In this document: positions 1 to 64,000 of the stretch, piece by piece
Numbering within the stretch: position 1 is the stretch's first letter
Layout: every line of letters starts with the position of its first letter
Assembly: GCF_014196515.1 (NCBI RefSeq)
Contig: NZ_JACIDV010000017.1
Coordinates: 1-64,000, forward strand
Length of the DNA stretch: 64,000 bases
Source: Rhizobium skierniewicense
Lineage (GTDB): Bacteria > Pseudomonadota > Alphaproteobacteria > Rhizobiales > Rhizobiaceae
Direction of reading: 5' to 3'
Notes under the pieces: model-generated
The model's database searches: none
What the model saw: only the letters and a program-made list of their open reading frames with translations
What the model was told of the DNA's origin: nothing
Program-made: the position numbers and the translations under genes

Positions 1-87
1 CATCCAGCTCGCGAAAACACCACCTGAACGAGAAGCCCAAAAACGCAAAAACCCACCGACAAAAATCGGCGGGTTTGTCAGCAGTCT

Positions 88-111
88 GACCCGCCTCTGG
101 CGGGTCTTTTT
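88..111 (+). terminator. Rho-independent terminator upstream of lon
   Basis: A perfect 8-bp stem (88-95 with 99-106, loop tct) is followed by five T. It probably ends the transcript of a gene lying left of the window. In rhizobia clpX usually precedes lon, but no clpX coding sequence is recognisable in the first bases. A weaker imperfect hairpin (50-59 with 66-75) sits just before it. Confidence 0.85.
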
Positions 112-355
112 GTCTGTTATTCACTGGAAACGTCCCGGTATTTTGATTTCCTTCGAATTATTGTTTGGAGCGGAATGGCGTTTCCGATAGAGTTTTTATG
201 TGATTTGCAGCGTGATATAACGTTTTTTTGAATGTTTGCTGTGTTTTCCGATTCGGCGTGGCGGGCGAATGCGGAAAAATGTGAAGCGTATTGTGACGTC
301 GTGCGTGTGTGAGATTTCAGCCTGCACCAATGGCCAAGGCTATCTCCTCTTGTGA

Positions 356-383
356 CTTGAAAATGACAGTGACGAAACCCACT
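356..383 (+). promoter_or_regulatory. Candidate heat-shock (sigma-32) promoter of lon
   Basis: CTTGAAA at 356-362 is followed after 15 bases by CCCACT at 378-383, resembling the sigma-32 pattern CTTGAAA-N13-15-CCCCAT. It lies about 90 bases ahead of the lon start in a 358-base gene-free stretch (112-469) where I see no other gene. lon is a heat-shock gene in many proteobacteria, which makes the match plausible, but it rests on sequence similarity alone. Confidence 0.4.
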
Positions 384-469
384 TTTAGTCACAACACAGA
401 ATATGCCGGAAACTCCCCAAGAAAGTCCGGCAGGCGTCCCCCAAAAGGGGACCATTGAAAGGAAATGAT

Positions 470-2887
470 ATGACAAACATTCCGTCTGCTGCATCTGGTG
501 GTACATATCCCGTACTTCCCCTGCGCGACATTGTCGTCTTCCCGCACATGATCGTTCCACTGTTCGTCGGTCGCGAAAAATCCATTCGCGCGCTCGAGGA
601 AGTCATGGGGTCTGACAAGCAGATTATGCTGGTTACTCAGATCAATGCGAGTGATGACGATCCAGATCCATCCGCGATCCACAAGGTCGGCACATTGGCC
701 AATGTTTTGCAGCTTCTGAAGCTGCCCGATGGCACGGTGAAGGTTCTGGTTGAAGGCAAGGGTCGCGCCCAGATCGAAGAATATACTGACCGTGAAGACT
801 TCTATGAAGCCACGGCCATCGCTTTGCGCGAGACAGAGGAAGATCCTGTCGAGCTGGAAGCCCTGTCGCGCTCCGTCGTGTCGGAATTTGAAAGCTATGT
901 GAAGCTCGACAAGAAGATTTCGCCCGAAGTCGTCGGCACCGCGAGCCAGATCGATGACAATTCCAAGCTCGCCGACACGGTTGCCTGGCATCTGCCGATC
1001 AAGATGATCGAAAAGCAGCAGATGCTGGAAACCCTCAGCGTCAAACAGCGTCTGGAACAGGCTCTCGGCTTCATGGAAGGTGAGATCTCCGTCCTTCAGG
1101 TCGAAAAGCGGATCCGTTCGCGCGTCAAGCGCCAGATGGAAAAGACACAGCGCGAATATTACCTGAACGAGCAGATGAAGGCGATCCAGAAGGAACTCGG
1201 CGACGGCGAGGATGGCCGTGACGAAATGGCCGAACTGGAAGATCGTATCTCCAAGACCAAGCTTTCCAAGGAGGCCAGGGAAAAGGCCGACGCGGAAATG
1301 AAAAAGCTGCGTCAGATGAGCCCGATGTCTGCGGAAGCAACCGTCGTGCGCAATTATCTGGATTGGCTGCTTGGTCTGCCATGGGCTAAGAAGTCGAAGA
1401 TCAAGACAGACCTGAACGCTGCCGAGGCAACCCTTGAACTCGACCACTTCGGTCTGGACAAGGTCAAGGAGCGCATTGTCGAGTATCTTGCCGTGCAGGC
1501 GCGCGCGACAAAGATTCGTGGCCCGATCCTGTGCCTCGTCGGTCCTCCCGGCGTTGGCAAGACGTCGCTTGCGAAGTCTATCGCCAAGGCGACGGGTCGT
1601 GAATATGTGCGTATGGCACTGGGTGGTGTTCGGGACGAGGCTGAAATTCGCGGCCACCGCCGGACCTATATCGGCTCCATGCCGGGTAAGATCGTCCAGT
1701 CGATGAAGAAGGCCAAGAAGTCCAACCCGCTCTTCCTGCTCGATGAAATCGACAAGATGGGCCAGGACTTCCGCGGCGATCCGTCTTCCGCTTTGCTGGA
1801 GGTGTTGGATCCGGAACAGAACTCGACATTCATGGACCACTATCTCGAAGTGGAATATGACCTGTCGGACGTGATGTTCGTGACAACCGCCAACACGCTG
1901 AACATTCCAGGTCCATTGATGGACCGCATGGAAGTGATCCGCATTGCCGGTTACACGGAAGACGAAAAGCGCGAAATCGCCAAGCGTCACCTCCTGCCGA
2001 AGGCAATCAAGGAACATGCGCTGCGCCCGGAAGAGTTTTCCGTCAGCGACGATGCCTTGATGGCCATCAGCCAGCAATATACCCGTGAGGCAGGCGTTCG
2101 TAGCTTTGAGCGTGAGTTGATGAAACTCGCCCGCAAGGCTGTGACCGAAATCATCAAGGGCAAGTCGACGTCTGTGGCCGTGACGGCTGAAAACATCAAC
2201 GATTACCTGGGTGTGCCGAGATATCGTCACGGTGAAGCCGAGGGCGAAGATCAGGTTGGTGTTGTCACTGGTCTGGCCTGGACCGAAGTCGGCGGTGAGC
2301 TTCTGACGATTGAAGGCGTGATGATGCCCGGCAAGGGCCGCATGACGGTGACCGGCAATCTGAAGGAAGTGATGAAGGAATCCATCTCGGCTGCGGCGTC
2401 TTATGTCCGCTCCCGCGCCGTGGACTTCGGCATCGAGCCTCCACGCTTCGACAAGTCGGATATCCACGTGCACGTACCGGAGGGTGCGACGCCGAAGGAT
2501 GGACCATCTGCCGGTGTCGCCATGGCAACGGCGATCGTGTCGATCATGACGGGCATTCCCGTGGATAAGAACGTCGCCATGACGGGTGAAATCACGCTGC
2601 GCGGTCGCGTTCTGCCGATCGGTGGTCTGAAGGAAAAGCTTCTTGCTGCGCTTCGCGGCGGTATCAAGAAAGTGCTCATTCCCGAAGAGAACGCCAAGGA
2701 TCTCGCAGAGATTCCCGACAACGTGAAAAACGGAATGGAAATCATTCCGGTGTCGCGGATGGGTGAGGTTATCAAGCATGCGCTGATCCGCCAGCCGGAG
2801 GCGATCGAGTGGGATGGCAGTATTGAGACACCCTTGGTCGCCACGGTCGAGGGCGTTGACGACGCCGGACAAACAATTGCTCATTGA
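470..2887 (+). CDS. lon: ATP-dependent protease Lon
   Basis: This is the cytoplasmic AAA+ serine protease that degrades misfolded and short-lived regulatory proteins. The 805-residue product has the full-length family layout: an N-terminal substrate-binding domain (about residues 10-210), a coiled middle region, an AAA+ module with Walker A GPPGVGKT at 358-365 and Walker B LFLLDEIDK, then the protease domain with the Ser-Lys dyad (Ser680 in KDGPSAGVA, Lys723 in GLKEK). I chose ATG 470 because AAAGGA lies 7 bases upstream; an in-frame TTG at 455 has no such site. It has its own terminator and precedes hupB, as is common in rhizobia. Confidence 0.98.
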   Translation: MTNIPSAASGGTYPVLPLRDIVVFPHMIVPLFVGREKSIRALEEVMGSDKQIMLVTQINASDDDPDPSAIHKVGTLANVLQLLKLPDGTVKVLVEGKGRAQIEEYTDREDFYEATAIALRETEEDPVELEALSRSVVSEFESYVKLDKKISPEVVGTASQIDDNSKLADTVAWHLPIKMIEKQQMLETLSVKQRLEQALGFMEGEISVLQVEKRIRSRVKRQMEKTQREYYLNEQMKAIQKELGDGEDGRDEMAELEDRISKTKLSKEAREKADAEMKKLRQMSPMSAEATVVRNYLDWLLGLPWAKKSKIKTDLNAAEATLELDHFGLDKVKERIVEYLAVQARATKIRGPILCLVGPPGVGKTSLAKSIAKATGREYVRMALGGVRDEAEIRGHRRTYIGSMPGKIVQSMKKAKKSNPLFLLDEIDKMGQDFRGDPSSALLEVLDPEQNSTFMDHYLEVEYDLSDVMFVTTANTLNIPGPLMDRMEVIRIAGYTEDEKREIAKRHLLPKAIKEHALRPEEFSVSDDALMAISQQYTREAGVRSFERELMKLARKAVTEIIKGKSTSVAVTAENINDYLGVPRYRHGEAEGEDQVGVVTGLAWTEVGGELLTIEGVMMPGKGRMTVTGNLKEVMKESISAAASYVRSRAVDFGIEPPRFDKSDIHVHVPEGATPKDGPSAGVAMATAIVSIMTGIPVDKNVAMTGEITLRGRVLPIGGLKEKLLAALRGGIKKVLIPEENAKDLAEIPDNVKNGMEIIPVSRMGEVIKHALIRQPEAIEWDGSIETPLVATVEGVDDAGQTIAH

Positions 2888-2933
2888 GGCATTCACGCCA
2901 CGGTGATGCTCTTAAGGCACAACTTAAGTCCAG

Positions 2934-2960
2934 GACCGGCAGAAATGCCGGTCTTTTTTT
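2934..2960 (+). terminator. Terminator of lon
   Basis: A 7-bp perfect stem GACCGGC/GCCGGTC (2934-2940 and 2947-2953) with a 6-base loop is followed by seven T. It separates lon from hupB, so the two genes are transcribed independently. Confidence 0.9.
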
Positions 2961-3088
2961 GTGAAAATATCGGTAGACCCCTTGTTTTTCAGGCCATTCC
3001 AGCGCTTTTGAGTTGCGGTGCGCGAATGCATTCGTATTCTGCGCCGACTTTATTTGAGTCGTTTCAAACCATTGAAAGGGGTGGAAAC

Positions 3089-3364
3089 ATGAACAAGAAC
3101 GAGCTCGTCTCTGCAGTTGCCGAAAAGGCTGGTCTTACGAAGGCTGATGCTGCTTCCGCTGTGGATGCTGTATTCGAAACTGTACAGGGCGAACTGAAGG
3201 CTGGTGGCGACATCCGTCTCGCTGGCTTCGGCAGCTTCACCGTAAGCCGCCGCGAAGCCTCCAAGGGCCGTAACCCATCTACGGGTGCAGAAGTCGATAT
3301 CCCGGCTCGCAACGTTCCCAAGTTCTCTGCAGGCAAGGGCCTGAAGGACGCGGTTAACTCGTAA
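3089..3364 (+). CDS. hupB: DNA-binding protein HU
   Basis: A 91-residue histone-like nucleoid protein that bends DNA non-specifically as a dimer. The whole chain is the HU/IHF fold: two N-terminal helices (MNKNELVSAVAEKAGL), the turn LAGFGSF near residue 45, and the DNA-binding arm with RNPSTGAEVDIPARN around 60-75. The start ATG 3089 is preceded by GGGGTGG; a longer in-frame extension upstream is not HU-like. It is the usual gene behind lon in proteobacteria and ends in its own terminator. HU is favoured over IHF by its length and arm sequence. Confidence 0.97.
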   Translation: MNKNELVSAVAEKAGLTKADAASAVDAVFETVQGELKAGGDIRLAGFGSFTVSRREASKGRNPSTGAEVDIPARNVPKFSAGKGLKDAVNS

Positions 3365-3474
3365 TTTTTTCTGGACGGTCCGTGCGTGCGGCGCGCGGGC
3401 TTGATATCCAAGAGACACGAGGAAAATTTGGCTCTTTGTAAGATTTACAAAATGCGGCCGAATAAAATGCAGAA

Positions 3475-3497
3475 AGCCCGGCTATGCCGGGCTTTTT
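3475..3497 (+). terminator. Terminator of hupB
   Basis: A perfect stem GCCCGGC (3476-3482) with GCCGGGC (3486-3492), extended by one A-T pair, has the loop tat and five T after it. Confidence 0.92.
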
Positions 3498-3588
3498 GTT
3501 TTTCAGCAGGTTCTTATTGTCACGTGGCTGTCACGTGCATGCCGCAGAAGCCCTTGCAGGCATCTACAAATGCATTGAAGGGGACACT

Positions 3589-5787
3589 ATGACATTTCGC
3601 TTTTCCAGTGCGGCACTCACCGCAGCACTTTTCGCATCTGCTGCATGTCCTGCGGCAGCTGAGCCGGTTTTCAACCGCATCGCCTCGTTCCCCGTGGCTT
3701 TGAACCTTCCCTCTGATAAGGACGAGAAGACGGTCACATCTGCCGAAATCATTACGGCAAGCGAAGACGGCAACACGCTGATTTATTCGGACAGCCCTCT
3801 GGGTGGTATCGGCTTCATCGACATCCAGGATCCAAAGACGCCGAAGGCACTTGGGGCGTTGATGATGGATGGCGAGCCGACCTCGGTGGTTGCGACCGGC
3901 TCGAAGGTGCTGGCTGGCGTCAATACGTCGGAGAGCTTCACCAAGCCATCTGGCAAGCTCGTGACGGTCGATATCGCCACCAAAACCATCGAGGCGAGCT
4001 GTGATCTCGGCGGCCAGCCCGATTCGGTTGCCGTTTCCCCGGACAAGAGCTTTGTGGCAATCGCTATCGAAAACGAGCGCGATGAAAAGGTGAATGACGG
4101 CGCTCTACCGCAAATGCCCGCTGGCTTCCTGGTCACAGTTGGCCTAAAGAATGGCGCTGCAGATTGCTCGACACTGAAGAAGATCGATGTCACCGGTCTA
4201 GCGGACATCGCGCCTGAGGATCCTGAACCGGAATTCGTCTCGATCAATTCCAGGGGTGAGATCGCCCTGACACTTCAGGAGAACAACCATATCGTCATTG
4301 TCGATGGCAAGAGCGGCAAGGTCACGAGCCATTTCTCGGCCAGCACGGTCGATCTGGAAGGCATCGATGCCAAGACAGATGGCCAGTTGACGTTTACCGA
4401 CAGCCAAAAAGGCCGAAAGCGCGAGCCAGATGCCGTGAAGTGGCTGGACGATAACCGCATCGTCATCGCCAACGAGGGCGATTGGGAAGGCGGATCACGT
4501 GGTTTCACCATCTTCGACAAGACCGGCAAGCTGATCTATGAGGCGGGCGCTTCGCTGGAACAGGCCGTTGCTGCCATCGGCCATTACCCCGAAAAGCGTT
4601 CCAAGGCGAAGGGCATCGAGCCTGAAGGCCTGGAGGTGGCGACGTTCGGCGGTGACACGTATATCTTCGTTCTGGCAGAGCGCGCCTCCGTCGTTGGCGT
4701 CTACAAGGACACCGGCAGCGAGCCGCAATTGACACAACTGCTTCCATCCGGCATCTCGCCGGAAGGTGCCGTTGCCATTCCAGCGCGCAACCTTCTCATC
4801 ACCGCCAATGAGGCCGATCTGGTGGCAGATGGCGGCGCTCGTTCACATGTCATGATCTACGCGCGTGCCGAAGGCGAGGCGGCCTATCCGCAGCTCGTGT
4901 CGGAGACGGTCGACGGAGCGCCCATCGGCTGGGGCGCCGTTTCCGGTCTCGTCGGCGATGCCGACAAGGACGGCATCCTCTATGCCATCTCTGACTCCGT
5001 TTACGGTAACCAGCCTTCCATCTACACGATCGATGCGACCAAAAAACCGGCCCTCATCACCAGTGTGTCGCGGGTGAAGCGCGATGGCTTGGCAGCGCAG
5101 AAGCTGGATATGGAGGGCATCACGCTCGATGGCAAGGGCGGCTTCTGGGTTGCCTCCGAAGGCAACAGCGAAAAGCTCGTGCCGCATGCCGTCTACAACG
5201 TCAATGCTAAGGGCGAGATCAAGGCCGAAATTGCGCTTCCCAAGGAATTGCTGGAAGACGAGACCCGATTCGGTTTCGAAGGCATCACCATGATTGGTAC
5301 AGGCGACGACGCCACCCTGTGGATGGCCGTCCAGCGAGACTGGGGCAAGGCAGAAAAGGGCATGGTCAAGCTCGTGTCCTACAATCTGAAGTCCAAGGAA
5401 TGGGGCGCCGTGCACTACCCGCTGGACAAGACCGCGCAAGGTTGGGTCGGTCTTTCCGAAATCACCGCCCACGGCGACAAGGTCTATATCGTCGAGCGCG
5501 ACAACCAGATTGGTGACAAGGCAAAGATCAAGAAGCTCTACAGCGTCGATCTGTCCGAGCTGAAGCCTGCCAAGATCGGCGGCGAACTGCCGCTGGTCAG
5601 GAAAACCCAAGTCCACGACTTCCTGCCAGATTTGAAGGCTCAGACAAACGGTTACGTCGTCGACAAGCTGGAAGGTTTCGCCTTCGACAAGTCCGGCAAG
5701 GCTTTTGCAGTGACGGACAATGACGGCGTGGACGATTCGTCCGGTGAGACGCTGTTCTTCCCGGTCGATCTGAAGGGCAAGAACTGA
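3589..5787 (+). CDS. Secreted esterase-like/phytase-like beta-propeller protein
   Basis: The 732-residue protein begins with a Sec signal peptide (MTFRFSSAALTAALF, cleavage expected near ACPAAA-EP, residue 23-24), so it is periplasmic or exported. The N-terminal half has repeated propeller-like segments with SPD and VDG-type strands. The C-terminal half (about 430-725) resembles the family called esterase-like activity of phytase, with DMEGI, RFGFEGI and KLEGFAFD strand motifs. The substrate is unknown; phosphoesters are only suggested by the family name. ATG 3589 follows GAAGGGG; the frame also extends upstream to 3484, but that part overlaps the hupB terminator. It appears to be transcribed alone. 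Confidence 0.8.
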   Translation: MTFRFSSAALTAALFASAACPAAAEPVFNRIASFPVALNLPSDKDEKTVTSAEIITASEDGNTLIYSDSPLGGIGFIDIQDPKTPKALGALMMDGEPTSVVATGSKVLAGVNTSESFTKPSGKLVTVDIATKTIEASCDLGGQPDSVAVSPDKSFVAIAIENERDEKVNDGALPQMPAGFLVTVGLKNGAADCSTLKKIDVTGLADIAPEDPEPEFVSINSRGEIALTLQENNHIVIVDGKSGKVTSHFSASTVDLEGIDAKTDGQLTFTDSQKGRKREPDAVKWLDDNRIVIANEGDWEGGSRGFTIFDKTGKLIYEAGASLEQAVAAIGHYPEKRSKAKGIEPEGLEVATFGGDTYIFVLAERASVVGVYKDTGSEPQLTQLLPSGISPEGAVAIPARNLLITANEADLVADGGARSHVMIYARAEGEAAYPQLVSETVDGAPIGWGAVSGLVGDADKDGILYAISDSVYGNQPSIYTIDATKKPALITSVSRVKRDGLAAQKLDMEGITLDGKGGFWVASEGNSEKLVPHAVYNVNAKGEIKAEIALPKELLEDETRFGFEGITMIGTGDDATLWMAVQRDWGKAEKGMVKLVSYNLKSKEWGAVHYPLDKTAQGWVGLSEITAHGDKVYIVERDNQIGDKAKIKKLYSVDLSELKPAKIGGELPLVRKTQVHDFLPDLKAQTNGYVVDKLEGFAFDKSGKAFAVTDNDGVDDSSGETLFFPVDLKGKN

Positions 5788-5862
5788 TCCGTGACATACC
5801 GCGTCATCCGCGCCATGAAGGCAGGGATGACGACATCGAGAGTACCGATACATCAAACAAAA

Positions 5863-5896
5863 AGCCGGACGTCGAATGGGACGCCCGGCTTTTTTG
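5863..5896. terminator. Bidirectional terminator between convergent genes
   Basis: An imperfect 10-bp stem (5863-5872 with 5881-5890, one mismatch) has A residues on its left and six T on its right. It can serve the phytase-like gene on the plus strand and gci on the minus strand. Confidence 0.8.
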
Positions 5897-5919
5897 ATCG
5901 TCATTCCTTCCCTTGAAGA

Positions 5920-8246
<2,327 letters not shown>

Positions 8247-9047
8247 ATGCTGAAAAAACTATTGTTGACCGGCGCCGCAGGCGGTGTAGGCACAGTCATT
8301 CGTCCACTTCTGACCGGATTGGCGGAAACTGTCGTGCTGTCGGACATGGTCGATATCAGCGATCTCGCCGCGCATGAAAGCTTCGTGAAATGCGATCTTT
8401 CCAATCGCACCGAGGTCAATCAGGCCGTCGCTGGTGTTGATGGTATCATCCACCTTGGTGGCATCTCGGTGGAGCGGCCGTTCGAGTTGATCCTGAAAGG
8501 CAACATCGAGGGCGTCTACAACCTGTATGAAGCTGCACGCCACAATGGCCAGCCGCGCATCATCTTCGCCAGTTCCAACCACACGATCGGTTTCCACACG
8601 CGAGACCAGAAGCTCGACAGCCATTCGCCTGTCAGGCCCGACACCCTCTATGGCGTCTCAAAATGCTTCGGTGAGGATCTCGCAAGCTATTATTTCGACA
8701 AGTTCGGACAGGAAACCCTGTCGGTGCGGATCGGCTCCTGCACGCCGAAGCCGCTCAACACCCGCATGCTGGCGACATGGCTCAGTATCGGCGATCTGGT
8801 GTCGCTGTGCGCCCACGGTTTCGACGCCCCGCGTCTCGGGCACGCCATTGTCTATGGCGCGTCCGACAATCGCGAGAGCTGGTGGGACAACAGCAACACA
8901 TCCTTCCTGGGTTGGAAACCAAGGGATAGCTCATCGAAATGGCGCGCTGAGATTATTGCTGAATTCGGCAAGGAAGACCCGAAAGATCCGGCTGTGATCT
9001 ACCAAGGCGGCGCGTTCACCACATCGGGACATCCAGCGGACGGCTGA
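8247..9047 (+). CDS. udh: Uronate (hexuronate) dehydrogenase
   Basis: Udh oxidises D-galacturonate or D-glucuronate to the lactone with NAD+, the entry step of the pathway continued by Gci and KdgD. The 266-residue product is a short-chain dehydrogenase: Rossmann motif TGAAGGVG (8-15), HLGGISVE near 69-76, FASSNHTIG (107-115), and the catalytic Tyr135-x3-Lys139 (YGVSK). Length and motifs match the characterised Agrobacterium enzyme. ATG 8247 follows GGGGAGGAAG. It is divergent from kdgD-gci and expected to be co-regulated with them. Confidence 0.92.
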   Translation: MLKKLLLTGAAGGVGTVIRPLLTGLAETVVLSDMVDISDLAAHESFVKCDLSNRTEVNQAVAGVDGIIHLGGISVERPFELILKGNIEGVYNLYEAARHNGQPRIIFASSNHTIGFHTRDQKLDSHSPVRPDTLYGVSKCFGEDLASYYFDKFGQETLSVRIGSCTPKPLNTRMLATWLSIGDLVSLCAHGFDAPRLGHAIVYGASDNRESWWDNSNTSFLGWKPRDSSSKWRAEIIAEFGKEDPKDPAVIYQGGAFTTSGHPADG

Positions 9048-9082
9048 AATTGGCGGGGAAGGGCAGGGGAGGATTGATGTCC

Positions 9083-9217
9083 CTATTTCTGCCTGTCCTG
9101 CCTTTCCGAGTCGTACTGAACCCAGCGAAAAAAGACATAGATAGGCAGCGCAATCAGCGCCAGCGTGACGACAGAGTTTATAAACATGGTTACATCCCAC
9201 AGATCCGCCTTCATCAT
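9083..9217 (-). CDS. Small single-span membrane protein (44 aa)
   Basis: A minus-strand frame of 44 residues begins at two consecutive ATGs (9217 and 9214). It has a charged start (MMKADLWD), one hydrophobic span of about 20 residues (INSVVTLALIALPIYVFF) and a polar tail (RWVQYDSERQDRQK). This clear inside/outside layout is unlikely for a random frame. No strong ribosome-binding site is seen. It converges on udh. I do not recognise the family and give no function. Confidence 0.6.
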   Translation of the reverse strand: MMKADLWDVTMFINSVVTLALIALPIYVFFRWVQYDSERQDRQK

Positions 9218-9477
9218 GAAGTCGGTACGCTAATATGTGCGCGAAATTATTGAAAAACCCTAAATATCATCCGTCATAATTGAGTGCTCACAAGCATTTG
9301 CTATGTGCCAAAACGAACACTCTTACCATTTGCTGAAATATAGGGAGAAAATCGTCGAAACCTATGGGTTTCACGCGGATAAAGTCTCTATGTTCATGGG
9401 ATTGAGGTGGATCAACGGCTCCACGCGCAGGCGGACCATGAGCCGCTTCAGTGTTCCAATATTTAATCTTTGGAGAA
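9218..9477. other. Non-coding stretch left of tRNA-Val
   Basis: These 260 bases are AT-rich and hold no convincing gene. They must contain the promoter of the 44-residue protein and the 3' end of the tRNA-Val transcript, but I see no clean terminator or promoter. Confidence 0.4.
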
Positions 9478-9553
9478 TGGTGGGCGATGACGGACTCGAA
9501 CCGCCGACATCCTCGGTGTAAACGAGGCGCTCTACCAACTGAGCTAATCGCCC
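9478..9553 (-). tRNA. tRNA-Val (anticodon TAC)
   Basis: A full cloverleaf on the minus strand: acceptor GGGCGAT pairs with ATCGCCC, D-arm TAGCTCAGTTGGTAGAGC, anticodon loop TTTACAC giving TAC, T-arm GGTTCGAGTCC, and encoded CCA at 9478-9480. Length is 76 bases with CCA. Confidence 0.97.
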
Positions 9554-10005
9554 GTCGCGTCCCGCAGATCATGTCTGCCGCGTCGGTGGCCGTGATGTAT
9601 TGGTAACGGAAAAAAACCGCAAGAGCCTTTGTGAAGTTTTTTTGTTTTTTTCGAATTTTGTGTGGACGGGGAATTGCCCCCGCAGCATGCCGAGCCCCCA
9701 TCAGTGTCGAAAGGGCGCGCGAATCTCCATGGGCTGTGACGGGGCAGAGGGGCAGCCTGGGATTGGTTTTGGATGAAAACTTTGCGTCTGTGGATAAGTC
9801 TCACTTCCACTGGCTAAAAAAAAAGAAGAGCGCAAAACGCGGGGAAACCCGGCTTGATCAGACGTTTGAGAATGCAAAATGCACTAGCCTATTCTTTTGT
9901 CGTGAAACTTGCTTGACACTCCAACACGAACGCCTTAGTTAGCCGCTCAACGAACAGCCGAGGCGAGTTCGTAAGGCGGGTTTCGGCCAGTCTTTTTGGG
10001 AATGT
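9554..10005. other. Gene-free region between tRNA-Val and tRNA-Asp, with promoter elements
   Basis: No protein gene is supported in these 452 bases. TTGACA at 9913-9918 is a -35 match about 90 bases before the first tRNA-Asp; its -10 (around 9936-9941) is poor. A perfect DnaA-box sequence, TGTGGATAA (reverse of TTATCCACA), lies at 9789-9797. A very T-rich run sits at 9636-9655. Confidence 0.45.
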
Positions 10006-10082
10006 GCGGGTGTAGCTCAGTTGGTTAGAGTGCCGGCCTGTCACGCCGGAGGTCGCGGGTTCGAGCCCCGTCACTCGCGCCA
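10006..10082 (+). tRNA. tRNA-Asp (anticodon GTC), copy 1
   Basis: Acceptor GCGGGTG pairs with CACTCGC (one G-U), D-arm TAGCTCAGTTGGTTAGAG, anticodon loop CTGTCAC giving GTC, T-arm GGGTTCGAGCCCC, discriminator G, encoded CCA. 77 bases. Confidence 0.98.
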
Positions 10083-10125
10083 TTCCTTCCTCGAAGTCTA
10101 CGGATCGCAATGATCCTTAAAATGC

Positions 10126-10202
10126 GCGGGTGTAGCTCAGTTGGTTAGAGTGCCGGCCTGTCACGCCGGAGGTCGCGGGTTCGAGCCCCGTCACTCGCGC
10201 CA
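10126..10202 (+). tRNA. tRNA-Asp (anticodon GTC), copy 2
   Basis: Identical over all 77 bases to the copy exactly 120 bases upstream; only the 43-base spacer differs in sequence. The two are probably cotranscribed. Confidence 0.98.
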
Positions 10203-10671
10203 TTTTATTCCTCTACAAACATATTGTTTGCTCCCAAAATAGAGCATGCGGGGAATTTTGTCTCCGTGACGTCCTTCTCTTCCCCTCCGTAGTTCAGCAG
10301 TCGTCACGACGTGTGAATCGCGTCTTCATATCGCGTCCGGCTATAGCATTTCTTGCCTGTTTTGATCATGTTTCCTTGGCCGTTTTCCTGCCGTTTTGCG
10401 TACAAATTTATGGAAAGCTTCGCGTTCTCTCGCAATTGCGATATTCTCTAATCGATTGAAGTGGTTAGCGATATTTCGGCTTGATGCGGCTGGTATATTG
10501 CGCCGATAGAATGACATATCCCGGTCACGATTGGCTTGAAATGACACTTAATCTCTTGCAGAGAGAGCGTGGCTGCGATAACCACAGCGGCGTTGCAACA
10601 TAATTTCGGCCCTATGGATTCCACTGTCCAGACAGGGCATGCTCGACGCTCGGTCGGGCAAGGAAGAGACA
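10203..10671. other. Leader and promoter region of the nuo operon
   Basis: This 469-base stretch holds no convincing gene. It is AT-rich in the middle (10360-10460) and must contain the nuo promoter. I see no hexamer pair good enough to name. Confidence 0.45.
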
Positions 10672-11037
10672 ATGACTGAACTCCTCAGTTCCTACATTCC
10701 GATCGCAATCTTCATTGGTATCGCGCTTGTCATCGGTCTGGCGCTGTTGATTGCGCCTTTTGCCGTTGCCTACAAGAATCCGGACCCGGAAAAGCTCTCC
10801 GCATTCGAGTGCGGCTTCAATGCTTTCGACGATGCCCGTATGAAGTTCGACATTCGCTTCTATCTGGTGTCGATCCTGTTCATCATCTTCGATCTGGAAG
10901 TCGCGTTCCTATTCCCGTGGGCCGTGTCCTTCGGTGAAATCGGCTGGTTTGGCTTCTGGTCCATGATGGTGTTCCTCGGCGTTCTCACCATCGGCTTTAT
11001 CTACGAATGGAAGAAGGGGGCACTCGAATGGGCGTAG
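10672..11037 (+). CDS. nuoA: NADH-quinone oxidoreductase subunit A
   Basis: Small membrane subunit of proton-pumping complex I. The 121-residue product has three membrane spans and the conserved loop [24 protein letters not shown] between spans 1 and 2. ATG 10672 follows AGGAAGAG; an upstream in-frame ATG (10639) lacks a binding site. It opens the nuo operon, and its last codons overlap the nuoB start by ten bases. Confidence 0.97.
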
Positions 11038-11612
11038 TTTCAAACGACACCACGCTTGTCGCACAAAAGCCCAAGGGCATCATCGATCCGGCCACAGGCA
11101 AGCCTGTTGGCAGTGATGATGGCTATTTTACCGAAATCAACGACGAGCTTGCCGACAAGGGTTTTCTGGTCACGTCCACGGATGAGTTGATCACCTGGGC
11201 GCGCACCGGTTCGTTGATGTGGATGCAGTTTGGTCTGGCCTGTTGCGCCGTTGAAGGCCTGATGCAGGCTTCCGGCCCGCGTTACGACATGGAACGCTTC
11301 GGCGTTGCCCCGCGCGCGTCACCGCGCCAGTCGGACGTAATGATCGTTGCGGGCACGCTGACCAACAAGATGGCGCCCGCGCTTCGCAAGGTCTATGACC
11401 AGATGCCGGAGCCACGTTACGTCATTTCCATGGGTTCCTGCGCCAATGGCGGCGGTTACTATCACTATTCCTACGCCGTCGTGCGCGGCTGCGATCGTGT
11501 GGTGCCGGTCGATATCTATGTGCCGGGCTGTCCCCCCACGGCGGAAGCACTGCTGTACGGCGTGCTTTTGCTGCAAAAGAAGATCCGGCGTACCGGTACG
11601 ATCGAGCGTTAA
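11028..11612 (+). CDS. nuoB: NADH-quinone oxidoreductase subunit B
   Basis: Peripheral subunit carrying iron-sulfur cluster N2, which passes electrons to quinone. The 194-residue product shows the cysteine ligands in [15 protein letters not shown] and PGCPPT. The start ATG 11028 lies inside the nuoA end (overlap 11028-11037) with AAGGGGG upstream, so translation is probably coupled. Confidence 0.97.
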
Positions 11613-11629
11613 GGGCAGAGGACTGATAA

Positions 11630-12232
11630 ATGAGCGAAGCTCTCAATGATCTCTCGGCCTATGTGAATGAGGTGCGCGGTTCCCTGCTGGAATCGTCCGT
11701 CATTGCCTACGGCGAGCTGACGCTGACTACGACACCGGATAACATTCTCGCGCTCTTGACGTTCCTGCGTGATGACGTGCAGTGCGGTTTCGTCAATATC
11801 ATCGACATCTGTGGTGTCGACTGGCCGAGCCGCGAAAAGCGCTTCGATGTCGTCTACCACCTGCTGTCGCCACGCCAGAACCTGCGTGTCCGCATCAAGC
11901 TTCAGGCGGCAGAAGACGAAGCCGTGCCATCCGCGACATCTGTGTTTATCGGCGCGGAATGGTTCGAGCGCGAAGCATGGGATATGTATGGCATTCCCTT
12001 CGAAGGCCATTCCGATCTGCGCCGCATCCTGACCGACTATGGTTTTGAAGGTCATCCGCTGCGCAAGGATTTTCCGGTCACTGGCTTTGTGGAAGTGCGC
12101 TATGACGACGTGTTGAAGCGCGTTCTCTACGAGCCGGTCGAACTGAAGCAGGAATTCCGTAATTTCGACTTTCTCTCCCCTTGGGAAGGAACAGACTATG
12201 TTCTTCCGGGCGATGAAAAGGCCAAGCCATGA
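11630..12232 (+). CDS. nuoC: NADH-quinone oxidoreductase subunit C
   Basis: 200-residue 30-kDa subunit of the complex I hydrophilic arm; it supports NuoD and has no cofactor. The family signature [20 protein letters not shown] is centred near residue 110. It is separate from nuoD, unlike the fused NuoCD of enterobacteria. The stop overlaps the nuoD start (ATGA, 12229-12232). Confidence 0.97.
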
Positions 12233-13419
12233 CAGAACATAACGTTCGCAATTTCACGATCAACTTCGGCCCGGAACACCCGTCCGCGCACGGCGTGTTG
12301 CGTCTCGTCCTCGAACTCGACGGTGAAGTCGTGGAGCGGGTCGATCCGCATATCGGCCTGTTGCACCGCGGCACCGAAAAACTGATCGAGACCAAGACCT
12401 ATCTTCAGGCGCTGCCCTATTTCGACCGCCTGGATTACGTTGCGCCGATGAACCAGGAGCACGCTTTCTCGCTCGCCGTGGAAAAGCTTCTCGGTCTGGA
12501 AATTCCGATGCGTGGTCAGTTGATCCGCGTTCTGTTTTCGGAAATCGGCCGCATTCTCTCGCACATCATGAACGTCACGACCCAGGCCATGGACGTCGGC
12601 GCCATGACGCCGCCGGTCTGGGGCTTCGAAGAGCGCGAAAAGCTCATGGTGTTCTATGAGCGCGCGTCTGGCGCTCGTCTGCACGCGGCTTACTTCCGCC
12701 CAGGTGGTGTCCATCAGGATCTGCCGCCTGAACTGGTGGATGATATCGGCAAATGGTGCGATCCGTTCATCACCTTCCTCGACAATGTCGAAGGTCTTTT
12801 GACCGATAACCGCATCTACAAGCAGCGTAACGTCGATATCGGTGTTGTGTCGCTGGAAGATGCGTTTGCCTGGGGCTTTACCGGCGTCATGGTTCGCGGT
12901 TCGGGTGCTGCATGGGACTTGCGCCGTGCGCAGCCTTACGAGTGCTATTCCGATCTCGAATTCGACATTCCCGTCGGCAAGAATGGCGACTGTTATGACC
13001 GCTATCTGATCCGCATGCAGGAAATGCGCGAATCGATCAAGATCATGAAGCAGTGCGTCGAGCTTTTGCAGGGCAAGCACCGCATCGGCGCGGTTTCGTC
13101 TCTCGATGGCAAGGTCGTGCCGCCGAAGCGTGGCGAGATGAAGCGTTCGATGGAAGCGCTGATCCACCACTTCAAGCTTTACACCGAAGGCTATCACGTT
13201 CCAGCCGGCGAAGTGTACGCAGCCGTCGAAGCGCCAAAGGGTGAGTTCGGCGTCTATGTGGTCGCCGATGGTTCGAACAAGCCGTATCGCTGCAAGATTC
13301 GCGCTCCGGGTTTTGCGCATCTGGCGGCGATGGATTACCTTTGCAAGGGCCACCAGCTCGCCGACGTGACGGCGGTTCTCGGCTCTCTGGACATCGTGTT
13401 CGGGGAGGTTGATCGCTGA
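12229..13419 (+). CDS. nuoD: NADH-quinone oxidoreductase subunit D
   Basis: 49-kDa subunit of 396 residues that builds the quinone pocket with NuoB. It begins with [18 protein letters not shown], where the histidine pair lines the quinone site, and keeps [13 protein letters not shown]. It is coupled to nuoC by a four-base overlap, and its TGA shares one base with the ATG of the next small gene. Confidence 0.98.
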
Positions 13420-13673
13420 TGCGTTTGCCGCTGGCCATGTTGGCTCTTGTCGCCGCGACCGCACCTGTTTTCGCCCAGACGGCGGACGACGGTGTGTCTT
13501 CGCAGGCGAGCGGCGGTTCATCATCTGTCAAACAACTTCTGTCGCAGGGATACGAGATCAAATCCTCGCTTCCCAATGGCGGAAAATTCATTGTGTTCAT
13601 GCAAAAAGACAAAACGGCCTATGCCTGCGAGTTCGTCACGGTGACGAGATCGCGGTGCGAGTCGTTAAACTGA
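13419..13673 (+). CDS. Small secreted protein encoded inside the nuo operon
   Basis: An 84-residue product with a Sec signal peptide ([19 protein letters not shown], cleavage near 19), a Ser/Gly-rich linker and a compact C-terminal domain (VKQLLSQGYEIKSS, FIVFMQKDKTAYAC) with two cysteines (YACEF, SRCES) that could form a disulfide. Its ATG overlaps the nuoD stop and the next gene is nuoE, so it belongs to the operon. It is not a standard complex I subunit; a periplasmic assembly or accessory role is only a guess. Confidence 0.85.
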   Translation: MRLPLAMLALVAATAPVFAQTADDGVSSQASGGSSSVKQLLSQGYEIKSSLPNGGKFIVFMQKDKTAYACEFVTVTRSRCESLN

Positions 13674-13689
13674 TGAGGCGTGAGGAAGT

Positions 13690-14808
13690 ATGTCCGTTCG
13701 TCGACTAGCTGAAGATCAGGTCCAGCCCGCGAGTTTCGCGTTTAACGCGGACAACATCGCGTGGGCGGAAAAAACGATCCAGAAATACCCTGAGGGACGC
13801 CAACAGTCAGCGGTGATCCCGCTATTGATGCGTGCACAGGAGCAGGATGGCTGGGTTACCCGCGCCTGTATCGAAAAAATCGCGGACATGCTGGATATGG
13901 CTTATATCCGTGTGCTCGAGGTTGCGACCTTCTATACGCAGTTCCAGCTCAAGCCTGTCGGCACAAGGGCTCACATTCAGGTCTGTGGCACCACGCCCTG
14001 CATGCTGCGCGGTTCCGAAGCGCTGATGGACGTTTGTCGTCACAAGATCCACCATGATCCACTGACGCCCAATGAGAGCGGCACGCTGTCATGGGAAGAG
14101 GTCGAATGTCAGGGTGCCTGCGTCAATGCACCGATGGTCATCATCTTCAAGGACGCGTATGAAGACCTGACGCCCGAGCGCCTGGAAGAGATCATCGACA
14201 CGTTCGAAGCAGGCAAGGGCGACACCGTCAAGCCGGGTCCGCAGATCGACCGTCACCTGTCGGCTCCAATCGGCCCGCTCACGACGTTGACCGAAGAGAC
14301 AAAGCCGGATCGTTCCAATCTCGACAAGCCAGTTGAGGCGCCTGCTGCCGCGGCGCCAGCAGCGGCACCTGTACCGTCCGAAGCGGCGAAGCCGACAACG
14401 ACTGCAGCAGAGTCCGACGCGAAGCTGAAGACACCTGTTACCGATCCCAAGGCGTCCGAAAGCAATGCCAAGGATGCGGCCAAGGAAGGGTCTGGCGAGA
14501 CGAAAACCTCTCTCAAGCCATCGCTGGAAGACAAGAACCGTCCGGCCAAGATCGAGCGTCCTGCAAAGGCCGACGATCTGAAGCTGATTTCCGGCGTCGG
14601 TCCGAAGATCGAGGCGACGCTCAACGAGCTCGGCATCTTCACATACATGCAGGTTGCCGGTTGGTCTGCCGAGGAACGTGAGTGGGTCGATGGTTATCTG
14701 AATTTCAAGGGCCGTATCGATCGCGATGATTGGGTACGTCAGGCCGAGGCGCTCGCCAAGGGTGGCGAAGCCGAATATATCAGGGTCTTCGGCAAGAAGC
14801 CGCTGTAG
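13690..14808 (+). CDS. nuoE: NADH-quinone oxidoreductase subunit E with C-terminal helix-hairpin-helix extension
   Basis: Residues 1 to about 185 are the 24-kDa subunit, which binds a 2Fe-2S cluster through cysteines in VCGTTPC and ECQGAC. The usual family ends there. This protein runs to 372 residues: an Ala/Pro/Lys-rich linker (about 215-290), then a globular tail starting [20 protein letters not shown], a helix-hairpin-helix-like fold. Similar tails occur on some rhizobial proteins, including ribosomal protein L21, as far as I recall. The start 13690 follows GTGAGGAAGT. The function of the tail is unknown. Confidence 0.95.
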
Positions 14809-14819
14809 AGAGGTCAAGC

Positions 14820-16124
14820 ATGTTAAAAGATCAGGATCGCATCTTTACCAATCTCTACGGCCTCAAGGATACCTCGCTGAAGGGTGTGCTTGCGCGCGGT
14901 CATTGGGATGGCACAAAGCAGATCATCGAAAAGGGACGTGACTGGATCATCAACGAAATGAAGGCATCCGGCCTTCGTGGTCGTGGTGGTGCTGGCTTCC
15001 CGACTGGCCTGAAATGGTCCTTCATGCCGAAGGAAAGCGACGGCCGTCCGCATTATCTCGTCGTCAACGCCGACGAATCAGAGCCCGGTACCTGCAAGGA
15101 CCGCGAAATCCTGCGCCACGATCCGCACACGCTGATCGAAGGCTGCGTGATCGCCGGCTTCGCCATGAGCGCACACACCGCTTACATCTATGTTCGCGGT
15201 GAATATATGCGCGAACGCGAAGCCCTTCAGGCTGCCATCGACGAATGCTACGACGCCGGTCTGCTCGGCAAGAACAACAAGAACGGCTGGGATTTCGACG
15301 TCTACGTTCACCATGGCGCAGGCGCTTACATCTGCGGTGAGGAAACGGCGCTTCTCGAAAGCCTGGAAGGCAAGAAGGGCCAGCCGCGCCTCAAGCCTCC
15401 GTTCCCGGCCAATATGGGCCTCTACGGCTGCCCGACCACGGTCAACAACGTCGAATCGATCGCCGTTGCACCGACTATCTTGCGTCGTGGTGCCTCGTGG
15501 TTCTCCTCCATCGGCCGTCCGAACAACGTCGGCACGAAGCTGTTCATGGTCTCTGGCCATGTCGAGCGTCCCTGCACCTTCGAAGATGCGCTGGGCCTGT
15601 CCTTCAAGGAACTGATCGAGCGTCACTGTGGTGGTATTCGTGGCGGCTGGGACAATCTTCTCGGCGTCATTCCAGGCGGCGCATCGTGCCCCATCGTTCG
15701 CGGTGAGGACATGAAGGACGCCATCATGGACTTCGACGGCATGCGCGACGTAAAGTCGTCTTTCGGCACGGGCGGCATGATCGTCATGGACAAGTCCACC
15801 GACGTCATCAAGGCCATCGCCCGGATCGCGGCCTTCTTCAAGCACGAAAGCTGCGGCCAGTGCACCCCTTGCCGCGAAGGTACGGGCTGGATGTGGCGCG
15901 TGCTGGAGCGCATGGTGAAGGGCAACGCGCAGAAGCGTGAGATCGATATGCTGTTCGAAGTCACGAAGCAGATCGAAGGCCACACCATCTGTGCGCTGGG
16001 TGATGCAGCCGCATGGCCTGTCCAGGCGCTGATCCGCAATTTCCGTCCGGAAATCGAAAAGCGGATCGATGAATATACCTACAGGGCCATGGATGATGGC
16101 GCTGTGCTTGAGGCTGCCGAGTAA
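14820..16124 (+). CDS. nuoF: NADH-quinone oxidoreductase subunit F
   Basis: 434-residue 51-kDa subunit that binds NADH and FMN and starts electron transfer. Visible are the NADH/FMN glycine-rich [13 protein letters not shown], the FMN segment [13 protein letters not shown] and the 4Fe-4S ligands [10 protein letters not shown] with a later Cys (HTICALGD). ATG 14820 follows GAGAGGTCAAG; a longer frame to 14730 overlaps nuoE. Confidence 0.97.
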
Positions 16125-16137
16125 CACCGGCCAAAGT

Positions 16138-16154
16138 AACACCCAAAGGGTGTT
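16138..16154 (+). other. Short hairpin in the nuoF-nuoG gap
   Basis: AACACCC (16138-16144) and GGGTGTT (16148-16154) form a 7-bp stem with loop AAA, without a T run. It lies in a 173-base gap between nuoF and nuoG. It is not a classic terminator; transcript processing or pausing is possible. Confidence 0.4.
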
Positions 16155-16297
16155 GCGAGGGGCGGGGATCGGGTGTACCGGTCCCTGACATCGTTAAAGT
16201 GTCTGGCGCTTTTTGAGTCTCAGCCGGATGCCATCAGGATTTGTCCTTTACCGCATTCAGATGCGCGACGGACAGGCAACAGGACGTAAGTAGGACC

Positions 16298-18379
16298 ATG
16301 ACAAAGCTCAAGGTTGACGGTAAAGAGATCGAAGTTCCGGATCATTTCACGCTGTTGCAAGCGTGCGAGGAGGCTGGTGCCGAAGTTCCTCGCTTTTGTT
16401 TCCACGAGCGTTTGTCCGTGGCGGGTAACTGTCGCATGTGTCTCATCGAGGTAAAGGGCGGACCTCCAAAGCCCGCTGCTTCCTGCGCCATGGGCGTACG
16501 CGATATTCGCGGCGGCCCGAACGGCGAATTGCCGGAAGTTTTCACCAACACGCCGATGGTCAAGAAGGCCCGCGAAGGCGTGATGGAATTCCTGCTCATC
16601 AACCATCCGCTCGATTGTCCGATCTGTGACCAGGGTGGCGAATGCGACCTGCAGGACCAGGCGATGGCCTTTGGTATTCCTGGCTCGCGCTATTCCGAAA
16701 ACAAGCGCGCCGTGGAAGACAAATACATCGGACCGCTCGTCAAGACGGTGATGAACCGCTGTATTCACTGCACACGCTGCGTTCGCTTCACCACGGAAGT
16801 CGCCGGCATTTCCGAACTCGGTCTGATCGGTCGCGGCGAGGATGCCGAGATCACGACATACCTTGAGCAGGCGATGACGTCTGAGCTTCAGGGCAACGTC
16901 GTTGACCTGTGCCCGGTCGGTGCTCTGACCTCCAAGCCTTTCGCGTTCACCGCGCGTCCATGGGAACTCGGCAAAACCGAAACCATCGATGTGATGGATG
17001 CGCTCGGCTCCGCCATCCGTGTCGATACCCGTGGTCGCGAAGTCATGCGCGTCATGCCGCGTGTCAACGAAGCGATCAACGAAGAGTGGATTTCCGACAA
17101 GAGCCGCTTCATTTGGGACGGCCTCAAGACCCAGCGTCTCGACAAGCCTTACGTCCGCAAGGATGGCCGCTTGCAGCCTGCCACATGGGGCGAAGCCTTC
17201 GGCGCGATCACGGCTGCCGTTGCCGCCACATCCGGTGAAAAGATCGGCGCTATCGCTGGTGATCTGGCATCCGTCGAAGAAATGTTTGCGCTCAAGACGC
17301 TGCTCGCATCGCTCGGTTCGACCAATGTCGATTGCCGTCAGGATGGCGCGGCCCTCGATCCATCGCTCGGTCGCGCAAGCTACCTGTTCAACGCAACGAT
17401 CGAAGGCATCGAACATGCCGACGCGCTGCTGATCATCGGATCCAATCCACGCTATGAGGCATCCGTCCTCAACGCGCGCATTCGCAAGCGCTGGCGTCGT
17501 GGCGGATTCCCGATTGCGGTTATCGGCGAAGCGAGCGAACTGCGTTACGAATACGAATACCTCGGCTCGGGCACGGACACTCTGTCTGACCTGGCTTCCG
17601 GTTCGCATAGCTTCGTTGAAAAGCTAAAGGCAGCAAAGAACCCGATGATCATCGTCGGGCAGGGCGCGATCTCGCGTGAAGACGGAGCGGCCGTGCTGGC
17701 TGCGGCTGCAAAGCTTGCCGTTTCCGTGGGTGTCATCTCGGCTGAATGGAACGGCTTCTCTGTTCTGCATACAGCTGCCGCCCGCGTTGGTGGTCTGGAT
17801 ATCGGCTTCGTACCGGCGGACAAGTCGGCCAATGCTGCATCGATCGTGGCCTCGTCGGATGTTCTCTTCCTGCTCGGTGCGGATGAGATCGATCTCTCGA
17901 CAAAGACCGCAAAGCTGACCGTCTATATTGGTTCGCATGGCGACGCTGGCGCAATGGCCGCCGATGTCATTCTGCCGGGTGCGGCCTATACCGAAAAGTC
18001 CGGTATCTGGGTCAACACCGAAGGACGCGTGCAGATGGGCAACCGCGCCGGTTTCGCACCGGGTGAAGCCCGCGAAGACTGGGCGATCCTGCGGGCACTG
18101 TCCGACGTTCTCGGTCATAAGCTGCCGTTTGATTCTCTCTCTGCACTGCGTGCCCAGCTTTACATCGCGCATCCGCATTTTGCCGATGCTGATGAAATTG
18201 CCGTGGCCGACGTTGCGGGAATTGAAGCGCTGGCGAACCAGGGTGGCACCCTCAACAAGGCAGGCTTTGGCTCGCCGGTTAAGGATTTTTATTTGACGAA
18301 CCCGATTGCGAGAGCGTCCGCCGTGATGGCCGAATGTTCCGCATTGGCCCGCAACAACTTCAAGGCTGCGGCAGAGTAA
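16298..18379 (+). CDS. nuoG: NADH-quinone oxidoreductase subunit G
   Basis: 693-residue 75-kDa subunit with several Fe-S clusters. The N-terminal ferredoxin domain has cysteines in RFCFHERLSVAGNCRMC; then come DCPICDQGGECDLQDQ, the 4Fe-4S RCIHCTRCVRF and a further cysteine in VDLCPVGALTSKP, followed by a molybdopterin-oxidoreductase-like domain. ATG 16298 (MTKLKVDG) follows GTAGGACC; an upstream in-frame start at 16241 gives an extension not seen in the family. Confidence 0.97.
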   Translation: MTKLKVDGKEIEVPDHFTLLQACEEAGAEVPRFCFHERLSVAGNCRMCLIEVKGGPPKPAASCAMGVRDIRGGPNGELPEVFTNTPMVKKAREGVMEFLLINHPLDCPICDQGGECDLQDQAMAFGIPGSRYSENKRAVEDKYIGPLVKTVMNRCIHCTRCVRFTTEVAGISELGLIGRGEDAEITTYLEQAMTSELQGNVVDLCPVGALTSKPFAFTARPWELGKTETIDVMDALGSAIRVDTRGREVMRVMPRVNEAINEEWISDKSRFIWDGLKTQRLDKPYVRKDGRLQPATWGEAFGAITAAVAATSGEKIGAIAGDLASVEEMFALKTLLASLGSTNVDCRQDGAALDPSLGRASYLFNATIEGIEHADALLIIGSNPRYEASVLNARIRKRWRRGGFPIAVIGEASELRYEYEYLGSGTDTLSDLASGSHSFVEKLKAAKNPMIIVGQGAISREDGAAVLAAAAKLAVSVGVISAEWNGFSVLHTAAARVGGLDIGFVPADKSANAASIVASSDVLFLLGADEIDLSTKTAKLTVYIGSHGDAGAMAADVILPGAAYTEKSGIWVNTEGRVQMGNRAGFAPGEAREDWAILRALSDVLGHKLPFDSLSALRAQLYIAHPHFADADEIAVADVAGIEALANQGGTLNKAGFGSPVKDFYLTNPIARASAVMAECSALARNNFKAAAE

Positions 18380-18391
18380 GGGTAGGGGACT

Positions 18392-19435
18392 ATGGAATCG
18401 TTTTTCTGGAGCTACGTCTGGCCCGCGCTGATTATTGTCGGCCAGTCCCTGCTGCTTCTTGTTTTATTGCTGGTGTCGATCGCCTTCCTTCTGCTCGCAG
18501 ACCGTAAAATCTGGGCGGCTGTACAACTGCGCCGTGGTCCGAACGTCGTCGGTCCTTTCGGTCTTTTCCAGTCGTTCGCCGACCTTTTGAAGTTCATTTT
18601 GAAAGAGCCGGTCATTCCGTCCGGTGCCAACAAGGCCGTGTTCCTGCTGGCGCCCTTGGTTGCCGTGACACTGGCGCTCGCGACCTATGCGGTTATCCCG
18701 TTTGCGAATGGCTGGGTGATTGCCAACATCAATGTCGGCATTCTCTATATCTTTGCGATTTCATCGCTGGAAGTCTACGGCATCATCATGGGTGGCTGGG
18801 CCTCGAACTCGAAGTATCCGTTTCTCGGTGCGCTTCGTTCTGCCGCACAAATGGTGTCCTACGAAGTCTCCATCGGCCTTGTCATCGTCACCGTTCTGCT
18901 CTGCGTCGGTTCGCTGAACCTGACGGATATCGTGAATGCCCAGCATTCCGGTATCGGTACGTCGCTTGGTCTTCCGGCGTCGTTCCTGGATTGGCACTGG
19001 TTGCCGCTGTTCCCGATGTTCATCGTCTTCTTCATCTCGGCGCTGGCTGAGACTAACCGTCCACCGTTCGATTTGCCGGAAGCGGAATCGGAACTTGTGG
19101 CCGGTCACATGGTAGAGTATGGCTCAACCCCGTACATGATGTTCATGTTGGGCGAATATGCTGCCATCGTTCTGATGTGCTGCCTGACGACCATCCTGTT
19201 CCTTGGCGGCTGGCTTCCTATCGTTGATGTCTGGTTCCTCAACTGGGTGCCGGGTATCATCTGGTTTGCGCTGAAGGCTGGCATGGTCTTCTTCATGTTC
19301 GGCTTGGTGAAGGCATTTGTTCCACGTTACCGCTATGACCAGTTGATGCGTCTCGGCTGGAAGGTCTTCCTTCCCCTGTCGCTCGCCATGGTCGTGATTG
19401 TTGCATTCGTACTCAAGCTGACGGCGGGGGCATAA
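18392..19435 (+). CDS. nuoH: NADH-quinone oxidoreductase subunit H
   Basis: 347-residue membrane subunit with eight to nine spans that joins the hydrophilic arm to the proton-pumping arm and forms part of the quinone channel. The conserved cytoplasmic loop [20 protein letters not shown] and the [11 protein letters not shown] motif are present. ATG 18392 follows GGGTAGGGG. Confidence 0.98.
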
Positions 19436-19473
19436 GATGTCCTTAGTCCTCGCTTGTAGATTTGGAGGTTGAG

Positions 19474-19965
19474 ATGGCCAGTCTTTCACAAGCCGTCAAT
19501 TCGCTGTTCCTCAAGGAATTCGTTGGCGCCTTCTTCCTGACGATGCGTCACTTCTTCAAACAGAAGGCGACGGTAAACTATCCCTTTGAAAAGGGACCGG
19601 TCAGCCCGCGCTTCCGTGGCGAACATGCTTTGCGCCGTTATCCCAACGGCGAGGAGCGCTGTATCGCTTGCAAGCTATGCGAAGCGATCTGTCCTGCCCA
19701 GGCCATCACCATCGAAGCTGGCCCACGCCGCAACGACGGCACGCGCCGCACGGTTCGTTACGATATCGACATGGTAAAATGCATCTATTGCGGCTTCTGC
19801 CAGGAAGCATGCCCTGTCGACGCCATCGTCGAGGGTCCGAACTTCGAATTTGCGACGGAAACCCGTGAGGAGCTGTATTTCGACAAGCAGCGTCTTCTTG
19901 ATAATGGCGACCGTTGGGAACGTGAAATCGCTCGCAACCTTGCTCTGGATGCGCCTTACCGTTAA
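19474..19965 (+). CDS. nuoI: NADH-quinone oxidoreductase subunit I
   Basis: 163-residue 23-kDa subunit with two 4Fe-4S ferredoxin motifs, [16 protein letters not shown] and [16 protein letters not shown], forming clusters N6a and N6b. ATG 19474 (MASLSQAV) has TTGGAGGTTGAG just upstream; a start 12 bases earlier is less likely. Confidence 0.97.
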
Positions 19966-20100
19966 GGCAGCATGATATCTTCGGGGCAGTGCTTCGGAGA
20001 GGGTAAAACAGTCAATGCCCGTCGGTTATCGCTGGCGGGAACGAAACGGGCATGCGGCTTCAGGGTCGCGTTTGTCCGGTGAGGACAAAAAGGCACCAAC
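19966..20100 (+). other. Hairpin-bearing gap between nuoI and nuoJ
   Basis: This 135-base gap is long for the operon. It holds two inverted repeats: ATGCCCGT (20015-20022) with ACGGGCAT (20046-20053), and TTTGTCC (20071-20077) with GGACAAA (20083-20089), loop GGTGA, ending 11 bases before the nuoJ ATG. Neither has a T run, so mRNA stability or translation control is more likely than termination. Confidence 0.4.
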
Positions 20101-20715
20101 ATGGGTCTGCACGCTGTATTCTTTTACATTTTCGCTTTCGTCGCCGTGGCGTCTGCGTTCATGGTCATTGCTTCAAAGAACCCCGTTCATTCGGTGCTGT
20201 TCCTCATTCTGACCTTTTTCAACGCAGCCGCTCTCTTCCTGCTGACGGGCGCTGAATTCCTCGCCATGATCCTGCTTGTGGTTTATGTCGGCGCCGTGGC
20301 GGTGCTGTTCCTCTTCGTCGTCATGATGCTGGATGTGGATTTTGCAGAGTTGCGCTCGGGCGTGCTGCAATATGCGCCGGTGGGTGCGTTGATCGGTATC
20401 ATTCTGGCGGCGGAACTGATCATCGTCGTGGGTGGCAGCGTGCTCAACCCGCAGGCGGCGAAGTCCATCACCATGCCGATCCCGAACCCGCTGGAGCGCG
20501 CCAATACGGCAGCACTCGGCGACGTGCTCTACACGAACTACGTCTACTTCTTCCAGCTTGCCGGTCTCGTGCTGCTGGTGGCCATGATCGGCGCCATTGT
20601 GCTGACGCTGCGTCATCGCACCGACATCAAGCGACAGGACATTGCAACGCAGGTTGGTCGCGACCCGAAGACTGCCGTGACAACGGTCAAGGTCAAGCCG
20701 GGTCAGGGCATCTAA
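20101..20715 (+). CDS. nuoJ: NADH-quinone oxidoreductase subunit J
   Basis: 204-residue membrane subunit with five predicted spans. The conserved third span lies in AMILLVVYVGAVAVLFLFVVMML and contributes to coupling. It ends in a hydrophilic tail (TDIKRQDIATQVG). It follows the hairpin-bearing gap and precedes nuoK by 30 bases. Confidence 0.96.
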   Translation: MGLHAVFFYIFAFVAVASAFMVIASKNPVHSVLFLILTFFNAAALFLLTGAEFLAMILLVVYVGAVAVLFLFVVMMLDVDFAELRSGVLQYAPVGALIGIILAAELIIVVGGSVLNPQAAKSITMPIPNPLERANTAALGDVLYTNYVYFFQLAGLVLLVAMIGAIVLTLRHRTDIKRQDIATQVGRDPKTAVTTVKVKPGQGI

Positions 20716-20745
20716 GGCGCGAACGGATCCAAGGAAAATCATATT

Positions 20746-21054
20746 ATGGAAATCGGTCTTTCCCATTACCTCACGGTCAGCGCGGTCCTCTTCACGATCG
20801 GCATCTTCGGTATCTTTCTCAACCGTAAGAACGTCATCGTCATTCTGATGTCGATCGAATTGATCCTGCTCGCGGTCAATCTCAACATGGTGGCCTTCTC
20901 GTCGTTCCTCAACGATATCGTCGGCCAGGTCTTTGCTCTGTTCATTCTGACTGTCGCGGCTGCGGAAGCTGCCATCGGTCTTGCAATACTCGTTGTCTTC
21001 TATCGCAACCGCGGATCGATTGCCGTGGAAGACGTCAATATGATGAAGGGCTGA
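20746..21054 (+). CDS. nuoK: NADH-quinone oxidoreductase subunit K
   Basis: 102-residue MrpC-like subunit with three spans. The two conserved membrane glutamates are in [10 protein letters not shown] and [11 protein letters not shown]; both are needed for proton transfer in characterised complexes. Confidence 0.97.
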
Positions 21055-21061
21055 TAAGGCT

Positions 21062-23059
21062 ATGATTTACAAAGCTATCGTCTTTCTTCCGCTGATCGGT
21101 TTCCTGGTCGCTGGCCTTTTCGGTCGCTCCATCGGTGCCAAGGCGTCTGAATATGTCACCACGGGTCTGATGATCATCGTGGCGATCTTGTCGTGGGTGG
21201 TTTTCATCAACGTGGCGCTTTTGAGCCACGAGCCCGGCGAAGTCATCAAGGTCACCGTGCTGCGCTGGATCCAGTCCGGCGGCATCGACGTCGAATGGGC
21301 ATTCCGGATCGACACCCTGACGGCCGTGATGTTCGTGGTCGTCAATACGGTCTCCACTCTGGTTCACATGTACTCGATCGGCTACATGCACCATGATCCG
21401 CATCGCCCACGCTTCTTTGCCTACCTGTCGCTCTTCACCTTTGCGATGCTGATGCTGGTCACATCCGACAACCTGCTGCAGATGTTCTTCGGCTGGGAAG
21501 GCGTTGGTCTGGCGTCGTACCTGCTGATCGGCTTCTGGTACAAGAAGCCGTCCGCATCGGCTGCGGCCATGAAGGCCTTCATTGTCAACCGCGTTGGCGA
21601 TTTCGGTTTCCTTCTCGGCATCTCAGGCCTGTTCGTGCTGTTCGGCTCGGTTAATTTCGAAACGATTTTTGCGGCCGCTGGCACCTACCTGCCTGCCGAC
21701 GGCGCGGCGTCCACCGATGTCGTCATCAACCTGTTCGGCATGCAGCTGGACAAGGCGCATGCGCTGACCGGCGTCTGCCTGCTCTTGTTCATGGGTTCCA
21801 TGGGTAAGTCGGCGCAGTTCCTGCTGCACACCTGGTTGCCGGATGCGATGGAAGGCCCGACACCTGTGTCGGCGCTCATTCACGCCGCGACCATGGTTAC
21901 AGCCGGTGTCTTCCTTGTCGCCCGTATGTCGCCGATTTTTGAGTTGTCGCCGGATGCCCTGACGGTCGTCACCCTCGTCGGCGCGATAACGGCCTTCTTT
22001 GCCGCGACTGTCGGTCTGGTGCAGAACGATATCAAACGCGTCATCGCCTATTCGACCTGTTCGCAGCTCGGTTACATGTTTGTGGCGCTGGGCGTTGGCG
22101 CCTACGGTGCCGCCGTTTTCCACCTGTTCACGCACGCCTTCTTCAAGGCACTGCTGTTCTTGTGCGCCGGTTCTGTCATTCACGCTGTGGATGGCGAGCA
22201 GGACATGCGTCACATGGGTGGCCTGCGCAAGCACATCCCCATCACCTTCTGGACGATGACGGTCGGTACGCTGGCGCTGACGGGCGTCGGTATTCCGGGA
22301 ACGATGATCGGTTTTGCCGGTTTCTTCTCCAAGGACGTCATCATCGAATCCGCTTATGCGTCTCACAATGCTGTCGCAGGTTTCGCATTCGCGCTTCTTG
22401 TCATCGCTGCTCTGTTCACCAGCTTCTATTCCTGGCGTCTGGCGTTTCTGACCTTCTTCGGCAAGCCGCGCGCTTCCGCAGACGTCATGCACCACGTCCA
22501 TGAATCGCCGATGGTCATGCTGATCCCGCTTTTCGTTCTGACCGTTGGTGCAGTTCTCGCGGGCGTCGTCTTCGAAGGACATTTCTTCGGCGAGGAATAT
22601 GCGGAATTCTGGAAGGGCGCTCTGTTCACGCTTCCATCCAACGAAATCCTCGAAGAGTTCCACCACGTTCCCCTGTGGGTCAAGTGGAGCCCATTCATCG
22701 CAATGGCTCTTGGTTTCGTGACGGCGTGGTACTTCTACATCAAGTCGCCGGAAACACCGAAGCGTCTGGCAGAGACCCATCGTGGCCTTTACCAGTTCCT
22801 GCTCAACAAGTGGTATTTCGACGAACTCTACGACTTCCTCTTCGTTCGCTCCGCAAAGGCGCTTGGCCGCTTCCTGTGGAAAAAAGGTGACGTCGCGGTC
22901 ATCGACCACTACGGACCCAACGGAATTGCCGCGCGCGTGACTGATGTGACCAACCGTGTCGTTCGTCTGCAATCCGGTTACCTCTACCATTATGCCTTCG
23001 CGATGCTGATCGGTATTGCCGGGCTTGTTACCTGGATGATGCTCGGGAGTGCCCTGTAA
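21062..23059 (+). CDS. nuoL: NADH-quinone oxidoreductase subunit L
   Basis: 665-residue antiporter-like subunit at the far end of the membrane arm, with the long lateral helix near the C-terminus. Family motifs include [42 protein letters not shown] and the lysine-bearing [17 protein letters not shown]. Its TAA overlaps the nuoM ATG by one base. Confidence 0.98.
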
Positions 23060-24570
23060 TGACCGATTGGCCTATTCTTTCAACGGTCACCTTCCTGCCG
23101 CTCGTCGGCGTGGTGCTCTTGCTTTTGACGAATGCAAACGGTCCGTTCGGTCGTCGCAACGTTCTCAATGTTTCGCTGCTGACGACAGTCTTCACGTTCG
23201 TGCTGTCGCTGTTCATCTGGATCGGTTTCGACAATTCGAATCCGGGCTTCCAGATGGTGGAAAAGCACGCCTGGTTCGGTGATATCGCCGCCTACCATCT
23301 CGGCGTGGACGGCATCTCCATGCTGTTCGTCATCCTGACGACATTCCTGATGCCGTTCTGTGTTCTGGCCAGCTGGAACGCCATCGAAAAGCGTATCAAG
23401 GAATACATGATTGCCTTCCTTCTCCTGGAAGTCGTCATGGTCGGCGTGTTCGTCGCACTTGATACCGTTCTGTTCTACGTCTTCTTCGAGGCGACACTGA
23501 TCCCGATGTTCATCATCATCGGCGTGTGGGGCGGCAAGGATCGCGTTTACGCCTCCTACAAGTTCTTCCTCTACACGCTGCTCGGTTCTGTCCTGACCAT
23601 GCTCGCCATCATGGCGATGTACTGGCAGGCTGGGACGACGGACATGACGGAGCTGCTCAAGCATGGCTTCCCGGCTGGCATGCAGACATGGCTATGGCTC
23701 GCCTGCTTTGCAGCCTTTGCGGTGAAAATGCCGATGTGGCCTGTCCACACCTGGTTGCCGGACGCCCACGTTCAGGCTCCGACCGCCGGCTCGGTCATTC
23801 TGGCTGGCGTCATGCTGAAGCTCGGCGGTTACGGTTTCATCCGCTTCTCGCTGTCCATGTTCCCGATAGCATCTGATTATTTCGCGCCCTTCGTCTTCAC
23901 GCTGTCCGTCATCGCCATCATCTACACCTCGCTGGTGGCGATGATGCAGGACGACATCAAGAAGCTGATCGCCTATTCGTCGGTTGCTCACATGGGCTAC
24001 GTGACCATGGGTATCTTTGCCGCCAATGTTCAGGGCGTCCAGGGTGCGATCTTCCAGATGCTGTCGCATGGTATCGTCTCCGGCGCGCTCTTCCTCTGCG
24101 TCGGCGTTGTCTATGACCGGCTGCACACCCGTGAGATTTCCGCCTATGGCGGTCTCGTCAACAACATGCCGAAATATGCGGTCGCCTTCATGGTCTTCAC
24201 CATGGCCAATGTCGGTCTGCCCGGCACATCCGGTTTCGTCGGCGAATTCCTGACGATCATCGGTGTCTTCCGCGCCAATACCTGGGTTGCGCTTTTTGCG
24301 GCAACGGGCGTCATTCTTTCTGCCTCCTATGCTCTGTGGCTTTATCGCCGCGTGATCTTCGGCGCGCTGGAGAAGGAAAGCCTGAAATCGATGCTCGACC
24401 TTTCGACACGCGAGAAGGTCATTCTTTATCCGCTGGTGGCACTGACGATTTTCTTCGGCGTCTACCCGGCACCGGTCTTCGATGCAACGGCAGCATCGGT
24501 AGACCTTCTGATCAATAATTATACGGCCGCATTGCAGGCAGCGCAGAATGTTGCGCTTTCTCTGAACTGA
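23059..24570 (+). CDS. nuoM: NADH-quinone oxidoreductase subunit M
   Basis: 503-residue antiporter-like proton channel. [38 protein letters not shown] and the conserved glutamate in [12 protein letters not shown] are visible. The start shares one base with the nuoL stop (TAATG). Confidence 0.98.
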
Positions 24571-24588
24571 CGACAGGACCCGTAGGAC

Positions 24589-26031
24589 ATGACCGCTGAA
24601 ATTCTTTTTGCCAGTCTGCGCATCGCGACGCCCGAGCTGATCCTTGCGGTCGGCGCTCTGGTGCTGCTCATGATTGGGGTCTTCTCCGGGGACAAGTCGA
24701 CCAACACGGTTACGGGTCTTGCCGTAGCGCTTCTGGTCGTCGTCGGTCTGTGGATCATTTTTGCGCCGGCAAGCGGCCTTGCCTTCGGCGGCGTTTATGT
24801 CGCCGACGCCTTCGGCAATTTCATGAAGGTGCTGGCGCTGATCGGTGCCATCGTCGCCATGATCATGTCGGTCGGCCATAGCCGTGTGGAGCCGATCGGT
24901 CGTTTCGAGTTTCCGGTGTTGCTGGTTCTGGCAACGCTCGGCATTCTCCTGATGATCTCGGCCAACAACCTGATCTCGCTATATATGGCGCTGGAACTCC
25001 AGTCGCTGGCGCTTTACGTCATCTGCGCCATCAACCGCGAAAGCCTGCGCTCGACCGAAGCCGGTCTGAAATACTTCGTCCTTGGCGCATTGTCGTCCGG
25101 CATGCTGTTGTACGGTATGTCGCTGGTCTATGGCTTCACCGGCAACACAGGCTTTTCCGAAATCGCAGCCGTGCTGTCGTCCGAGACACGCTCGCTGGGC
25201 CTCGTTTTCGGTCTGGTCTTCGTTCTCGCCGGTCTGGCATTTAAGATTTCCGCCGTGCCGTTCCACATGTGGACGCCTGACGTCTACGAGGGTGCACCGA
25301 CTACGGTCACCGCGTTTCTGGCCGCAGCGCCAAAAATCGGCGCGATGGCGATCTTTGTTCGTATCGTCGTGGATGCTTTCCAGCCAGTCTTTGCCGATTG
25401 GCAGCAGATCGTCGTGTTCATTTCGATTGCATCCATGCTTCTTGGTGCCTTTGCGGCCATCGGCCAGCGCAACATCAAGCGCCTGATGGCCTATTCGTCG
25501 ATCAGCCACATGGGTTACGCCCTGGTGGGTCTTGCCGCCGGTAGCCAGTCTGGCGTTGCAGGCGTGCTGCTCTACATGGCGGTCTACATGGGCATGACGC
25601 TCGGCACCTTCGCCTGCATTCTCGCCATGCGTCGCAAGGACGTTGGCAATGTCGAGGATGTGGACGATCTGGCCGGACTTGCTTCCACCAATCCATTCAT
25701 GGCCATCGTCATGACCATCATGATGTTCTCGCTTGCGGGCATTCCGCCGCTGGCTGGTTTCTTCGGGAAATATTACGTCTTCCTGGCCGCCATCGAAGCG
25801 CATCTTTATCCGCTCGCCGTCATCGGCGTGATCGCCTCGGTCGTCGGCGCCTATTATTATCTGCGCATCGTCAAGGTCATGTGGTTCGATGATGCCAAGG
25901 GCGGCTTTGAAAAGGCCGCTGGAGAGTTGCGCATCGTTTACGCTCTGTCAGGCCTTTTCGTTCTCGGCTTCATTCTCTTCGGTGGCGTGCTGGGCAATGC
26001 TGTTACCGTTGCAGCAAAGACGTTCTTTTGA
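24589..26031 (+). CDS. nuoN: NADH-quinone oxidoreductase subunit N
   Basis: 480-residue antiporter-like subunit, the last of complex I. Motifs include [34 protein letters not shown] and [17 protein letters not shown]. Its stop overlaps the possible TTG start of birA, so birA is probably read from the same transcript. Confidence 0.98.
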
Positions 26032-26798
26032 GCGATACACGCATGAAAACGGGCCGGGTGTCAGTCGATGACTTCCGGCACGAATCTCTTGAGGAAACAT
26101 CGTCCACCAATATCGAGTGCTTCGCTCGGGCGCGGGCGGGTGATCCCGGAAATCTCTGGGTCACCGCCCATAGACAGACCGGCGGCCGTGGTCGTCGCGG
26201 CAGGCCTTGGGTGTCGGAGCCCGGCAATCTCTACGCCTCTCTTCTTCTGATCAATCCCGCTTCCATGGAGCACATCGGCTCCCTGCCTCTTGCTTTCGCG
26301 CTGGCGGTCTACCGCGCTGTGGGTGCCGTGCTGCCCGCCGGTGGCGCGCCGCTTGAAATCAAGTGGCCGAACGATATTCTGATCGGACGCAAGAAGACCT
26401 GCGGTATTTTGATGGAAGCCGAGACTTTGATGGATGGGCGCATGGCGCTCGTCATCGGTATCGGCATTAATGTGGCCCATATGCCGGACAATCCGGCTTA
26501 TCCGGTGACACGGCTCGGCGAACATGGTGCAGCCTGCGGCCCGGACGAAGTTTTTGCCCATCTTTTCCGGGAAGTCGCGTATATCCTGGACATGTGGGAT
26601 CGCGGGCAGGGCGTAGCCGAAGTCATGAGACTGTGGCGTGCGGCAGCCTGCGGCATGGGCGAACCGATCACTGTCAATTTACCGGATCGTTCTATCCACG
26701 GGCGTTTTGCCGGAATTGATGATAAGGGTTTTCTGCTGCTGGAAGAAGATGGTGGACCTGTCCGCGCCATCGCTGCTGGCGATGTCTTTTTTGGTTGA
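26028..26798 (+). CDS. birA: Biotin--protein ligase
   Basis: The enzyme activates biotin with ATP and attaches it to carboxylase carrier domains. The product of 251-256 residues has the catalytic signature [10 protein letters not shown] (53-62), KWPNDI and GIGINV, then a small C-terminal SH3-like domain. It lacks the N-terminal helix-turn-helix of E. coli BirA, so it is a ligase without repressor activity. The start is either TTG 26028, overlapping the nuoN stop, or ATG 26043. Location behind nuoN is the standard rhizobial order. Confidence 0.93.
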
Positions 26799-26986
26799 AC
26801 TGCGCGGTGCTGCGGCGCCGAGGTTTGACATCGTGATCTGGAGCATTCCTGCTGCTCGGTAAATGCAGGACGCCCGCTCGGCCCCGCATCGGCCGTACCG
26901 CCGCGTTTTAGAAACCGGTGCTTTTCGCCAAGCTCACGTGCATCGTTCGGTGGCGCGGGGCAAGGCATGATTGGATAAAGAGAATA

Positions 26987-28654
26987 ATGACGACAAAAGA
27001 CGAATTCGTATTCCTGCCGCTCGGCGGCGTCGGTGAAATCGGCATGAACCTGGCGCTGTACGGTTACGGCCCTTCAACCAAGCGCCAGTGGATCATGGTC
27101 GATTGCGGTGTGACCTTTGCTGGGCTCGATCTGCCCGGTATCGATCTTGTGCTGCCCGATATCAGCTTCATCGAAGAGCAGCGCGGAAACCTCAAGGCCA
27201 TCATCATCACCCACGCGCATGAAGACCATTATGGCGCGCTGAATGATCTTTGGCCAAGCCTCAAGGTTCCGGTTTACGCATCTGGCTTCACCGCTGGCAT
27301 GCTGGAAGCCAAGCGCAACTATGAAGGCACCCGCGCGGAAATCCCGATCACGCCGTTCAAGGCGGGTGACCGGATCAATGTCGGCCCCTTCGAGATCGAG
27401 GCCATCGGTGTCAACCACTCGATCCCCGAACCCATGTCTCTCGTCATCCGCACCCCGCTGGGCAACGCCGTTCATACGGGCGACTGGAAGATCGACCACG
27501 CGCCGTCGCTCGGGCCTTTCACCGATGAAGCGCGTTTCCGTGCCGTTGGTGAGGAGGGCGTGCTGGCCATGATGTGCGACAGCACCAATGCGCTGCGCGA
27601 TGGTGTTTCGCCGTCTGAAGAGCAGGTATCGGAAGGGCTTCGCCAGATCATCGAAAATGCCGAGGGACGCGTGGCCATCACCACCTTCTCCTCCAATGTC
27701 GGTCGTATCAGGTCGATCGCTCAGGCTGCCGAAAGGGCCGGTCGCGAAGTGCTCCTTCTTGGCTCGTCGCTGAAGCGCGTGGTCAATGTCTCCCAGGATC
27801 TCGGCATCATGGAAGGCATCAAGCCATTTCTGGCCGAAGATGAATTCGGTTACATCCCCCGCAACAAGGTCGTGGTCATCCTCACCGGCTCACAGGGAGA
27901 ATCGCGTGCTGCTCTTGCCAAGCTGTCGCGCGATGAAATGCGCAATGTCGCTTTGACCTCTGGCGATACGGTGGTGTTTTCTTCGCGCGCCATTCCCGGG
28001 AATGAAAAAGCCATTCAGGATATCAAGAACGGCTTGATCGAGCAGGGCGTTCACATCATCACCGATAACGAAGCCTTGGTGCACGTATCCGGTCACCCGC
28101 GTCGCAGTGAACTTCTGCAAATGTACGCCTGGGTCAAGCCGCAGATTCTGGTTCCCGTACACGGCGAAGCCGCCCATCTGGTGGCACAGAAAGAACTGGC
28201 CGAGCAGGCTGGCATTGGACAAGTTCCAAAAGTTCGCAACGGCAACGTCCTGCGCCTCGCGCCCGGCCCAGCCGAGGTGATCGATGATGCACCGCATGGC
28301 CGCGTCTTCAAGGATGGCCGTCTGCTCGGCGATTTCGAGGAAATGGGCATCGGCGATCGTCGCAAGCTGTCCTTTGCCGGACACGTTTCGATCAATGTTC
28401 TGCTTGATAGCCGTTTTGACTTTCAGGGCGACCCCGACGTTGTGCCCTTCGGTCTGCCGGAATTCGACGATGAAGGCGAAGCCATGGAAGATACGCTCTA
28501 TGACGCCGTGCTGGGTGCCGTCGAAAGCATTCCGCGTGCGCGCCGTAAGGATTTGAACATCGTTCGGGAATCTATCCGTCGCGCCGTTCGCGCCACAGCC
28601 AATCAGGTCTGGGGCAAGAAGCCGATCGTCACTGTCTTCGTCACCAAGGTGTAA
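26987..28654 (+). CDS. rnj: Ribonuclease J
   Basis: A 555-residue metallo-beta-lactamase/beta-CASP nuclease for rRNA and mRNA maturation. The zinc motif HAHEDHYGAL lies near residue 76, with CDSTNAL, the beta-CASP part containing TGSQGESRAAL, and HVSGHPRR later; the C-terminal domain follows. ATG 26987 is preceded by AAAGAGAATA; the longer frame from 26918 adds a basic, non-conserved stretch. The 188-base gap before it shows no gene. Confidence 0.95.
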   Translation: MTTKDEFVFLPLGGVGEIGMNLALYGYGPSTKRQWIMVDCGVTFAGLDLPGIDLVLPDISFIEEQRGNLKAIIITHAHEDHYGALNDLWPSLKVPVYASGFTAGMLEAKRNYEGTRAEIPITPFKAGDRINVGPFEIEAIGVNHSIPEPMSLVIRTPLGNAVHTGDWKIDHAPSLGPFTDEARFRAVGEEGVLAMMCDSTNALRDGVSPSEEQVSEGLRQIIENAEGRVAITTFSSNVGRIRSIAQAAERAGREVLLLGSSLKRVVNVSQDLGIMEGIKPFLAEDEFGYIPRNKVVVILTGSQGESRAALAKLSRDEMRNVALTSGDTVVFSSRAIPGNEKAIQDIKNGLIEQGVHIITDNEALVHVSGHPRRSELLQMYAWVKPQILVPVHGEAAHLVAQKELAEQAGIGQVPKVRNGNVLRLAPGPAEVIDDAPHGRVFKDGRLLGDFEEMGIGDRRKLSFAGHVSINVLLDSRFDFQGDPDVVPFGLPEFDDEGEAMEDTLYDAVLGAVESIPRARRKDLNIVRESIRRAVRATANQVWGKKPIVTVFVTKV

Positions 28655-28687
28655 GCCGGTTTCATCAGCCGTTTGCGGAGTGAAAAC

Positions 28688-29092
28688 ATGCTCGGTCGTA
28701 TCAACCATATTGCGATAGCTGTGCCAGATCTGGCCGCAGCCATTGCCACGTATCGCGATACGTTGGGCGCTGCGGTTTCCCAGCCGCAGCCGCTCCCCGA
28801 GCATGGCGTCACGGTTGTTTTCGTGAACCTTCCGAACACCAAGGTGGAACTGCTGGAACCGCTGGGCGAAAACTCTCCCATCCTGGCGTTCCTCGACAAG
28901 AACCCATCCGGCGGCATGCACCATATCTGTTACGAGGTAACAGATATCATCGCGGCGCGCGACCGTCTCACCGCAGATGGTGCAAGGGTATTGGGTGGGG
29001 GAGACCCGAAGATCGGGGCGCATGGCAAGCCCGTTCTATTCCTGCATCCGAAAGATTTTTTTGGTACGCTGATAGAGCTGGAGCAGGTGTGA
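28688..29092 (+). CDS. mce: Methylmalonyl-CoA epimerase
   Basis: A 134-residue VOC/glyoxalase-fold enzyme interconverting (R)- and (S)-methylmalonyl-CoA in propionate metabolism. It begins MLGRINHIAIAVPDL with the metal-binding His, followed by KVELLEPLGE and GGMHHICYEV, whose histidine and glutamates complete the metal site. GGAG lies seven bases before ATG 28688. It is 33 bases behind rnj. Confidence 0.93.
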   Translation: MLGRINHIAIAVPDLAAAIATYRDTLGAAVSQPQPLPEHGVTVVFVNLPNTKVELLEPLGENSPILAFLDKNPSGGMHHICYEVTDIIAARDRLTADGARVLGGGDPKIGAHGKPVLFLHPKDFFGTLIELEQV

Positions 29093-29197
29093 TGTCGTGC
29101 TGGCGTGCGGGATGGTTTTCCGTCTCTCATGCCTGCGGCATGCACAAGAGTGAGAACGAAAGCGAACCCAGGCGCTTTGAAATGGGAGGATGAGTGC

Positions 29198-29467
29198 ATG
29201 CAGTGGATTTCGGCTTTCGCGGTTTTTTTCATCGTCTGGTGGACGGTGCTGTTCATCGTCTTGCCAATCGGCCTGCGCACGCAGTCTGAAGATGGGGACG
29301 TTGCGCTGGGGACAGTGGCAAGTGCACCCGCCCGCTTCAGGGGTGGCAAGATCGTTGTGTTGACGACGCTGATTTCGCTCGCAGTTTGCGCTATTTGGTA
29401 TGCGGTCACATGGTATTTTGGTTTTACCATGGATGATCTGCCCCGCATTATCCCTGTTTACGACTGA
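29198..29467 (+). CDS. DUF1467 family membrane protein
   Basis: 89 residues with two membrane spans (SAFAVFFIVWWTVLFIVLPIGL and IVVLTTLISLAVCAIWYAV) and the family motif VLPIGLRTQ. Function unknown. ATG 29198 is preceded by GGGAGGA; a longer frame begins at 29105 but lacks family similarity. It commonly sits between mce and proS in rhizobia. Confidence 0.88.
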   Translation: MQWISAFAVFFIVWWTVLFIVLPIGLRTQSEDGDVALGTVASAPARFRGGKIVVLTTLISLAVCAIWYAVTWYFGFTMDDLPRIIPVYD

Positions 29468-29597
29468 TTTCTGTCATCTCACTGTCATGTATAACCGGTT
29501 CAGGCCAGGATGCCTCGCAGCCCTGATATTGACAGGCACAAATTCGCCGTAATTGCTTTTGGTCGTTTTGAGGTCTGTCTGAAAAAAGCAAAAAAAA

Positions 29598-29620
29598 ACA
29601 AGGCTTTTCAGCCTTGTTTT
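29598..29620. terminator. Bidirectional-looking terminator after the DUF1467 gene
   Basis: ACAAGGC (29598-29604) pairs with GCCTTGT (29611-29617), loop TTTTCA, with A residues before and T residues after. Confidence 0.8.
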
Positions 29621-30127
29621 TCAGTTTCGCGTGATCTGTAACCGTTACCGGGGCAGCGAATGAACGCGCCTAAGATCTCATCCTCCCAAGACTGACCGCG
29701 AAATAGACAAGAATTTAAACTCCTTGCCTCTTTTGTGAGCTGAAACTAGCCCAAACGTTAAACCTTGTCATTAATTTTTTTGCATTTTTGTTACAGTCGG
29801 CAAAAAATTCCTCTTGATGCGATTTGTCGCACATACACGGCAAAATTATTCCTCCTGAAACCGTTCAGCGGCGAAAGCTGTCTCATAAAATTGTCGCAAA
29901 ACCGCCATGAAAGAATTTTGCCGCGCATGCTCTGCACGTTTTCGGCGCGTTTTCTCGGGACTGAAACGATCAGGTCGGCCTCTGAAAAGACTCAAGCGAC
30001 AAGGGTGAAGAGGCCTAGCCCTGCGGGTTTCCTTCTGGCGCGGAAACCGCTATGTACGGCGCAAATATCCCGTTATTTCGGCGATTCCCGTGCATATGAG
30101 GGGTGTCGTCACAGAATGGAAACACCC
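29621..30127. other. Long leader region of proS
   Basis: About 500 bases without a convincing gene, AT-rich around 29710-29800. A hairpin with one bulged G (30023-30032 with 30042-30050) lies about 80 bases before the ProS start. The proS frame stays open up to 29765, but that extension is not conserved. I found no T-box-like element. Confidence 0.4.
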
Positions 30128-31450
30128 ATGCGTCTCAGCCGTTACTTTTTGCCCATCCTAAAGGAAAATCCCAAGGAAGCGGAAATCGTCTCACACCGCC
30201 TCATGCTGCGTGCGGGCATGGTCCGCCAGCAGAGCCAGGGCATTTACTCCTGGTTGCCGTTGGGCAAGCGTGTCTTGGACAAGGTCAACAAGATCGTTCG
30301 CGAAGAGCAGGATCGTTCCGGCGCCATCGAGCTGTTGATGCCGACGCTCCAATCGGCCGAGTTGTGGCAGGAGAGCGGTCGTTACGATGATTACGGCAAG
30401 GAAATGCTGCGCATCAAGGACCGTCAGGATCGCGCCATGCTTTATGGCCCGACCAATGAAGAGATGATCACCGACATCTTCCGGTCCTACGTGAAGTCCT
30501 ACAAGAGCCTGCCGCTGAACCTCTACCACATTCAGCTCAAGTTCCGTGACGAGGTTCGCCCCCGTTTCGGCACCATGCGCTCTCGCGAGTTCCTGATGAA
30601 GGATGCCTATTCCTTCGATCTGACCAAGGAGGACGCGATTCACTCCTATAACAAGATGTTCACCGCGTATCTGCGCACCTTCTCTCGCCTCGGTCTGCGT
30701 GCCATTCCCATGCGCGCCGATACCGGCCCAATCGGTGGCAACCATAGCCATGAGTTCATCATTCTGGCTGATACGGGCGAATCCGAAGTGTTCTGCCACA
30801 AGAGCTTCCTGGATCGCGGCATTCCGTCTGACGATACCGATTTCGACAATGTTGAAGGCTTGCAGGGTATCTTCAACGAGTGGACGACCGATTACGCCGC
30901 AACATCTGAAATGCATGACGCGGCTGCGTTCGACGCCATCCCGGACGGTGAACGCCTGTCTGCACGCGGCATCGAAGTCGGTCATATCTTCTATTTCGGC
31001 ACGAAATATTCCGAGCCGATGGGCGCCAAGGTTCAGGGTCCCGATGGCAAGGAACACCTTGTCCACATGGGTTCCTATGGCATTGGCCCGACGCGCCTTG
31101 TTCCCGCCATCGTTGAAGCATCGCATGATGAGAACGGAATCATCTGGCCAGAGTCGGTTGCTCCTTTCGATGTCGTCATTATCAACATGAAGGCTGGCGA
31201 CGCCGCCTGCGATGCGGCCTGTGAAAAGCTGTATTATTCGCTGACCAACGCCGGCAAGGATGTGCTCTACGACGATACGGATGACCGTGCTGGCCAGAAA
31301 TTCGCGACAGCGGATCTCATCGGTATTCCGGTGCAGGTCATTGTCGGCCCACGCGGCATCGCGGCTGGCGAGGTTGAAGTCAAGGATCGCAAGACCGGCG
31401 CACGCGAAACCGTGACCGTCGAAGCGGCAATGAACCGGGTGCTTGGCTGA
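30128..31450 (+). CDS. proS: Prolyl-tRNA synthetase (short alphaproteobacterial type)
   Basis: A class II synthetase of 440 residues charging tRNA-Pro. Motif 2 is in [25 protein letters not shown], motif 3 in [13 protein letters not shown], and the anticodon-binding domain fills the last 100 residues. E. coli ProS is about 570 residues; the missing part is the internal editing domain, as is usual in this lineage. The start MRLSRYF at 30128 fits the family; an in-frame ATG 12 bases earlier is possible. Confidence 0.97.
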
Positions 31451-31470
31451 AAAGCCGATAAGGAGACGAC

Positions 31471-32778
31471 ATGGCAAAAGCCGAGGCTGATAACGGTGCA
31501 CGCCCTTCCGTAACGGACAAGGCCGCCCGACCATTTTCGGCCTTCGAGCGCATGGTGGCCTGGCGCTACCTGCGTTCGCGCCGCAAGGAAGCATTCATTT
31601 CCGTCATCGCGGGGTTTTCGTTCGTCGGTATCATGCTGGGTGTGGCGACGCTCATCATTGTCATGGCGGTGATGAACGGTTTCCGCACGGAGCTGATTTC
31701 CCGCATTCTTGGCATTAACGGCCACATGATCGTGCAGCCCATCGATTCACCGTTGAAGGACTATGACGATCTCGCCAAGAAATTCTCGGCGGTTCCCGGT
31801 GTGACCATGGCGCTGCCCTTGGTCGAGGGGCAGACGCTGGCGTCCGGTCGCGGTGGTGCGGGCAGTGGGGCGCTCGTGCGCGGCGTCCGTTCCGAGGATA
31901 TCGAGAAGATCAAGGAAGTCTCCGGCAACATCAAGACTGGCGATCTGGTTGGTTATATGTCGGGGCAAGGCGTGCTGGTCGGTTCCCGGCTTGCGTCGTC
32001 GCTCGGGGTGACGGCAGGCGACCAGATTACGCTGATATCACCAGAGGGTGACGTGACCCCAATGGGCGTCAATCCGCGTGTCAAATCCTATACCATCTCG
32101 GGCGTGTTCGAGATCGGCATGTCGGAATATGACGCGTCGATGATCTATATGCCACTGTCCGAGGCGCAGCTCTATTTCAATGCCGAAGGCATCGTTCAGT
32201 CCATAGAGCTCTTCGTCTCGAACCCCGATAACGTCGATGGCATCAGGCCATTGGTGGAGACTGCAGCGGGACGGCAGATCTATATCACCGACTGGAGACA
32301 GCGAAACCAGACCTTCTTTTCCGCCCTTCAGGTTGAGCGCAATGTCATGTTCATGATCCTGACGCTCATCGTCCTGGTGGCTGCCCTCAATATCATTTCC
32401 GGCCTCATCATGCTGGTGAAGGACAAGGGCAGCGACATCGCCATTTTGCGCACCATGGGTGCCAGCGCTGGCTCCATCATGCGCATCTTCTTTATGACGG
32501 GCGCGGCCATCGGCATCGTCGGCACATTTGCGGGCGTTGGCCTTGGCGTTCTCGTCTGCCTCAATGTGGAATCGATCCGCCAGTTCTTCTCGTGGATTTC
32601 AGGCACCGTGCTGTTCGATCCGCAGCTCTATTTCCTCAGCCAGCTTCCGGCGGAAATGCAGCTGAGCGAGACGATGACGGTCGTCATCATGGCGCTGGGC
32701 CTGTCATTCCTGGCAACGATCTTTCCGGCCTGGCGGGCTTCCAAGCTCGACCCTGTCCAGGCCCTGCGTTACGAATAA
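31471..32778 (+). CDS. lolC: Lipoprotein-releasing ABC transporter permease LolC/E
   Basis: 435-residue inner-membrane permease that extracts outer-membrane lipoproteins and hands them to LolA. It has one N-terminal span (VIAGFSFVGIMLGVATLIIVMAV), a periplasmic domain of about 200 residues, and three C-terminal spans of the FtsX/MacB type. Alphaproteobacteria often have one permease acting for both LolC and LolE. It is followed by lolD after 15 bases. Confidence 0.94.
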   Translation: MAKAEADNGARPSVTDKAARPFSAFERMVAWRYLRSRRKEAFISVIAGFSFVGIMLGVATLIIVMAVMNGFRTELISRILGINGHMIVQPIDSPLKDYDDLAKKFSAVPGVTMALPLVEGQTLASGRGGAGSGALVRGVRSEDIEKIKEVSGNIKTGDLVGYMSGQGVLVGSRLASSLGVTAGDQITLISPEGDVTPMGVNPRVKSYTISGVFEIGMSEYDASMIYMPLSEAQLYFNAEGIVQSIELFVSNPDNVDGIRPLVETAAGRQIYITDWRQRNQTFFSALQVERNVMFMILTLIVLVAALNIISGLIMLVKDKGSDIAILRTMGASAGSIMRIFFMTGAAIGIVGTFAGVGLGVLVCLNVESIRQFFSWISGTVLFDPQLYFLSQLPAEMQLSETMTVVIMALGLSFLATIFPAWRASKLDPVQALRYE

Positions 32779-32793
32779 GGACCGCATCACACC

Positions 32794-33477
32794 ATGGCAC
32801 AGAAAACAGCGTTGCGGCTCAAGGGCGTGGAACGGACCTACGGGCAGGGCGAACACAGCCTGTCCATTTTGAAGAATGCCGATCTGGAGCTGAAAAGTGG
32901 CGAGATTGTCGCGCTTGTCGCGCCGTCCGGCACCGGCAAGTCCACCCTGCTGCATCTGGCAGGGCTCTTGGAACATCCGGATGCTGGCGAAGTCTTCGTC
33001 AACGGAAGGTCCTGCGGCGATCTCACCGACGAACAGCGCACCCTGATCCGTCGCAGCGATATCGGCTTCGTCTACCAGTTCCACCATTTGCTGCCGGAAT
33101 TCACCGCGCTCGAGAACATCATGATGCCGCAGCTCATTTCGGGTCTGCCGCATTCCGAGGCCAAGGAACGCGCCAGCGCGCTTCTCGACTACATGCGCAT
33201 CGGCCACCGCGGCGACCACCGCCCCTCCGAATTGTCCGGCGGAGAGCAGCAACGCGTCGCCATCGCCCGCGCGGTCGCCAACGCGCCGCTTCTGCTTCTG
33301 GCAGACGAGCCGACCGGTAACCTCGATCCTGAAACGGCGTCTTACGTGTTCGGTGCACTGGAAGCACTGGTGCGCCAGTCGGGTCTGGCCGCCCTGATCG
33401 CGACCCACAACCACGAGCTCGCAGGTCGCATGGACCGCCGTGTGACACTGAACGAAGGCAAGATCGTCGAGTTCTGA
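32794..33477 (+). CDS. lolD: Lipoprotein-releasing system ATPase LolD
   Basis: 227-residue ABC ATPase partner of LolC. Walker [10 protein letters not shown] is at 43-51, Q-loop in [18 protein letters not shown], signature LSGGEQQR and Walker [10 protein letters not shown]. It forms an operon with lolC and ends with a strong terminator. Confidence 0.96.
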
Positions 33478-33521
33478 TCGCCGCCGCTACCTGGCAGCTT
33501 AGGTTCCCATCCATTTGGCCA

Positions 33522-33554
33522 ACCCTGCGCAACACTCTGTTGCGCAGGGTTTTT
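33522..33554 (+). terminator. Terminator of lolCD
   Basis: A perfect 11-bp stem (33522-33532 with 33540-33550), loop CACTCTG, and five T. It isolates the next small gene from lolCD transcription. Confidence 0.95.
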
Positions 33555-33663
33555 CGTTTTGGAGTCAACGGTTTGGAACGAATCAGGTGCGGAACCACCA
33601 CGAGTCCCCCTGCGTTGACAAGACAAAGCATGAAAATAAGCAGTTGACAGTGAAACGAAATGA

Positions 33664-33678
33664 GAACAAAGTTAGAAC
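33664..33678 (+). promoter_or_regulatory. LexA (SOS) box
   Basis: GAAC at 33664-33667 and GAAC at 33675-33678, seven bases apart, match exactly the direct-repeat operator GAAC-N7-GAAC (GTTC-N7-GTTC on the other strand) that LexA binds in alphaproteobacteria. TTGACA at 33644-33649 supplies a -35, so the box covers the region where the -10 and start site should lie. It is 21 bases before the 28-codon gene. Confidence 0.75.
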
Positions 33679-33699
33679 ATAAAGAGTATGGAGAGACAA

Positions 33700-33786
33700 A
33701 TGACCGACATCATCCGTGACATCGCCGCCTTCGCTTCCATCGCCGTGTTCGTTGCCAGCTTCTCGGTGATCCTCACTTCCATGTGA
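33700..33786 (+). CDS. 28-residue membrane peptide under LexA control, SidA-like
   Basis: ATG 33700 follows GGAGAG and opens a 28-codon frame ending TGA 33786. The peptide has a short charged start (MTDIIRD) and one hydrophobic helix filling the rest (AAFASIAVFVASFSVILTS). The size, single span and SOS box match SidA of Caulobacter, a 29-residue inner-membrane inhibitor of division that acts on FtsW/FtsN. Sequence homology to SidA was not tested. An inhibitor made when DNA is damaged is therefore an inference from architecture. dnaE follows 95 bases later. Confidence 0.7.
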   Translation: MTDIIRDIAAFASIAVFVASFSVILTSM

Positions 33787-33881
33787 TGTCCCAACGTCGT
33801 TTCCAACGGAAATGGCATGTAAAGGTGAACTGAGGCAGTGGACTTTGCCTCTGGAAAATCCGAAAATCCCCCGGACTCAGA

Positions 33882-36800
33882 ATGGCGGGATTGTATAAGA
33901 TGGGCGAGATTTCAGCAAACGGCAGCATGGCCGAAAAAACCCTGAAGACGCCCGGCTTCGTTCACCTTCGGGTGCACTCTGCCTATTCCCTGCTCGAGGG
34001 CGCGTTGCCCTTGAAGAAGATCATGGCCAAGGCCTTGGCCGATAGCCAGCCTGCCATCGCCATTACCGACACGAATAATCTTTTCATCGCGCTCGAGTTT
34101 TCCGAAAAAGCGCGTGACGAGGGCTTGCAGCCGATCATCGGCTGCCAGATGTCCATCGATATGCAGGATGCCTCCGATGACAAGCGCGGGCAGAACAATC
34201 TTGCAAAACTTCCCTCCATCGTCGTCCTCGCCGCAGATGCGCGAGGCTACGAGCGTCTCGTGGACCTCATCAGCCGCGCCTATCTCGATGGCGAAACGGC
34301 AGGTTCCGTTTGCATCACCAGGGCGTGGCTGGAGGAGGCCGACAATTCCGGTCTCATCGTTCTGACGGGTGCGTCCGGCGGGCCCATCGATATGTCCTTG
34401 AGGGAGGGGCATGTTTCCCAGGCGACGAAACGCCTCTTGGCTTTGAAAAGCCTGTTTGGCGACCGTCTCTATATCGAGTTGCAGCGTCAGGGCAATTTTG
34501 ATCGCACGCATGAGCGCCGCATGATGGCGCTGGCCTATGAGCACGACCTGCCACTGGTCGCCACCAACGAAGCATTTTTTCCGTCACGTTCCGATTATGA
34601 TGCCCATGATGCACTGATGGCCGTCGCCCATAACGCCATCGTTTCCGACGACAGCCGCTTTCGTCTGACACCTGATCATTATCTCAAGAGCCGAGACGAG
34701 ATGATGGCGTTGTTTGCCGATATTCCAGAAGCTCTGGAGAATACCGTCGAGATCGCGCAACGCTGTTCCTATGTGCTCAAGAAACGTGGGCCGATCCTGC
34801 CGCGTTTTACCGGTGCAAGCGAAGATCCCGAAGAGGCTGATCGCGCCGAAGGTGCCGAACTGCGACGTCAGGCCATTGAAGGTCTGGACCAGCGGTTGGC
34901 CGCGCTTGGCATGGCGCCGGGTTACACCGAGCAGGAGTACCGCGACCGACTGGACTTCGAACTGGGCGTCATCGAGCGCATGAAGTTTCCCGGCTACTTT
35001 CTCATCGTTGCCGACTTCATCAAATGGGCCAAGAACCAGGATATTCCGGTCGGTCCCGGTCGTGGTTCCGGTGCGGGCTCGCTGGTGGCCTATGCGCTGA
35101 CCATCACCGATGTCGATCCCCTTCGCTTCTCGCTGCTGTTCGAACGCTTCCTCAATCCTGAACGCGTATCGATGCCCGACTTCGATATCGACTTCTGTCA
35201 GGATCGCCGTGAAGAGGTGATCCGCTATGTTCAGAAAAAGTATGGACGCGAGCAGGTGGCGCAGATCATCACCTTCGGTTCGCTGCAAGCGCGTGCCGCG
35301 TTGCGCGACGTTGGTCGCGTTCTGGAGATGCCATACGGTCAGGTAGACCGCATCTGCAAACTGGTGCCGAACAATCCGGCCAACCCGACAACACTTTCCA
35401 AGGCCATCGAGGAGGAGCCGCGCTTTCAGGAAGAGGCAGACAAGGAGCCGGTCGTTGCCCGTCTTCTGGATATCGCCCAGAAAATCGAAGGTCTTTACCG
35501 CCACGCGTCCACCCACGCCGCCGGTATCGTCATTGGCGACAGGCCGCTGTCCAAGCTCGTGCCGATGTATCGCGATCCGCGCTCGGATATGCCCGTCACG
35601 CAGTTCAACATGAAGTGGGTGGAAAGCGCCGGTCTGGTCAAATTCGACTTTCTCGGTTTGAAAACGCTGACCGTTCTCAAGGTTGCCGTGGACTTCGCTG
35701 CCAGACGCGGTTCGACCGTCGATCTGGCGGCGATTCCGCTGGAGGACGCGAAAACCTACGAGATGCTGTCGCGCGGTGAAACCATCGGCGTGTTCCAGGT
35801 GGAAAGTGCCGGCATGCGCAAGGCGCTGATCGGGATGCGGCCCGACTGCATCGAGGACATCATCGCGCTGGTCGCGCTCTATCGCCCGGGCCCGATGGAA
35901 AATATTCCGGTCTACAATGCCCGCAAGCATGGCGAAGAAGAGATCGAATCGATCCATCCAACCATCGACAATCTGCTGAAAGAGACGCAGGGCGTGATCG
36001 TCTATCAGGAGCAGGTGATGCAGATCGCCCAGGTTCTGTCCGGCTACTCGCTGGGCGAAGCCGATCTTCTGCGCCGCGCCATGGGTAAGAAGATCAAGGA
36101 GGAGATGGATCAGCAGCGCGAGCGTTTCGTCGAAGGCGCGATGCGCAACGATGTCTCGAGGGCGCAGTCCAACACCATCTTCGACCTCCTGGCCAAGTTT
36201 GCGAATTACGGCTTCAACAAATCCCACGCCGCCGCCTACGCCATCGTCTCTTATCAGACAGCCTATATGAAGGCGCATTTTCCCGTGGAGTTCTTGGCTG
36301 CCTCCATGACGCTGGATATGGCCAACACCGAAAAATTGAACGATTTCCGCCAGGACGCGGGCCGCATGGGGATCGAAATCGTCGCGCCGTCGGTCCAGAC
36401 GTCTCACCGCCGGTTTGAGCCGGGTGAAAACCGCATCTACTATTCGCTGGCGGCGCTGAAGGGCGTGGGTGAGGGTGCGGTCGATCACATCGTCGACGTA
36501 CGCGGCGAAAAGCCCTTCAGCAGCCTTGAGGATTTCTGCCTGCGGATCGACCCGAAACAGGTGAACCGTCGCGTGCTGGAAAGCCTGATCAACGCCGGTG
36601 CCTTCGATTGCTTCGGCAGAGATCGCGCCGAACTCCTGGGCGGGCTCGACCGCATCATCGGTTATTCGCAGCGCGCGCAGGAAAGCCGCGTCACCGGCCA
36701 GCATGATATGTTCGGCTCAGGTGCCGCTACCGGTCCCGAAAAACTCATTCTGCCTGCCTTTCAGCCTTGGCTCGCATCGGAAAAGCTTCTGCGCGAATAT

Positions 36801-37391
36801 CAGGTGCTTGGATTCTATCTCACAGCCCACCCGCTCGATACCTACCGCGCCATCCTCGACAAGCTTCGTGTCCAGAACATTTCCGATTTCACGGCAGCAG
36901 TGAAACAGGGCGCGACGGCTGGGCGTCTGGCCGGCACCGTCACCGGCAAGCAGGAGCGAAAGACCAGAACCGGCAACAAGATGGGTATCGTCACCTTCTC
37001 GGATGCGTCGGGCCAATATGAGGCGGTGCTGTTTTCCGAAGGGCTGGCCCAGTACCGCGAATTGCTGGAGGTTGGAAAATCACTTGTGATTACAGTGCAG
37101 GCGGAAGAACGTCCCGAAGGCATCGGCCTTCGCATCCAGACGGCACAGTCTCTTGAAGAAAAATCCGTCCAGATGCAACGGGCGCTTCGCGTTTACGTGC
37201 GCGATTCCGGGCCTCTGAAAAGCCTCGTTCACCACCTCAACAGAGGCGATGGATCTGTCTATTTCATCGTCATCAAGGACGATGGCCAACGCGAAATCGA
37301 AGTGGAACTCCCCGGCAAGTATCGCATTTCGCCGGAGATCGGGGCGGCATTCAGATCCGCAAATGGCGTCATCGACGTTGAGTTGATCTGA
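33882..37391 (+). CDS. dnaE: DNA polymerase III alpha subunit (replicative)
   Basis: About 1,150-1,169 residues. The PHP domain starts with FVHLRVHSAYSLLEGALPL, the palm carries GPGRGSGAGSLVAY and the catalytic aspartates of MPDFDIDF near residue 430, and a tandem HhH (NAGAFDCFG) and OB domain (GTVTGKQERKTRTGNKMGIVTFSD) follow. Length and content fit the replicative DnaE1; the SOS-induced DnaE2 would sit beside imuAB, absent here. The start is uncertain: ATG 33882, 33900 or 33927 are in frame, none with an ideal binding site. Confidence 0.95.
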   Translation: MAGLYKMGEISANGSMAEKTLKTPGFVHLRVHSAYSLLEGALPLKKIMAKALADSQPAIAITDTNNLFIALEFSEKARDEGLQPIIGCQMSIDMQDASDDKRGQNNLAKLPSIVVLAADARGYERLVDLISRAYLDGETAGSVCITRAWLEEADNSGLIVLTGASGGPIDMSLREGHVSQATKRLLALKSLFGDRLYIELQRQGNFDRTHERRMMALAYEHDLPLVATNEAFFPSRSDYDAHDALMAVAHNAIVSDDSRFRLTPDHYLKSRDEMMALFADIPEALENTVEIAQRCSYVLKKRGPILPRFTGASEDPEEADRAEGAELRRQAIEGLDQRLAALGMAPGYTEQEYRDRLDFELGVIERMKFPGYFLIVADFIKWAKNQDIPVGPGRGSGAGSLVAYALTITDVDPLRFSLLFERFLNPERVSMPDFDIDFCQDRREEVIRYVQKKYGREQVAQIITFGSLQARAALRDVGRVLEMPYGQVDRICKLVPNNPANPTTLSKAIEEEPRFQEEADKEPVVARLLDIAQKIEGLYRHASTHAAGIVIGDRPLSKLVPMYRDPRSDMPVTQFNMKWVESAGLVKFDFLGLKTLTVLKVAVDFAARRGSTVDLAAIPLEDAKTYEMLSRGETIGVFQVESAGMRKALIGMRPDCIEDIIALVALYRPGPMENIPVYNARKHGEEEIESIHPTIDNLLKETQGVIVYQEQVMQIAQVLSGYSLGEADLLRRAMGKKIKEEMDQQRERFVEGAMRNDVSRAQSNTIFDLLAKFANYGFNKSHAAAYAIVSYQTAYMKAHFPVEFLAASMTLDMANTEKLNDFRQDAGRMGIEIVAPSVQTSHRRFEPGENRIYYSLAALKGVGEGAVDHIVDVRGEKPFSSLEDFCLRIDPKQVNRRVLESLINAGAFDCFGRDRAELLGGLDRIIGYSQRAQESRVTGQHDMFGSGAATGPEKLILPAFQPWLASEKLLREYQVLGFYLTAHPLDTYRAILDKLRVQNISDFTAAVKQGATAGRLAGTVTGKQERKTRTGNKMGIVTFSDASGQYEAVLFSEGLAQYRELLEVGKSLVITVQAEERPEGIGLRIQTAQSLEEKSVQMQRALRVYVRDSGPLKSLVHHLNRGDGSVYFIVIKDDGQREIEVELPGKYRISPEIGAAFRSANGVIDVELI

Positions 37392-37430
37392 TGTGAGATC
37401 AACAGCTTGTACGCCTAACCCGGTTCAGTT

Positions 37431-37721
37431 TCAGAACAGGCTGTTGGTCGGGTAGGCATTCCTGCCGCGATCGATAAAGCCATGGCGGGAAAGGCAAGCG
37501 CGGAGCGCGGTGTTGTAATAGAGCGTCGTGTTGTAGGCTGTTCCGCGTGGTGGTGTGCTGGCTTCTGCGGTGCATGTCACAAGCGCCCGGTCATAGACCT
37601 GCACGAGAATAGGGTCACTCGTCACATCGGGACCCGCATAGACGCTGTAATTTTGGGGGGATTCAGCGGCCGATACACAGGCCAGTCCAAGAATTGCAGC
37701 GGCTACATATTTGATGTTCAT
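37431..37721 (-). CDS. Small secreted protein of unknown function
   Basis: 96 residues with a signal peptide (MNIKYVAAAILGLACVSA, cleavage near 18-20). The mature part has two cysteines (LVTCTAE, RACLSRHG) that could pair. A very good binding site GGAGG lies six bases before the ATG. It converges on dnaE and lies downstream of the transpeptidase gene on the same strand, 117 bases away. I do not recognise the family. Confidence 0.75.
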   Translation of the reverse strand: MNIKYVAAAILGLACVSAAESPQNYSVYAGPDVTSDPILVQVYDRALVTCTAEASTPPRGTAYNTTLYYNTALRACLSRHGFIDRGRNAYPTNSLF

Positions 37722-37838
37722 CGGTCGCCTCCAAGCGTCAGGTTGTAGATCCTGAACGCCGTTGCAGACATTCGGGTTCCCGGCCTCACACAGGTCGCGA
37801 AGGCGTCCTTCAACAGAAGCGTTGCCTGTCGGCAGCGA

Positions 37839-39062
37839 TCAATCGCGCGTGATGGTGATGAAATCCGTGCCGTCGCCGGTTTCCAAACCGTGGCTGAGAT
37901 CGGCAACGGTTATTGAGCTTCCGGTCGTGAGGTCGGCTTCCAGCTTTTTTCGGAGATCAGCTGGAATATCGATACGATCGAGAACCGCACTCAGCTGATC
38001 GGACCCTTCCGGTCCGTCACTTTCGATGCCCAGCCGTTTGCGCGCAGCGGCTGGCAGATGATTTTCCAGTGTCAGTCCGTTCCATTCGGCCTTGCCGTTA
38101 CCATCCACATCGATCATCTCGAAGAAATGCGTGCCGAGCGCCATGTCCGGGTTCTTGATGTGAATGGGGGCTTCAAACAGCGGCTTGAAGTCCCGCCGAA
38201 CCATCAACTGCCCATTCGGCGCTTCCTGTGCACCAGCAGAGGCATAGAGTGCATCGACGAAAGCGTCGGTCACGAGCGGACCGGTGGTCTTCATCTCTTT
38301 CCAGCGCTTGAACGCATTGATGGCGCTGACCGTCATCTGTCCGGCATATCCATCGGCCACACCCGTGTCGAAGCCGATGCTGGTCAAGAGATGCTGCACA
38401 TCCATGATCTTTTCGCGCTCGCCGCGCCGTGTAATCAGAATGCGCAGCGGTGCGCCGTCCTTCTTTGGTGTCGCCTTGTTCTTCACCGCGTTGGTCGTCT
38501 GATTGACGGCAACTTCCACCAGTTTCAAGGATGCATCGAAGTTTGTCGGCCGAAGTTCGACGTCCGACAGCAGAATACCGTCGCGTGGGCCGTCCTTCGG
38601 CTGCAAAAGGGCAGGGTGCTCAAGGAGGCGAGGGACGACAGCCTTGTCGGAAACGATGACATGCACGCCGCGCGCCGTCATGCCGAAGAGTTGCTTGGCG
38701 AATTTAGACGGCAGGCGAATACAGCCATGCGACGCCGGGTAGTTTGGAACATGGCCCTCGTGAAGCGCTATACCCGACCATGTCAGCCGTTGCATGAACG
38801 GCATGGGGGCTGCGGAATAAATGTTGGATTCGTGATATTTGCGTTTGTCCAGAATGGAAAAGATGCCGCTCGGAGTACCATGACCCGGCTTGCCGCTCGA
38901 CACTTTTGATGTCGCGATCAGCGCGCCGTCTTCATAAAGCGATAGCGTCTGCTCTTCCTTGGAAACGATGATTTGCAGGCTCTTGGCATCTCCAGCCAGA
39001 GCGGCCTGTACCAGCACGGAAGTCGACAGGAGGCAAGCTCCCAAAAGCGCACGCAACATCAT
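37839..39062 (-). CDS. L,D-transpeptidase with peptidoglycan-binding domain
   Basis: A 407-residue exported enzyme expected to crosslink peptidoglycan or attach proteins to it. A signal peptide (MMLRALLGACLLSTSVLVQAALAG) is followed by a YkuD domain with HEGHVP and the catalytic SHGCIRL near residue 115. A peptidoglycan-binding-like helix bundle (DVQHLLTSIGFDTGVADGYAG) comes next, then an EF-hand-like loop DVDGNGKAEW around residue 310. GGAG six bases before ATG 39062 decides the start over an ORF beginning at 39152. Substrate specificity is not visible. Confidence 0.9.
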   Translation of the reverse strand: MMLRALLGACLLSTSVLVQAALAGDAKSLQIIVSKEEQTLSLYEDGALIATSKVSSGKPGHGTPSGIFSILDKRKYHESNIYSAAPMPFMQRLTWSGIALHEGHVPNYPASHGCIRLPSKFAKQLFGMTARGVHVIVSDKAVVPRLLEHPALLQPKDGPRDGILLSDVELRPTNFDASLKLVEVAVNQTTNAVKNKATPKKDGAPLRILITRRGEREKIMDVQHLLTSIGFDTGVADGYAGQMTVSAINAFKRWKEMKTTGPLVTDAFVDALYASAGAQEAPNGQLMVRRDFKPLFEAPIHIKNPDMALGTHFFEMIDVDGNGKAEWNGLTLENHLPAAARKRLGIESDGPEGSDQLSAVLDRIDIPADLRKKLEADLTTGSSITVADLSHGLETGDGTDFITITRD

Positions 39063-39216
39063 GTCTACTCCAACGCAATACACAAATGCCCTTCGAAGAA
39101 AGGCACAGGAGCCGTATGGGGCTGCCCTGAAATGCAAGGACCCCCGTTCCACGCAGCAGAATAACGCTTGGGATTTAAGGAAACTTTTAAATGTTGATCA
39201 CGACCGTGTCAGTCGA

Positions 39217-40503
39217 TCATTTTTTTGTGCCAAAGGTATAGCCGGTTTCCACAGCACCCTTGCCGAATTTGTCGCGCAGCTTGTCCATGGCGGCTTCAGC
39301 GGCGGCCCGTCTTCCCGCGTGCTTGTCGACGAGGTCGGGTGGGTCGGCAAGCGTCGGCTCGCACAGATCGGTAACGCCAATACCCACGAGCCGAAATTTC
39401 GTCCCATCGGTTTCTTTTTCGAGGAGCGAAATGCCGGTACGAAAAATCTTGTCGGCCAGTTGCGTCGGGTCTTCCAGCCTCTTGTTGCGGGTACGGGATT
39501 TGAAATCGGACGTTTTCATTTTCAAAACGACAGTATGCCCGGCGACACCGTTCTTCTTCAGTCGCCACGCCACCTTTTCGGAAAGGGATCGCACGATGGA
39601 AACGAGATCCTCGTGCCGTGAGATGTCGTTGAAGAACGTGGTTTCGGAAGACACGCTCTTGGCAGGGTCATTGGTATGGACGTCGCGGTCGTCTATGCCG
39701 CGAGACAGCCGAAACAGGCGCTGCCCCATGGAGCCGTAGCGCCGCATCAGGTCGCCTTCGTCCATCTCCTGCAACTGTGCAATCATACGGATGCCATCCG
39801 CCTCCAGCGTTGCCGCGAAGGCTTTTCCAACGCCCCATATGGTGGTGACGGGGCGAGGGCCGAGAAACGACATGGCTTCCTTCTCGCCGATGACGGAAAA
39901 CCCCCGAGGCTTTTGCAAGTCGGACGCGACCTTTGCCAGAAACTTGCAATAGGACAGCCCGACTGAAACGGTAATGCCGATTTCATTTTGAACACGCCGC
40001 GCGAAGCTGGCGAGAACACGAGCGGGCGGATCGTGGTGCAGACGCTCGGTGCCGGACAGATCGAGAAAGGCTTCATCGATGGAGATGGGTTGGACCAAAG
40101 GCGTCAGATCCTGCATCATCGAACGGATTTCCCGCCCCACCTTCACATATTTTTCCATGTCCGGCTTGATCACCACCGCCTGCGGACAGGCCTCCAGTGC
40201 CTTGAACATGGGCATGGCCGAGCGGACGCCGTGGATGCGGGCAATATAACATGCCGTGGACACGACGCCACGTTTGCCGCCACCGATAATCAGCGGCTTG
40301 TCGGCGAGCTCCGGGTTGTCGCGTTTTTCGACGGAAGCATAAAACGCATCGCAATCGATATGGGCGATCGAGAGGTCATAAAGCTCGGCGTGATAGACAA
40401 GGCGAGGGCTGCCGCACCTTCGGCAACGCCTGATGCCCTCCGGCTGGCCAGCCAGACAGTCACGGCAGAAACCGGGATCGTAATTCAAAAGTGGAGGGGC
40501 CAT
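39217..40503 (-). CDS. dinB: DNA polymerase IV (Y family)
   Basis: Error-prone translesion polymerase of 428 residues. The catalytic motifs are [13 protein letters not shown] (Asp50, Asp52) and [11 protein letters not shown] (near 140), with the thumb HhH around [16 protein letters not shown] and the little-finger domain after 250. The N-terminus carries two CxxC pairs (Cys13/16 and Cys27/30), a zinc-ribbon-like addition seen in some rhizobial DinB proteins. ATG 40503 is chosen; ATG 40527 is in frame. An imperfect LexA box (AAAC-N7-GAAC, one mismatch) lies at 40511-40525 directly upstream of the start. Confidence 0.95.
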
Positions 40504-40631
40504 GGCTCGGAAACAAAGAGAGAACATCCGTCACTATAAGCGTTTGCTTTTCTGTCCTCAAGTGGGCAATCTTCGATCATGGAAGACATGGTATTTTTAA
40601 AAAAAGGAGTTACAATTGTAGTTCCTTAGCG

Positions 40632-40925
40632 ATGAATATGTTCGAATGGGATGAGCAAAAGAACAGGCGCAATGTTGAGAAGCACGGATTGGGTTTCGCG
40701 CTGGCCATCTGAATTTTTGAAGGGCCTGTTCTTTCATGGATAGATGAGCGCCGCGAGTACACAGAAACCAGATACCATTCGATCGGCCAAATCGACGGTG
40801 TCGCGGTGTTGGCCGTCATCCACACCGAGCGCTCCGGCAGGACGAGAATGATTTCGGCCAGGATTGCCAATCGCCGCAAAAGGAGGCGTTATGACGAAGA
40901 AATACGAAAAAGAACTGAACCTTGA
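40632..40925 (+). pseudogene. brnT: Interrupted BrnT-family toxin gene
   Basis: The frame starts MNMFEWDEQKNRRNVEKHG, the typical BrnT opening, and is stopped by TGA at 40710-40712 after 26 codons. The same frame then continues without another stop for 70 codons (IFEGPVLSWIDERREYTETRY, ISARIANRRKRRRYDEE), giving an otherwise full-length BrnT of about 96 residues. One C-to-T change of an Arg codon (CGA to TGA) would explain it. BrnT is an RNase toxin, here almost surely inactive. The 3' end overlaps the antitoxin gene. Confidence 0.85.
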
Positions 40926-41153
40926 ACAGCTTAAGGCTTTACCTGACGGGTCTATCGACTACAGCGATATTCCGGAGCTTGACGAAACATTCTGGGCAAA
41001 CGCCAAATATGTCGAACCTGAAGGAACGCAGCAGATCACGTTGCGGGTCAAGAAATCCGTCGTTGAAGCCTACAAGGCAACCGGCAAGGGATATCAGACG
41101 CGCTGAACACTGTCTTGGAGTCCTACGCTCAGACCGTTCTCAAGCGTCGCTGA
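40891..41153 (+). pseudogene. brnA: Frameshifted BrnA-family antitoxin gene
   Basis: ATG 40891, behind AGGAGG, reads 71 codons of a BrnA antitoxin (MTKKYEKELN, FWANAKYVEP, ITLRVKKSVVEAYKATGKGYQTR) and stops at 41106. BrnA proteins normally continue past GYQTR. The next frame supplies that tail (NTVLESYAQTVLKRR, ending 41153), so one base is missing near 41103-41104. The DNA-binding ribbon-helix-helix core remains, so a truncated repressor could still be made. Confidence 0.85.
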
Positions 41154-41168
41154 CCCCGGGTTCCGACG

Positions 41169-41477
41169 TCAATACTCCCCGGATGCCAAGCCCGGTCCGG
41201 AATAATGGTGCCAGGCGGCGGTCACGTCTTCAGGCTTTCGTCCAGTTGCCTCGCAAAACGCCATGAGGTCTGGTTCGTGGCTCATGAGGAAATCCGTGAG
41301 GCCTGCAAGAAAGCCGGGATCGTTGACGGCCTGGCGCAACATATTCGGCTGCATCCCGGTCAGCGCCAGAAAGCGCGCAAGCATATCCGGCTCGCTGGCG
41401 AGCCAGCCAAGTATGGCGATTGCTATTTCATGCGCATTTGAAGCGCCGATAGTGCCGTTTTTTGTACCGTGCGACAT
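41169..41477 (-). CDS. DUF3572 family protein
   Basis: 102 residues, mostly helical. The segments [26 protein letters not shown] and [26 protein letters not shown] match the conserved helical core of this alphaproteobacterial family of unknown function. It is divergent from divK, with 129 bases between starts, an arrangement common in rhizobia. Confidence 0.88.
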
Positions 41478-41606
41478 TTGTTTACCGAAGTTACCTATTT
41501 CTCAACCAAATCCAGCTACCGTCCGCTCCTGGGGGATAATGGAATCGGTTCTCTGGCACCCTATATGTCAATGAAGCGGTTTCAAAGTGAAACGAGGACT
41601 GGTCCC

Positions 41607-41978
41607 ATGCCCAAACAGGTCATGATAGTTGAAGACAACGAGCTGAACATGAAGCTCTTTCGTGATCTGATCGAGGCGTCCGGTTATACCACCATCCAGA
41701 CCCGCAATGGCATGGAAGCGCTCGAGCTTGCGCGCAAACACCGTCCCGATCTGATTTTGATGGACATTCAACTGCCGGAGGTTTCCGGGCTGGAGGTCAC
41801 GAAATGGCTGAAGGAAGACGACGAACTGCATGTCATACCGGTGATCGCGGTCACGGCCTTTGCCATGAAGGGTGACGAGGAGCGCATTCGCCAGGGTGGA
41901 TGTGAGGCCTACGTCTCGAAACCGATTTCCGTTCCGAAATTCATCGAGACGATCAAGACGTATCTGGGCGACGCGTAA
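41607..41978 (+). CDS. divK: Cell-cycle response regulator DivK
   Basis: A 123-residue single-domain receiver that relays signals from PleC/DivJ to the CtrA pathway and controls polarity and division. The phosphoacceptor Asp53 ([10 protein letters not shown]), acidic pocket Glu9/Asp10 and Lys105 (YVSKPIS) are present. No output domain follows. ATG 41607 is chosen from family length. It forms an operon with pleD, 15 bases downstream. Confidence 0.97.
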
Positions 41979-41993
41979 AACAGGGCTGAACTG

Positions 41994-43361
41994 ATGACTG
42001 CGAGAATTCTGGTCGTTGATGACATTGCAGCAAATGTGAAGCTTCTCGAAGCGCGTTTGTCGGCGGAATATTTCGATGTCATCTCCGCAGACAATGGCGC
42101 AAAGGCTCTGGCGATCTGCGCCAGCGAGCAGGTCGATATCATTCTGTTGGACATCATGATGCCCGACATGGATGGCTTCGAGGTCTGCGAGCGTCTGAAG
42201 GCCAACCCGGTAACAGCGCATATCCCGGTTGTCATGGTCACCGCCCTCGATCAGCCCAGCGACAGGGTCCGCGGCCTCAAAGCCGGTGCCGATGATTTTC
42301 TGACCAAGCCGGTCAATGACCTGCAGCTCATCTCCCGCGTCAAGAGCCTCGTGCGTTTGAAGACCATGAGCGACGAGCTGCGCATTCGTGCCGAAGCCGC
42401 CAAGACGATTGGCGTCGGTGAGCCCATCTGTGAAGACGCGCAGATCGAACTGCCCGGTCGTGTTCTGCTTGTCGATGGCCGCGCCAGCTCGCAGGAGCGT
42501 ATCATCAAGGCGCTGAAGCCCGTTGCCGAAGTCTGCGCTCTTGCCGAACCGGGCAATGCCTTGTTCGAAGCGGCGGAGGGTGACTACGAGATGGTCATCG
42601 TCAACTCCAATTTCGATGATTTCGATCCCTTGCGCCTGTGCTCGCAACTGCGCTCTCTGGAGCGGACACGCTTCCTGCCGCTGTTGCTGGTGACGGAACA
42701 GGGCGACGAGGCCATGATCGTGCGCGCGCTGGAACTCGGCGTGAATGATTACATTGTGCGTCCGCTGGATACCAACGAACTCGTGGCCCGCACGCTGACC
42801 CAGATCAAGCGGAAGCGCTTCAACACGCGCCTGCGTGAGAATCTCAACCAGACCATGGAAATGGCCGTGATCGATGATCTCACCGGTCTCAACAATCGCC
42901 GGTATCTCGATAACCATCTCAAGGTTCTGTTCAACCGGGCAGCCACGCGTGGACGGGCATTGTCGGTCTGCATGACAGACATTGATCGTTTCAAGAGTGT
43001 GAATGACACCTACGGCCACGATGCGGGCGACGAAGTGTTACGCGAGTTCGCAGCCCGCCTGCGCTCCACCGTGCGTGGTGCGGATCTCGCCTGCCGATAT
43101 GGCGGCGAAGAGTTCGTGGTGGTGATGCCGGATACCGACATGGAGATGGCGGCGTCCGTTGCGGAGCGGCTGCGCTTTATCATTGAGAGCAGGCCCTTCG
43201 TGCTGCGCTCCGGTCGCGAACTGCACATCACCGCCTCCCTGGGCATCGCCTGCAATGCTGTCTCCGTGGAAACGCCCGATGCGCTGATGCGCCATGCAGA
43301 CCAAGCTCTGTACGAGGCAAAGAACGCCGGCCGTAACCGCGTCTGTGCCGCTGCGGCCTGA
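41994..43361 (+). CDS. pleD: Response regulator PleD, diguanylate cyclase
   Basis: A 455-residue protein with receiver domain 1 (Asp53 in IILLDIMMPDMDG), a second degenerate receiver (about 155-275) and a C-terminal GGDEF domain making cyclic di-GMP. The active-site motif is GGEEF, and the inhibitory I-site RGAD lies five residues before it, so product inhibition should be intact. Cotranscription with divK links it to cell-cycle and polarity control. Confidence 0.97.
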   Translation: MTARILVVDDIAANVKLLEARLSAEYFDVISADNGAKALAICASEQVDIILLDIMMPDMDGFEVCERLKANPVTAHIPVVMVTALDQPSDRVRGLKAGADDFLTKPVNDLQLISRVKSLVRLKTMSDELRIRAEAAKTIGVGEPICEDAQIELPGRVLLVDGRASSQERIIKALKPVAEVCALAEPGNALFEAAEGDYEMVIVNSNFDDFDPLRLCSQLRSLERTRFLPLLLVTEQGDEAMIVRALELGVNDYIVRPLDTNELVARTLTQIKRKRFNTRLRENLNQTMEMAVIDDLTGLNNRRYLDNHLKVLFNRAATRGRALSVCMTDIDRFKSVNDTYGHDAGDEVLREFAARLRSTVRGADLACRYGGEEFVVVMPDTDMEMAASVAERLRFIIESRPFVLRSGRELHITASLGIACNAVSVETPDALMRHADQALYEAKNAGRNRVCAAAA

Positions 43362-44057
43362 CGATTCCACCGCCTTTGGCTTTCGTGACGGTTATCCACA
43401 GCAATCACTTTGGAAGATCACTTTTGTGATCACGGTGTAATCTCTTCACTATTGCGAAAGCCAAAAAAGGGCCAGTTTAACCGCGCTTGGCATCGTGCAA
43501 AATAGCCCCAGTGTGACGGATAATGGAACACAGGCGATTTTTTGAGATGAGCTCTACTCTTTCAGAGTAGCTCTGCCATTTTGAAATAAGAAAGAAATTT
43601 TTCAGAATATGTTTCATGCGATAAGCAAAGTTTATCTTTGTATCGAAATTGTCTGATTTATGAAATACTATGTTTCAAGACGGGAAATTTAACCATGTAG
43701 GGCGATCAATTGGGTCTCGCGTTAAGAATTTGTTGATTTTCTTCGCGTCTTGAGCAAAGCTTTGGTCAAGAACACAAGGTTTGCGAACTGAGGCGTTGTC
43801 GCCAAGATGAGGCAGAACGGTGTTCGGAGAAAGCGGCGGTTCTTTCCGCTTAAAGAACCAACGCATTGCGAATACCCCATGGTGCTCAGGTCCGCCGCAT
43901 CTCCTGGGTCTTGGGGTTGGTCGACCGGCGACGCTCTTGAACGGTTCCTCGTGCTGTCATTGCTGTCCCGGTCGACCCACTTTTCCAGCGGTCCCCCACA
44001 TCTCATATTCCGTCGGATCACGCCGCTTGTTGAATTGATCAATTCAAGAGCGACCAT
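43362..44057. other. Non-coding region with several inverted repeats
   Basis: About 700 bases with no supported protein gene. Features: a perfect DnaA box TTATCCACA at 43392-43400; hairpin GATCAC-TTTT-GTGATC at 43416-43431; CTACTCT-ttc-AGAGTAG at 43554-43570; an AT-rich section 43590-43730; competing stems at 43831-43859; and a 10-bp repeat GGTCGACCGG/CCGGTCGACC (43919-43928 and 43968-43977) enclosing 39 bases. Its right part could encode a structured RNA, but no known RNA family was recognised. Confidence 0.45.
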
Positions 44058-44083
44058 AAAAAAACGCGCCTCAAAGGGCGCGT
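44058..44083 (-). terminator. Terminator of rpmG
   Basis: ACGCGCC (44064-44070) pairs with GGCGCGT (44077-44083). The A run at 44058-44063 becomes the T run on the minus strand, 25 bases past the rpmG stop. Confidence 0.9.
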
Positions 44084-44107
44084 CTTTTGCATGCGATTCC
44101 AAGGAAA

Positions 44108-44275
44108 TTACTTGATCTTCGTTTCCTTGAATTCAACGTGCTTGCGTACGACTGGATCGTACTTGGTCTTCGTCATCTTGTCCGTGAACGTACGGCTGTT
44201 CTTCGTTGTGACGTAGAAAGTACCGGTGTCGGCCGTCGACAGCAGCTTGATCTTGATTGTTGTAGCTTTCGCCAT
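44108..44275 (-). CDS. rpmG: 50S ribosomal protein L33
   Basis: A 55-residue ribosomal protein starting [18 protein letters not shown] and ending [11 protein letters not shown]. It lacks the four zinc cysteines found in some L33 forms, so it is the zinc-independent type. AGGAC lies upstream of ATG 44275. It has its own terminator and a separate transcript is likely. Confidence 0.97.
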
Positions 44276-44364
44276 AGTCGTCCTGCCTTTAACAAATAGT
44301 GAGTCCGCGGCCCTGTTGGACCCCGGCTAAATCTGGCGCGAAACTACGGATCGCGCCTGAAAAG

Positions 44365-45537
44365 TCAAGTCCGATTTGATCCGAAAACCGACCTGGCAAT
44401 GGAAAGCACGACGTAGAGCCCGAAAAACATCGCCAAAGCCCAGGCAAAACCGTCTGTTCCGGCAATATCCATGGAAATCCCCACCGTCTGCGGCCCGGCT
44501 ATGGTGCCGATGGCGTAACAGAAGATAAAGGCGGCGTTGGCTGCCACAAGGTCTGAGCCGGTAAGGCGTGAACCCAGATGCGTGAGTCCCACCGTATACA
44601 TGCCCGAAACACAGCCACCCCACAGCAAAAGCAGCGACGAGAGCAGCACCCAGTTATCCACCAGCAAAGGCAGCGCAAGCGTACCGATCACGCCGGTCAG
44701 CGCCATCAGGCCCAGTAGCACACGCCTGTCCTTGATGCGGTCGGACAGCATGCCGATGGGGATCTGGAACGCCATGTTGCCGATAGCCATGACGGTCAAA
44801 AGCAGCGCCGCCTGCGATTCGCTGAAACCTTCACGCGTGGCATAAACCGGAAACAGCGACAGCCCGCCTGCCTGCACCGAGCCGTAAACGAAGGCGGCAG
44901 CCGAGGCCATGGGCACCAGCCAGATGTAACGGAAGAAATGGTGGTTGGGCTTTTCGTCGAGGCTGGGGCTTTCATGACGCGCCAGATAGATCGGGATTGC
45001 AGCCAGAAGAATGATGGCAGAGCCGAGCAGGAAGGGGGTTATTCCCTCGCTGCCGATGGCGGAAAACAGCAAGGGGCCGCCTGCGAAGCCCACCGCCATG
45101 CCGGTCGCATACATGCCAAGAACCAATCCGCGACGCTTGGGTGGCGCTGCGGCGTTGATCCAGAATTCCGACAGGATGAACAGCATGGCCGTTGCACCGT
45201 GGAAGACGATCCGCAAGGGGAACCACATCCAGAAGGCTTCGGCGAAATAAAATCCCAGCGCGCTGATGGCGGAAACGACAACAGCCGTCATCATGGTGCG
45301 CGCGACACCAAATTCGTGCGCCAGCCGGCTGGTCATCGGTGCCGCTATCATGGCGGCAACGCCAGCCATGGCGGTGTTGAGGCCTATCATCGTTGACGAG
45401 ATGCCGCGCTTTTCAAGAATGATGCTCAGAAGCGGCAGACCGAGGCCGATGGCGATGCCAACGGCGCTGATAGCGGAGATTGCGGCAATGAGCGATGGCC
45501 AGTGAATATCGTCGGCGTCGCTAGTCGGATGGGACAT
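44365..45537 (-). CDS. MFS transporter
   Basis: 390 residues with about 12 membrane spans of the major facilitator superfamily. The first half contains GLNTAMAGVAAMIAAPMTSRLAHEFG, a variant of motif A; the second half has IPIGMLSDRIKDRRVLLG, a clearer copy. The sequence resembles the YcaD-like/sugar-efflux-like group of small-molecule exporters. The substrate cannot be told. It lies 89 bases downstream of the rpmG start and on the same strand as the genes that follow. Confidence 0.88.
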   Translation of the reverse strand: MSHPTSDADDIHWPSLIAAISAISAVGIAIGLGLPLLSIILEKRGISSTMIGLNTAMAGVAAMIAAPMTSRLAHEFGVARTMMTAVVVSAISALGFYFAEAFWMWFPLRIVFHGATAMLFILSEFWINAAAPPKRRGLVLGMYATGMAVGFAGGPLLFSAIGSEGITPFLLGSAIILLAAIPIYLARHESPSLDEKPNHHFFRYIWLVPMASAAAFVYGSVQAGGLSLFPVYATREGFSESQAALLLTVMAIGNMAFQIPIGMLSDRIKDRRVLLGLMALTGVIGTLALPLLVDNWVLLSSLLLLWGGCVSGMYTVGLTHLGSRLTGSDLVAANAAFIFCYAIGTIAGPQTVGISMDIAGTDGFAWALAMFFGLYVVLSIARSVFGSNRT

Positions 45538-45545
45538 GTAGACCT

Positions 45546-46202
45546 TTACAGAAAGCCACGAATGAAAGTGCCGCGACGCTCGAAATATTGTCGCACCGGG
45601 CCTTCGGATTGCAATGAAGGGTCACCTATCATGAACTTTGTGACATCCTTGAGAACCATGCGTGTAATGGGTGCCATGTTCAGACTGGAATCGTCCTTGA
45701 TGTCAAGCCATTCAAGCTCTTGGAGCTCGTCAGAATCCTTGATTCCCTTAGGGTCGATGCCCGCCTCGTCAGTGAAACAGCAGAAAAACCGGGTGTCGAA
45801 TCGCCTGACACGGCCCGGCGGCGTGATCGCACGCGCCATGAAGCGCAACGGCGAGAGGTCGGGTCGATCTGGGTCTTTGCCGCAGCGCAGTCCCGTTTCC
45901 TCATGAAGTTCGCGCAGCGCGGCCAACGCCAGGGCACGCGCGCCCGATTGTGTCATAGGCCGAGAGGCCGCACGCATCAGATTGTCGATGACAACCGGCC
46001 TGAGATCGGTTCCGAAGGGCAGGGTACGGTCGGATGGATCGCGCTTGCCGCCGGGAAATACGTAGACATCAGGCATGAAAACATGGCGACTGGAGCGCTT
46101 GCCGACAAGCACGCGCACGTCGCTGCGCGATCGATCCAGAAGAAGGATGGACGCGGCGTCTTTCGGGCGCAGGTAGGGTGTTTTCTCCGAAGGCAAGGTC
46201 AT
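45546..46202 (-). CDS. NUDIX hydrolase family protein
   Basis: 218 residues resembling NUDT7/8/19-type proteins. The core REhxEExGh is intact (RELHEETGL), giving the metal-binding glutamates, but the first half of the Nudix box is altered: the usual upstream Gly and Glu are not in register (GARALALAAL). PDVYVFPGGKRDP matches the strand before the box. The substrate could be a CoA derivative or nucleotide. The ends of the flanking genes are only 8-10 bases away, so it is in an operon with DUF983 and the MFS gene. Confidence 0.85.
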   Translation of the reverse strand: MTLPSEKTPYLRPKDAASILLLDRSRSDVRVLVGKRSSRHVFMPDVYVFPGGKRDPSDRTLPFGTDLRPVVIDNLMRAASRPMTQSGARALALAALRELHEETGLRCGKDPDRPDLSPLRFMARAITPPGRVRRFDTRFFCCFTDEAGIDPKGIKDSDELQELEWLDIKDDSSLNMAPITRMVLKDVTKFMIGDPSLQSEGPVRQYFERRGTFIRGFL

Positions 46203-46211
46203 CGCACCCTG

Positions 46212-46652
46212 TCAGTGAGACGAGCCGTCGATCTGTTCTTTTTCGGGTTCGTTGCTGAAACCATGCATCCTCAGGGCCCATTGCAGGCCGATGACGCCGC
46301 CTTTTATGGGCTGGATCGTCAACAGCGCGACGAGAATGGTAATCGGTACCCAGATGGCGAAATGCACCCACATCGGCACCAGAAACACCGTATCCGTCAT
46401 CATGAAACCGCCAACCGCAACGTGGCCGAGAATCATGATCGAGATATAGGGCGGCAGGTCGTCGGAGCGCTGGTGGTGCATGTCTTCACCGCAGGACGCG
46501 CATTCATCGACGGGCTTTAGCCAGGCGCGAAAGAGGTGGCCGTTGCCGCAGGCCGGGCAACGGCTGAGAATTCCTCGCATGATGGAGCGACCCAGCGGAC
46601 GGTCTTCCGGCTTGCCACCATACTGCACTGTCTGCGTCTCGGTCGTCGTCAT
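46212..46652 (-). CDS. DUF983 family membrane protein
   Basis: 146 residues. The N-terminal part has two cysteine pairs (CPACGNGHLFRAWLKPVDECASCGEDM), a zinc-ribbon, followed by two membrane spans (YISIMILGHVAVGGFMM and FAIWVPITILVALLTI). Function is unknown; the family is common in alphaproteobacteria. It lies between rnr and the NUDIX gene. Confidence 0.9.
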   Translation of the reverse strand: MTTTETQTVQYGGKPEDRPLGRSIMRGILSRCPACGNGHLFRAWLKPVDECASCGEDMHHQRSDDLPPYISIMILGHVAVGGFMMTDTVFLVPMWVHFAIWVPITILVALLTIQPIKGGVIGLQWALRMHGFSNEPEKEQIDGSSH

Positions 46653-46673
46653 GTGCTTATCCTTTTACACCAG

Positions 46674-49025
46674 CTATCTGCGTCTGCGTGGCGGCCTTGT
46701 GCCGGGTGTCGGGCCGCTGCTGCGCCGTGTCGTCTTGTGGAAGGACCGTGTCGCCGCAGGCATTTTCTTGCCCTCGTTCAACACTTCGAACCGCAAGGCG
46801 CCGGCAAGTGGCACGGCCTCGGCCAAACGAACCTGAACGGCATCGCCCAGTTGATAGCCAAGTCCGGTCTTCTCACCCGTCAGAGCCTGATGCGCCTCGT
46901 CGTAGATGTAGTAGTCGGTACCCAGTGTAGATATAGGAACAAAGCCGTCAGCACCAAATTGCGGAAGCGCGACAAATAGTCCCGCCTTGGTGACACCGCC
47001 GACCCGGCCTTCGAACTCTTCGCCCACACGCTGGGAAAGATGATGCGCGATCAGTCTGTTGACCGTATCCCGTTCCGCCGCCATTGCCCGCCGCTCGAAG
47101 GTCGAGATTTCGGCTGCCACATCGGCCAGCGTTGCTTCTTCCTGTGGCGTGATGCCGCCTTCGCCCAGACCCAGCGAACCCACCAGCGCACGATGCACGA
47201 TAAGGTCGGCATAACGGCGGATAGGCGAGGTGAAATGCGCGTATTTCATCAGGTTCAGGCCGAAATGGCCGATATTGTCCGGGCTGTAGATCGCCTGGCT
47301 CTGGGATCGCAGCACCATTTCGTTGACGATGATCTGGTGCGGCGTATCGACCGCGCGCGCCAGAATGCCGTTGAAGGAGTTGGCGCGAACCTGTCCGCCT
47401 TTCACCAGCGAATAGCCGATGGTGGTCAGGAATTCGCGCAGCACCTCCTGTTTGGCGATCGTCGGCGCGTCATGCACGCGGTAGACCAGACGCTGCTTTT
47501 TCAGTTCCAGCGTCTCGGCGGCGCAGACATTGGCCTGGATCATCATCTCTTCGATCAGCTTATGCGCGTCGAGACGTTCCGGCACGTGCACGCGATCAAC
47601 CGTGCCATCGGATTTGAGAATGATCTTGCGTTCCGGCATATCCAGCTCAAGCGGCTGGCGGCGGTCGCGGCCAATCTTCATCACCTCGTAGGCGTGCCAG
47701 AGAGGCCGCAGGATGGGCTCCAGCATCGGGCCGGTCTTGTCATCGGGGTTGCCGTCGATCGCGGCCTGGGCCTGCTGGTACGAAAGCTTTGCCGCACTCT
47801 TCATCATGATGCGGTGGAAGGTATGGCTGGCCTTGCGGCCTTCCTTGGAAAACACCATCCGCACGGCAAGGGCCGGGCGATCGACGCCTTCTTTCAGCGA
47901 GCAGAGATCGTTGGAGATGCGCTCGGGCAGCATCGGCACAACGCGGTCGGGGAAATAGACCGAGTTGCCGCGCTTCAAGGCTTCGCGGTCCAGCGCCGAA
48001 CCGGACCGAATGTAATAGGATACATCTGCAATCGCGACGGTGACGATCACGCCGTCCGGATTGTCGGGCGAGGGGTCCAGCTCGGCGTAGACGGCGTCGT
48101 CGTGGTCCTTGGCATCGGCCGGATCAATGGTGATGAGCGGCAGTTTGCGCCAGTCTTCACGGTGCGCCATCGTTGCGGGCTTGGCCGCATCCGCTGCCGC
48201 CAGCACGTCTGACGGGAAAATGTGCGGAATACCATGCGCATGAATGGCGATCATCGAGATCGCCTTTTCGGACGCAACGGAACCGACGACGGACAGAACC
48301 TTGGCACGCGGCAGGCCGTAACGACCGCTGTTGCGGGAGGTTTCCACCTCGACAAGATCGCCGTCCTTGGCATCACCGACGCCATCGGGATCTATAACCA
48401 TCTCGTCGCCGCGACGCTCGATCGGCATCAGACGACCGCCACCACCCGGCGTTTCCTTGAAGACGCCGAGCGATCCGCCCTGCCGTCTGTCGATCAGCTT
48501 GATGATGCGAGCGGTATAGGCCGGACCACCGACGTCCTTGGATGGGAAAATCTTCGCGAGCACCCGGTCGCCGATGCCGCCCACAGGGGTCTTGCCCTTC
48601 TGGCGGTCGGCAGAGGATTGGCGGATGATGACGGCGGGGGCTGCGCCGTTTTCGTCCGGCCATTCCGCGGGACGACCGATCAGACCGCCATCCTTGTCGC
48701 GGGTGGTGATGTCGAGAACAGTCACCGGCGGCAGACCGCCCGGACGCATCAGCGACTTGCGGCTCTTGTGCACCATGCCATCGGTTTCGAGCTCCTTGAG
48801 GAGAGCCTTCAACTCGATGCGCGTTTCGCCCTTCAACCCGAAAGCCTTGGCGATTTCGCGCTTGGAGGCCTGGTCGGGATGCTCGGCAATGAACTTTAAG
48901 AGCACGTCGCGTGGGGGAACCTGGCCGTGGATGATACCAGCAGATTCGAGAACTTTTTTCCCGCGACCGGTGCGGCCGAAGCCATCGCCCGCCGAGCCGG
49001 ATGTCTTACGCGGTGCTTTGCTCAA
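46674..49025 (-). CDS. rnr: Ribonuclease R
   Basis: A 3'-5' processive exoribonuclease of 783 residues that degrades structured RNA. A winged-helix N-terminus (REIAKAFGLKGETRIELKALLKEL), cold-shock domains, the RNB catalytic core (ITIDPADAKDHDDAVYAE, with acidic metal ligands) and a C-terminal S1 domain (VGEEFEGRVGGVTKAGLFVAL) are present, plus an Arg-rich tail. The start codon is TTG at 49025, overlapping the topA stop as TTGA; I see no better start. It should be translationally coupled to topA. Confidence 0.96.
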   Translation of the reverse strand: MSKAPRKTSGSAGDGFGRTGRGKKVLESAGIIHGQVPPRDVLLKFIAEHPDQASKREIAKAFGLKGETRIELKALLKELETDGMVHKSRKSLMRPGGLPPVTVLDITTRDKDGGLIGRPAEWPDENGAAPAVIIRQSSADRQKGKTPVGGIGDRVLAKIFPSKDVGGPAYTARIIKLIDRRQGGSLGVFKETPGGGGRLMPIERRGDEMVIDPDGVGDAKDGDLVEVETSRNSGRYGLPRAKVLSVVGSVASEKAISMIAIHAHGIPHIFPSDVLAAADAAKPATMAHREDWRKLPLITIDPADAKDHDDAVYAELDPSPDNPDGVIVTVAIADVSYYIRSGSALDREALKRGNSVYFPDRVVPMLPERISNDLCSLKEGVDRPALAVRMVFSKEGRKASHTFHRIMMKSAAKLSYQQAQAAIDGNPDDKTGPMLEPILRPLWHAYEVMKIGRDRRQPLELDMPERKIILKSDGTVDRVHVPERLDAHKLIEEMMIQANVCAAETLELKKQRLVYRVHDAPTIAKQEVLREFLTTIGYSLVKGGQVRANSFNGILARAVDTPHQIIVNEMVLRSQSQAIYSPDNIGHFGLNLMKYAHFTSPIRRYADLIVHRALVGSLGLGEGGITPQEEATLADVAAEISTFERRAMAAERDTVNRLIAHHLSQRVGEEFEGRVGGVTKAGLFVALPQFGADGFVPISTLGTDYYIYDEAHQALTGEKTGLGYQLGDAVQVRLAEAVPLAGALRFEVLNEGKKMPAATRSFHKTTRRSSGPTPGTRPPRRRR

Positions 49026-51739
49026 GATTCTGCCTTCTTCGCTTTTGGTGCTGCCTTTGCCTTGGCCGCTGTTTTGGGCTTTGCAGCCGCTTTCGGTTTC
49101 GCAGCCGCCTTCGGCTTGGCTTTCGCCTTGGTCTCGCCATCGGCGCTGGCAGCCTTGGTGGCCTTCTTCGGCACTGCCGCCTTCTTGGCCTTGACGGGCT
49201 TGCCATTGCTGCCGGTGCCGGTCTTGGCAATGCGCTCGGCAATCAGCACCAAGGCCTCATCCAGCGTCACCGTGTCAGGTGTCTGCGCCTTGGGAATGGT
49301 GGCATTGACCTTGCCCCAGTTGACGTAAGGCCCATACTTGCCGTCACGAACGGTAATCGCACCGCCATCGGGATGGTCGCCCATTTCCTTCAATGCAGCA
49401 GGCGTGGACGAACGTCCACGGCCCGGCGATGCCTTCTTCTCTGCAATCACCGTGACTGCGCGGTTTAGGCCGATGGAGAACACGTCTTCGATGCTTTCGA
49501 GGTTGGCATACCCGCCATCATGCAGCAGAAACGGTCCGTAGCGCCCGAGACCGGCGGAAATCATCTTGCCGCTCTCCGGGTGCTTGCCGATATCGCGTGG
49601 CAGATTGATCAGCGCCAGCGCTTTCTCGTGGTCGATATCGTCAGGTGCCCAGCCCTTTGGCAGCGAAGACCGCTTGGCTTCCTTGCCATCGCCACGCTGG
49701 ATGTAAGGTCCGAAACGACCGGAGCGCAATGTCAGCTCTTCGCCCGTATGCGGGTCTGCACCCAGTGCCTTCGGCTCGTTCAGCGCGGCGGCATCGGCCT
49801 CTGCGCCATCCGAGTTCAGCTGGCGGGTGAAGTTGCATTCCGGGTAGTTCGAGCAGCCGACGAAGGCGCCGTATTTGCCGAGCTTCAGCGACAGATTACC
49901 CGTGCCGCAAACCTGGCAGATACGGGGATCGGAGCCGTCTTCGCGGGTCGGAAACACCAGCGGGGCCAGAACCTCGTTCAGCGCATCCAGCACGTTGGTG
50001 ACGCGCAGTTCCTTGGTGTCTTCGATCTGGGCGAAGAAGTCCTTCCAGAAATCGCGAAGAACCTGCTTCCAGTCCAGTTCACCTGCCGAGATCCGGTCGA
50101 GTTTTTCTTCCAGATCGGCGGTGAAATCGTATTCCACGTATTTCGTGAAGAAGCTTTCGAGGAACGCTGTCACCAGTCGTCCGCGCGAGTGTGGCACGAG
50201 CTTGCGCTTGTCGACGATGATATATTCACGGTCGCTCAGCGTTTTCAGTGTCGCCGCATAGGTGGAGGGGCGGCCAATGCCGAGTTCTTCCATCTTCTTG
50301 ATGAGCGACGCTTCCGAATAGCGCGGCGGCGGCTCGGTGAAGTGCTGGCTGGCGTTGATCTTCTGCTTGGCCAGCGCCTCGCGGACATTGATCTGCGGCA
50401 GACGGCCATCTTCATCGCTATCGTCGCTTTGCTCGCCGTCTTCCTTCTGGTCGGTATAGGCGGCAATGAAGCCGTCGAAACGGATAACCGAACCAACGGC
50501 GCGAAGGCCAGCCTTCTCGCCCTTGTTGTCGGCCAGAATTTCAACGGTAGTGCGTTCGATTTCCGCAGATGCCATCTGGCTGGCGATGCCGCGCTTCCAG
50601 ACAAGTTCGTAAAGACGCAACTGGTCGGCATCGAGATACGTTTTCACCTGGTCGGGTGTGCGGCTAAAGTCCGTCGGGCGAATGGCTTCGTGCGCTTCCT
50701 GGGCGTTCTTGGCCTTGGTGGAATAAAGACGCGCTTTTTCCGGCACGTAACGGGCACCGAACTGTTCGCCAATGGCGCTGCGGGCTGCATCGATGGCTTC
50801 TGGTGCCATCTGCACACCATCGGTACGCATATAGGTAATGAGACCGACGGTCTCACCACCGATGTCGATACCTTCATACAGCCGCTGTGCGACCTGCATG
50901 GTGCGCGAGGCGGAAAAACCCATGCGCGACGATGCGGCCTGCTGCAACGTTGATGTCGTGAAGGGAGGGCCGGGGTTGCGCTTGACCGGCTTGGCATCAA
51001 CCGTATCCACGGTGTAGGTCGCACCTTCCAGCAATGTCTTCAGACGGGTCGCATCATCGCCTGTCTTGACCGATCGACCCTGCAGGCGCTTGCCATCGGC
51101 AGACACCAGCTTGGCCTCGAAGTCATCGCCACGCGGCGTCTTCAACAGAGCCGAGATGTTCCAGTATTCCTCGGATACGAAACGCTCGATTTCCGATTCC
51201 CGGTCGCAGACCAGACGCAGCGATACGGACTGAACGCGGCCAGCCGAACGCGAACCCGGTAGCTTGCGCCACAGAACGGGAGAGAGGTTGAAGCCGACGA
51301 GATAGTCCAGCGCGCGGCGGGCAAGATACGCATCCACCAGGGGAACGTCGATGTCGCGTGGATCAGCCATCGCGTCCAGAACGGCTTTCTTGGTGATGGC
51401 GTTGAACACGACGCGCTTGACTGGCTTGTCGCCGATGACCTTTTTCTTTTTCAGAAGGTCGAGAACATGCCAGGAAATGGCTTCCCCTTCGCGATCCGGG
51501 TCGGTCGCGAGAAACAATCCGTCGGATGCCTTCACGGCATCGGCGATTTCCTTCATGCGCTTCTGCGAGGCAGGATCAACCTCCCACAGCATTTCGAAAT
51601 CCTGATCGGGAAGCACCGAGCCATCTTTTGCGGGAAGATCGCGAACGTGGCCGAACGATGCGAGCACCTTGTAGCCTGGACCAAGATACTTGTTGATCGT
51701 CTTGGCTTTTGCCGGAGATTCTACGACGACGACATTCAT
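49022..51739 (-). CDS. topA: DNA topoisomerase I
   Basis: A 905-residue type IA enzyme that relaxes negative supercoils. The Toprim domain starts MNVVVVESPAKAKTI; the active tyrosine is in LITYMRTDG (near 304). One C4 zinc motif (CQVCG...CSNYPEC) lies near 600-625, followed by repeated topoisomerase C-terminal modules (GRFGPYIQ, GRYGPFLLHDG, GKYGPYVNWG). The last 55 residues are a repetitive Lys/Ala tail (units like AAAKPK), a DNA-binding basic tail. It is upstream of rnr, the usual rhizobial order dprA-topA-rnr. Confidence 0.97.
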   Translation of the reverse strand: MNVVVVESPAKAKTINKYLGPGYKVLASFGHVRDLPAKDGSVLPDQDFEMLWEVDPASQKRMKEIADAVKASDGLFLATDPDREGEAISWHVLDLLKKKKVIGDKPVKRVVFNAITKKAVLDAMADPRDIDVPLVDAYLARRALDYLVGFNLSPVLWRKLPGSRSAGRVQSVSLRLVCDRESEIERFVSEEYWNISALLKTPRGDDFEAKLVSADGKRLQGRSVKTGDDATRLKTLLEGATYTVDTVDAKPVKRNPGPPFTTSTLQQAASSRMGFSASRTMQVAQRLYEGIDIGGETVGLITYMRTDGVQMAPEAIDAARSAIGEQFGARYVPEKARLYSTKAKNAQEAHEAIRPTDFSRTPDQVKTYLDADQLRLYELVWKRGIASQMASAEIERTTVEILADNKGEKAGLRAVGSVIRFDGFIAAYTDQKEDGEQSDDSDEDGRLPQINVREALAKQKINASQHFTEPPPRYSEASLIKKMEELGIGRPSTYAATLKTLSDREYIIVDKRKLVPHSRGRLVTAFLESFFTKYVEYDFTADLEEKLDRISAGELDWKQVLRDFWKDFFAQIEDTKELRVTNVLDALNEVLAPLVFPTREDGSDPRICQVCGTGNLSLKLGKYGAFVGCSNYPECNFTRQLNSDGAEADAAALNEPKALGADPHTGEELTLRSGRFGPYIQRGDGKEAKRSSLPKGWAPDDIDHEKALALINLPRDIGKHPESGKMISAGLGRYGPFLLHDGGYANLESIEDVFSIGLNRAVTVIAEKKASPGRGRSSTPAALKEMGDHPDGGAITVRDGKYGPYVNWGKVNATIPKAQTPDTVTLDEALVLIAERIAKTGTGSNGKPVKAKKAAVPKKATKAASADGETKAKAKPKAAAKPKAAAKPKTAAKAKAAPKAKKAES

Positions 51740-51995
51740 ATTTTCTTCTTTCGGAACTTGCCCGTTAACATGCCCTGCGGTTTTTCGGCGCGCAACAGGG
51801 CGCTCTTTATTTCGACATGGACAGGTAATGCGCTTGGGTCAAGAGGCAAGGGACGTTTTTCTGCCATTACACCAAGATGCAACCTTTGAGAGATTTAAAT
51901 GGTTATTGCAATTATAGATAAACAAGTTATGGTTGCTCGGATTGGATGCTTCTCTTTTAAAGATCGTTCATTTTATCGGCTCTATCGAGGTCAAC
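51740..51995. promoter_or_regulatory. Divergent gap between topA and the 78-residue protein gene
   Basis: These 256 bases separate two divergent genes and should contain both promoters. The right half (51890-51965) is AT-rich. No operator or clear hexamer pair is seen. Confidence 0.4.
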
Positions 51996-52232
51996 ATGGT
52001 TGCGAATGCACACAACAACAGCCGTAGCGCGGCTGAACAAACAACGGATAACCTCGCCTATATCACGCAAATGCTCTCCGAGCTGCGTGTCGTTGCCGAA
52101 CGCGAGGGCGCCGAGATGTTATGTTATCTTATCGAAATGGCTTATATTGAGGCCGGAGACATTCAGTCAGGCCGTCGCAAGCTTTCAGTCGGCCATGTCA
52201 AGCGAAACCCGCCCCGCGGAATGCCGGTTTAA
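51996..52232 (+). CDS. Small conserved rhizobial protein (78 aa)
   Basis: 78 residues starting MVANAHNNSRSAAEQTTDNLAYITQ and containing a helical core ELRVVAEREGAEMLCYLIEMAYIEAGD. ATG 51996 follows TCGAGG; the open frame extends back to 51933. I believe similar proteins occur in other rhizobia, but the function is unknown. Its last 48 bases overlap the dprA 3' end on the opposite strand. Confidence 0.75.
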   Translation: MVANAHNNSRSAAEQTTDNLAYITQMLSELRVVAEREGAEMLCYLIEMAYIEAGDIQSGRRKLSVGHVKRNPPRGMPV

Positions 52233-53327
52233 CCGTCCTGCGATGTCGAGTTCCAGCAGCACGAGATACACGGTCGAGGCGGGTAATCCCGTGTGGCGGA
52301 TGATGTCGTCGGTTTCGACGGGGGATGGCCCAAGCGCCGAAGCAACAATGCTGCGGTCATCATCACGCGGTGGTGATACCTCCATGTCTTCGGAACTTTC
52401 CTTGGCGATGTGCTGAATGGGCAATGACGGCTCCATCAACGGTCGCAACGCGTCCAGAATATCAGCGGCTTCCGTTACCAGCATCGCGCCGTCCTTGATC
52501 AACCGGTTGGTGCCATGGCATCGCGCATCCAGTGGAGACCCCGGAACCGCAAACACCAATCGTCCAAATTCGCCAGCCAGCCTTGCCGTGATCAGAGAGC
52601 CTGAACGATCCGCTGCCTCCACGATCAGAACGCCCATGGAAACGCCCGCGATCAGCCGGTTACGGCGCGGAAAGTCGCGCGCGCGAGGCTCCCATCCGAA
52701 CGGCATCTCGCTGATACTCGTCCCGTCATTGTCGTAGATCTCATCCAGCAGCCGTAGATTTTCAGGCGGGTAGGGCTTGTCCAGCCCGCCTGCCAGCATG
52801 GCAACGGTGCCGGTGGAAAGACTGGCCGTGTGGGCGGCCGCATCGATGCCTCGTGCAAGACCGGACGCGATGGTATAACCGGCCTGTCCGCATTGGCGCG
52901 CCAGCATGGCTGCAAATTTCGAGCCGTTGATGGAGGAATTGCGGGACCCTACGATCCCGATGGATGGACGCGTCGCGGTGCGGCCCGATCCCTTCATGGA
53001 AATGATCGGCGGTGCGCCGTCGATCTCGCGCAGTGCCGGCGGGTAATCCGGCTCGCCGATGCCCACGAACCGCGCGCCGAATTTGGTTGCCGCCTCGATT
53101 TCCCGTTCCACGTCCGCAACGGTTGCAATACGCGGGCTGCGTGCCGATCCGCCGCGTCGGGAAAGGTCGGGCAGGGCATCCAGCGCTCTTTCCGCGCTGC
53201 CGAAGTGATTGATCAGTTCGCGGAAGGTGACGGGGCCAATATTGTCGCTACGGATCAGCCGCAGCCAGGCAACCCTTTGCCGGTCATTGAGCACAATGCC
53301 ACTCTTGGCTTCCCCGTCATGCGGCAT
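52185..53327 (-). CDS. dprA: DNA-processing protein DprA
   Basis: 380 residues. DprA binds incoming single-stranded DNA during transformation and loads RecA. The N-terminal HhH/SAM-like part is followed by a Rossmann-like domain with GIVGSRNSSINGSKFA, IASGLARGIDAAAH, GGLDKPYPPEN and VVEAADRSGSLITA-type motifs, and a C-terminal winged helix (TDDIIRHTGLPASTVYLVLLELDIAGRL). It is 32 bases behind plsY. Confidence 0.94.
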   Translation of the reverse strand: MPHDGEAKSGIVLNDRQRVAWLRLIRSDNIGPVTFRELINHFGSAERALDALPDLSRRGGSARSPRIATVADVEREIEAATKFGARFVGIGEPDYPPALREIDGAPPIISMKGSGRTATRPSIGIVGSRNSSINGSKFAAMLARQCGQAGYTIASGLARGIDAAAHTASLSTGTVAMLAGGLDKPYPPENLRLLDEIYDNDGTSISEMPFGWEPRARDFPRRNRLIAGVSMGVLIVEAADRSGSLITARLAGEFGRLVFAVPGSPLDARCHGTNRLIKDGAMLVTEAADILDALRPLMEPSLPIQHIAKESSEDMEVSPPRDDDRSIVASALGPSPVETDDIIRHTGLPASTVYLVLLELDIAGRLNRHSAGRVSLDMAD

Positions 53328-53359
53328 GTTTCGCCCCCGTCAGGGCGAGAGGAATGGCC

Positions 53360-53977
53360 TCAGCCCTTTTTGCCGATCTTGCTTTCTGTACCCGCCAACA
53401 ACCGCCTGATGTTTTCCCGGTGCATGTACCAGGAGATAACGCTGAGCAGCGTCACAAGCAGAGCCGTCTTCTCCGGTCCTACTATCCACAATGCAACCGG
53501 AATGACAAGCATTGCAACCAGCGCGGAAAGGGAAGAGTATTTCGTGAGGAAGGCGGTCGCGATCCAGACCGCCGCAAAGGCCAGCATCATCAGGGGCGCA
53601 GCGCCCAACAGCACACCGATATAAACCGCGACACCCTTGCCACCCTTGAAGCCGAGCCATACCGGAAACAGGTGTCCGAGAAACGCAAAGAACCCGGCGA
53701 TCAGCGAGGCTTCGTATCCCCAGAGCGTGTGAGCAACCAAAACCGCAGCCGTTCCCTTCAAGGCATCCAGCAGCAATGTGGCCGCCGCCAGCTTCTTGTT
53801 GCCGGTGCGCAAGACATTGGTGGCACCAATATTGCCGGACCCGATTTGGCGAACATCGCCAAGGCCCGCGGCACGCGTCAGGATCAATCCGAACGGGATC
53901 GATCCCAGCAGATAGCCGATCAGGGCAGCAAGGGCGAGAAGCGCGGGCGCTGTCTGCCAGTCAGTCAATGCGGTCAT
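53360..53977 (-). CDS. plsY: Glycerol-3-phosphate acyltransferase PlsY
   Basis: A 205-residue inner-membrane enzyme acylating glycerol-3-phosphate with acyl-phosphate, the first step of phospholipid synthesis. Three cytoplasmic motifs are visible: [25 protein letters not shown] and FKGGKGVA, with five spans. It follows the pyrC homologue by 34 bases. Confidence 0.96.
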
Positions 53978-54011
53978 TTGCTTGTCCCCTCAGTCCTGTC
54001 ACGTCATTCTA

Positions 54012-55301
54012 TCAGATGGAATACACCAGCTTGCCCGCAACATAGGTGGCTGTGGCGCGGCCGGTAAAGCGGGCGTCTTCGAATGGCGTGTTCTTGGACC
54101 TCGACACCAGATTTTTCTCAGACACTAGCCATGGCTCGTCCAGATCAACAAGCGTGATATCAGCCTTGGCACCCGGTTTCAGCGTGCCGGCATCCAGCCC
54201 GAAGATGTGCGCGGGACGGGTGGATAATGCATCGATCAGGCGCATCAACGGCACCTGATCACTGTGGTAGAGGCGAAGTGCCGCCGCCAGCATCGTTTCG
54301 AGACCGACCGCACCGCTCGCCGCATCGGAAAACGGCAGGCGCTTGGTGTCCACGTCCTGCGGGTCGTGCGAGGAGACGATGATGTCGATTGTGCCGTCCT
54401 TCAGCGCATCCACCATGGCCATGCGGTCATCTTCGGACCGCAGTGGCGGGGAGAGCTTGAAGAAGGTTCGGTACTCGCCGATATCGTTTTCGTTCAGCGT
54501 CAGGTGATTGATGGAAATACCGCAGGTGGCTTTCACGCCGCGCGCTTTCGCGTGGGCAATCGCCTCGGCCGATTCACGCACCGAAATCTTGGCGGCGTGG
54601 TAGTTGGCGCGGGTCAGCGCCGCAATGCGCAGGTCGCGCTCCAGCGGAATGATTTCGGCTTCTTTCGGAATACCCGATAGTCCAAGCCAGCTGGCAAACA
54701 GGCCCTCGTTCATGTCGCCATGGCCGATATACTGATCGCGGGTTTCCAGCGAAATCACCGCATCCAGCTCGCGGGCATAGGTCATGGCGCGGCGCAGGAC
54801 AGCCGTATCCGACAACGCCTTGCGGCCATTCGTGAAGGCAACGGCACCCGCTTCCTTCAGCATGCCGAATTCCGTCATCTCATCGCCACGCAGACCTTTT
54901 GTCAGGGCCGCCGCCGGATAGATATTGACAAGCGCCTTGTCGCGCGCAGTCTTCCTCACGAACTCCACCAGCGCAATATCGTCGATGACGGGATCGGTGT
55001 CCGGCATCACGATCATGCTGGTCACGCCACCGGCGGCCGCGGCCCGTGACGCGGATTCGATCGTTTCGCGGTGTTCGGCGCCCGGTTCGCCAACGAACAC
55101 GCGTGCGTCCACCAATCCCGGCGCGGCGACCAGCCCCTTGGCGTCACGCACCGTCGCGCCGTCAGGCGCGCCCTGGTTCTGCGCATCCCTGCCAGCGGCG
55201 AGGATGGTGCCGTCTGCACCGATGATGATGGTGCCGATCTCATCGAGATTGCGCGACGGATCGATAATGCGAACATTTTTGAGAACGGTGCCGGTGCTCA
55301 T
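54012..55301 (-). CDS. Dihydroorotase homologue lacking metal ligands (PyrC'/PyrX type)
   Basis: 429 residues with the amidohydrolase fold of type I dihydroorotase. The HxH motif normally in PGLVDLHVHLREPG reads [14 protein letters not shown] here. The later histidines are also changed (ISLETRDQ for the usual [14 protein letters not shown] for HVCHVS), and the catalytic Asp region reads SSHDPQD. It should therefore not hydrolyse dihydroorotate. It overlaps pyrB by four bases (ATGA), matching the non-catalytic partners that assemble with aspartate transcarbamoylase in Pseudomonas. A true dihydroorotase must be encoded elsewhere. Confidence 0.88.
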
Positions 55302-56239
55302 ACGCGCTCTCCCTGATTCTGTGAAACGAGAAGGGTTTCCATAACGGCCATGCGAACGGCCACACCCATCTCCACCTGGCTCTCGATCACGCTCTGCGGG
55401 CCGTCAGCCACTTCCGAGGCGATTTCCACACCCCGGTTCATCGGGCCGGGGTGCATGACCAGCGCGTCTTCTTTCGCAGCCTTCAGCTTTTCCGCGTCCA
55501 ACCCGTAATAATGGAAATACTCGCGCACCGAAGGCACAAACGAGCCTGACATGCGCTCGCGCTGCAAACGCAGCATCATCACCACATCTGCGCCTTTCAG
55601 TCCCTCTTTCATGTTATGGTACACTTCCACACTCATATCCGCGATGCCGGAGGGCAGCAGCGTTGGCGGGGCAACGACCCGGACCCGCGCGCCCATCTGG
55701 TTCAAAAGAATGATGTTGGAGCGCGCGACACGCGAATGCAGAACGTCACCGCAAATGGCGACTGTCATGCCAGACAGCGTGCCCTTGGCGCGGCGGATGG
55801 TCAGCGCGTCCAGCAGTGCCTGCGTCGGGTGTTCATGCTGGCCATCGCCGGCATTGACCACCGAGCAGGCCACTTTCTGCGCCAGAAGAGCGGCGGCGCC
55901 TGCCGAAGAATGGCGCACCACCAGCACGTCCGGCCGCATGGCGTTGAGCGTCATGGCGGTATCGATCAGCGTTTCACCTTTTTTGACCGATGAATTGCCC
56001 ACCGACATGTTCATCACGTCGGCACCCAGCCGTTTTCCGGCAAGCTCGAAGGATGATTGCGTGCGCGTCGAGGCTTCGAAGAACAGGTTGATCTGTGTCA
56101 GCCCACGCAGTGTCGAGGTCTTCTTTTCGCGCTGTCGGCTGATTTTCACCGCCTCGTCGGCCTTGTCGAGAAGAGTGGTGATATCCTGATGGGAAAGCCC
56201 CTTGATGCCAAGCAGGTGGCGGTGAGGAAAATAGACCAT
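55298..56239 (-). CDS. pyrB: Aspartate carbamoyltransferase catalytic subunit
   Basis: 313 residues catalysing carbamoyl-phosphate plus aspartate to carbamoyl-aspartate in pyrimidine synthesis. The carbamoyl-phosphate motif [13 protein letters not shown] is near residue 52; [13 protein letters not shown] and the aspartate-binding [10 protein letters not shown] follow. It is translationally coupled to the inactive dihydroorotase homologue. No pyrI-type regulatory chain is nearby. Confidence 0.97.
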
Positions 56240-56393
56240 GGAAAATGTCCTCCGGGTCGTAAGAGAGCACGTGGCAAGGCTCTGGCTTTAGTCACCGGGT
56301 CTATAAAGACAGGTGGCTTTGTCGGCAAGCATGCGATAAGCCGTGCCAGACCTAATACATGCAATAAAATGCGAATCCCGATATAGCCACGCG

Positions 56394-58046
56394 ATGACGA
56401 ATATGAACCGGACAGAAGAACAGCTTGCCGATTTGAACCAGCCCAGCCTCTGGTCCGGCATCAATGCCTATCGCTCAGACCCGTTGATCGTGGATTTGAC
56501 CTCCAGTCTGTCTCGTCCGCTGCGCGATGAGTTTGACCAGATCGGACGCTATGTGACATCGGTGGAGGCGCAGGAACTGGCGCGCATGGCCAATGTCAGC
56601 GCGCCGAAACTGCACACCCATGGTCCACGCGGAGAGCGGCTGGATCAGGTCGAGTTTCACCCCGCCTGGCACGCGCTGATGCGCCGGTCCATGTCGTCAG
56701 GCCTCCACAGCGGTGCGTGGGAAAATACGCCTGAGACGCGCGGCAACGAGCACAAGGCCCGCGCCACGAAACTCTATCTCACGTCGCAGCTCGAAGCTGG
56801 GCATCTGTGCCCGCTGACCATGACGCATGCGTCCGTTGCCGCGATGATGACATCGCCGCGCGTGCAGCAGGAATGGGCGCCGAAAATCCTGTCGCGCAAA
56901 TATGATTCCTCGCAGAAACCTGCCATGCAGAAGACCGCCGTGACCATCGGCATGGGCATGACGGAAAAGCAGGGCGGCACGGATGTGCGTGCCAATCGCA
57001 CCACGGCGGAACGGGTGGGCGAAGGCATCTATCGCCTGTCCGGCCACAAGTGGTTCCTGTCCGCGCCCATGAGCGACGGTTTCGTCATGCTGGCGCAGAT
57101 GGGAGATGGCATGGGCTGCTTCTTGGTGCCGCGCTTTCTGGAGGACGGGTCCGCGAACGGGCTGCATTTCCAGCGTCTGAAGGACAAGCTCGGCAATCGC
57201 TCCAACGCATCAGCGGAGGTCGAATTTACCGATGCTTTCGGCTATCTGCTGGGCGAACCCGGTGCCGGCGTCCGCACCATTCTTGATATGGTTACCCTGA
57301 CGCGACTGGACTGCGCACTGTCCTCGTCGGGCATGATGCGTGCATCGCTTGCGGAAGCGGTGCACTTTGCCCGTGGTCGCAACGTGTTCGGCAAACCGCT
57401 GGTAACCCAGCCGATCATGACCCGCGTTCTGGCCGATATGGCGCTGGACGTTGCCGCCGCGACCGCGCTGTCTTTCCGCCTTGCCTCAGCCTTTGATAGC
57501 GCCCGCAACAACCCCGCAGAAGCAGCCTACGCCCGCGTCATGACGCCCATCGTCAAATACTGGTGCTGCAAGATCGCGCCCGCCTTGATCTATGAAGCGA
57601 TGGAAAGCCTTGGCGGCAACGGCTATGTCGAAGACCGTCCGATTGCCCGCCATTACCGCGAAGCGCCCGTGAATGCCATCTGGGAAGGCTCCGGCAACGT
57701 CATGGCGCTGGATGTGCTGCGCGTTCTCCAGCGCGGCAAGGACCTGTTCGATCTCGTCTTCGAAACGCTGGAGCGTGATCTCGGTCCATCCGGCAAGAAA
57801 ACCACCGACGTCCTGCGCGCCGCAATCGCGCTTTGCGAGCGCGACGAAGGTGCCGCCCGCATGCTGGTCGAACAATTCGCGCTGGCCGCCGCCGCCGCCG
57901 AACTCTGCCGCATCGGGGCAGGCCGCATCGCCGATGCGTTTCTGGAAACACGCCTGGCCGGTGGTTTCCGCCACACTTACGGCATGCTGGATAGCCGCTT
58001 CGACCCGACCTATATTATCGATTTGCTGTATCCGCCTGCGGCGTAG
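56394..58046 (+). CDS. AidB-like acyl-CoA dehydrogenase
   Basis: A 550-residue flavoprotein related to E. coli AidB (adaptive response to alkylation). The N-terminal extension has NQPSLWSGINAYRSDPL; the FAD-binding core contains MGMTEKQGGTDVRANRT and HKWFLSAPMSD; the C-terminal helical domain has ESLGGNGYVEDRP and the glutamate-like segment EAPVNAIWEGSGNV. A role in alkylation damage or as an isovaleryl-CoA-type dehydrogenase follows from family membership only. ATG 56394 is chosen; 56403 is an alternative. Confidence 0.9.
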   Translation: MTNMNRTEEQLADLNQPSLWSGINAYRSDPLIVDLTSSLSRPLRDEFDQIGRYVTSVEAQELARMANVSAPKLHTHGPRGERLDQVEFHPAWHALMRRSMSSGLHSGAWENTPETRGNEHKARATKLYLTSQLEAGHLCPLTMTHASVAAMMTSPRVQQEWAPKILSRKYDSSQKPAMQKTAVTIGMGMTEKQGGTDVRANRTTAERVGEGIYRLSGHKWFLSAPMSDGFVMLAQMGDGMGCFLVPRFLEDGSANGLHFQRLKDKLGNRSNASAEVEFTDAFGYLLGEPGAGVRTILDMVTLTRLDCALSSSGMMRASLAEAVHFARGRNVFGKPLVTQPIMTRVLADMALDVAAATALSFRLASAFDSARNNPAEAAYARVMTPIVKYWCCKIAPALIYEAMESLGGNGYVEDRPIARHYREAPVNAIWEGSGNVMALDVLRVLQRGKDLFDLVFETLERDLGPSGKKTTDVLRAAIALCERDEGAARMLVEQFALAAAAAELCRIGAGRIADAFLETRLAGGFRHTYGMLDSRFDPTYIIDLLYPPAA

Positions 58047-58074
58047 CACCCTGAAACTCTGTCTAAGCGTTCGT

Positions 58075-58497
58075 TTATGTTCGGCTTATTTTCGCTGATC
58101 CCGCCGCCAGAAATGGTGCGAATGCGAGACGAATTTCTTCAAGAAATGCGTCGCTAAATCTGCCGATTGCATCCCGCCGGACGTCGAAGTGGTAAGATCG
58201 TTCGATGATATCGTAATTGCATTCGCTTACGGTTATCCAGCCGCGCTCGTACCGCGTCAATTTGGCGCGGCGCAGCTCGAGTGCAGGTATTTCTATTGCT
58301 TTCTGGTCGTCATGTGGAGGCTTGGAAGATATGGGTAGCAAAAGAATATGAGTGAGGCCTTGCTTGTCTTTGACCGCAAGGATCATGCACACGGGACGGT
58401 CTTTCTCGCCATGGTCGCGATGTGGACTTATCTCCTTCTGCCATCGCCACAGGTAGGGATAGGCGACGATGTCACCACGTTTGAACTTCTCACTCAT
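58075..58497 (-). CDS. Probable toxin, PemK/MazF-like
   Basis: 140 residues beginning MSEKFKRGDIVAYPYLWRW, the typical GDI(V) start of the PemK/MazF fold, with DRPVCMILAV and HILLLPIS strands as in the beta-barrel toxins. These are mRNA interferases. Its start overlaps the antitoxin 3' end by eight bases, so expression depends on the upstream antitoxin. The family is distant, and a related growth inhibitor is possible. Confidence 0.7.
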   Translation of the reverse strand: MSEKFKRGDIVAYPYLWRWQKEISPHRDHGEKDRPVCMILAVKDKQGLTHILLLPISSKPPHDDQKAIEIPALELRRAKLTRYERGWITVSECNYDIIERSYHFDVRRDAIGRFSDAFLEEIRLAFAPFLAAGSAKISRT

Positions 58498-58756
58498 CGC
58501 GTGAAGCCTGATATTCCCTGGAGTCTTCTTCAAGTTGCTCTCTGAAAATAGAGGCAATGTCGTCTGGCATTTCCCCGACACCGTATGCCGTACGTAAATC
58601 GTTGTTTCCGGTCATTTTCTCGAAAAGTTCGACGGGCAAAACGACGACGGAGGGACGGCCATGTTTTGTTAGTGTGATTGGTTCTTTCTGGGCCTCATCA
58701 TGGTATCGTCCAAAATGACGCATGAATTCTGCCGTGGATATGGATTTACGTGTCAT
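58490..58756 (-). CDS. Phd/YefM-like antitoxin
   Basis: 88 residues. The N-terminal part (ISTAEFMRHFGRYHDEAQKEPITLTKHGRPSVVVLPVELFEKM) has the Phd/YefM DNA-binding fold, and the C-terminal tail is acidic (EEDSREYQASRDE), fit to cover the toxin. ATG 58756 is selected by homology. A palindrome upstream is the likely autoregulatory operator. Confidence 0.85.
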   Translation of the reverse strand: MTRKSISTAEFMRHFGRYHDEAQKEPITLTKHGRPSVVVLPVELFEKMTGNNDLRTAYGVGEMPDDIASIFREQLEEDSREYQASRDE

Positions 58757-58774
58757 CGACAGTCTCCCGGTTGA

Positions 58775-58795
58775 TTTTCTGTATAATACAGAAAA
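58775..58795. promoter_or_regulatory. Palindromic operator/promoter of the antitoxin-toxin pair
   Basis: TTTTCTGTA and TACAGAAAA are perfect 9-bp arms around TAA, 19 bases upstream of the antitoxin ATG. The centre reads TATTAT on the minus strand, a -10-like hexamer, so binding of antitoxin here would block its own promoter, as is usual for Phd-family pairs. Confidence 0.7.
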
Positions 58796-58943
58796 CGCGG
58801 AAATTCTCAACCACCGTAACGGTGTGAGCATATGAGATCCTCATCCACAAGAACCTCCATTTCCAAAGCTGCCCTGCATTGCCGTGAAACTAACCCTCTG
58901 GTAGCCCGGTTATAGACTTCACCACACGGAGAATCGCCCGCCT

Positions 58944-59588
58944 ATGCTGGCCACCGATGGCACTGCTGCCCAGACTGTTCCCGAAAAACGTATCAAGGAT
59001 CGTGCCGCGACTGAGCGTGCAATCTTCGATGCTGCCAAAACGCTTCTGGCGGAAGAAGGGTTTCAGGGCTTCGGCATCAATGCGGTAGCGCGGCGGGCAG
59101 GGTGTGACAAGCAGCTGATCTACCGTTACTTCGGCGGTCTGGAAGGTCTGGTTGCCGCCATCGGCGAAGACCTCGGCTCATGGGTAAAGGATCGTATTCC
59201 CGAAGATACAGGTGGCATGTTTCTGCTCACCTATGGCGATCTCATGGAAAAGCTCGCGCTCTACTACATCGAGGCGTTGCGCAACGATCCGCTCGTCTGC
59301 AAGATCATCGCCTGGGAGGTTTCGGAAAACACCCCGCAGGTCAAGCAACTGGCGGATGCCCGTGCCAAGGCGCTGGCCACATGGATCGAGCGGATGCGCG
59401 GCTCGCTCCAAGCGCCGAAGGGCATCGATACTGCTTCCGTGAATGCCGTTATCTTCGCCGCTATCCAACACCTGGTCATCTCATCGGTCATATCAGGACA
59501 GTTCGCTGGCGTTGCGCTGAAAACGCCCAAAGATTGGGACAAAATCGGGACGGCCGTGAAGCGGATCGTCCGCGGCGTTTACAGCTGA
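58944..59588 (+). CDS. TetR/AcrR family transcriptional regulator
   Basis: 214 residues. The N-terminal helix-turn-helix (residues about 23-68: ATERAIFDAAKTLLAEEGFQGFGINAVARRAGCDKQLIYRYFGGLEGL) is typical. The C-terminal ligand domain is all helical and not assignable to an inducer. There is no obvious divergent target; it may control distant genes or itself. Confidence 0.88.
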   Translation: MLATDGTAAQTVPEKRIKDRAATERAIFDAAKTLLAEEGFQGFGINAVARRAGCDKQLIYRYFGGLEGLVAAIGEDLGSWVKDRIPEDTGGMFLLTYGDLMEKLALYYIEALRNDPLVCKIIAWEVSENTPQVKQLADARAKALATWIERMRGSLQAPKGIDTASVNAVIFAAIQHLVISSVISGQFAGVALKTPKDWDKIGTAVKRIVRGVYS

Positions 59589-59792
59589 TTCATTGGGTTT
59601 GGCTTTATCATCATCATGATTGGCGCTGTTTGCCCTGCTCGAACGTTAACACCTCGAGCCGCACTCTTATCCACAGCGCCAAGGCTTCCGTTAACCATAA
59701 TCGAAATTTTTATTTGCCCGTCAGCGGAGACGGGATCATTGTATTCATAAATTGTTAACCATACGCCTGTGGGCGTGTGAAAAGGAACCGCC
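59589..59792 (+). promoter_or_regulatory. Upstream region with GTTAAC repeats and a DnaA box
   Basis: Three GTTAAC hexamers lie within 115 bases (59645, 59690, 59754); two are part of the same decamer GTTAACCATA (59690-59699 and 59754-59763). TTAACC is a CtrA half-site in alphaproteobacteria. A perfect DnaA box TTATCCACA is at 59667-59675. The stretch precedes the two coupled small membrane genes. Confidence 0.45.
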
Positions 59793-59954
59793 GTGCCCCG
59801 ATGGATATCCTTGATCGTCATGATGACGTTCTTTGCCATGCTGCCGTTGGACATTGATGTCCCGACGGTGAACCTGTGTCTGATGGCATGCCTGCGTTGG
59901 GCGATCATTGCCGCCGTGCCGGATACCTTCTCCTTGAGAGGCCAGACCGTATGA
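59793..59954 (+). CDS. Small membrane protein coupled to DUF6105 gene
   Basis: 53 codons from GTG 59793, preceded by AAAAGGAA. The product has two hydrophobic segments (ISLIVMMTFFAMLPL and NLCLMACLRWAIIAAV). The TGA overlaps the next ATG (ATGA), the usual sign of coupling. I do not recognise the family; the frame is short but its composition and overlap support it. Confidence 0.55.
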   Translation: MPRWISLIVMMTFFAMLPLDIDVPTVNLCLMACLRWAIIAAVPDTFSLRGQTV

Positions 59955-60280
59955 AGTGGTTTCTGATTTTGTGGGCGGGGCCTGTTGCGTTTTTGGGTGC
60001 GTGGTACTTCCTGTCCTATTACGACATGAGCTTCGGCTTCTTTATGCTCACCCGTGAAAGCCACGATCTTGTCTTCCAGATTTACGGCAACGTGCTGGGT
60101 ATCGCGCCGGAAACCATACCGCCGCTGGTGGCGCGCGCCATCGCGTTTGATAGTCTGATCGTGTTTGCGATCCTTGCTTACCGCAAGAGGAAGACGATTG
60201 CCGCCTGGTGGCGCAACCGTCAGTCGTCGAGAGCGGTCGCAGCCCTTCCCAGCGCGGACAGCCTGTCCAGCGCCCCCTGA
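59951..60280 (+). CDS. DUF6105 family membrane protein
   Basis: 109 residues beginning [36 protein letters not shown], with a second hydrophobic segment (ALVA... [15 protein letters not shown]) and a basic tail. It resembles a family of rhizobial membrane proteins with no known role. The longer frame from 59876 is inside the upstream gene. Its last 61 bases overlap ruvX on the other strand. Confidence 0.75.
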
Positions 60281-60711
60281 AGAATGAAACTGGCGGCTGC
60301 CGAGTCGATTCGTTGCGCCCGCTTGGCACGCGAAACATCCATTTCCAGAAGCGCACGCTCTGCGGCGACAGTGGAAAGCCTCTCATCCCAATAAACAAAG
60401 GGCAGCTCGGTCTTGTCGCTCATTGCGCGGACGAAAGCGCGCGTTGCCTGAACGCGTGGCCCGGCTGAACCGTCCATATTGGTCGGCAGACCAATGACGA
60501 ATGCGGCCACTTTTTCCTTGGCGGCAAAATCGAGCAGGACGTGCGCGTCGGCGGTGAATTTCACACGCTTCAATACGGGGCGAGGGGTCGCAAAACGTCG
60601 CGAGAGATCCGACATGGCAAGACCGATGGTCTTCGTGCCGAGATCGAGCCCGGCAATGGCCTGTCCCGTCTGCAAAAAGTCCGCCAGTTCTTCGATGGTC
60701 AGCGTCGCCAT
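60220..60711 (-). CDS. ruvX: Holliday junction resolvase-like / pre-16S rRNA nuclease
   Basis: 163 residues of the YqgF family, RNase H fold. The N-terminal motif is [16 protein letters not shown], followed by [11 protein letters not shown] and [13 protein letters not shown], with the C-terminal Asp in [12 protein letters not shown]. Family members finish 16S rRNA 5' ends. It lies downstream of, and 10 bases from, the PhnA-domain gene. Confidence 0.93.
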
Positions 60712-60721
60712 GGTGTCGTTC

Positions 60722-61024
60722 TCAGCGTTTGCGGACGAATTCTGTGCGCAGCACGAGACCCTTGATGGCGTCGTGCCTGCAATCTATTTCGTCCGGATTG
60801 TCCGTCAGGCGGATGGACTTGATGACGGTACCCTGCTTCAACGTTGTCCCGGCGCCCTTGACCTTCAAATCCTTGATCAGGGAAACGGAATCGCCATCTG
60901 CGAGAATGTTGCCTGCGGCGTCACGCACTTCGGTGGACTTTGCCGCCTGTGCTGTAATTTCGCCGGCAGGGCGCCATTCACCGGTCGCCTCGTCATAGAC
61001 ATATTCGTCACTATCTGTCGTCAT
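60722..61024 (-). CDS. PhnA-domain protein
   Basis: 100 residues. The C-terminal two-thirds ([28 protein letters not shown] to the end EFVRKR) matches the SH3-like domain of the alkylphosphonate operon protein PhnA. The N-terminal zinc ribbon usual in the family is absent; the start has acidic, aromatic residues ([14 protein letters not shown]). Function is unknown. ATG 61024 is chosen; ATG 61051 would add nine residues. Confidence 0.82.
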
Positions 61025-61108
61025 CTTCGCAATCCGAAAAGGTTGGGCCATCCCAAGATAAGGCCCGTCCTATGTCACACTCTACCGGCAATACAAAGGA
61101 GAACTTCC

Positions 61109-61813
61109 ATGAAACTCACCTGGCTTGGCCATTCCGCATTCCGCCTCGAAACCGGCAAAGCAAAAATTTTGATCGACCCGTTTTTTACCGGCAATCCGTC
61201 TTTCGCCGGCCAGGACGCCAAGGATGTCGCCGCTGGCATTAGCCATATTCTGCTGACCCACGGCCACGGCGATCATGTGGGCGATACCGTGCAATTGGCG
61301 AAAGATACTGGCGCAACCGTGCTGGCCAATGCTGATCTCGCCGCGTGGCTCGGCTCCAAGGGCGTGTCGAAACTGGAAATGGGAAATACCGGTGGCACCG
61401 TGGCGTTCGATGGCTTTTCCGCCACGTTCACCAACGCGCTGCACTCGTCCGCACAGATCACCGAAGACGGCGTCAGCCATGCGCTGGGCAACGCCAATGG
61501 CCTGATGCTGCATTTTGAAGACGGCCCCACTGTCTATCACATGGGTGATACGGATATCTTCTCGGACATGGCGCTGATCAACGAATTGCACGAGCCAGAT
61601 ATCGGCCTGGTCCCGATCGGCGACCGCTTCACGATGGGCGGCGCGGTCGCGGCTCTGGCCTGCCAGCGATTCTTCAAGTTCCGCAACGTCATTCCCTGCC
61701 ACTACGGTTCCTTCCCGATCATCGACCAGACACCGGAAAAATTCCTGACCGGCATGGATGGCTCCCCGACCCGCGTCGATGCGCAAGGCGTTGGTCAGAC
61801 CCTGACGTTCTGA
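61109..61813 (+). CDS. UPF0173 metal-dependent hydrolase
   Basis: 234 residues of the metallo-beta-lactamase fold. The metal motif HGHGDHVGD is at 51-59; further ligands are in [18 protein letters not shown] and CHYGSFP. The substrate is unknown. AAAGGA lies seven bases before ATG 61109; a longer open frame from 60479 crosses two opposite-strand genes and is not real. Confidence 0.93.
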
Positions 61814-61818
61814 TGTGA

Positions 61819-61850
61819 AAGCCCGACAGGTGAGGCCTGTCGGGCTTTTT
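61819..61850. terminator. Bidirectional terminator
   Basis: A 12-bp stem (61819-61830 with 61836-61847), loop TGAGG, with A on the left and T on the right. It lies between the convergent UPF0173 and M48 genes and can serve both. Confidence 0.93.
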
Positions 61851-61864
61851 GTGTTGCGATAGCC

Positions 61865-62722
61865 TCAGGCGATCTTCGGCTCGACACGCCCCGTCTGCAC
61901 CATTCGGGATGGAGCAGACGATACACCGTTCAACGCGTTCCGCCACTCGCTTAACGCCGCGACGCGCCGCGTGTGGCGCGGGTAGAGCGAGACGATGTTG
62001 AGGAAGAAGCCGGCAATGGACGGCACCATTCTGTCCTGCTCTTCAAAAGCATTGGGATTCATCTGCGCGTTCAGCTTGGCACTGCCACAGGCCAGCATCT
62101 GGAGGGCGGTGCGCGATGACGTCAGATTGCCGGAGACGACGAGGCCAACACGGTCGCAGGTCAGTTCACGAGCGCGGGAATAGGCCTGGCCTAGAAATGG
62201 AACGATCAGGCCGGGCAGGCGCAGGAAGTTCCACGGCTCGTCCAGATGTCCCGCAACATGGTGGCCGAGTTCGTGACCGATCACGAATTTCACCTGCTCC
62301 TCATCGTCGGAATCGATCAGAGCCGATGTCAGCCAGATGTAGCGGGTGCGACCGACAAGCGTCAGCGCCATGGCATTCATGACGCCGCTGGAGTTGTAAA
62401 CGAACGCCTTGGGCGTTTCTTTGAGCCCCAGCTTCTGCGCACCTTCGGCTACCATCTTGTGAAGGTGCGGAAATTGCTGTTCGCCGACCATGACATAGTG
62501 GCCGATCATATAGGCGCGCACCAGCGACCTGGCGACGTAAGAGAAAAACCAGATGATGAGAATATAGAACAGGAAAACAAAGAGGATCCCGATGCTCTCC
62601 GTTGTTGCGACATAGAGGATGCCAGAGGCAATCCCCATCCACACCAGCGTGCCGATCAGCAGAGTGAGAAAACCGCGCATCTTTTCTTTCGGATGGCGCA
62701 CCTTGGACATGTCGAAATTCAT
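61865..62722 (-). CDS. M48 family metalloprotease
   Basis: 285 residues. Two N-terminal membrane spans (GFLTLLIGTLVWMGIASGIL and IGILFVFLFYILIIWFFSYV) precede a zinc protease domain with HELGH at 150-154 and the distal glutamate in SRARELTCD. HtpX-like membrane quality control is the likely role. A strong CGGGGG lies before ATG 62722; the frame extends to 62800 but is not needed. Confidence 0.93.
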   Translation of the reverse strand: MNFDMSKVRHPKEKMRGFLTLLIGTLVWMGIASGILYVATTESIGILFVFLFYILIIWFFSYVARSLVRAYMIGHYVMVGEQQFPHLHKMVAEGAQKLGLKETPKAFVYNSSGVMNAMALTLVGRTRYIWLTSALIDSDDEEQVKFVIGHELGHHVAGHLDEPWNFLRLPGLIVPFLGQAYSRARELTCDRVGLVVSGNLTSSRTALQMLACGSAKLNAQMNPNAFEEQDRMVPSIAGFFLNIVSLYPRHTRRVAALSEWRNALNGVSSAPSRMVQTGRVEPKIA

Positions 62723-62977
62723 ATTGTACCCCCGTGAAACAGCATGATCGCGAAGCGTGTCGGCTTGAAAAGACGAGTCCCCACCCGCTTCCTGCTGCAA
62801 ATGACCTGTTAATGTGAAATGAGGCGATGCATCCCCGCGCGAAAACTCGCGTTTTGATAATAAGTTCCCGCATGAGGCGAATATTATTTCTGATCTTGTT
62901 TCGGTGCCCGATGATGGTTGCGAACTGCGGGCGCGGTCATTATAGCGAATAGGAAAATTCTTGACTGGAGTAGAACC
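62723..62977. promoter_or_regulatory. Divergent gap between the M48 protease and gatC
   Basis: 255 bases that should contain both promoters. No clear hexamers or hairpins stand out. Confidence 0.35.
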
Positions 62978-63265
62978 ATGTCCGTCGATCTTGCCACCGT
63001 GAAGCGCGTTGCGCGCCTAGCCCGAATTGCCGTCAGCGAAGATGAGGCCGAGAAGATGCTTGGCGAGTTGAATGGCATTCTTGGTTTCGTAGAGCAGCTT
63101 TCGGAAGTGAATGTCGACGGTGTGGAGCCGATGACGTCAGTAACGCCGGTCGCCATGAAGAAGCGCACCGACGTGGTGAGCGATGGTAACAAGGCTGATG
63201 ATATCGTTGCCAACGCGCCCAATACCGACCGCAATTTCTTCCTCGTTCCGAAAGTGGTCGAATAG
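62978..63265 (+). CDS. gatC: Asp-tRNA(Asn)/Glu-tRNA(Gln) amidotransferase subunit C
   Basis: 95 residues, the small subunit of GatCAB, which converts misacylated Glu-tRNA-Gln and Asp-tRNA-Asn. The family pattern [16 protein letters not shown] ... [24 protein letters not shown] is complete. CTGGAG lies 8 bases before ATG 62978. The next gene is gatA. Confidence 0.96.
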
Positions 63266-63275
63266 GCTGAACAAG

Positions 63276-63303
63276 CCTGCTCCCATGTGCCTGCTCCCAT
63301 GTG
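63276..63303. repeat. 14-bp tandem duplication between gatC and gatA
   Basis: The sequence CCTGCTCCCATGTG occurs twice, back to back (63276-63289 and 63290-63303). It lies in the 72-base spacer. It could have arisen by polymerase slippage and adds no coding content. Confidence 0.9.
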
Positions 63304-63337
63304 CCCGATCTAAAAGTTTTTGAAAGCCGTTGCCGAT

Positions 63338-64000
63338 ATGACCGACCTCTTAAGCCTGACCATTGCCGAAGCGCGCGAGAAGCTGAAGGCCAAGGACTTC
63401 ACCGCCGTCGAACTGACGGATGCCTATCTGTCGGCCGTCGATGCCGCCAACCAGCAGCTGAACGCCTATGTCGCGGTTACCCACGACGAGGCGCGCGAGA
63501 TGGCCCGGGCTTCCGATGAGAAACTGGCCTCTGGCAATGCCGGTGTTCTCGAAGGCATTCCACTGGGTGTGAAGGATCTGTTCGCCACGCGTGGCATTCA
63601 CACGCAGGCCTGCAGCCATGTTCTGGATGGTTTCAAGCCGGAATACGAATCCACCGTGACGCAGAACCTGTGGGACGCGGGTGCCGTCATGCTGGGCAAG
63701 CTCAACATGGATGAGTTCGCCATGGGCTCGTCCAATGAAAGCTCCTATTACGGACCGGTCGTCAACCCTTGGCGCGCCAACGGTTCCGACAAGAACCTCG
63801 TGCCAGGCGGCTCGTCGGGCGGCTCGGCAGCAGCCGTCGCAGCCCACCTGTGCGCCGGTGCGACCGCCACCGATACGGGCGGCTCCATTCGCCAGCCCGC
63901 AGCCTTCACCGGCACTGTTGGCATCAAGCCAACCTACGGCCGCGTCTCGCGCTGGGGTATCGCGGCTTACGCGTCTTCGCTCGATCAGGCTGGCCCCATC
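63338..64000 (+). CDS. gatA: Glutamyl-tRNA(Gln) amidotransferase subunit A (5' part)
   Basis: The first 221 codons are in the window; the gene runs off the right edge. The amidase signature is present: Lys79 in [23 protein letters not shown] (residues 157-169) with its cis-serine, and Ser183 in [10 protein letters not shown], forming the Ser-Ser-Lys catalytic set. GatA releases ammonia from glutamine for transamidation. ATG 63338 fits the family start [14 protein letters not shown]. Confidence 0.97.

Follow-up and report, generated by a model that had tools for sequence, protein, structure and literature searches.

Genetic organization of the locus

The window, that is, the whole stretch of 64,000 nucleotides that was analysed, carries a very small gene between lolD and dnaE, preceded by promoter elements of its own. 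The genes of this neighbourhood all lie on the plus strand, in the order proS-lolC-lolD-peptide-dnaE, and the features of the region are as follows:

29765..31450, + strand, proS-like ORF (neighbour), whose true start is probably downstream of 29765
31471..32778, + strand, lolC-type permease (neighbour)
32794..33477, + strand, lolD (neighbour)
33521..33551, + strand, intrinsic terminator 3' of lolD, 14 pairs, fold z-score -5.5
33644..33649, + strand, -35 element TTGACA; TTGA[CAT] in 45 of 45 distinct Rhizobiaceae promoters
33653..33667, + strand, degenerate upstream box AAAC-N7-GAAC, with AAAC 11 bp ahead of the first GAAC
33664..33678, + strand, LexA box GAAC-N7-GAAC, GAACAAAGTTAGAAC, 21 nt before the ATG at 33700; exact box kept in 42 of 45 distinct Rhizobiaceae promoters, at most 70 bp from the ATG
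33667..33672, + strand, -10-like hexamer CAAAGT, assigned by its position 17 nt from the -35 element and overlapping the LexA box
33690..33693, + strand, Shine-Dalgarno sequence GGAG
33700..33786, + strand, 28-codon gene MTDIIRDIAAFASIAVFVASFSVILTSM, single hydrophobic helix, SidA homologue with a conserved frame and a profile link to SidA
33882..37391, + strand, dnaE, replicative DNA polymerase III alpha (neighbour); 33882 or 33900 are possible starts

The small gene runs from the ATG at 33700 to the TGA at 33784-33786 and encodes a peptide of 28 residues with a net charge of -1 (D, E, R and K counted), which is hydrophobic from residue 8 and has a single helix predicted by hydropathy only. 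A 32-codon alternative ORF from the ATG at 33688 is also present; the start at 33700 is preferred because the GGAG lies inside the longer version and because the homology described below starts at 33700. A first-pass annotation of this DNA had proposed a strong terminator isolating the peptide gene from lolCD, a perfect LexA box 21 bases ahead of it and a 28-codon gene with a ribosome-binding site and one hydrophobic helix, and each of these elements was confirmed. The proS-like ORF was named solely from its translation, which resembles the proS product of genome family f66 (see below).

No match to Pfam, NCBIfam or PHROG was obtained for the small ORF and no Rfam family was matched in 33400-34000. 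The fold z-score of the ORF RNA is +0.6. A mobile origin of the locus was considered and rejected, with neither a plasmid nor a PHROG match. Judged by dnaE, the nearest named relatives are Agrobacterium species, and the window belongs to an Agrobacterium-type genome.

The LexA box and the promoter

A single LexA box is not evidence by itself, since chance accounts for such boxes: shuffled sequences give an expectation of 2.3 for the window, which has one, and the genome holds 153 against 113 for a reversed control pattern. The significance of the box at 33664-33678 comes instead from its conservation across relatives. The other elements of the promoter are kept as well, with a Shine-Dalgarno-like sequence in all 45 distinct Rhizobiaceae promoters and a hexamer 17 nt past the -35 element that ends 26-29 nt 5' of the ATG throughout this set. 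In the window this hexamer, CAAAGT, fits TATAAT at only three of six positions, which is why the promoter went unreported by an automatic scan. As the LexA box overlaps the hexamer, bound LexA would cover the core promoter. From the conserved exact box, a LexA-controlled promoter such as that of sidA is predicted for the window gene. The genome itself carries lexA, which has a box of its own situated about 60 bp 5' of the start that was matched.

Two exact LexA boxes that overlap in tandem, formed by three GAAC half-sites 11 bp apart, occur in 14 of the 45 distinct promoters (loci L040, L038, L036, L035, L034 and L046 among them), at about -47 and -36 relative to the ATG. In Caulobacter, by contrast, a single box is reported for about 97% of SOS promoters (PMC12700426), and the tandem arrangement may provide unusually tight repression of a harmful peptide.

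Conservation and selection in Rhizobiaceae

The family was searched with a query of 32 amino acids, consisting of the 28-residue peptide and four further residues, and matches at E<=1 were found in 115 of 199 genomes. When 122 family matches were crossed with dnaE positions, counting a gap of up to 2500 bp as upstream, dnaE was located for 51 of the 57 matches at E<=1e-3 (the remaining six have no listed dnaE place), and all 51 lie just upstream of it on the same strand. Of the weaker matches, 16 are upstream of dnaE, 7 elsewhere and 6 unplaced at E 1e-3 to 0.05, and 6 upstream, 23 elsewhere and 7 unplaced at E 0.05 to 1. The distance between peptide and dnaE spans 135 to 1794 bp. Inspection of 20 of the 30 matches located elsewhere identified 15 as 28-residue ORFs behind an exact LexA box and 5 that are not; lolD is found upstream of the match in 10 of these 20 stretches, and none of them contains dnaE. 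For ten genomes both places are known: dnaE lacks an exact box in the preceding 700 bp in all ten, and nine have the boxed peptide elsewhere.

All 49 aligned Rhizobiaceae copies, which represent 45 distinct sequences, have 28 codons (84 nt). Mean pN/pS is 0.32 over 990 pairs, uncorrected for multiple hits, and a comparison of the window with eleven close relatives gives totals of 21, 1 and 80 differences at the first, second and third codon positions. The frame is thus real, kept throughout the family and under purifying selection on its amino-acid sequence, and the upstream box is kept with it. Of the three outcomes that the first-pass annotation had named as refuting its reading, two, a frame not conserved beyond close relatives and a near-neutral synonymous-to-nonsynonymous ratio, were not seen. 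Helical periodicity of the conservation is not significant (p 0.06). The Rhizobiaceae set of 51 upstream regions used below includes some genomes twice and a few loci from organisms named as non-Rhizobiaceae.

Relationship to SidA

The reference for SidA was genome family f66. All 21 f66 peptides that were aligned, 29-31 residues long, are matched by the NCBIfam model NF033228 (div_inhib_SidA, equivalog "cell division inhibitor SidA"), the best with an E-value of 6.4e-21. In one f66 genome (L355) the gene order is proS, lolC, lolD, an inosine-uridine nucleoside hydrolase on the opposite strand, the peptide and dnaE. This order fits the Caulobacter records, in which sidA is CCNA_02004 (PMC11034885), CCNA_02005 is an inosine-uridine preferring nucleoside hydrolase (PMC3667746) and dnaE is CC1926 (PMC1839093); no mention of CC1927 was found in the literature searched. 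Because of the matches to the SidA model and the gene order, f66 was taken to be Caulobacteraceae. The 15-base box described in PMC12700426 is present in 70 of 199 f66 genomes, which is suggestive only as a Caulobacter marker. In five f66 loci (L335, L339, L340, L343 and L345) an in-frame upstream start would extend the peptide to 50-63 residues across the region of the LexA box, and gene callers could choose the wrong start in such genomes.

The window gene shares this setting, as it adjoins dnaE in a proS-lolC-lolD neighbourhood, and its product resembles SidA in length (28 against about 29 residues), in its one membrane helix, by hydropathy only, and in the LexA box lying over the promoter. 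The window family and the f66 SidA peptides can be aligned without gaps, with R6, D/E7, A10, F/L11, S13, I/V14, F17 and V18 in common. They differ at other positions: the window family has A9 and A-S-F-S at 19-22, whereas f66 SidA has L9 and W-M-M-C, and the FVWMM stretch is absent from the window peptide.

In profile comparisons the window family and SidA scored 71% (E 3.6e-5). A set of 33 intermediates scored 96% with the window family (E 2.5e-9) and 95% with SidA (E 6.8e-8). When the membrane columns were permuted, the real score was reached in 1 of 150 controls for the direct comparison, which is therefore modest, and in 0 of 150 for each comparison with the intermediates; when all columns after the first were permuted it was never reached. 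The intermediates were hand-picked from boxed ORFs upstream of dnaE, outside f66 and outside the dnaE-linked matches of the window family (one, from L375, is from an f1 genome), and they omit more divergent boxed peptides (families f44, f123, f125, f84, f60, f7, f207 and others). As box, position and visible motif all entered into this selection, the comparisons with them favour similarity.

A less biased view is given by profile searches of all 3151 upstream ORFs of 20-70 residues. A profile built only from f66 SidA and run against the 2726 ORFs outside its own group (dnaE-upstream, both strands) found 44 at E<=1, 40 of them with an exact box. These comprise 35 Rhizobiaceae peptides, two misplaced f66 loci (L309 and L310, counted as "other" in this search) and seven small hydrophobic dnaE-upstream ORFs of other families. 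The profile thereby reaches 35 of 52 Rhizobiaceae ORFs, or 18 of 34 distinct peptides, the other 17 ORFs lying above E 1; the window ORF, present under three locus ids, was found at E 0.069, against 0.23 for the best reversed ORF. The window-family profile found 47 ORFs at E<=1 among 2258, with a box in 38 cases, the best reversed ORF being at 0.63.

The curated model behaves differently. At its cut-off of 35 bits NF033228 leaves out the window peptide, which gives no match at E<=1; 31 Rhizobiaceae peptides all go unmatched even at E<=10, and of the 33 intermediates one is matched weakly, with 13.2 bits. The profile comparisons support a wider homology to SidA, beyond shared composition, and since the curated model does not match it, the window peptide is best described as a diverged SidA homologue outside the curated equivalog. 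The SidA-like reading in the first-pass annotation had been drawn from architecture only; gene neighbourhood and profile comparison now support it, and the label "SidA equivalog" is not justified.

Occurrence before dnaE in other alphaproteobacteria

Since the window-family profile gave no clear match in the class sample outside its own genome (best E 0.005), the locus was traced through dnaE instead. This gene was placed in 371 of the 385 genomes of the class sample and in 109 of the 111 of the order sample, and 208 of the regions upstream of it were examined. A LexA box followed by a hydrophobic ORF of 24-50 residues, with the single helix defined by a hydropathy cut-off of our own setting, precedes dnaE in 46 of 51 regions of the Rhizobiaceae set, 31 of 68 of the order, 21 of 139 of the class and 31 of 50 of f66, whereas five dinucleotide-shuffled versions of every set gave a mean of 0. 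Any LexA box before dnaE was counted in 33 of 139 class regions against 2.8 in shuffles, and in 35 of 68 order regions against 1.4. A family profile, trained partly on sequences later found with it, detects the peptide in all 50 f66 regions, in 13 of the 139 from the class and in 37 of the 68 from the order, plus one on the opposite strand, reversed ORFs giving 0. With a 31-member profile, some members of which were trimmed, 51 of the 111 genomes of the order gave matches at E<=0.1. The peptide family is widespread at the dnaE locus and patchy, with 118 of the 139 class regions showing no box-plus-helix ORF.

The family genomes with no peptide match before dnaE were sampled separately (40 of the 71 f1 genomes of this kind for which dnaE is listed): one combines an exact box with a helix ORF, and the profile finds the peptide in two. 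Three small family genomes, L387 (1.5 Mb), L396 (1.9 Mb) and L411 (2.0 Mb), have no exact box upstream of dnaE, and we would guess that the box was lost through genome reduction. Second, unboxed peptide-like matches occur in three genomes of one genus (loci L419, L420 and L421, genomes G016, G119 and G189), which also have a match upstream of dnaE.

Proposed role of the peptide

Caulobacter SidA is described as an inner-membrane protein of 29 residues with FtsW and FtsN as interaction partners, and it is proposed to hold FtsW/I/N inactive; its overproduction is lethal through a block of division, and suppressors map to ftsW and ftsI (PMC4211646). Loss of lexA is reported to cause filamentation through sidA (PMC12700426), and low-confidence complex predictions put SidA on TM7 of FtsW (PMC13396833).

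We consider it likely that the window gene is a diverged homologue of sidA, encoding a LexA-repressed, SOS-induced membrane peptide that holds FtsW/FtsI/FtsN inactive, and by its homology and promoter design it should act in its own host as SidA does. In undamaged cells LexA would sit on the box over the spacer and the -10 region and keep the gene off; upon DNA damage, RecA-stimulated cleavage of LexA would free the promoter. The mRNA, beginning some 20 nt ahead of the start codon, would then be translated into the 28-residue peptide, which would insert into the inner membrane, probably with its N-terminus inside and the conserved R6-D7 at the edge of the membrane. Through the conserved A10, S13, F17 and neighbouring residues the helix may pack against FtsW, the synthase of the septal cell wall, and/or against partners of FtsW, so that FtsW/FtsI/FtsN would be kept inactive and septation delayed until repair.

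Three other explanations were weighed. The peptide could be SOS-induced and derived from SidA but act in Rhizobiaceae on a different membrane complex, for instance machinery for polar growth or for the envelope. Cells of the Agrobacterium type grow at the pole, and the helix is unlike that of SidA in its C-terminal half, which would suit such a change of partner; the N-terminal half and F17 are nevertheless common to the window family and SidA and no positive evidence was found for another target, so that we regard this as unlikely.

The gene could also encode a membrane toxin like TisB or DinQ, induced in the SOS response, that would depolarise the inner membrane and make persister cells, a reading that is rather improbable. 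Type I toxins have a long structured leader and an antisense RNA; the 26-29 nt between the inferred -10 hexamer and the ATG would leave little room for such a leader, and neither the Rfam search of 33400-34000 nor the fold z-score of the ORF RNA gave a sign of these features. Pore-forming peptides of this kind are cationic, whereas the window peptide has a net charge of -1, and its sequence ties it to SidA instead. Size, a single hydrophobic helix and LexA control do fit such a toxin, and the E. coli toxin DinQ is described as an SOS peptide with one transmembrane segment (PMC3567139).

It is improbable, too, that the ORF is an upstream ORF or leader regulating dnaE1, through which the LexA box would tune DNA polymerase III in the SOS response: the constant place of the strong, placed Rhizobiaceae matches upstream of dnaE, the lack of an intrinsic terminator on the plus strand between ORF and dnaE in our scan, which makes read-through into dnaE possible, and the suggestion of a uORF role for the translated sORF25 in the 5'-UTR of dnaE1 in S. 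meliloti (PMC10117765) agree with it, but selection targets the amino-acid sequence, the gap to dnaE is variable and in the nine genomes where peptide and dnaE are separated the box stays with the peptide, which argues that LexA control belongs to the peptide.

Comparison with known systems and significance

Among other small division inhibitors, DidA of Caulobacter resembles the window peptide, by description only, in being a small single-helix inhibitor acting on FtsW/I/N, and differs in its length of 71 amino acids, its SOS-independence and its binding to FtsN (PMC4211646). YneA, SosA and ChiZ are likewise SOS or damage-induced membrane division inhibitors, YneA interacting with FtsW and the other two being predicted to do so (PMC13396833); they come from other phyla and are likened to the window peptide by description only. 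A further counterpart is sORF25 of S. meliloti, reported as a translated, previously unannotated sORF in the dnaE1 5'-UTR (PMC10117765). Judged by its position only, it likely belongs to the window peptide family, and it lends indirect support to the translation of genes of the window type. In the literature searched, SidA appears as a Caulobacter protein and no Rhizobiales relative is named, although the SidA discovery paper was outside this search and may comment on relatives; four fragments of the peptide were also searched for, and none of the papers searched contains them.

SidA itself is already known. New with respect to the literature searched is that it has kin well beyond the curated family, that the place between lolCD and dnaE is common to them and that the curated model misses them. 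Somewhat better than an even chance may be given to a broader proposal, in which membrane helices of about 26-47 residues make up an old family of SOS checkpoint peptides that is ancestral to much of the Alphaproteobacteria and has its fixed place between lolCD and dnaE, SidA being its local form and no Caulobacter speciality. Such a helix would keep the code [RQK]-[DE]-x-x-A-x-x-[SA]-x-x-x-F, its outer half would vary by lineage, perhaps in step with the divisome, and in the pole-growing Rhizobiaceae the family would supply the so far missing SOS division inhibitor. If the family works like SidA, it offers, for many alphaproteobacteria, a candidate for the SOS checkpoint that can be deleted, a naturally diverged set of helices with which to map how a tiny peptide stops FtsW, and a likely function for the ribosome-profiled sORF in the S. 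meliloti dnaE1 5'-UTR. The case also illustrates that a curated model can overlook short genes that are revealed by locus and promoter.

Besides dnaE1, the genome carries two more DnaE-type polymerases (C8:99747-102824 and C1:269001-272075), both of which score under the replicative cut-off, as error-prone DnaE2 would. About 2.2 kb upstream of the one at C1:269001-272075 lies GAACAAAAAGTGAAC, as expected for a candidate imuA-imuB-dnaE2 operon.
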